A stretch of DNA of 33,119 bases from Patescibacteria group bacterium (GTDB taxonomy: Bacteria > Patescibacteriota > Minisyncoccia > Phycocordibacterales > DATDWN01): positions 1 through 33,119 of the forward strand of contig JACDEV010000002.1 of NCBI GenBank assembly GCA_013816135.1, written 5' to 3'. Every line of letters begins with the position of its first letter. The first letter of the stretch is position 1. The notes beneath the pieces were generated by a model. It saw only the letters and a program-made list of their open reading frames with translations, searched no databases and was not told the DNA's origin. Of this stretch, positions 1 through 33,119 are shown in pieces. Made by a program: the position numbers and the translations under genes.

Positions 1-1677
1 ACCCCTTATGGAGGAACTATATACGGTGTTGAAGAAGCAAGCCAAAATTACTTTGGGATTAGCGCAAAAGACCTTACTTTGGCGCAAGCTGCTACTATAG
101 CTTCACTTCCTAAAGGTCCATCTTATTATTCTCCTTACGGTACACATTCAAAGGAGCTTGAAAGCAGAAAAAATCTTGTTCTTAAAAAAATGCTTGAACA
201 AAAATATATTACGGCTGAGGAATATATAAAAGCCAAAGCAGAAAAAATTACTTATCTTGCTGAAAGCAATAATGGAATCAAAGCTCCACACTTTGTTTTT
301 TATGTTATACAAACTTTAATAGACAAATATGGAGAAGAAGCTATTCAAAAAGGAGGATTTAAAGTTACAACGACTTTAGATTGGGAACTCCAAAAAAAAG
401 CGGAAGAAATGCTTACAAAAAAAGCTCTTGAAAACGCAGTTAGACTTAATGCAAGTAATGCTGGATTAGTAGCAATAAATCCAAAAACGGGTGGAATTTT
501 AGCAATGGTTGGATCCCGCGGATATTTTGATGAAAAAATTGATGGTAAGGTAAATATTGCATTAGCAAAAAGACAGCCAGGGTCAGCATTCAAACCTTTT
601 GTTTACACTACTGCATTCCAGAAAGGATACACACCTGACACGGTTGTTTTTGATCTTAAAACACAATTTTCTACATCATGTTCTCCTGATGATTTTACAA
701 CTCATGACAAATGCTATTCTCCTAGCAATTTTAATGAAAAAATTCATGGTCCAATGACTATGAGAAACGCTCTGGCTCAATCTGTAAACATTGCATCAGT
801 TAAGACACTTTATCTAGCCGGTATAAATGATTCGATTACTACAGCAACAGCGATGGGAATCACAACTTTAACTGATCGAAATCGATATGGACTAGCCTTG
901 GTTTTAGGAGGAGGTGAAGTTACACTTTTGGATATTACATCTGCATATGGAGTATTCGCTAATGACGGGGTGAGAAATCCTGCTACCGGAATTTTAAAAA
1001 TTGAAGACCCAAAAAATAATGTTGTGTATGCGTATGAAGCTTCATCTACAGTTGTACTTGATCCTCAAATTGCCCGCACAATGACTGACATACTTTCGGA
1101 TAATGAAGCTAGAACACCTGAGTTCGGCCCGCGCTCACCATTATACTTTCCTGATGTACAAATTGGAGTAAAGACAGGAACTACTAATGATTATCGAGAT
1201 GCATGGATAGTTGGCTATTCAAGTGGTATTGCAATTGGAGTATGGGCTGGTAATAACGACAACACTCCAATGAAGCAAAGGATTGCAGAAGTAAGTGCCG
1301 CTCCATTATGGCATCAAGTTATGCAATATTCTATAACTAAAGGAGGTTACCCTGCACTAGCTTTTGAGAAACCATATCCTAGACTTGATACAGCTTCCCT
1401 TCCGCCAGTTTTGAAAGGAGTTTGGAATTCTGATCCTGCCTTAGGAATCCATGATATCTTATACTGGATTGATAAAAATCATCCTACAGTAGCCAGTGCA
1501 CAAACTTCGGTAAATGACCCACAATTTAGTAGATGGGACTACCCTGTTCAATTATGGGCTTACCAGAACGATCCAAATAGACCTTTAGAAGCAACTTCTA
1601 CTCTACCCGATAACTCAAGCTCCAGTACTATAGTAATGCAGCCAGAAAGTGAAGGATTAGCCGCAACTCAGCCATAA
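1..1677 (+). CDS. Penicillin-binding protein 1A-type transglycosylase/transpeptidase, 5'-truncated by window edge
   Basis: Frame is open from base 1 (TPYGGTIYGVEEASQNYFGISAKDLTLAQAATIASLPKGP), so the ORF track start at TTG 79 is artificial. Transpeptidase motifs: RQPGSAFKPFVY (SxxK), SVN, KTGTTNDYRDAW. Confidence 0.93.
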   Translation, partial: TPYGGTIYGVEEASQNYFGISAKDLTLAQAATIASLPKGPSYYSPYGTHSKELESRKNLVLKKMLEQKYITAEEYIKAKAEKITYLAESNNGIKAPHFVFYVIQTLIDKYGEEAIQKGGFKVTTTLDWELQKKAEEMLTKKALENAVRLNASNAGLVAINPKTGGILAMVGSRGYFDEKIDGKVNIALAKRQPGSAFKPFVYTTAFQKGYTPDTVVFDLKTQFSTSCSPDDFTTHDKCYSPSNFNEKIHGPMTMRNALAQSVNIASVKTLYLAGINDSITTATAMGITTLTDRNRYGLALVLGGGEVTLLDITSAYGVFANDGVRNPATGILKIEDPKNNVVYAYEASSTVVLDPQIARTMTDILSDNEARTPEFGPRSPLYFPDVQIGVKTGTTNDYRDAWIVGYSSGIAIGVWAGNNDNTPMKQRIAEVSAAPLWHQVMQYSITKGGYPALAFEKPYPRLDTASLPPVLKGVWNSDPALGIHDILYWIDKNHPTVASAQTSVNDPQFSRWDYPVQLWAYQNDPNRPLEATSTLPDNSSSSTIVMQPESEGLAATQP

Positions 1678-1682
1678 ATAAT

Positions 1683-1716
1683 ACTAAAAAAGAATGTGAT
1701 AACACATTCTTTTTTA
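1683..1716 (+). terminator. Rho-independent terminator after PBP gene
   Basis: AAAAAAGAATGTG-ATAA-CACATTCTTTTTT stem-loop with T tract. Confidence 0.8.
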
Positions 1717-1755
1717 TAATATTTGTTGCATTTTGTTTTGCCTCCTTATCTAACT

Positions 1756-1780
1756 AATAATTACCTTCTAGGTAATTATT
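1756..1780 (-). terminator. Perfect hairpin AATAATTACC-TTCTA-GGTAATTATT
   Basis: 10-bp perfect stem with 5-nt loop at the 3' end of the 40-aa minus-strand ORF. Confidence 0.45.
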
Positions 1781-1898
1781 TCATCAAGGGCATGAATGCT
1801 AACCCAAACATGGAGAGTGATAGCACACCAAATATTGCCAGCGCTTTGATCCTCTCGCTTTTACTTGCCCCTACAGAATTTGTTAAGTTTTTTCTCAT
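1776..1898 (-). CDS. Small hypothetical protein, 40 aa, one predicted TM segment (MRKNLTNSVGASKSERIKALAIFGVLSLSMFGLAFMPLMK)
   Basis: ORF absent from the supplied track (under 60 aa). Basic N-terminus then a hydrophobic stretch. A perfect 10-bp hairpin (1756-1780) overlaps its stop codon. Confidence 0.45.
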   Translation of the reverse strand: MRKNLTNSVGASKSERIKALAIFGVLSLSMFGLAFMPLMK

Positions 1899-1943
1899 AA
1901 TAACTTTTTTGATTATTTTTTAATTTACTATTTTTCTTACTTC

Positions 1944-2222
1944 TTAACCCATATCTAAAACAAAATTCGGCAAGTTTGATTCATTCTCATATAAGGATAA
2001 TTCCTGTTCCAAGCAGGCAGGACATTGAGTAAATTTTACTGGTATTTCCTCCTCTGCAGCTAGATCAATAAAATCTGGTCTTTCAAAGTGCCATGATTTT
2101 TTATAATAAAAAGTGTAGCATTTCTTACACATGGTAAGGGATTTGAATGCTCTATTGTTCGGATATCTCTTTTTTTGTGTGGTTACCCAATCGTTTGCTA
2201 TTGATTTGAATTTTCTTAACAT
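1944..2222 (-). CDS. Small zinc-ribbon protein (two CxxC knuckles)
   Basis: 92 aa with MCKKCYTFYYKK and TQCPACLEQE. Upstream promoter TTGACT-N17-TAACAT on the minus strand. Confidence 0.7.
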   Translation of the reverse strand: MLRKFKSIANDWVTTQKKRYPNNRAFKSLTMCKKCYTFYYKKSWHFERPDFIDLAAEEEIPVKFTQCPACLEQELSLYENESNLPNFVLDMG

Positions 2223-2263
2223 TTTTTTATTTTTATTTTTTAATTTTTAACCTGTCCTTAATA

Positions 2264-2292
2264 ATGTTATTATCAAAAAAACATTAAGTCAA
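2264..2292 (-). promoter_or_regulatory. Sigma70-like promoter of the zinc-ribbon gene
   Basis: TTGACT (2287-2292), 17-nt spacer, TAACAT (2264-2269), minus strand. Confidence 0.5.
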
Positions 2293-2302
2293 CATTAAAA
2301 AA

Positions 2303-2315
2303 GCCCTAAAAGGGC
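2303..2315 (-). terminator. Terminator downstream of the histidine kinase
   Basis: GCCCT-AAA-AGGGC followed on the minus strand by a T tract. Confidence 0.6.
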
Positions 2316-2364
2316 AGTACATGTTCATAAACTGTTTATAACTTAACAAAAAATTAATCATGAA

Positions 2365-4509
2365 CTATTCGTCCTGATCAAATGGAAGTGTGAGATTGAA
2401 AGTAGTTCCTTTCCCTATTTTACTTTCAACCTTTATTGTTCCGCCATGTGCTTCTACAGCCCATTTTGCTATAGATAATCCTAAACCTGTATTTTTACCA
2501 TATGTGCTATGTGCTTTATCCGCTCGATAAAAACGATCAAATACGTGTGGTAAGTCTTCCTCACTAATACCGATACCATTATCGCTTACCTTAATCAAGA
2601 CGGACTTGCCATAAGTAGACATAGCAATTTTTATCCATCCATTTTCCTTTCCGTAAGTAATTGCATTCCTCACCAGATTAGAAAAAACCTTTTCTAAATA
2701 AATCTTGTCGCCCTCAATTATTATCTTTGGCCATTTCTCAGTTATCAATGTTATTTTTTTATCATAAGCTACAACTTTAAATCTTTTTATGGTATGCGTT
2801 AATAGTTGAGTAAGATTCAAAGACTCTCTGGTTAGGACATCATGGAATTCTCTTCCTTCTGAAGTGATTTGGGATAAATCTGTCAACATAGAAGACAGAT
2901 GTATAATTTCTTCGTTTATATCTTTAAATGTTTTTTTTACTCTTTTTGGGTCATCTCTTCGTAAAGCTAAATCAACATTCCCCCGTATTATAGCGAGGGG
3001 TGTTCTTATCTCGTGCGTGGCATTGGCAATAAATTCAGTTTTTAATTTCTCTTCCTTTAGAAGTATCTCTGTCTTATTTAACTCTTCAATTTTTTTTCTT
3101 TCAGTCACATCTCTTATGTTCAAAACAATACCTCCAATATTTTTGTTATGAATCATATTCACTGCTGTGGATTCAAAAACTTTATTATTTTTATTATTTT
3201 TATCGTTCCAAGAAAACTCTGTAATATGATTTGATTTTTTATTATTAATAATACTATTTATATATTCTGATATTTTTTCCGTAATACCTATAAACTTACT
3301 TATATTCTTTCCTACTACTTCAGATATACTGAAGCCAAATATTTTTTTAATAGAGGGGCTGGCGTATAAAATACTACCCTTATCATCTATAAGTATTATG
3401 ACTTCATAACTATTCTCAATTAATCCGCGGAAATACGCCTCTTGTCTTTCTGAATCTAATCTTGCCTGACGCTCGCTTGCAACCAATTTTTGTATTGTAA
3501 TAGTTTTTGCTGCGTTATTTCCTAAAAATTCTCCCAGGTTCCTTTTTTCCTTCGAAAAATTCTCTTCATTCTTAAAGCAAACAAAAAAATTTCCATAAAT
3601 CTTATTTTTCCAAACTATGGGAATGACAGCAAAACTTCTCATATGTTTATATCTGGAATCAGATTTAGGTATAGAAGTTACATATTCAGGCTCTAAAGAA
3701 TGAAATGTTTTATAATTTCTCCCTCCAGGTAAAGGGGTGTTAGGTTCATAGGGTAAATTAGGTGTTTTGTAGGACAGTTTCCAATTCTCTCCGGCTTGTG
3801 TATAAGTACATGTCCAAACAAAACCAAAGTCAGCATCTAAAATCTTAACAGCCATATCTATAAAATTTTTAAATATATTTATATCACTATCCTGGTCCAT
3901 TGTTCCCAATCTCTCCAATATTGCACGATTAATTAGCATGATCCTCTCTGTAAATTCCTGCTTTATTTTTTCCTGATCAAAAATTACCTCAATTTCTTTT
4001 TGTTTCTCCGCCAGTGCAAGATTTTTCTGTTCTCTATAAACCAGCCAGTTTATTGTAACGGCTTGAGAGATTATATGACTCATTGTATCTGCCAGTATCT
4101 CTTCTTCTTTTTTAAAATTATGTTTTTGTTTATAGCATATAACAATCCTTCCATAGTGATGGTCCCCGTATAAAATAGGAATGATTAGATAACTTTTAAT
4201 CTTTGGGTTCATTCCTGCTTCGTAATTTTTTATTTCGACATTACTGTCCAAATCTAGATAGCCCTTTTTCTTTGTTTCATTATTTTTTTTTATTGGTACA
4301 CTAAGATTCTTTGGGGAGTTCGGGCTTTTGTAAACTATACTATAATCGATATCATCATCAAATTTACCCCACGTAAATCCAAAATCTGCAGACAAAATCT
4401 TTACACACTCCTTGGTGTAATTTTCTATAATTAGTAAATTGCTCTCATTTAAAATTAAATTGAGAGCAGCATGATTAAGTGTATTAAATTTATTTAGCAG
4501 GTTGTTCAT
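2365..4509 (-). CDS. GAF-GAF-PAS sensor histidine kinase
   Basis: H box FIANATHEIRTPLAIIRGN, N box NLVRNAITYG, G boxes DNGIGI and GLGLSIAK, PAS (YFRGLIENSYEVIILIDDKGSILYASPSIKKIFG), two homologous GAF-like segments. Confidence 0.93.
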   Translation of the reverse strand: MNNLLNKFNTLNHAALNLILNESNLLIIENYTKECVKILSADFGFTWGKFDDDIDYSIVYKSPNSPKNLSVPIKKNNETKKKGYLDLDSNVEIKNYEAGMNPKIKSYLIIPILYGDHHYGRIVICYKQKHNFKKEEEILADTMSHIISQAVTINWLVYREQKNLALAEKQKEIEVIFDQEKIKQEFTERIMLINRAILERLGTMDQDSDINIFKNFIDMAVKILDADFGFVWTCTYTQAGENWKLSYKTPNLPYEPNTPLPGGRNYKTFHSLEPEYVTSIPKSDSRYKHMRSFAVIPIVWKNKIYGNFFVCFKNEENFSKEKRNLGEFLGNNAAKTITIQKLVASERQARLDSERQEAYFRGLIENSYEVIILIDDKGSILYASPSIKKIFGFSISEVVGKNISKFIGITEKISEYINSIINNKKSNHITEFSWNDKNNKNNKVFESTAVNMIHNKNIGGIVLNIRDVTERKKIEELNKTEILLKEEKLKTEFIANATHEIRTPLAIIRGNVDLALRRDDPKRVKKTFKDINEEIIHLSSMLTDLSQITSEGREFHDVLTRESLNLTQLLTHTIKRFKVVAYDKKITLITEKWPKIIIEGDKIYLEKVFSNLVRNAITYGKENGWIKIAMSTYGKSVLIKVSDNGIGISEEDLPHVFDRFYRADKAHSTYGKNTGLGLSIAKWAVEAHGGTIKVESKIGKGTTFNLTLPFDQDE

Positions 4510-5071
4510 TTATATATTTTAATACAAGAGGAACTTCTTCAGTGAAAACGGAATTTTGAATCATTGACTTGAAACTCTCATCGGCACTTAAAAGAGTTTC
4601 ATAAGACAATTTCTGAAATCCATTGCCTGGAATACCTATTTCTTTTTTCAAATCTATGTCGCTTACAGCAGATTTGTATATAAAGATAGTTCTCATATAA
4701 TTATTTGTAGTTACAGAGATTCCGCTTACCTTTGTGCTCATTATGCAGGTATGTTTTGCCAAAAAAATTAGATCGGAAGACTTTATTGTTATACCTGTTT
4801 CTTCTTTTGTTTCTCGAATAGCTGCATCAATGTAATCTTCACCTTTATTTGCGTGTCCGCCAACAGTTGCATCAAGAAGTCCAGCTGATTTTCTATGTAA
4901 CCCTCTTTTTTGAAAAAAAATATTTCTATTTACATCAAACATCCATACATGAACCTCTCTATGAAGTAATCCCAAATTATGTATATCTACCCTTGATTTA
5001 GAATCAATTACTTCATCCTTTTCATTCACTACATCCAAATATCTATCATTTTCAAATTTCAAATCAATCAT
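4490..5071 (-). CDS. NUDIX hydrolase (IPP isomerase-like/YfcD-like)
   Basis: Nudix box GGHANKGEDYIDAAIRETKEETGI. 20-nt overlap with the downstream histidine kinase start. Confidence 0.88.
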   Translation of the reverse strand: MIDLKFENDRYLDVVNEKDEVIDSKSRVDIHNLGLLHREVHVWMFDVNRNIFFQKRGLHRKSAGLLDATVGGHANKGEDYIDAAIRETKEETGITIKSSDLIFLAKHTCIMSTKVSGISVTTNNYMRTIFIYKSAVSDIDLKKEIGIPGNGFQKLSYETLLSADESFKSMIQNSVFTEEVPLVLKYINEQPAK

Positions 5072-5132
5072 TTATTTTATTTTAGTTTTCGCTCTTTTGA
5101 GCTCATCAGCGAGGATACGCATCCTCGTAACT

Positions 5133-5168
5133 TGACCCTCCCTTAGGTTCCTACCTAAGGGAGGGTCA
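5133..5168 (-). terminator. Perfect 16-bp hairpin, overlaps 3' end of the 207-aa kinase-like gene
   Basis: TGACCCTCCCTTAGGT-TCCT-ACCTAAGGGAGGGTCA; the gene's stop codon and last codons lie inside the stem. Confidence 0.65.
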
Positions 5169-5778
5169 GTGTGAGAAGACCAGCTAGATAAGCGATCTTT
5201 TCCGCCACTTGTTCTGCATCAAGCTCGCCTGTGTCAATTACATGATTAGGTTCGAAATTTGCAGAACCCTCAATGTTAATGCCTCGATACTTGGCGATCG
5301 TGTCACTATGACCACCCACATAATCCCGCCCGAACCTGCTTAAAATCCTTTCCTTAAGAATAAGATCATCAGCCACTAAACAGATGTTAATCATCTCCGG
5401 AGAAATCTTTTGCTTGATCTCTGGAGCAGCTCTTGTGCTAAACATAGAGAGAATTAGTTGAGTATCCGGTTTCGGTTTCACCCAGAATTCCGACGCTGGA
5501 ATCCCCCGAAAATACTCTGAGCCATCTGGGTTTACTTTGTGACTATTTGCGGAGTCCCATTTGAGGAGTTTTCCCTCATTATAGAGGTTTTTATATTCCT
5601 CATTAGTAATCCAGTTGTACTCTTTAAGTATGGTCTCGGACTCCCCTGCGCGAAGTACTCTAGTAGTGTACTGTCGTATAACGGTAGTTCGATATCTTTG
5701 CCAAAGAAGTATTGCGACTGTAGTTTTCCCTGCTCCGGGATAACCACAGATATTCACGTGCGGGATCGCTCGTGTCAT
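5155..5778 (-). CDS. P-loop nucleotide kinase, guanylate kinase-like (GC-rich cassette A)
   Basis: Walker A GYPGAGKTT; YTTRVLRAGE resembles the guanylate kinase TTR..R.GE motif. SD GGGAG upstream; promoter TTGACA-N17-TAATAT. Confidence 0.7.
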   Translation of the reverse strand: MTRAIPHVNICGYPGAGKTTVAILLWQRYRTTVIRQYTTRVLRAGESETILKEYNWITNEEYKNLYNEGKLLKWDSANSHKVNPDGSEYFRGIPASEFWVKPKPDTQLILSMFSTRAAPEIKQKISPEMINICLVADDLILKERILSRFGRDYVGGHSDTIAKYRGINIEGSANFEPNHVIDTGELDAEQVAEKIAYLAGLLTLTLP

Positions 5779-5829
5779 TGTAGCTCCCTTTTATGAAAAC
5801 GAATTAACAAACTTGCCTGTTCTTCCTAG

Positions 5830-5858
5830 ATATTAAGTCAGTGAATATTAAATGTCAA
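5830..5858 (-). promoter_or_regulatory. Consensus sigma70 promoter of cassette A
   Basis: TTGACA (5853-5858), 17-nt spacer, TAATAT (5830-5835), minus strand. Confidence 0.65.
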
Positions 5859-5865
5859 TTAATAT

Positions 5866-6570
5866 TTAATCTCTCAAAACAAATCCTACTCCACGAATAG
5901 TCTGTATCAAAGGCTTGAGTTTTGGAAGGTCCACTTTCTTTCTCAAATAACGAATATGAACATTTAATTCATTGTTTGCTTCCTTGAAATCAGGACCCCA
6001 AGCGTGGTCTATCAATTGTTTTCGATTTACAGCTTCCCCTTGATGAATTATAAGCATGTCCAGTAACTTATATTCTTTTGGAGTAAGTGAAAGTTTCTTG
6101 CCTGCCCGAGTAACTTCATGTTTTCTTTTATCCATAATAAGATCTCCTATCTTTCGAATATCTGGGTCAGATGTTTTTCTTCGTCTCAGAACAGCTCTGA
6201 TACGTGCAAGTAGTTCATCGATACCAAAAGGTTTTATCAAATAGTCATCAGCCCCCACATCCAATCCGCTCACCCTGTTTTCAACCGTACCTTTGGCTGT
6301 AAGCATAATTATAGGCGTATGAACCTGTCTTGAACGAAGTTCTTTGCAAATAGCTAAACCGTCTCTCTTTGGAAGCATCAGATCAAGAATAATAAGGCTG
6401 TAGTTGTTCTTCAGAGCCTTTTCTAAACCCTCTTCTCCGTCCAAAGCTGTGTCTACAGAATAACGTTCACCCTTGAGGGCTTTTTTCAAAATATCTACTA
6501 ATTTCTTCTCATCTTCGATAATTAATATTGCCATTCGTGAGATTCTATCAGTTTTTTTTAGCAAAAACAA
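5866..6570 (-). CDS. OmpR/PhoB-family response regulator
   Basis: Receiver (IIEDEKKLVD, LIILDLMLPKRDG, IMLTAKG, KPF) plus winged helix (LTPKEYKLLDMLI, NVHIRYLRKKVD). The true start is probably the internal Met of MAILIIEDE. Confidence 0.95.
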   Translation of the reverse strand: MFLLKKTDRISRMAILIIEDEKKLVDILKKALKGERYSVDTALDGEEGLEKALKNNYSLIILDLMLPKRDGLAICKELRSRQVHTPIIMLTAKGTVENRVSGLDVGADDYLIKPFGIDELLARIRAVLRRRKTSDPDIRKIGDLIMDKRKHEVTRAGKKLSLTPKEYKLLDMLIIHQGEAVNRKQLIDHAWGPDFKEANNELNVHIRYLRKKVDLPKLKPLIQTIRGVGFVLRD

Positions 6571-6624
6571 GTGTTTTAGATTAAACTTATCAACTTGCTA
6601 TTAACACCTTTTTGGCTATCTTTC

Positions 6625-6653
6625 TTGACTATTAAACTACCTAGTATTACAAT
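6625..6653 (+). promoter_or_regulatory. Sigma70-like promoter of the YggT gene
   Basis: TTGACT-N17-TACAAT. Confidence 0.5.
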
Positions 6654-6680
6654 TATTAAATTAATATTAAAATAAATTAT

Positions 6681-7034
6681 ATGGATTCATACAATGCACC
6701 AAGTACAAAACCTTTGTTTCGTGGAACTCAGGTAGTTTGGTACATATTGGGAGTTATAGAAGCCTTGCTTGCCTTTCGTTTCGTATTAAAATTAATGGGA
6801 GCGAATCCATCTGCAGGATTTACTAACTTCATCTACGCTCTGTCACATCCATTTGCTGCACCATTTAGCGCAGTCTTCCAAACATCTAGTGTTTCTGGAA
6901 GTGTCTTTGAGTGGACAACAATACTTGCAATGTTTGTTTATTGGATTGTTGCTTTTGCTATTATTAAAGTATTCGTAATGAGCAAGGCAGTATCAACTCC
7001 AGAAGCAGCTGAGAAACTCTCTAATCAAGAGTAA
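6681..7034 (+). CDS. YggT family membrane protein
   Basis: 117 aa; FRFVLKLMGANPSAGFTNFIYALSHPFAAPF signature. Confidence 0.85.
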   Translation: MDSYNAPSTKPLFRGTQVVWYILGVIEALLAFRFVLKLMGANPSAGFTNFIYALSHPFAAPFSAVFQTSSVSGSVFEWTTILAMFVYWIVAFAIIKVFVMSKAVSTPEAAEKLSNQE

Positions 7035-7063
7035 GATTATATTATTCTTAACTATAATAAATT

Positions 7064-7261
7064 ATGACAACAATAATAAACCCGGGTACAAACGATAATA
7101 ACGGAGGAGCAGGAATGGTTATCGGTGTAATTATAGCTTTAGTACTCATCGCTTTGTTCTTCGTCTTTGCCTTACCAGCTATAAGAAAAGGAAACTCAGG
7201 TAGTGCAAATATAAACGTTACATTACCAGCAGGTACAACAGGAGGTTCATCAGCTCAATAA
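7064..7261 (+). CDS. Small hypothetical membrane protein
   Basis: 65 aa with one TM segment (GVIIALVLIALFFVFALPAI), between YggT and an lmo0937-like ORF, same strand. Confidence 0.65.
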   Translation: MTTIINPGTNDNNGGAGMVIGVIIALVLIALFFVFALPAIRKGNSGSANINVTLPAGTTGGSSAQ

Positions 7262-7262
7262 T

Positions 7263-7409
7263 ATGTTAACAACAATAGCAATCGTACTTATAGTTTTATG
7301 GTTACTCGGACTTACTGCTCATGTTGCTGGGGGGTTAATACATATCCTTCTAGTTATTGCTGTGGTCCTTATCTTGTTACGACTTATTCGCGGACAAAGT
7401 GTCATATAG
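7263..7409 (+). CDS. lmo0937-like small membrane protein, 48 aa (absent from supplied ORF track)
   Basis: ATG 7263 to TAG 7407-7409: MLTTIAIVLIVLWLLGLTAHVAGGLIHILLVIAVVLILLRLIRGQSVI. Resembles the lmo0937 family pattern (LWLLGL..H..GGLIH.LLVIA). Confidence 0.8.
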   Translation: MLTTIAIVLIVLWLLGLTAHVAGGLIHILLVIAVVLILLRLIRGQSVI

Positions 7410-7424
7410 ATTCGAGAAATAAAT

Positions 7425-7467
7425 AATAAACAAAAACAACCTGTTACTCAGGTTGTTTTTGTTTATT
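7425..7467 (+). terminator. Strong bidirectional terminator
   Basis: AATAAACAAAAACAACCTG-TTACT-CAGGTTGTTTTTGTTTATT, 19-bp perfect stem. Confidence 0.9.
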
Positions 7468-7483
7468 ATGATAATATTTATTT

Positions 7484-7822
7484 ATGTATTTTTTTATGTC
7501 CAAAGAAATAAATTTCCATTCACCACATCATCTTTCAGAGATAATGGAAAACTCTGGTTCTTTTCCAATAGTTATATTCAAATATTCTTCTAATTGTGGT
7601 AGCAGTCAAAGGTTAGAGCAAACATTGAAAGATAAATTAAATAGTAAAATATTAATACATAAAATTACTGTTCAGAGTCAACCTATTCTCTCAAAGAAAA
7701 TAGAAGAGATGTTTGGTATAAAGCATGAAACCCCTCAAATAATTGTTCTGCGAAAAAATACTGTAATCTATACAGCTAATCATGAGGAAATCTCAATCGA
7801 AAGTATAAATGCCTGTATATAA
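7484..7822 (+). CDS. YtxJ/DUF2847-like monothiol thioredoxin-fold protein
   Basis: FKYSSNCGSSQRLEQTL and SKKIEEMFGIKHETPQIIVL match the YtxJ pattern (single Cys, ..KHESPQ..). The start may be the internal Met (MSKEINF, 7496). Confidence 0.7.
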   Translation: MYFFMSKEINFHSPHHLSEIMENSGSFPIVIFKYSSNCGSSQRLEQTLKDKLNSKILIHKITVQSQPILSKKIEEMFGIKHETPQIIVLRKNTVIYTANHEEISIESINACI

Positions 7823-7848
7823 CAATAGCTCCTGTAGGAGCTATTGTT
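7821..7848 (+). terminator. Terminator after the YtxJ-like gene
   Basis: AACAATAGCTCC-TGTA-GGAGCTATTGTT. Confidence 0.85.
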
Positions 7849-7873
7849 TAACTAACCAAATAGTTCAATCCAA

Positions 7874-8095
7874 TTACATCTTTTGCGAAACGCAATTCCT
7901 GCAATTCGCCTTGTGTGTAGCGGCTTCATATATAGCAGAAAGACCAACTAATACATAGACCACCATAGAAGCAGTTGAACCTACTCCTAACAACTTATCT
8001 ACTAGATTGTAACCGAAAGCTACTAGAAGCCAATTCAAACCGCCAATAACAAGAAGAACGAACGCAACCATATGCAATGATTTCATATTATTCAT
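7874..8095 (-). CDS. DUF378 family membrane protein
   Basis: 73 aa: MVAFVLLVIGGLNWLLVAFGYNLVDKLLG...YVLVGLSAIYEA. Confidence 0.88.
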   Translation of the reverse strand: MNNMKSLHMVAFVLLVIGGLNWLLVAFGYNLVDKLLGVGSTASMVVYVLVGLSAIYEAATHKANCRNCVSQKM

Positions 8096-8157
8096 TAACT
8101 AATTAATAACAAAATAATTATAACACGTTTAAAATAAAAGGTATGAAGGACTGTGTA

Positions 8158-8724
8158 TTACTCTTTACGAACTCCGACAGTTCTTACAAACTTATCCCCT
8201 ATTTCGTTATGCTGACTAAAAATAATTTTTCTTACCTGTTCTGGATTTCTTACATTAGTTAGAAGAAAATCAAAGTTATCTTCGCTGGCTGTTTGAACTT
8301 TTATATTTCCAAAATTGAGAAGAGTGGGAATGAATCCTTCTACTTCAATCGTCACATCTTGAATCTTATCAAAACGAAGATTTGATATTCCACGGTCAAA
8401 GATCTTCTTCTGATCTACAATTATTATGCGTTTTTCTGTAACGTACCAGACATCCAGATAATACTTAGTCCAATCAAAGAAAAAGGAAATCCACAAAGCT
8501 AGGAGCCAAAGGCAATAGAAAAACAAAAATAATGCCGAGGTGTTTCCAGGAATTTTAATTATTATTAAACTTGGCAGAAAAATCTTAAAGAGAGTAAGGA
8601 TGATGAAAGGCAAAAAAGCGGCAAACAATAGACCTACCGCATGGCCTGCAAAAACTATCCAATGTTTTCGTACCTCCAAGATAACATGTTCGTCGGGCTC
8701 GAGATTTAGTATTTCGTAGTTCAT
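8158..8724 (-). CDS. Bacterial PH domain-containing membrane protein
   Basis: Two N-terminal TM segments then DVWYVTEKRIIIVDQKKIFDRGISNLRFDKIQDVTIEVEGF (bPH2-like). Confidence 0.8.
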   Translation of the reverse strand: MNYEILNLEPDEHVILEVRKHWIVFAGHAVGLLFAAFLPFIILTLFKIFLPSLIIIKIPGNTSALFLFFYCLWLLALWISFFFDWTKYYLDVWYVTEKRIIIVDQKKIFDRGISNLRFDKIQDVTIEVEGFIPTLLNFGNIKVQTASEDNFDFLLTNVRNPEQVRKIIFSQHNEIGDKFVRTVGVRKE

Positions 8725-8728
8725 TGTT

Positions 8729-8980
8729 TTATTGGAAGTAATATAGGGATAAACCTGCAGTTACAAATAGTGAGACTGACACAATGAGAAACAATGACTG
8801 GGCCACAAAAACATGCTGATTCTTCATTCCATACGATGTCCAGTGGTAAAGTAGAATTAAAACTAGTATGAAATAACCAATAAAAAATAAACCTAATATT
8901 CCTAAAAGCACCGGAACACTGATAAAAAAAGAGGTTATAAAATGCGGAAGAGGAGGGAGTGTGAATGGATTGACTTCCAT
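8729..8980 (-). CDS. Hypothetical membrane protein, 83 aa
   Basis: Two to three hydrophobic segments; co-directional and near-contiguous with the PH-domain and DedA genes. Confidence 0.65.
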   Translation of the reverse strand: MEVNPFTLPPLPHFITSFFISVPVLLGILGLFFIGYFILVLILLYHWTSYGMKNQHVFVAQSLFLIVSVSLFVTAGLSLYYFQ

Positions 8981-9004
8981 AATGATTATATTATAACAAA
9001 AATA

Positions 9005-9604
9005 TTATATATTACTATTTTTGGAATAGTCTTTTAAGAAACTTTTGGAAGCAAGGTACAAAAGTACAAAAAACAGACCACCTATCGTAATATACGCTAT
9101 CCAATCTAGATAATTGTCTATTTTTACATAGGAACTCCCTAGATAATATCCAATTGTAATTAGCAAAGCGGCTTTGAAAAGGGTACCGATAAAGCTGTAC
9201 CAAATAAAATCCTTTATATCAGCTTCTGCAATACCAGCAGCAACTTGAACTGCCCCTCCTACTCCATGAGAAATTTTAGCCAAAAGAAATGTCTTTGCTC
9301 TATGCTTGTCGAAGTGAGCTACAAGATATTCTTCACTTTTTTCACTGTAACCAAAAATACCTGCAAATCTTTTCAGGGTTGGTGAAACTCTCCAATACTT
9401 ACCTACTGCATAATGTAAAATATCCCCAAATAGATCGGCAAATACTAAGACCACATATGCTACATATATATTCAAATAACCTAAAAAGACTAAAAAACCT
9501 GAAATTACCATTATTATAGGTCCTTCCAGTACAGCTATAGGGATAATTACCCAGTATTTATAATGCTCTAATAAGTTAAGAATGTAGGAAAGAGAAAGGA
9601 ACAT
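9005..9604 (-). CDS. DedA/SNARE-associated family membrane protein
   Basis: EGPIIMVISGFLVFLGYL, DLFGDILHYAVGKYW, HGVGGAVQVAAGIAE. Confidence 0.85.
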   Translation of the reverse strand: MFLSLSYILNLLEHYKYWVIIPIAVLEGPIIMVISGFLVFLGYLNIYVAYVVLVFADLFGDILHYAVGKYWRVSPTLKRFAGIFGYSEKSEEYLVAHFDKHRAKTFLLAKISHGVGGAVQVAAGIAEADIKDFIWYSFIGTLFKAALLITIGYYLGSSYVKIDNYLDWIAYITIGGLFFVLLYLASKSFLKDYSKNSNI

Positions 9605-9669
9605 ATTATGAAGTTAATTATAAAACTATGACCTTTTATTTAATACATTGCAAGAAGAGGTTTTATTGT

Positions 9670-9699
9670 TTGACTTAAATGGTCTTTTTATGCTTTAAT
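9670..9699 (+). promoter_or_regulatory. Candidate typA promoter
   Basis: TTGACT-N18-TTTAAT. Confidence 0.4.
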
Positions 9700-9710
9700 T
9701 AAGCCTCATT

Positions 9711-9729
9711 CCGGCTACGGCCGGTTTTT
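9711..9729 (+). terminator. Terminator-like hairpin upstream of typA (cUACGg tetraloop plus T5)
   Basis: CCGGC-TACG-GCCGG-TTTTT. Confidence 0.55.
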
Positions 9730-9752
9730 ATAAATTACTAGCCTTGATTTGC

Positions 9753-9877
9753 TTTGATTTGGAGATTTAGATGCAATTCAAGGCGAAAAGGTAAATGAGC
9801 GAGAAGGCGTACTGCTAGTACGGTGACGAGAACATTTACTTTTTCAACGCAGAAGTGCGCTAAATATACAAATCAAA
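9753..9877 (+). repeat. Structured palindromic element, copy 1 (candidate RNA/REP-like family)
   Basis: P1 TTTGATTTG/CAAATCAAA, ATTTAG/CTAAAT and TGCA/TGCG; CAAGGCG; P2 GTAAATG/CATTTAC; GCGAGAAG; P3 CGTACT-GCT-AGTACG; GTGACGAGAA; CAACGCAGA. Matches copy 2 in motif order and spacing. Confidence 0.75.
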
Positions 9878-9880
9878 CTT

Positions 9881-11659
9881 ATGGAGATTCGAAATATTGC
9901 AATCATAGCCCATGTGGACCACGGAAAGACTACCCTTACTGACGCCCTTATGCGCCAGACAGGAATGGTAACTGCCGAAGGCGTAACCATGGACTCAAAT
10001 GCTCTTGAACTTGAGCGAGGTATTACTATTTATGCAAAGAACACTTCAGTCTATTACCCTCCAAAAGACTCAGGGCGAGAGGTTACAAAGATCAATATCG
10101 TAGATACTCCAGGCCACTCTGACTTCGGTTCAGAGGTAGAGCGTGTGCTCAGATCAATTGATACTGTGCTTCTTTTAGTGGATGCTCAGGAAGGACCTAT
10201 GCCACAAACTCGATTCGTACTTAAGAAGTCTCTTGAACTTGGATTAAAACCTATCGTTATAGTAAACAAAATAGATAAGCCCGCAGCACGACCTGACGAT
10301 GTTCATGAAATGGTTCTTGAACTTTTCTTGGAACTAGGAGCAAATGACGAACAACTAGACTTTACTACTGTTTTTGCTATCGGCAGAGACGGAATTGCAA
10401 AAATGAAACTGACAGATGACTCAAAAGATCTAACTCCCCTTTTGGAAACTATTTTAAGAGAAGTGCCAGCAGCAACCGGAGACAAAAATCTTCCTGCAAG
10501 AATGCAGTCTTTCAATCTCGCTTATGACAACTTCCTTGGACGACTAGCTGTTTGCCGAATGTACGAAGGAACTATTCACAATGGAGACACTGTGTTTGTT
10601 AAGCAACATGATGGTAAGACAGTTTCAGGAAAACTTACCAAGCTTTTCAGTTTCGAAGGAATCAAGCGTGTTGAGACTCAGGAAGCTGTAGCGGGAGACA
10701 TTGTGATGATCGCTGGTCTTCCTACTGTTTATATCGGAGATACTATCTGTAAAGACGAAAATGCAGAATCTTTGCCATCAATTAACATCGATGAGCCAAC
10801 AATTTCCCTAAACTTCCTAGTAAACGACTCTCCCTTTGCAGGACGAGAAGGAAAATTCGTAACAGGTCGCCAGATTCGAGATAGACTCGAAAAAGAATTG
10901 GAGGTAAACGTCGGTTTGAGAATTGATTGGAACAATAATGAATTCTTTACTGTATATGGTCGTGGAGAACTCCATATTGCTATCCTACTAGAAAACATGA
11001 GACGTGAAGGTTTTGAACTTCAAGTATCACAGCCACAGGTAATTATAAAAGAAGTAGACGGCGTTAAAACAGAACCTTTTGAAGAAGTCACTGTAGATGT
11101 GTCAGATAGCATGGCTAGTGCAGTTATTGCTCGACTGACAGAGAGAAAAGGTTTGCTTATGAATGTAAAGCAAGGACATGGATCTCAAAGACTGACTTTT
11201 GAAATACCTACTCGAGGACTACTTGGATACAAAGGCCAATTTGTTATCGACACAAAAGGAAATGGAATTCTTTCATCTAGATTTATTGAATTCAGAGAAT
11301 ACGTTGGTGAAATAAAGAGAACAAGTGTTGGTTCAATGGTTTCAATGAACACCGGAAAGGTTTTGGCTTTTGCATTGGACAATCTCCAACAGCGAGGAAC
11401 TTTATATTTGGACCCTGGAACAGAAGTCTATGAAGGAATGGTTATCGGAAATGTTTCCAAAGGTGAAGACTTGTTTGTAAATCCAACAAAGGGTAAGCAA
11501 CTAACAAACATGCGAGCATCCGGATCAGACGGAACAGTTTATTTGGCAGCAACTATGAAACTGGATATTGAAAAAGCTATGGAAATTATGTCGGGAGATG
11601 AATATATTGAAATCACACCGAAATCTGTTCGCCTTCGAAAGAAAGCAATGAAGAAATAA
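9881..11659 (+). CDS. typA: TypA/BipA ribosome-associated GTPase
   Basis: IRNIAIIAHVDHGKTTLTDALMRQ, DTPGHSDFGSEVERVL, NKIDKPAARP, conserved TypA C-terminal half. Confidence 0.97.
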   Translation: MEIRNIAIIAHVDHGKTTLTDALMRQTGMVTAEGVTMDSNALELERGITIYAKNTSVYYPPKDSGREVTKINIVDTPGHSDFGSEVERVLRSIDTVLLLVDAQEGPMPQTRFVLKKSLELGLKPIVIVNKIDKPAARPDDVHEMVLELFLELGANDEQLDFTTVFAIGRDGIAKMKLTDDSKDLTPLLETILREVPAATGDKNLPARMQSFNLAYDNFLGRLAVCRMYEGTIHNGDTVFVKQHDGKTVSGKLTKLFSFEGIKRVETQEAVAGDIVMIAGLPTVYIGDTICKDENAESLPSINIDEPTISLNFLVNDSPFAGREGKFVTGRQIRDRLEKELEVNVGLRIDWNNNEFFTVYGRGELHIAILLENMRREGFELQVSQPQVIIKEVDGVKTEPFEEVTVDVSDSMASAVIARLTERKGLLMNVKQGHGSQRLTFEIPTRGLLGYKGQFVIDTKGNGILSSRFIEFREYVGEIKRTSVGSMVSMNTGKVLAFALDNLQQRGTLYLDPGTEVYEGMVIGNVSKGEDLFVNPTKGKQLTNMRASGSDGTVYLAATMKLDIEKAMEIMSGDEYIEITPKSVRLRKKAMKK

Positions 11660-11662
11660 CAG

Positions 11663-11695
11663 AAAAAACCGAGGCCACGATGGCCTCGGTTTTTT
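11663..11695 (+). terminator. Bidirectional terminator shared by typA and cassette B
   Basis: AAAAAACCGAGGCCA-CGA-TGGCCTCGGTTTTTT. Confidence 0.92.
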
Positions 11696-11709
11696 AAAGT
11701 TGTAGGAAA

Positions 11710-11985
11710 TCAGTCCGGCTTGATCTCCTTAAGTAAGTCGTTCATGTGTTTCAGAACCGAGGTCTGGACCTCGGGCCTGACAGCTTCGATGACGCTGAGG
11801 AGAACCTGTTTGTCGAGCGAATGGCACTCACCCCGAGTGATGGCTCGAATCACTTCTTTATCCTGACCGATGCGCTCACCCAGGATTGTTTTTGACCCGA
11901 CCTTTGCGGCCACCTTGTGGACGTATTGGCCAAACTGTCTTGAAGCGTTCGTTACCACCGCTTGATTTACCATTGGACCTCCCAT
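11710..11985 (-). CDS. Hypothetical protein (GC-rich cassette B)
   Basis: 91 aa; likely start is the internal Met (MVNQAVVTNASRQF) preceded by GGGAGGT. GC-rich relative to flanking genes. Confidence 0.65.
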   Translation of the reverse strand: MGGPMVNQAVVTNASRQFGQYVHKVAAKVGSKTILGERIGQDKEVIRAITRGECHSLDKQVLLSVIEAVRPEVQTSVLKHMNDLLKEIKPD

Positions 11986-12067
11986 GCATAGTCCCCAACA
12001 CCAATGTTGGTTCCATTAATAATTAAAACATTAATAAAAAAATAGTACAAGTAATTTATTCAAAAAA

Positions 12068-12096
12068 GCATTGACTACAAAATTTGTAGTCAATGC
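12068..12096 (-). terminator. Terminator of cassette C
   Basis: GCATTGACTACAA-AAT-TTGTAGTCAATGC, 13-bp perfect stem, minus-strand T tract after it. Confidence 0.85.
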
Positions 12097-12103
12097 CTTT
12101 TCC

Positions 12104-12427
12104 TTACCGGCGAACCCCTCCTCGATTTGAATGTGTGGACCTTCTGGCCCGTGACTCCCACTTCCTGGAAGGTTCGGCGATGATCGGGATTTGACTCAAT
12201 GCATCATTCCGTTCTTCCTGTGGAAGACCGAGAGCAACTGTGGCCTTTTTGAGAAGACCATATGGCAAAGTGTTTGCGCGGCCATTCATGACGATATTGA
12301 ACGGCCTTTCTCCGAGCTTACCTGCAACATCCTTGAGAGGAACATGGCGTTCCATTTTGAGATGAGCAATGTGCTCTTGAAAAATCTGAGCCAGTCTCTG
12401 GGTTGCTCTCGCACGATCCTGTGACAT
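12104..12427 (-). CDS. Hypothetical small protein, weakly HTH-like (GC-rich cassette C)
   Basis: 107 aa; SD AAGGAG 4 nt before ATG; helical region PLKDVAGKLGERPFNIVMNGRANTLPYGLLKKATVALGL is vaguely XRE-like; basic C-terminus. Confidence 0.65.
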   Translation of the reverse strand: MSQDRARATQRLAQIFQEHIAHLKMERHVPLKDVAGKLGERPFNIVMNGRANTLPYGLLKKATVALGLPQEERNDALSQIPIIAEPSRKWESRARRSTHSNRGGVRR

Positions 12428-12510
12428 ACGACTCCTTGGGGTACGGGTGGGATTACTCTGCTCTTACTTTAATCTATACTAAGTCGAAAATTATGCAATG
12501 TTTCTCAATA

Positions 12511-13278
12511 TTAATCATTAAGAGAAAATTCTCCGATTTTTGTCCTTTTTATATGAAATGAGAGTGCTTTTGCTGATATAATCTCTGAAATATCACTTAT
12601 GAATTGACGGACATAAAAACCGCTTGAAGCTGTAACTTGGATTTTATCGATGGTAAAATTATTTTCTTTCAAATCAATCAGAGCTTTCTGCCACTTTTCT
12701 AAAATTTCGAGTTGGCGAAAATCTCCCTTTACCAAAGCAATCTTTTCAGAAATATTTTTTAAAAGGTCAGCTCCATTTAATTCTCTTCTGTTTAAGAACG
12801 TTGTACTAAAAATTTCAACATCATGTTTTGGAATTTCTATTTCATCTATCCTTCCTTCTCTGGCCCATTGAAAAAGGGGTTTACCTAAAACAGGCTTGGA
12901 AGAAAAAGCTGGGTATTTTTGCTCGAACTTTCCAACTGATTTTTCTAACTTTTCTTTAATTAATTCTATATCAGGACAATTTTTGATATTTGGTATTGGT
13001 AATTTGACTATTCCCAGCAGGTCCAGAGTATCCGTTTCAAAACCCCACAATATTTCAAATTCATAGGTTTTTTCCATACCCATATACTTTTCCTTTTCCA
13101 TTAAAGCACTGCCAGAAAGAACCAGAAGTAGCCCTTCTGCCATTGGGTCTAATCTCCCTGCATAAGTCATGGATTGATCAGTAAATTCTGGATTATTTTT
13201 TTTAAACCTTAATATTGTCTCTAGCGGAGTTTCGCCAAGTTCTTTATAAAGCAGATGAATTTCCCTATTTTTTTCCAT
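12511..13278 (-). CDS. truB: tRNA pseudouridine(55) synthase TruB
   Basis: ETPLETILRFKK...TYAGRLDPMAEGLLLVLSG (catalytic GRLDP), GFETDTLDLLG, SSGFYVRQFISDI. Confidence 0.9.
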   Translation of the reverse strand: MEKNREIHLLYKELGETPLETILRFKKNNPEFTDQSMTYAGRLDPMAEGLLLVLSGSALMEKEKYMGMEKTYEFEILWGFETDTLDLLGIVKLPIPNIKNCPDIELIKEKLEKSVGKFEQKYPAFSSKPVLGKPLFQWAREGRIDEIEIPKHDVEIFSTTFLNRRELNGADLLKNISEKIALVKGDFRQLEILEKWQKALIDLKENNFTIDKIQVTASSGFYVRQFISDISEIISAKALSFHIKRTKIGEFSLND

Positions 13279-13300
13279 ATATTCTGCTACAATAACTCAT

Positions 13301-14245
13301 ATGGACGAGAAAACAAAACCGGAAGCAAAGCTATCTACAGAAGCCTATAAAGGCGTACGGGACTTTTATCCTGAAGATATGGCAATACAAAACTATATTT
13401 TTGATACTTGGAAAAAAGTATCAAAAGACGCTGGATTTGTGGAATACAGTGCATCTATTTTAGAGCCTGCTGAGTTATACAGAGCAAAGTCAGGTGAAGA
13501 ACTAGTAAATGAACAGATGTTTACTTTTACAGACAAAGGTGACCGCGAAGTTGCTCTCCGCCCAGAAATGACTCCGTCATTTGCAAGAATGGTTGCCGCA
13601 AAAAGAAAATCACTCAAGTTTCCACTAAAGTGGTTCTCAATTCCCAACTTATTCCGTTACGAGAGACCACAACGTGGACGAAAGCGAGAACACTGGCAAC
13701 TAAATTGCGATATTGTTGGAATTGCAGACCTTAACGCAGACGCGGAAATAATTTCTCTGGCTTATAAAATCATGAAAGCATTTGGAGCAAAAAATGAAGA
13801 ATTTCAGATCTGTATAAATGACAGAGTATTACTAAACGAAAAATTCAACAGTCCTGAACTAATAAAACTGTTAGATAGAAAAGAAAAAATGGAGCCTGCA
13901 GAATTCTCACAAAAATGGATGGAAATATCAGGAAAAGAATACGATGATAATATTGAACCAAATGAGACTATCAAAGAACTCTTAAACAAGTTAGAAAGTG
14001 AGGGTGTTAAAAATGTCATCTTTGCGCCAACAGTTACTCGTGGCTTTGACTATTATACAGGAATGGTATTTGAAGTTTTTGATACACATCCAGACAATAA
14101 ACGATCGCTCTTTGGAGGAGGACGTTACGACAACCTCTTAGAAATATTTGGAGTTGAACCAGTACCTACAGTTGGTTTTGGAATGGGAGACATCACTATG
14201 CGAGATTTCCTAGAAACACACAGTCTTCCGACATGCGAAAAATAG
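13301..14245 (+). CDS. hisS: Histidyl-tRNA synthetase catalytic domain, no anticodon-binding domain
   Basis: GVRDFYPEDM, EVALRPEMTPSFARMV, FRYERPQRGRKREHWQLNCDIVG (motif 2), TRGFDYYTGMVFEVF, SLFGGGRYDNL, PTVGFGMGDITM (motif 3). Stops right after motif 3. Confidence 0.9.
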   Translation: MDEKTKPEAKLSTEAYKGVRDFYPEDMAIQNYIFDTWKKVSKDAGFVEYSASILEPAELYRAKSGEELVNEQMFTFTDKGDREVALRPEMTPSFARMVAAKRKSLKFPLKWFSIPNLFRYERPQRGRKREHWQLNCDIVGIADLNADAEIISLAYKIMKAFGAKNEEFQICINDRVLLNEKFNSPELIKLLDRKEKMEPAEFSQKWMEISGKEYDDNIEPNETIKELLNKLESEGVKNVIFAPTVTRGFDYYTGMVFEVFDTHPDNKRSLFGGGRYDNLLEIFGVEPVPTVGFGMGDITMRDFLETHSLPTCEK

Positions 14246-14814
14246 TTTTTGATATTGAAACCAAAAATGTCTTCCAAGATGTAGGTTCAAATGATCCTGC
14301 AGATTTAGATATTTCTATTTTGGCTCTTTATGATTACGAAACGAATAAATACCATAGCTTTTCACAAGAAGAGTTCCCTCTCATGTGGCCATTTTTCCAA
14401 AAAGCTGATGTCTTGATAACTTTCACAGGCGAACACTTTGATATTCCACTCTTGAACAAATATTACAAAAAAGCTGGACTGGGAGATTTGACTACCATTC
14501 GTTCTTTAGATGTTTTGAAAGAAATTAAAAATCAATACGGCAGAAGAATGAAACTCGATCAGATAGCAGAAGGCACATTTGGCATAAACAAAAGCGGACA
14601 TGGATTTGATGCTGTAGTCTGGTGGAGAACCGGAAAGATTGATGAAATCCGAAAATATTGTATTGATGATGTACGGATAACAAAAGATGTTTACGAGTAT
14701 GCAATGAAAAATAAAAAGCTTATGTACAAGCAAGGACCTTTTGTCAAAGAAATAAAATTAGATACAAAGCACTGGGAACCCATTCCTGAAATGAAAACTC
14801 AAAGTTTGTTTTAG
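14233..14814 (+). CDS. RNase H-like 3'-5' exonuclease domain protein (YprB-like)
   Basis: KIVFDIETKN, LITFTGEHFDIPLL, YCIDDVRITKDVYEYA (DEDD-type acidic residues). Start overlaps hisS stop by 13 nt. Confidence 0.8.
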   Translation: MRKIVFDIETKNVFQDVGSNDPADLDISILALYDYETNKYHSFSQEEFPLMWPFFQKADVLITFTGEHFDIPLLNKYYKKAGLGDLTTIRSLDVLKEIKNQYGRRMKLDQIAEGTFGINKSGHGFDAVVWWRTGKIDEIRKYCIDDVRITKDVYEYAMKNKKLMYKQGPFVKEIKLDTKHWEPIPEMKTQSLF

Positions 14815-14830
14815 ATTTTAGGTAATAAAA

Positions 14831-14858
14831 AACCCGGGGAATATTCTTCCCCGGGGTT
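14831..14858 (-). terminator. Bidirectional terminator between exonuclease gene and ORF D
   Basis: AACCCGGGGAA/TTCCCCGGGGTT hairpin with A/T tract (one bulged G). Confidence 0.85.
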
Positions 14859-14915
14859 CTCGCGTTAACTAGCGCGAACTGCATGCTTCTCAGCTCGCGC
14901 ACGCGCCTCGCCCTG

Positions 14916-15017
14916 TTAGGCCGAGACGAACGCGCCGGCGCCGGTGATCGTCGTGACCAGGTTACTGGGGCTCTGCCCCTGATTCCGAACCGCGTTCGGC
15001 GGACTGTTGATGTGCAT
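14916..15017 (-). CDS. Small ORF D, 33 aa (MHINSPPNAVRNQGQSPSNLVTTITGAGAFVSA), GC-rich
   Basis: Not in the supplied track; AGGAGG SD 4 nt before ATG; promoter TTGACG-N17-TATGAT upstream; terminator downstream. Confidence 0.55.
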   Translation of the reverse strand: MHINSPPNAVRNQGQSPSNLVTTITGAGAFVSA

Positions 15018-15071
15018 GATGCCTCCTATGGCGACGATTGAAGTGAATCTGACGAAAGGAACAACATAAAC

Positions 15072-15100
15072 ATCATAGCATATCCACCTATTTACGTCAA
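15072..15100 (-). promoter_or_regulatory. Sigma70 promoter of ORF D
   Basis: TTGACG (15095-15100), 17-nt spacer, TATGAT (15072-15077), minus strand. Confidence 0.6.
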
Positions 15101-15124
15101 GTACTTTATTTGATAATAGAAAAG

Positions 15125-15148
15125 GCTCGGGGAATTTCTCCCCCGAGC
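15125..15148 (-). terminator. Terminator of cassette E
   Basis: GCTCGGGG-AATTTCTC-CCCCGAGC, minus-strand CTTTTCT after the stem. Confidence 0.8.
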
Positions 15149-15164
15149 ACTTTGTTGTTGACGC

Positions 15165-15836
15165 CTAGACGCCGATGAGGTCGAGGAGCTCCTTGGCCTC
15201 GTTCGCGCGCTTCTGCACCTCCACCTCCTTCGCCAGGATGTTTTCCACCCTGACGTTCACCGGCTTGGTGGAGGCCGGCCTTTTGTCGAGCAGCTCCGTC
15301 GTCTTCATCTTCTGACGCTGGGTCTCGAGACGGGTCCGGTCGAGCTGCTTCTGCTGTACGTCGGCGCCCTTCAGGGCTTCGACCATCGCATTGTACGCGC
15401 TGACGCGCTGGATGAACACGCCGTTCGTCTCCGTCTTGACCGCCTCTTCGAGCGTGCCACGGAACTTCTCGAGCCGGGCGATGATATCACCGTCGTAAGC
15501 CCCGTCCTGGTCACTCGCCCGCCGCTTGATGTCGACGTTGAACCTGGCGACCTTGGCTGGCTTGCCGGGACGTTCTTCCTGATCGAGGACGGAGTTGCGG
15601 AGGAAGGCGCGCAGGATGCCGCGTCCCGTTTCGAGGCAGCTCTTGCCCGCCTTGGTGGCTTCGTTGAGCTTGCCGTCCTTCACGAAGGACGCCATGATCT
15701 TCAGACCTTCCTGGAAGGCGTCGGGCAGACGGAATCCCGAAACGGTCTTCATCATGCCAGCGAGTTCCACGACCTGCGTCTTCACGTCACCGAAAGTCAC
15801 GTTTTCCATGTCGATTCTCCAACCTGAAACGAACAA
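15165..15836 (-). CDS. Hypothetical protein (GC-rich cassette E), predicted helical/coiled-coil
   Basis: Likely start at the internal Met (MENVTFGDVKTQ) with GGAG 7 nt upstream; markedly GC-rich versus surrounding genes. Confidence 0.7.
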   Translation of the reverse strand: MFVSGWRIDMENVTFGDVKTQVVELAGMMKTVSGFRLPDAFQEGLKIMASFVKDGKLNEATKAGKSCLETGRGILRAFLRNSVLDQEERPGKPAKVARFNVDIKRRASDQDGAYDGDIIARLEKFRGTLEEAVKTETNGVFIQRVSAYNAMVEALKGADVQQKQLDRTRLETQRQKMKTTELLDKRPASTKPVNVRVENILAKEVEVQKRANEAKELLDLIGV

Positions 15837-16022
15837 TATTATCTTGTAGAGCTACATGCTCCACTTCAGATAATACCTGATCACATATTAAATATATTGT
15901 CAAGGAGATTTATGGTTTGAAATATATGGCTTAAATTATGCTTTTTATAGAAAAATCTACATAGTAAAATTATTTTAATATTTAAATTGCTACCACCTCC
16001 TGTATATAGTAAACTTACACTC

Positions 16023-16715
16023 ATGAATATAGAAAAATTATCTGTTCCGATAGCCATAGTTATTGCAGGAGGTTTGATTGCAGGTGCATTTTATTATTCC
16101 AACTTAAAAGCAGTCCAAAATTCTCACAATCAAGTGGTTAAAACTGATTCAAGCACCAGTAGTTTAAGACCAATATCATCTGAGGATCATATTATTGGAA
16201 ATCCAAATGCAGATGTCATCCTAGTTGAATACTCTGATACCGAATGTCCATTCTGTAAGGATTTTCACACATCTTTAAAAAGAATGATGACTGAATATGG
16301 TAGTGATGGAAAAGTGGCCTGGGTTTACAGACACTTCCCTATTGATGCGCTACATCCAAAATCTAGAAAAGAAGCAGAGGCACTTGAATGTGCCAGCGAA
16401 TTAGGTGGACCAGCAAAATTCTGGGAGTATACAAACATGATATATGACATTACAACTTCAAATGACACTCTTGACCCAAGTCAGCTTCCAAAAATTGCTA
16501 AATCTGTCGGTCTTGATGTAACCGCTTTCAATACTTGTCTTTCAAGTGGAAAATATGCAGCCAAAGTCCAAGCTGATTACGATAATGCAATAAAAATTGG
16601 TGGAAGAGGAACTCCTACATCAGTAATTCTTACAAAAGATGGAACTAAAACTCTTATTGAAGGTGCACAACCATACGACAGTTTGAAAGCCATCATTGAT
16701 GCTTCACTTAAGTAG
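16023..16715 (+). CDS. Membrane-anchored DsbA/thioredoxin-fold oxidoreductase
   Basis: N-terminal TM then GNPNADVILVEYSDTECPFCKDFH (CPFC) and GGRGTPTSVIL (cis-Pro). Start MNIEKL at 16023 rather than 15987. Confidence 0.88.
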   Translation: MNIEKLSVPIAIVIAGGLIAGAFYYSNLKAVQNSHNQVVKTDSSTSSLRPISSEDHIIGNPNADVILVEYSDTECPFCKDFHTSLKRMMTEYGSDGKVAWVYRHFPIDALHPKSRKEAEALECASELGGPAKFWEYTNMIYDITTSNDTLDPSQLPKIAKSVGLDVTAFNTCLSSGKYAAKVQADYDNAIKIGGRGTPTSVILTKDGTKTLIEGAQPYDSLKAIIDASLK

Positions 16716-16721
16716 TAGAAA

Positions 16722-19676
16722 TTAAACTAGAAACTGCTTTTTCATTTCGCACCATTTACATCCTGCTTCTGAACAAAAAGAAGTTAGGAAACTACCTGAC
16801 CAAACACTTTCAATAAGTGAGTCTATTTCTGTGCGTACTCGCAAAATATCATCTTTGGAAATAGGCAGTGATACCAAAGGACATCTTCCTTTACTGTCTG
16901 GCTTTATAAATATAAGCCACGGTTCGATTTCTTTATCTTTGTACTTATTTTCCAATAGCATTCTGTAAAATATAAGTTGTCTGAAATAATTTCCATCAGA
17001 ATCCTTGGTTTCACCTTTGATTGCATTTACGCTCATTCCTTCTCGAGTTTTGTAGTCATACACTTCAACTTTATTCTCTCCCTCTATCAAAGCATCAAGC
17101 TGTCCGTGAAGCTCAAATTTAACTACCTCTTTCTGAAAATTACCTGAATATATAGTTTCCACCCATTTTTCAGGCATGACTTTACCGGGATTAGAAAAAT
17201 AATTTTCCAACGCACTTGCAACCATTGGAGCTTGATGGACAAGTTCTTCTATTATTTCCTCCTTTTCGAAGCTCGGCAACAGCGAGGTTTTGAAATACGA
17301 CTTCACAGTGCTTATGATAGTTTCTTCGATATTTGTAACTTTTTTTATTTTCAATTCCCAACAATATGATAAGGCTTTATGCATAGCTATTCCTTTTTCA
17401 GAAGATGGACTCGGTGCTTCTGGAACTTTCAGAATACTTTTATAATAAAATTCTGAGGGACATGAACAGTAGTGATTTAAAGCTGTAACAGACAAACCTT
17501 TTTCCAAAATTATGTTCTTAGCATAATCAATAATTTCTTTCTTTTCTCTAGCTTCTGATTTTTCAAAAGATAGCACAGTTCTGACATCCTTTTTCGCTGG
17601 TATGTGTTTGCTTAAAACATGGTCTTTGTGAAGTTCATCGATGAATTGTAGAGGGGTAAATTCTTTTCCTAATGAATTCTTTTGACCTACTAAAATAGTT
17701 GCGTGTGATCTAGCTCGTGTTAAAGCAACATAGAACAAACGTCTAGCATCCCTTTCTTCATCCTTATCATCCTTATCTAATGGAAATACAAAGGATGATG
17801 ACTTATGTTTTCTCATCCAAAATTCTTTCATAGCATATGGAAGAAAGACGTAGTCATATTCCAAACCTTTTGATCCATGCGCGGTGGTGACACGAATCTG
17901 AGCTGTGGATGTTCCTGAACTTACTTTGATTTTTTTCTTTTCAGCTGAGATTTTGTAGGCTACTAGCTCTTTAATGAGTTCTCGTGGATCAGTAATCTCC
18001 TTTGTAGAAGCAATATCTTGAGCCAAGGATACAATTCCCCGCCATACCTCAACTGAAACAGGATTGGCTACTATCATCTTCGAAAGACCAGATGATTCGG
18101 ACATTAAAATAAGGTAATCAATTACACCTGACTTGAAACTAATATCTTGTAATTGTTTTAATGCAGGAACTTCCTTAAATACTTCAGAAAGAAACCCTGC
18201 TCTTAATTTTTTTATCAACTCTGCACTTTTTGCAAAATCTATATTCCACAATCCCGCAGCAAATGTTTCAGCTAGATTTTCGACTTTAGTAGGATCGATT
18301 AAATATTCCAACAAAGTAAAATATAATGAGCCTATTGGGTGTGAGAAAATATCAATTCCTCTTTCCGCTGAAACCTCCAATCCTCTGTTTTGGGCCAAAG
18401 AAAGAATATTAAGCACATCACGGTTTTCTCTGACGATAACCGCTGCAGTTTTACCATTATCTTTATTTTCTTTTAAGAATTCATCTAATCCATCCATCAA
18501 GTATTCGTCCATAGCATCAGTATTTTCAGCTACGATAAGATCAATTGGCTTATTTTTTTCAGATGATTTTGATGTCAGTTGAATTCTGAGATCAGGATAC
18601 TGTCCTTCATTATAATTGTTTTCTATCATCGCAAATGAAGCATCCAAGATAGATTGATGGGATCTGTAATTGTTTACTAGCGGAATGACTTTCATATTTT
18701 TCCAAATATTCTGGAATTTCAGAAAGTTTTCAACTGATGCCCCTTGGAATCTATAGATGGCCTGCTTTTCATCCCCCACAACAAACAAGTTTGGGGTGTC
18801 GAAGAAATTCGCAAGTAGGTAAATTATTTTGTTTTGTGAATCATTTGTATCTTGATGTTCATCTACAAGCATGTATAGATATGTCTCTTGGATTAGACGC
18901 AAAAGTAACTCGTCCTTTTCTAAAGCTATAAGCAGTTCGGAAAGCAAATCATCGAAATCCATTTTCTTCTCCTTCTTTTTTCTATTTTCATATTCATCAA
19001 AAAGTTCAGCAAAAATAGCTGTTCTTTCGCATTTATCAATTTTTTTCAAATATTCTGCCTTTATCAAACCTTTGGTTACACCTCTAGTAGATATTGACTC
19101 TGGATCATCTTTTATTTTTTTTATACTAGATGACAAAAATTTCTTTAATATTTCCGATGTCCACGCTTCTTTCTTGCAGTTTCCAATTCCTGAAATAATT
19201 TTACCTACATAATAATCAGGATCGCCAAGTGGCCTCAATTTTGTAAATTTTTTTTGCTTTAGTAATTCCCTAATAATTGAAACTTGCTCAACTTCTGTAA
19301 TTTGTGATGTACGAGATAAATGTGGAAAATGATCGTTAAATTCTGAGATAACAGATGAAGCAAAGCTATGAAAAGTATGTATTCTTACTTCATCAGCTCG
19401 GCTCCCTATTATCTCTCGGAGCTTTGAACGCATAACTTTCACTCCAACATCCGTAAAGGTCAGAGCAAGTATTCCCGAAGGAGGAGTGTCAGTCTTTCGC
19501 AATATATTTGCGATACGTAATGTAAGCAGTGTTGTCTTTCCAGTTCCTGGACCTGCCACTACAAGCACTGGACCTTCAATAGTATCAACAGCTTCTTTTT
19601 GCTCTTTATTTAGACTTTTGTATTTGTCATCAAAAACTTCCTCGAGTTTTTCTTTTAAACTAGTATTACTCTTCAT
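16722..19676 (-). CDS. UvrD/PcrA-like helicase fused to a Cys-rich PD-(D/E)XK nuclease (AddAB/Cas4-like)
   Basis: GPGTGKTT, LVDEHQDTND, GDEKQAIYRFQGA, TTAHGSKGLEYDYVFL, RLFYVALTRA; C-terminal nuclease LHGQLDALIEGENKVEVYDYKT with Cys at HYCSCP and CSEAGCKWC. Confidence 0.9.
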   Translation of the reverse strand: MKSNTSLKEKLEEVFDDKYKSLNKEQKEAVDTIEGPVLVVAGPGTGKTTLLTLRIANILRKTDTPPSGILALTFTDVGVKVMRSKLREIIGSRADEVRIHTFHSFASSVISEFNDHFPHLSRTSQITEVEQVSIIRELLKQKKFTKLRPLGDPDYYVGKIISGIGNCKKEAWTSEILKKFLSSSIKKIKDDPESISTRGVTKGLIKAEYLKKIDKCERTAIFAELFDEYENRKKKEKKMDFDDLLSELLIALEKDELLLRLIQETYLYMLVDEHQDTNDSQNKIIYLLANFFDTPNLFVVGDEKQAIYRFQGASVENFLKFQNIWKNMKVIPLVNNYRSHQSILDASFAMIENNYNEGQYPDLRIQLTSKSSEKNKPIDLIVAENTDAMDEYLMDGLDEFLKENKDNGKTAAVIVRENRDVLNILSLAQNRGLEVSAERGIDIFSHPIGSLYFTLLEYLIDPTKVENLAETFAAGLWNIDFAKSAELIKKLRAGFLSEVFKEVPALKQLQDISFKSGVIDYLILMSESSGLSKMIVANPVSVEVWRGIVSLAQDIASTKEITDPRELIKELVAYKISAEKKKIKVSSGTSTAQIRVTTAHGSKGLEYDYVFLPYAMKEFWMRKHKSSSFVFPLDKDDKDEERDARRLFYVALTRARSHATILVGQKNSLGKEFTPLQFIDELHKDHVLSKHIPAKKDVRTVLSFEKSEAREKKEIIDYAKNIILEKGLSVTALNHYCSCPSEFYYKSILKVPEAPSPSSEKGIAMHKALSYCWELKIKKVTNIEETIISTVKSYFKTSLLPSFEKEEIIEELVHQAPMVASALENYFSNPGKVMPEKWVETIYSGNFQKEVVKFELHGQLDALIEGENKVEVYDYKTREGMSVNAIKGETKDSDGNYFRQLIFYRMLLENKYKDKEIEPWLIFIKPDSKGRCPLVSLPISKDDILRVRTEIDSLIESVWSGSFLTSFCSEAGCKWCEMKKQFLV

Positions 19677-20226
19677 TAATATAGGATAACATGGAATTTT
19701 GAGTATAAGAAAAAGAGTAAAGAAGGATGAATTCTTAAAAAATTTCTCCTAGAAACAAACGAAAAAACAAAATAAAGGTCTAAAAAATGAAAATTTTCAG
19801 AAATTAATAAATCATTTTGTACATTTGTCAAAAATAATGGTTAAAAAGACTTTTATTTTAGCCATTATATCAACCTGTACTTTACAAAGATTTTTTTTAT
19901 ATTTTGATGCTTGTTACCATACGTTATCCACTTCTTTATTGATAGGAAGAATGTACAATGAAAATAACAAAAACACCCATAGGGATGTTGGAGTAAGTAA
20001 ACTGGAGTCACACTAAGAAAAACTAGGAGGATTAGATAACAAATCTATACTTATTATCCTCAAGAGGCAGTGACGTCACAGCTTCAAAATATATTTGCAA
20101 ATATACGTTTACTACTTTGATATAACCTAACTTTTTCGCCAGAAATAGAGGGGTGTTTTTGTATTACTAAGTTATTATAACTTTAAAAAACTCCTGGTCA
20201 AAAATTTCTGTGGATAATGACGGATT

Positions 20227-20268
20227 AACTATCAAAAAAAGCTGCAGTTGGGGCTTTTTTTGATAGTT
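20227..20268. terminator. Long bidirectional hairpin in the helicase-rpoD intergenic region
   Basis: AACTATCAAAAAAAGC-TGCAGTTGGG-GCTTTTTTTGATAGTT, 16-bp perfect stem. Confidence 0.75.
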
Positions 20269-20291
20269 CTAAAAAATATGGTGTAATGAAA

Positions 20292-20408
20292 CTCGGAGGA
20301 TTTTTGCTTAAGGTCAAGGCGGAATGAGAAAATGCGAGAAGCCGTATTGAACATACGGTGACGAGAATTTTTGAATTCCAACGCAGAGATTGAGTAAAAA
20401 GACCCGAG
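20292..20408 (+). repeat. Structured palindromic element, copy 2
   Basis: P1 CTCGG/CCGAG and TTTTTGCTTA/TGAGTAAAAA; CAAGGCG; P2 GAAT..AAAAT/ATTTT..ATTC; GCGAGAAG; P3 CCGTAT-TGAAC-ATACGG; GTGACGAGAA; CAACGCAGA. Confidence 0.75.
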
Positions 20409-20411
20409 CTA

Positions 20412-21695
20412 TTAATAATAGTTACGAAGCCTGTTTATTTTATCATGCTGTCTTATCTTCTCATGTGCCTTAGCTTCTATCTGACGTATACGTTCACGTG
20501 TTACTCCGAATTCTTTTCCTACTTCTTCCAATGTATGAGTCACACCATCTACAAGGCCATGTCGAAGTTCGAGAATTTTTCGTTCTTTTTCAGGTAAATC
20601 ATTTAAAATTTCTTTGACTTGGTCAGAAACAATTCTTCTGGATGATTCCTGATCTGGTGAAAGGATTTTATCATCTGCAATGAAGTCCCCTTGTTTAGAC
20701 TTGCTATCATCTCCATCTTCTCCAACAGGTGCATCTAGAGAAAGTGTAGCTTGGTCAATTTTTTCAATAGTATAAATCTTATCAACAGCCAAGTTCATTT
20801 CAGTAGCTATTTCTTCAGGCAATGGATCTCTTCCAAGGTCTTGAGAAAGTCGTCGAACGACTTGTTTGTATTTCGCAATTGTCTCCACCATGTGAACTGG
20901 TACGCGGATAGTTCTAGATTGGTCAGCTAGAGCACGAGTAATGGCTTGTCGTATCCACCAAGTAGCATAGGTGGAGAATTTATAACCTTTTGTCCAATCA
21001 AATTTATCTACTGCTTTAAACAAACCTAGGTTTCCTTCCTGGATCAAGTCGAGTAAAGTTAGGTCTGGACTTCTGTTGGCATACTTTTTTGCAATCGAAA
21101 CTACAAGTCGTAAGTTTGCGCGGGCCAAAAGATTTTTTGCTTCAACATCTCCTGCCTCAATTCGCTTTGCCAATTCCTTTTCCATAGCACCGGAAATAAG
21201 CTGATATTGCCCAATCTCCTTTAAGTACATCTGGATAGAATCGTATGAAGACTCTGATGATGCTCGTCCATATGTATATTTCTTATTAGCTTCGTCAGCA
21301 GATGGAGTTTCAAGTAAGCCTCCTCCTTCCAATATATCTATTCCACTTCCAGAGAGCTTCTCATATAATTCATCAAGAAACAAAATATCGTCTTCAATAG
21401 TCGGAAATTCCTTCAAAATTTCATCGTATGTAACATATCCTCTTTCTTTTCCTTTACCGACTAGCTTGGACATTCCCTGAGCCTGCTTATCACCTTTCTT
21501 AAGAACAGTTCCAGATACTTTACTTACAGTCTTAGCTGCTCGCATTGCAAGTGAAGATTTATTCTTCTTCTTGGCTCTGATTTTTGGCATAACAAATTTA
21601 GCCACCTTCTTTGCTTTCTTTTTTTTCAATGCTTTGGTCTTTACAACCTTTGCAGCTTTTGGTTTATTTTTTTTTGTATCTTTTTTACTTTTCAT
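20412..21695 (-). CDS. rpoD: RNA polymerase primary sigma factor RpoD with Lys-rich N-terminal extension
   Basis: [76 protein letters not shown]; region 4 [23 protein letters not shown]. Confidence 0.97.
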
Positions 21696-23433
21696 AAGAA
21701 TTTTTTATCGTATTTATCCTCTGTGATATCCTTTGACACTCCAGAAGCAATTTTTTTATATTATCGGCATCCTTCGACTGTTCAGCTTTTTGAAGAACTA
21801 TCATGGCCTCTGAAAATTCTTTTTTAAGATATTCTTCTTCGAGTCCGAGAAGGAGGTAGTTGATTTCCTTTTCAATATTTATCTTATTATTATAATAGCT
21901 TTCTGTTTCAAATAATAGTAGGTCCTTATCTTTTTCAAAATATTTTTCTAAAACTTCAAATCTTTCTTTTATTATTTCCTTTGCTCTTTTCTCAACTTCT
22001 GCTTTTTCTAGTTCATTATCTTTTGGTTTTGTTCTCTGCCACATTATTATTCCCATTACCTTCCGCTCTATTGATTCTGTTCTTCTCCCCGGTGGTGATG
22101 CTTCTGCTTTTGGTGAATAGTTTACTGTAGATTGGGATGCTGACTTTGGCACTACCCTTTTTAAGTCTTCCCACAACGCCTCTTCCTTAATAAATGTTTT
22201 TTTGGCAATAGATTTTATGAAGTGAGATTTTTCGATGGTGGATGGCAGTTCTGCTACGTATGGCAAAACATTTTTCTGAATCTCTATTCCAAGCTCTCGT
22301 GACTCTAAACCTTTAGATAGTAGTGTATCAGTGTAGTAGTCGATTATATGTTTGGCAGTCTTTAAGGATTCCTTCAATTTTTCTACATCTTCTTTTGCTA
22401 AGTCCGCTGGGTCCTTGCCTTCGGGCATTACCGCTATTTTTAATTCCATTCCTAAAGATAATGCTATTTGAGCACTTCTGTTTGAGGCTGCAAAGCCAGC
22501 ACTGTCTCCGTCATAGGCCATAATTATCCGATTAGAGAGCCTTCTTAACTTTGTTAGATGCATTTCAGTTAAAGCAGTTCCTGAAGAAGCCACCGTGTTA
22601 GGAATTTCTGCTTGATGAAGCATGACCAAATCCATCTGTCCTTCCACTAAAATAGAATAATCCTTTAATCTGATATCTACTTTAGCTTTATCCAATCCGA
22701 ATAAAATATCCGACTTATTGAACAAAGAAGTCTCAGGACTGTTTAGATATTTTGGAGATTTTTCATCAGGTACTAGAATTCTACCTGAAAATCCAACTAC
22801 TCTTCCAGATGAGTCACTTATTGGAAACATAATTCTTCCTCTAAAGGTATCGTAATAGGAGACGGGCGCTCCATCCTTCCTTTTTATCAAACCAGTTTCC
22901 ATCATATCCCCTTCTGTCACTCCTTTAGATAAAAGAAATTCAAATAAATCCCTCCACTCCAGCGGTGCGTATCCTATTCGAAAATCACCAATGGTTTTTT
23001 CAATTACCCCTCGATTTTCCAAGTAGTCTTTCGCTTCTTTATTTTCAGAAAGTTTCTTTTGGTAGAAAAACACAGCCTGTTCTAATACTCCATGCAATCT
23101 CTCTTTTTCTGTCTTGTCTCCTCGATCAAATTGTTCTAATTTCACTCCAGCTTTATCTGCTAATATTTTCAAGCTTCCGATAAAATCCAATCCTTCAAAT
23201 TCCTGAACAAAAGTAAAAATGTCTCCTTTGGCTTGGCAACCAAAACAATAATAACTTCCCCTATCTGGAGATACGAAAAAGGATGGCGTCTTTTCGTTAT
23301 GAAAAGGACACCTTCCTTTAAAGTTCGTGCCTGCTTTATCAAGCTTTATATACGAGCTTATCAAGCTGACGACGTCTATTTTTGATTTAATTTGATCAAC
23401 AGATGATGACATAGGATTTTGAATCTTAAACAA
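21685..23433 (-). CDS. dnaG: DNA primase DnaG
   Basis: [25 protein letters not shown] zinc finger, [23 protein letters not shown]. Start possibly at the internal Met (MSSSVDQIK). Confidence 0.96.
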
Positions 23434-23503
23434 TCACATCCATTCGAGCCATTGTCATTTTTGTAGAGTCTGACTTCGAATTTATTAAACTGATTGTAAA
23501 GAA

Positions 23504-27172
<3,669 letters not shown>

Positions 27173-27202
27173 AATTTTAGTTTTAGTGTTGGGCGGATAA
27201 TA

Positions 27203-30200
27203 TTAATTGTCCGACTTCTCACCATTTAAATCTTTCGACCCTGTTTTTATCTGAACATCGAGTGCTAGTCCTCGAAGGTTATTTAACAATACGTTGAATG
27301 ATGCCGGAGTATTGAGTTGAGTAATTGGTAAACCTTTCACTATTGCATCGAAAGCTGCTGATCTTCCTGTAATATCATCTGACTTGATAGTCAAGATTTC
27401 CTGCAATGTGTGAGCTGCACCGTGACCAAGCAAAGCCCAAACTTCCATTTCTCCGAATCGCTGTCCTCCGTTCTGAGCCTTTCCTCCAAGAGGCTGCTGA
27501 GTAATAAGAGAGTAAGGACCAATTGATCGCATGTGAATCTTGTCTTCTACCATGTGGTGAAGCTTCAAGATATACATATACCCTACGGCTACTTCTTGTT
27601 CAAAAGCTTCTCCGGTTCTACCATCAAAGAGTTTCATCTTTCCTGTTTCAGAAAATCCTGCCTTTTTAAGTTCATCTTTAATTTCATCTCCTGTAGCTCC
27701 AGTAAATGGAGGAACGATAGCCTGATAACCAAGAGTATGTGCAGCAAGACCTAAGTGAAGTTCCAATATCTGTCCCAAGTTCATACGAGAAGGCACTCCA
27801 AGTGGTGTTAGAATAACGTCGATTGGAGTTCCATCTACCATGTATGGCATATCTTCTTCTGGAAGAATCTTTGAAATAACTCCTTTATTTCCGTGTCGTC
27901 CTGCAAGCTTGTCTCCAACTGACACATTTCGAAGCTGAGCAACCTCAATGTGAATTCTCTTGATGATACCTGAATCAAGCTTGTCACCTTTCTCTCGTGA
28001 GAAGATTTGAACTTTGATAATTCTTCCTCTCTTTCCTCCTTCCATTCTCTTTGATGTATCTTTTACATCGTGAGCTTTTTCACCGAATAGTGATCTAAGA
28101 AGTCTTTCTTCAGGAGTTAGTTGTGTCTCACCCTTTGGTGTAATTTTTCCAACCAATATGTCTCCAGGTCGTACTTCCGCACCAACCTGAACAATTCCGT
28201 CTTCTGCTAAGTTCTTTAGTTTTGTTTCACCAACATTTGGAATATCGCAAGTAGTAACTTCTGGTCCAAGCTTTGTATCTCGAACGTTAACTACGAACTC
28301 TTCTATATGAATGGACGTAAATTTACTGTCTTTTACCACTCTCTCTGAAAGAATAATCGCATCTTCATAGTTTGATCCGCTCCATGACATGAAAGCAACG
28401 AGCATATTTTGACCAATCGCTGTCTGTCCATTTTGGCTAGCTGATGTGTCTGCAAGGATATCTCCCTTCTTTACCTTATCTCCAACGTTTACGCTTGGTC
28501 TTTGGTGGAAAGCAGTAAAGCCGTTTGTTCGAGAAAATCTTACAAGTTTGTGTTCTGTTTCTTTTCCTTTGCTATTTTTTACTACAACTTTAATACCATC
28601 TGAGTGTGTAACTGTTCCTTCTTCTGTTGCTATAACCAATCTTCCTGTATCTCGAAGAGCATCTGATTCCATTCCTGTCGCAACAAGTGGAGCTTCGGGA
28701 ACGATACATGGTGTAGCTTGTCTCTGCATGTTAGATGCCATGAGAGCACGGTTGGCTTCATCGTGGTTTAGGAATGGGATCATCGATGTTGCGATAGAGA
28801 ATGCCTGGTTTGTAGCAACATCCATAAAATCCACTTTATCCTTAGATATAGTGCTTGGGTTTCCTTCTATTCTAACTTCAACGTCATCAACTAAGATTTT
28901 TCCATCCTTATCAACTGGAGTAGCAGCGTGAGCAATAGCATATCCTTCTTCTTCTGATGCATTCAAATACAAAATCTCATCTGTAACCTTACCGTTCTTT
29001 ACCTTCGCGTATGGAGTTTCGATCATTCCAAAGCTGTTTATCTTTGCATATATAGCCAAACGTAATACTAGACCAATGTTCGGACCTTCTGGTGTGTGGA
29101 TAGGACAAAGTCTTCCATAGTGTGATGTATGAACGTCTCGAACTTCGAATCCTGCTCGTGTTCGGTTAAGACCTCCAGCTCCAAGAGCTGACAACGTTCT
29201 CAAGTTCTCGATTTCTGCCAAAGGGTTCTCCTGAGTCATGAACTGAGAAAGCTGGTTAGTTGTAAAGAATTCTTTGATTCTGGCCTGTAGAGGCTTTGGA
29301 GATATAAACTGAACTGGAAGACTAACATCTGTATCAATAGTAGACATTCTATTTTGAATGTTTCTCTTGATCTGAGCCATACCTGTTCGGATTTTCTGCT
29401 GGAAAAGTTCTCCAACGAATCGGACACGTCGTGATCCTAAGTGGTCAATATCATCCGGTGTTGCGTGAGGAGTGTTGTTAAGTAGTGCAATATTTGAAAT
29501 TATAGTAACAACATCTTCAAGAGAGATTGTTTTTCTTTTAAGTTCTTTCTCATCCATCTTCTTATTAAATCTCTTGTTGAATCTGTATCGTCCAACTGGT
29601 GACAAGTCATATCTTTCTCCATCAAATATAGACATGACAAATTCCTTTGCATTTTCTGCAGTTGCAAGGTCTCCATCTCTTAATCTTTTGTGTATCTCAA
29701 TAAATGCTTCCTCTACTGTCTTTCCGTGATCTTTCAGTAATGTTTTTTCAATAGACTTAGTTGCGAACTCATCTCCAGCAAAAAGCTTCTTTATTGCTTC
29801 ATCATCCTTCGCTCCAAGTACTCGTAATAAGGTTGTTCCAGCAAACTTTCTTTTTCTATCGATTCGAACGAAAATCATCCCTTCTGCATCTGACTCGATT
29901 TCAACCCAAGCACCTCTAGAAGGTATAATCTTAGCCCCAAAAAGCTGTCGTCCTTTAACTTCTGATGCTGTAAAAAATACTCCGTAGCTTCTAGCAAGCT
30001 GAGGCACAATAACTCGTTCAATACCTGAAATAATAAAAGTTCCGTGAGAAGTCATGAGGGGAAAATCCGCCATGAAAATTTCCTGCTCTTTCTCTGTTCC
30101 TAGTATATGATTTTTTAGCTTAACCTTTACTTTAAGAGGAGCTTCGTAGGAAAGCTTATTATCTTTTGCAAAATATTCATCATGCTTTGCATGAGCTAAC

Positions 30201-30415
30201 TCAAAACCTGTAAAATCTAATGTGAATTTTTTTTCAGAATAATCCTTAATTGAAGAGAATTCATCAAAGACTTCTTTCAGTCCTTTTTCTATGAGCCACT
30301 TGAAAGAGTCGAGTTGAGGCTCAACGAAGTTCGGAGTAGGCACGAGAGGTTTTTTGAAACGTCCGAAGAACTTCTGTGGACGTGCAATGTTTTTTGCGAT
30401 GATTGTGTTTTCCAT
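27203..30415 (-). CDS. rpoB: RNA polymerase beta subunit
   Basis: LSALGAGGLNRTRAGFEVRDVHTSHYGRLCPIHTPEGPNIGL, VGDKLAGRHGNKGVISKILPEEDMPYM, GGQRFGEMEVWALLGHGAAHTLQE. Confidence 0.99.
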   Translation of the reverse strand: MENTIIAKNIARPQKFFGRFKKPLVPTPNFVEPQLDSFKWLIEKGLKEVFDEFSSIKDYSEKKFTLDFTGFELAHAKHDEYFAKDNKLSYEAPLKVKVKLKNHILGTEKEQEIFMADFPLMTSHGTFIISGIERVIVPQLARSYGVFFTASEVKGRQLFGAKIIPSRGAWVEIESDAEGMIFVRIDRKRKFAGTTLLRVLGAKDDEAIKKLFAGDEFATKSIEKTLLKDHGKTVEEAFIEIHKRLRDGDLATAENAKEFVMSIFDGERYDLSPVGRYRFNKRFNKKMDEKELKRKTISLEDVVTIISNIALLNNTPHATPDDIDHLGSRRVRFVGELFQQKIRTGMAQIKRNIQNRMSTIDTDVSLPVQFISPKPLQARIKEFFTTNQLSQFMTQENPLAEIENLRTLSALGAGGLNRTRAGFEVRDVHTSHYGRLCPIHTPEGPNIGLVLRLAIYAKINSFGMIETPYAKVKNGKVTDEILYLNASEEEGYAIAHAATPVDKDGKILVDDVEVRIEGNPSTISKDKVDFMDVATNQAFSIATSMIPFLNHDEANRALMASNMQRQATPCIVPEAPLVATGMESDALRDTGRLVIATEEGTVTHSDGIKVVVKNSKGKETEHKLVRFSRTNGFTAFHQRPSVNVGDKVKKGDILADTSASQNGQTAIGQNMLVAFMSWSGSNYEDAIILSERVVKDSKFTSIHIEEFVVNVRDTKLGPEVTTCDIPNVGETKLKNLAEDGIVQVGAEVRPGDILVGKITPKGETQLTPEERLLRSLFGEKAHDVKDTSKRMEGGKRGRIIKVQIFSREKGDKLDSGIIKRIHIEVAQLRNVSVGDKLAGRHGNKGVISKILPEEDMPYMVDGTPIDVILTPLGVPSRMNLGQILELHLGLAAHTLGYQAIVPPFTGATGDEIKDELKKAGFSETGKMKLFDGRTGEAFEQEVAVGYMYILKLHHMVEDKIHMRSIGPYSLITQQPLGGKAQNGGQRFGEMEVWALLGHGAAHTLQEILTIKSDDITGRSAAFDAIVKGLPITQLNTPASFNVLLNNLRGLALDVQIKTGSKDLNGEKSDN

Positions 30416-30483
30416 AATGTTTTGTACTTATTTACTCCGAATTAATAAAATAAAACCAAAAACTCATTCAAAAACAAAAAGAC

Positions 30484-30499
30484 ACCATTCCCCAATGGT
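30484..30499 (-). terminator. Terminator-like hairpin in the rpoB 5' leader
   Basis: Minus strand ACCATT-GGGG-AATGGT followed by GTCTTTTTGTTTTTG. Confidence 0.5.
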
Positions 30500-30616
30500 T
30501 TCCTTTTTTCCTGTTCAATTATGTTTAGCTATTGAAGCTCAAAATAGTTTAAGAATGACCAATTAACCTTGCAATCATCTTCTTCGGACAAAACTCAATC
30601 GTGTGAAGCTGTGATG

Positions 30617-30646
30617 AGTATACTCTAAAAGAGCAAAGTGTGTCAA
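30617..30646 (-). promoter_or_regulatory. Sigma70 promoter of rpoB
   Basis: TTGACA (30641-30646), 18-nt spacer, TATACT (30617-30622), minus strand. Confidence 0.65.
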
Positions 30647-30720
30647 GCAATGTCAAGGAGATTATCCACATACTACTCACAGGGGCATTTGACCTTTATC
30701 TTAGCCTTAGAACGAAAAAC

Positions 30721-30744
30721 AGCTCTGGCAGGAATACCAGAGCT
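30721..30744 (-). terminator. Terminator of the desaturase gene
   Basis: AGCTCTGG-CAGGAATA-CCAGAGCT, minus-strand T tract after the stem. Confidence 0.85.
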
Positions 30745-30771
30745 GTAATTGCTTAATTGTGCGAGTTGATC

Positions 30772-31647
30772 TTACACCGGCGGACGGTTGATATCCCAGA
30801 AAATCCCGAAGTTTTCCCCACCGATAAGAACCCATTTAGGCATGTCGATTTGCCACCATCTCCATCCAAGAAAGGCCACGCTTGCCATCCTGTGATGATT
30901 TTCATGCCAAGGCTCGCCGCTAAAATTAGGGATAGCAATGAGCGGACTATTTTTGCTTTGTTCTTTCACGGTACGACCGTGGACCCCCTTTTTATGGAAC
31001 ACCAGTCGAAAATGATCCCAGCTGTTAATGGCCCAGGTAAACTCCAAAGAAACGACTACACCGCCAAATCCAGCGAGAAGTAGACCCGGGAATCCAGCGA
31101 AGATAAATGGCAGAACAAAACCTGAAAGCATACCAAGAAAATAGACAGTCTTGTCCCACCGCCAATTGGCCATAGTAGTATTTTCACGGCCCAGAGCGAA
31201 AATCACTTCAGCATTTGGTGGTTCCTTAACCTCGAAGAACAACCAGCCCATGTGAGCCCATAGGAGACCCTTAATCCCCTTATACTTTGTTGGGGTATGA
31301 GGGTCCCACGGACCTTCAGTGTCCCAATGGTGTTGTTTGTGGTTTCTCCTCCAGTCATACCAGTGTCCTTGCGCCGCCATTGCTCCAAAGAAATGGATAA
31401 CTTCTTGAGTAAAGAAGTGGCACTTGAAAGACCTGTGAGTAAACAGACGGTGATAACCAAGGGAAACCCCAATTGAGCGAAGCATATAAATCCCGAAAAA
31501 CCAAAACCAGACTTTTCGGCTATAGCCGTGCACAAATGAGTGCCAGCTAATTCCGTCTCGGAACCAATACATGAGGGCCCAGATTGCCATGAGATGTAGC
31601 CACACGACTATTGTAAAGAGCACAGGTCGAAACTTTCCTTTTGTCAC
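30772..31647 (-). CDS. Acyl-CoA/fatty acid delta-9-type desaturase (GC-rich cassette F)
   Basis: His boxes GYHRLFTHRSF (HxxxxH), RNHKQHHWDTEGPWDPH (HxxHH), EPWHENHHR (HxxHH); membrane segments. GTG start with GGGAGGA SD. Confidence 0.9.
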   Translation of the reverse strand: MTKGKFRPVLFTIVVWLHLMAIWALMYWFRDGISWHSFVHGYSRKVWFWFFGIYMLRSIGVSLGYHRLFTHRSFKCHFFTQEVIHFFGAMAAQGHWYDWRRNHKQHHWDTEGPWDPHTPTKYKGIKGLLWAHMGWLFFEVKEPPNAEVIFALGRENTTMANWRWDKTVYFLGMLSGFVLPFIFAGFPGLLLAGFGGVVVSLEFTWAINSWDHFRLVFHKKGVHGRTVKEQSKNSPLIAIPNFSGEPWHENHHRMASVAFLGWRWWQIDMPKWVLIGGENFGIFWDINRPPV

Positions 31648-31684
31648 GGAATCCTCCCTTCTTTTTATAATTATACAGAAAAAG

Positions 31685-31708
31685 ACATAACCTCCTAAAA
31701 AGTTATGC
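31685..31708 (-). terminator. Terminator of the EVE-domain gene
   Basis: Minus strand GGCATAAC-TTTTTAGGAG-GTTATGTC followed by TTTTTC. Confidence 0.6.
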
Positions 31709-31724
31709 CCATTTTCTTAATTAT

Positions 31725-32183
31725 TTATTTTCCGCCAAGTTCCAAAACTTTTTTGAAATGTGTTTCTGATACTGGTTGAATCGACAGTCTACTTCCTTGC
31801 TGTGCAACAACCATATCACTGAGTTCAGGACGAAATTTTATATCCTTTAACAAGACACTATTCTTTAATTTTTTTACAAAAATAATATCTACTCCTACCC
31901 AGACGTTATTGGTCTTAGCTTTAGGATCAAAGTGATCATCTTTTGGATTTAGTGCTGTTTCGTCAGGATATGCTTTACTTCCCACTTTAGCTACTCCAAC
32001 AACTCCCATAGGATTACTGCTTGAATGATAGAACAAAACTCCATCACCTTTTTGCATCAAATCCCGGATAAAATTCCTAGCTTGATAGTTTCTTACACCA
32101 GTCCACTCTGTTTTTCCATCCTTTTTTAGGTCGTCAATGGAATAGCAATTTTCTTCACTTTTTATTAACCAATATTTCTTCAT
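31725..32183 (-). CDS. EVE domain-containing protein
   Basis: YWLIKSEENCYSIDDLKKDGKTEWTGVRNYQARNFIRDLMQKGDGVLFYHSSSNPMGVVGVAKV matches the EVE/THYN1-like pattern. Confidence 0.92.
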   Translation of the reverse strand: MKKYWLIKSEENCYSIDDLKKDGKTEWTGVRNYQARNFIRDLMQKGDGVLFYHSSSNPMGVVGVAKVGSKAYPDETALNPKDDHFDPKAKTNNVWVGVDIIFVKKLKNSVLLKDIKFRPELSDMVVAQQGSRLSIQPVSETHFKKVLELGGK

Positions 32184-32225
32184 ATAAAATTCTTTTACTT
32201 AAAAAGCTGTCTCAAATAGAGGATT

Positions 32226-32525
32226 CTAGTGGTAGAACTTGTTGTATATAGTAGCTAAAATAGTTCCTACGACAAATCCAATAACTGATGTGAGGACTAT
32301 AAGTAAAATAGCATTGCTTATATTAAACGCTTGTACAGTGAAAGGATTGTTTAAAAAATGCATTTTTAATACAAAATTCAAATATCCTTGTGCAAGTCCA
32401 AATGCAACCATAAGAGACCAGAATAAATGCATTGTTCCTGCAAATACTCCTAATGTTAAACCTGCTTTTTGTGTATTCATTAAATTTAAGGACAAGTCGT
32501 AGTTATTTACTGCTTCCCTGTCCAA
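32226..32525 (-). CDS. Small membrane protein (possibly DUF5676-like)
   Basis: 99 aa, two hydrophobic segments, LGVFAGTMHLFWSLMVAFGLAQ. Family assignment tentative. Confidence 0.65.
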   Translation of the reverse strand: MDREAVNNYDLSLNLMNTQKAGLTLGVFAGTMHLFWSLMVAFGLAQGYLNFVLKMHFLNNPFTVQAFNISNAILLIVLTSVIGFVVGTILATIYNKFYH

Positions 32526-32533
32526 ATCGTGGT

Positions 32534-32553
32534 TAATACTAATATTAGTATTA
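32534..32553. promoter_or_regulatory. Perfect 20-bp palindrome TAATACTAATATTAGTATTA
   Basis: Dyad-symmetric sequence between the MGMT-like gene and the 99-aa membrane protein gene. Confidence 0.5.
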
Positions 32554-32560
32554 TATCACT

Positions 32561-32827
32561 TTATTTAAGAGTTAAAGCCTCCTCACGCAACATCATTTCT
32601 TTCTTCTTTACTCCTCCTCTATTATAACCACCCATTCCTCCGTCAGAACGAATCACTCTGTGACAAGGTATTTCATTATTATAATTCTTACTCATTATAC
32701 TTCCAACTGCCCTATAAGCTTTTGGGCTTCCAGCTTTTTTAGCAACTTCTAGATAGGTCAAAACTTTACCTTTAGGAATAGCTTTCACCACTTCTCTTAC
32801 TTTTTCTGTAAATGTTTTCTTTATCAT
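32561..32827 (-). CDS. MGMT-family methylated-DNA--protein cysteine methyltransferase, minimal catalytic domain
   Basis: FTEKVREVVKAIPKGKVLTYLEVAKKAGSPKAYRAVGSIMSKN..EIPCHRVIRSDGGMGGY (PCHR active-site motif). Confidence 0.9.
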   Translation of the reverse strand: MIKKTFTEKVREVVKAIPKGKVLTYLEVAKKAGSPKAYRAVGSIMSKNYNNEIPCHRVIRSDGGMGGYNRGGVKKKEMMLREEALTLK

Positions 32828-32828
32828 C

Positions 32829-33119
32829 TTATTTCAATACAAACCTGTATAACTTTTTGGTCCAAATAGGTCCTGCTGAATTAATACCAATTCTAGGAGT
32901 TTTTAAAACTTTAATCTTCTTTATTTCGGTTAGATCTTCCTCAATCCAAAGACCAGCTTCTTTTCCCAAAATTTTTCCATTAAGTGTCTTATCTATAGAT
33001 AATTTTTTTGTAAGTCGTCCAGGTCCAATACAGCCCTCGATACCTCTCAATAGTACTGCAGCAGGATGTCCTTTTTTTCCACAAGAAATATTAAGCATCC
33101 AATGCATACCATAAGTAAA
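32829..33119 (-). CDS. 3-methyladenine DNA glycosylase (Mpg/AAG family), 5'-truncated by window edge
   Basis: Frame is open to the window edge (FTYGMHWMLNIS); GHPAAVLLRGIEG, GPGRLTKKLSIDKTLNG, LWIEE. Confidence 0.9.
   Translation of the reverse strand, partial: FTYGMHWMLNISCGKKGHPAAVLLRGIEGCIGPGRLTKKLSIDKTLNGKILGKEAGLWIEEDLTEIKKIKVLKTPRIGINSAGPIWTKKLYRFVLK

Follow-up and report, generated by a model that had tools for sequence, protein, structure and literature searches.

The two hairpins that we analysed, one upstream of typA and one beside rpoD in the window (the whole stretch of 33,119 nucleotides), very probably belong to a non-autonomous palindromic transposable element family, MITE-like and resembling ERIC and NEMIS; this genome has about 29 copies, and relatives occur across Patescibacteria. 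The family consists of mobile elements of ∼120-180 bases, previously unnamed, that are spread through the phylum. The original prediction had described a structured element family in two copies, one of them upstream of typA. The element is not a two-copy structured RNA tied to typA but a dispersed mobile palindrome with near-identical copies at unrelated genes, and its relatives in the phylum have inverted repeats at their termini and target duplications of 5 bp.

Two copies of a structured palindrome

The features of the two copies are as follows.

9753..9877, + strand: element copy 1, whole hairpin (model core 9771-9859, E 3.5e-18); its 3' (right) end lies 3 nt upstream of the typA start codon
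9753..9761, + strand: copy 1, P1 outer arm, 5' side (TTTGATTTG), partner CAAATCAAA at 9869-9877; same pairing in a fold with longer flanks (locus L179)
9869..9877, + strand: copy 1, P1 outer arm, 3' side (CAAATCAAA), from sequence and fold
9779..9785, + strand: CAAGGCG, conserved internal-loop block, 5' strand of the outer loop
9799..9806, + strand: GCGAGAAG, conserved block, 5' strand of the inner GA-rich loop (GCGAGGAG in other copies)
9808..9822, + strand: apical hairpin P3, CGTAC-TGCTA-GTACG, from sequence and fold
9823..9832, + strand: GTGACGAGAA, conserved block, 3' strand of the inner GA-rich loop
9845..9853, + strand: CAACGCAGA, conserved block, 3' strand of the outer loop, from sequence
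9881..11659, + strand: typA/bipA, start codon adjoining copy 1; the typA start is also abutted in the relatives G006 and G008
20292..20408, + strand: element copy 2, whole hairpin (model core 20307-20393, E 3.5e-20); its right (3') end lies 3 nt off the reversed rpoD stop codon
20412..21695, - strand: rpoD-type sigma-70 gene (regions 1.1-4), stop codon adjoining copy 2, from its open reading frame

Base-by-base comparison confirmed the positions of the four predicted blocks, which follow the same order in both copies and in copy 2 all lie inside 20292-20408. The helices P1, P2 and P3 differ between the copies yet pair, as had been described, with compensating changes such as CGTAC/GTACG in P3 of copy 1 and CGTAT/ATACG in P3 of copy 2. 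When GCGAGAAG or GCGAGGAG is set against GTGACGAGAA, G.A and A.G mismatches flanked by standard pairs appear, and the arrangement suggests that the GA-rich loop may form tandem sheared pairs. The + strand folded with z = -5.6 in copy 1 and -6.8 in copy 2 (0 of 200 shuffles as good for either), while the - strand folded more weakly (z = -4.1 and -2.2, respectively). The exact three-block pattern occurs at two places in the genome, copies 1 and 2 only, and a reversed-pattern control at none. Since the rpoD stop codon on the - strand abuts copy 2, the folded strand of this copy is antisense to rpoD mRNA. Past copy 2, at 20230-20270 of the window, lies a terminator-like palindrome (CTATCAAAAAAAGC...GCTTTTTTTGATAG); hence, copy 2 stands between the rpoD stop codon and a likely terminator, as is seen at tuf.

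Distribution in Patescibacteria

A covariance-model search of this genome and other Patescibacteria for further copies had been proposed, and it proved productive. A model of the 88-nt core of the element found 28-29 copies in the window's genome and 4-31 copies per genome in all 17 genomes of the bacterial family (E <= 0.001). A second model, built from 105 copies and run on 380 sampled Patescibacteria genomes, detected the element in 47 of them (E <= 1e-5), and exact-pattern searches returned additional copies in other genomes of the genus. As the prediction had stated, the element cannot be given an Rfam name: no family reached its gathering threshold, and the best sub-threshold matches were generic miRNA precursor hairpins. 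A loose pattern scan of collections of genome contigs and viral contigs gave chance matches, three of which passed a weak hairpin check and none of which was element-like. Our literature search, with subscription journals mostly outside its coverage, found no account of the element in Patescibacteria and the terminal repeat in no relevant paper.

Dispersal, ends and target duplication

The closest copy by similarity was in the same genome for 63 of the 171 copies, where 12.9 were expected. One relative (G005) has several copies that are 93-97% identical, each beside unrelated genes. The likeness of near-identical copies stops at the hairpin ends with no shared flank, and their terminal arms vary with pairing kept. 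In distant families, the same core is present in most elements bounded by TAGGACTTACGC...GCGTAAGTCCTA, which are near-identical within a genome. These elements are mostly 160-220 bp long (range 95-269) with a terminal repeat of 12 bp; the hairpins of the window's family measure about 120-125 bp. The TAGGACTTACGC-bounded form had no match in phage records or viral contigs.

An exact 5-bp direct repeat was found outside the TAGGACTTACGC...GCGTAAGTCCTA ends of 25 of 38 copies (0.43 expected), and repeats of 2, 3, 4 and 6 bp were near background in the same copies. A target duplication with a fixed length of 5 bp is a signature of DDE-type transposition. No such duplication was detectable in the window's family, and the case for transposition there therefore rests on dispersal and on the related ends, for which the consensus is RACTT...AAGTY. 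TA was present in register at both ends in 54 of 128 copies of the window's family, compared with 5-11 in flank controls. These TA ends prompted us to consider an IS630/Tc1-type TA duplication, which was rejected because in young copies the TA is within the terminal repeat and the duplication is 5 bp, and because the DDE_3 element of G008 has other ends. Three features by which MITEs are recognized are present: the elements are short and non-coding with terminal inverted repeats (those with TAGGACTTACGC in the relatives, hairpins in the window's family), the related families have the fixed-length target duplication, and near-identical copies are dispersed at unrelated sites.

In three genomes (G186, e.g. 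loci L389-L405; G296; G312), TAGGACTTACGC-bounded elements went through a recent burst. Several contigs of these genomes terminate in an element copy, indicating that the assemblies break at the element.

Position at gene ends

We oriented all copies with the folded strand as + and counted a boundary as matched when it lay within -8 to +12 nt, using open reading frames, without a trained gene finder, as gene calls. Of 171 copies, 94 had the right end at the stop codon of an antisense gene, compared with 4 that had the left end at a stop codon; for start codons, the counts were 18 for the right end (sense genes) and 6 for the left end. In the window's family alone, 87 right ends and 3 left ends were at stop codons (p 2e-22). 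The distance to the stop codon was 0-5 nt for 57 copies and dropped to 3 copies at 6-9 nt. Young copies in distant families had a weaker bias: 13 right ends and 3 left ends lay no more than 30 nt from a stop codon. Orientation at nusA differs between genomes; G000 (L226) has the right end of the element at the start codon and G013 (L189) the left end.

In the window's genome, copies lie next to, among others, tuf (on both sides), fusA, rpsG, rplB, rplJ, nusA, nusG and genes for an HU-type and a LexA-like protein, as well as rplC, which we identified by eye from its start sequence and which had no Pfam match at 1e-10. Judged by eye, translation genes appear enriched among the neighbours. Several boundaries are occupied in more than one genome, often by different subfamilies of the element. 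At the tuf stop codon, the element is present in some genomes, between the stop codon and a terminator-like hairpin, and the site is empty in others. We considered and rejected a promoter within the element or ahead of it, as there was no excess of -10-like boxes upstream and no common flank. Upstream of tuf, five genomes (G002, G003, G005, G010 and G016; loci L348, L350, L352, L354 and L356) carry another palindrome, ∼GTTCC.AAAATT...TTTTTGGAGTTTCC, which apparently is a different repeat family.

Covariation and the constrained strand

The predicted combination of conserved loops and covarying helices was borne out by strong covariation of the interior across the phylum. Among 29 distinct copies of the window's genome, 90% of pair cells held standard pairs (67% when shuffled) and 27 of 29 pairs had changes on both sides; none of 500 shuffles matched the observed values. 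In 95 further copies, standard pairs made up 91.6% of pair cells, compared with 71.0% when shuffled and 35-44% with the pairing slid, and 28 of 29 pairs changed on both sides. The covariation score was 0.51, against 0.16 for shuffled alignments (0 of 500 shuffles).

Because the core alignments were fitted to the model, the outer arms, which lie outside it, provide the cleanest test of which strand folds. A G.T mismatch is a pair if the + strand folds, and an A.C mismatch is one if the - strand folds. The outer arms contained 109 G.T and 38 A.C mismatches, with 54% G.T in out-of-register controls; in stop-side copies only, the numbers were 69 and 18 (p 3e-8). The excess of G.T over A.C thus marks the + strand as the constrained one. 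Together, covariation and wobble asymmetry show a constraint on how the interior of the + strand folds. In 167 of 171 copies, the + strand also gives the better fold, under both RNA and DNA parameters, and with this agreement the sequence alone cannot separate RNA from single-stranded DNA. As the 3' end is mostly at antisense stop codons, the constrained strand is mostly outside the mRNA of the adjoining gene.

Search for a transposase

An autonomous element with matching terminal repeats commonly, though not necessarily, accompanies a MITE. We searched for genes that might mobilize the element and found no transposase for it. TnpB (PF07282) was present in none of the 17 family genomes, and with no TnpB-like nuclease in them an IS200/IS605 omega RNA was ruled out. 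DDE_3 was absent from 16 of the 17. The DDE_3 gene of the remaining genome (G008) was rejected as the mobilizer because it has its own terminal repeats, TAGTAGAACGTTCTTAAAATA, which are unrelated to those of the element; it belongs to an IS630-type element with an open transposase frame (L388:730-1986). In a search confined to exact TAGGACTTACGC ends and to the assembled sequence of 13 genomes, no pair lay 1-3 kb apart; the transposase families covered were DDE_3, Y1 and TnpB. Y1 transposases are encoded in 12 of the 17 family genomes. Y1_Tnp was found neither in the window's genome nor in several others that carry copies. Y1/RAYT-like genes of ∼200-290 aa (L157:2250-2882 and loci L190-L219) are common in the relatives and missing from the window's genome.

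Relation to known elements and alternative explanations

Rickettsia palindromic elements (RPE) are palindromes of 100-150 bp in small genomes and are known inside reading frames. The element has a similar size and small-genome setting, but its copies are at gene ends. ERIC, NEMIS/Correia, RUP and RPE are known MITEs of bacteria, 100-200 bp in length, that form long stem-loops and end in TA (PMC2229807). ERIC/IRU is likewise a dispersed, intergenic, non-autonomous imperfect palindrome of ∼127 bp with a long stem-loop and TA ends (PMC2229807); compared by description rather than by sequence, our element differs in its occurrence in another phylum, the 5-bp duplication of its relatives and its strong anchoring to stop codons in one orientation. 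NEMIS/Correia and RUP share the size (∼100-160 bp), terminal inverted repeats, target duplication and TA ends, but their terminal repeats are 24 and 9 bp long (PMC2229807), whereas the relatives of our element have 12-bp repeats, 5-bp duplications and an interior that covaries across the phylum.

REPs are defined as hairpins of 20-40 bp with an unpaired GTAG or CGTC tag (PMC3733652). Membership in such a REP/RAYT system is very unlikely, even though REPs, too, are intergenic palindromes, frequently lying no more than 20 bp from ORF ends and sometimes providing the stop codon (PMC3733652), and though a Y1-like gene shares a contig with copies in G006. The element, at ∼120-180 bp, is 3-5 times longer and its ∼120-bp hairpin does not have the tagged 20-40 bp form; its relatives have target duplications; and the association with Y1 transposases failed, as RAYT-like genes had no systematic element alongside (1 clear match in 30 loci) and the element is abundant in genomes without a Y1 transposase. 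We also doubt that the element is a cis-acting structured RNA, a leader or 3'UTR that regulates or protects the transcripts of neighbouring translation genes. The strong covariation, the conserved loops, the copies near stops or starts of typA, tuf, fusA, nusA, nusG, rplB, rplJ, rpsG and others, and the arrangement at tuf would all fit such a role. However, the majority of copies lie antisense to the adjoining gene, whereas the wobble asymmetry marks the + strand as constrained; both flanking genes are antisense to this strand in 71 of 98 stop-side copies, where the folded strand is not within the gene's transcript (the start-side minority, e.g. copy 1, differs). The different subfamilies or empty sites at orthologous positions and the lack of excess upstream -10-like boxes also argue against it.

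Equally doubtful is mobilization as a single-stranded DNA hairpin whose folded strand a recombinase would read, in the manner of attC or HUH systems. Integron attC sites are imperfect hairpins beside stop codons whose antisense strand folds, and the element shares the fixed orientation at stops and the folding antisense strand, in addition to having conserved internal loops. We considered attC identity for these reasons and rejected it, as we saw no gene arrays and the neighbours are housekeeping genes. Moreover, the 5-bp duplications and paired terminal repeats of the relatives point to a DDE-type transposase, and neither the window's genome nor G005, despite near-identical copies in the latter, has a Y1 transposase. 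Somewhat less unlikely is that the covariation arose by template-switch correction of a quasi-palindrome, with one arm copied from the other, rather than by selection on the fold; such correction is known in bacteria and would be compatible with mobility. The terminal arms of near-identical copies, which differ but remain paired, fit this explanation, which predicts neither the conserved unpaired loops across the phylum nor the asymmetry between G.T and A.C. The proposal of a selected RNA fold or single-stranded DNA hairpin stands in part: the wobble asymmetry is consistent with a single strand that folds, and some of the covariation may be attributable to template switching.

A model for insertion and persistence

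We favour a mobile MITE-like element, on whose terminal inverted repeats (TAGRACTT...) a transposase supplied in trans would act. Insertion in the related families duplicates 5 bp of an A+T-rich target, and the persisting copies of the window's family are flush with gene ends, mostly just past the stop codon and with the stable-folding strand antisense to the gene. The cause that we favour is that A+T-rich targets would often contain stop codons, and that the opposite orientation might be selected against, as the stabler hairpin would then enter the mRNA beside the stop codon. Selection against this orientation is suggested because REPs at most 15 nt from a stop codon were reported to stall ribosomes (work cited in PMC12306157). 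The folded single strand would most likely be recognized during mobilization or maintenance of the element.

Some observations sit uneasily with this model. Random insertion followed by selection does not obviously account for the sharp peak 0-6 nt from the stop codon, selection on orientation does not fit the start-codon copies well, and a simple MITE would not usually have a conserved interior. Directed insertion is therefore a possibility. We tentatively suggest, as a reading well short of likely, a transposable element found throughout Patescibacteria, with an interior under selection to fold on one strand only, as single-stranded DNA or antisense transcript, and with insertion machinery that might read gene boundaries and place one defined end flush with the stop codons of highly expressed genes.

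With this family, Patescibacteria, which have very small genomes, gain an abundant and recently active element with defined ends, a target duplication and a searchable model. It raises the questions of why one end is 0-6 nt from stop codons with the orientation fixed, and why the fold of one strand is kept in an element that would be expected to need no interior. Hairpins beside ribosomal or translation-factor genes in Patescibacteria should be checked for membership in the family before they are called riboswitches or leaders. At three loci (L347, upstream of tuf in G001, L273 and L393), we observed short internal-deletion forms that have the same ends and are missing the full conserved core.
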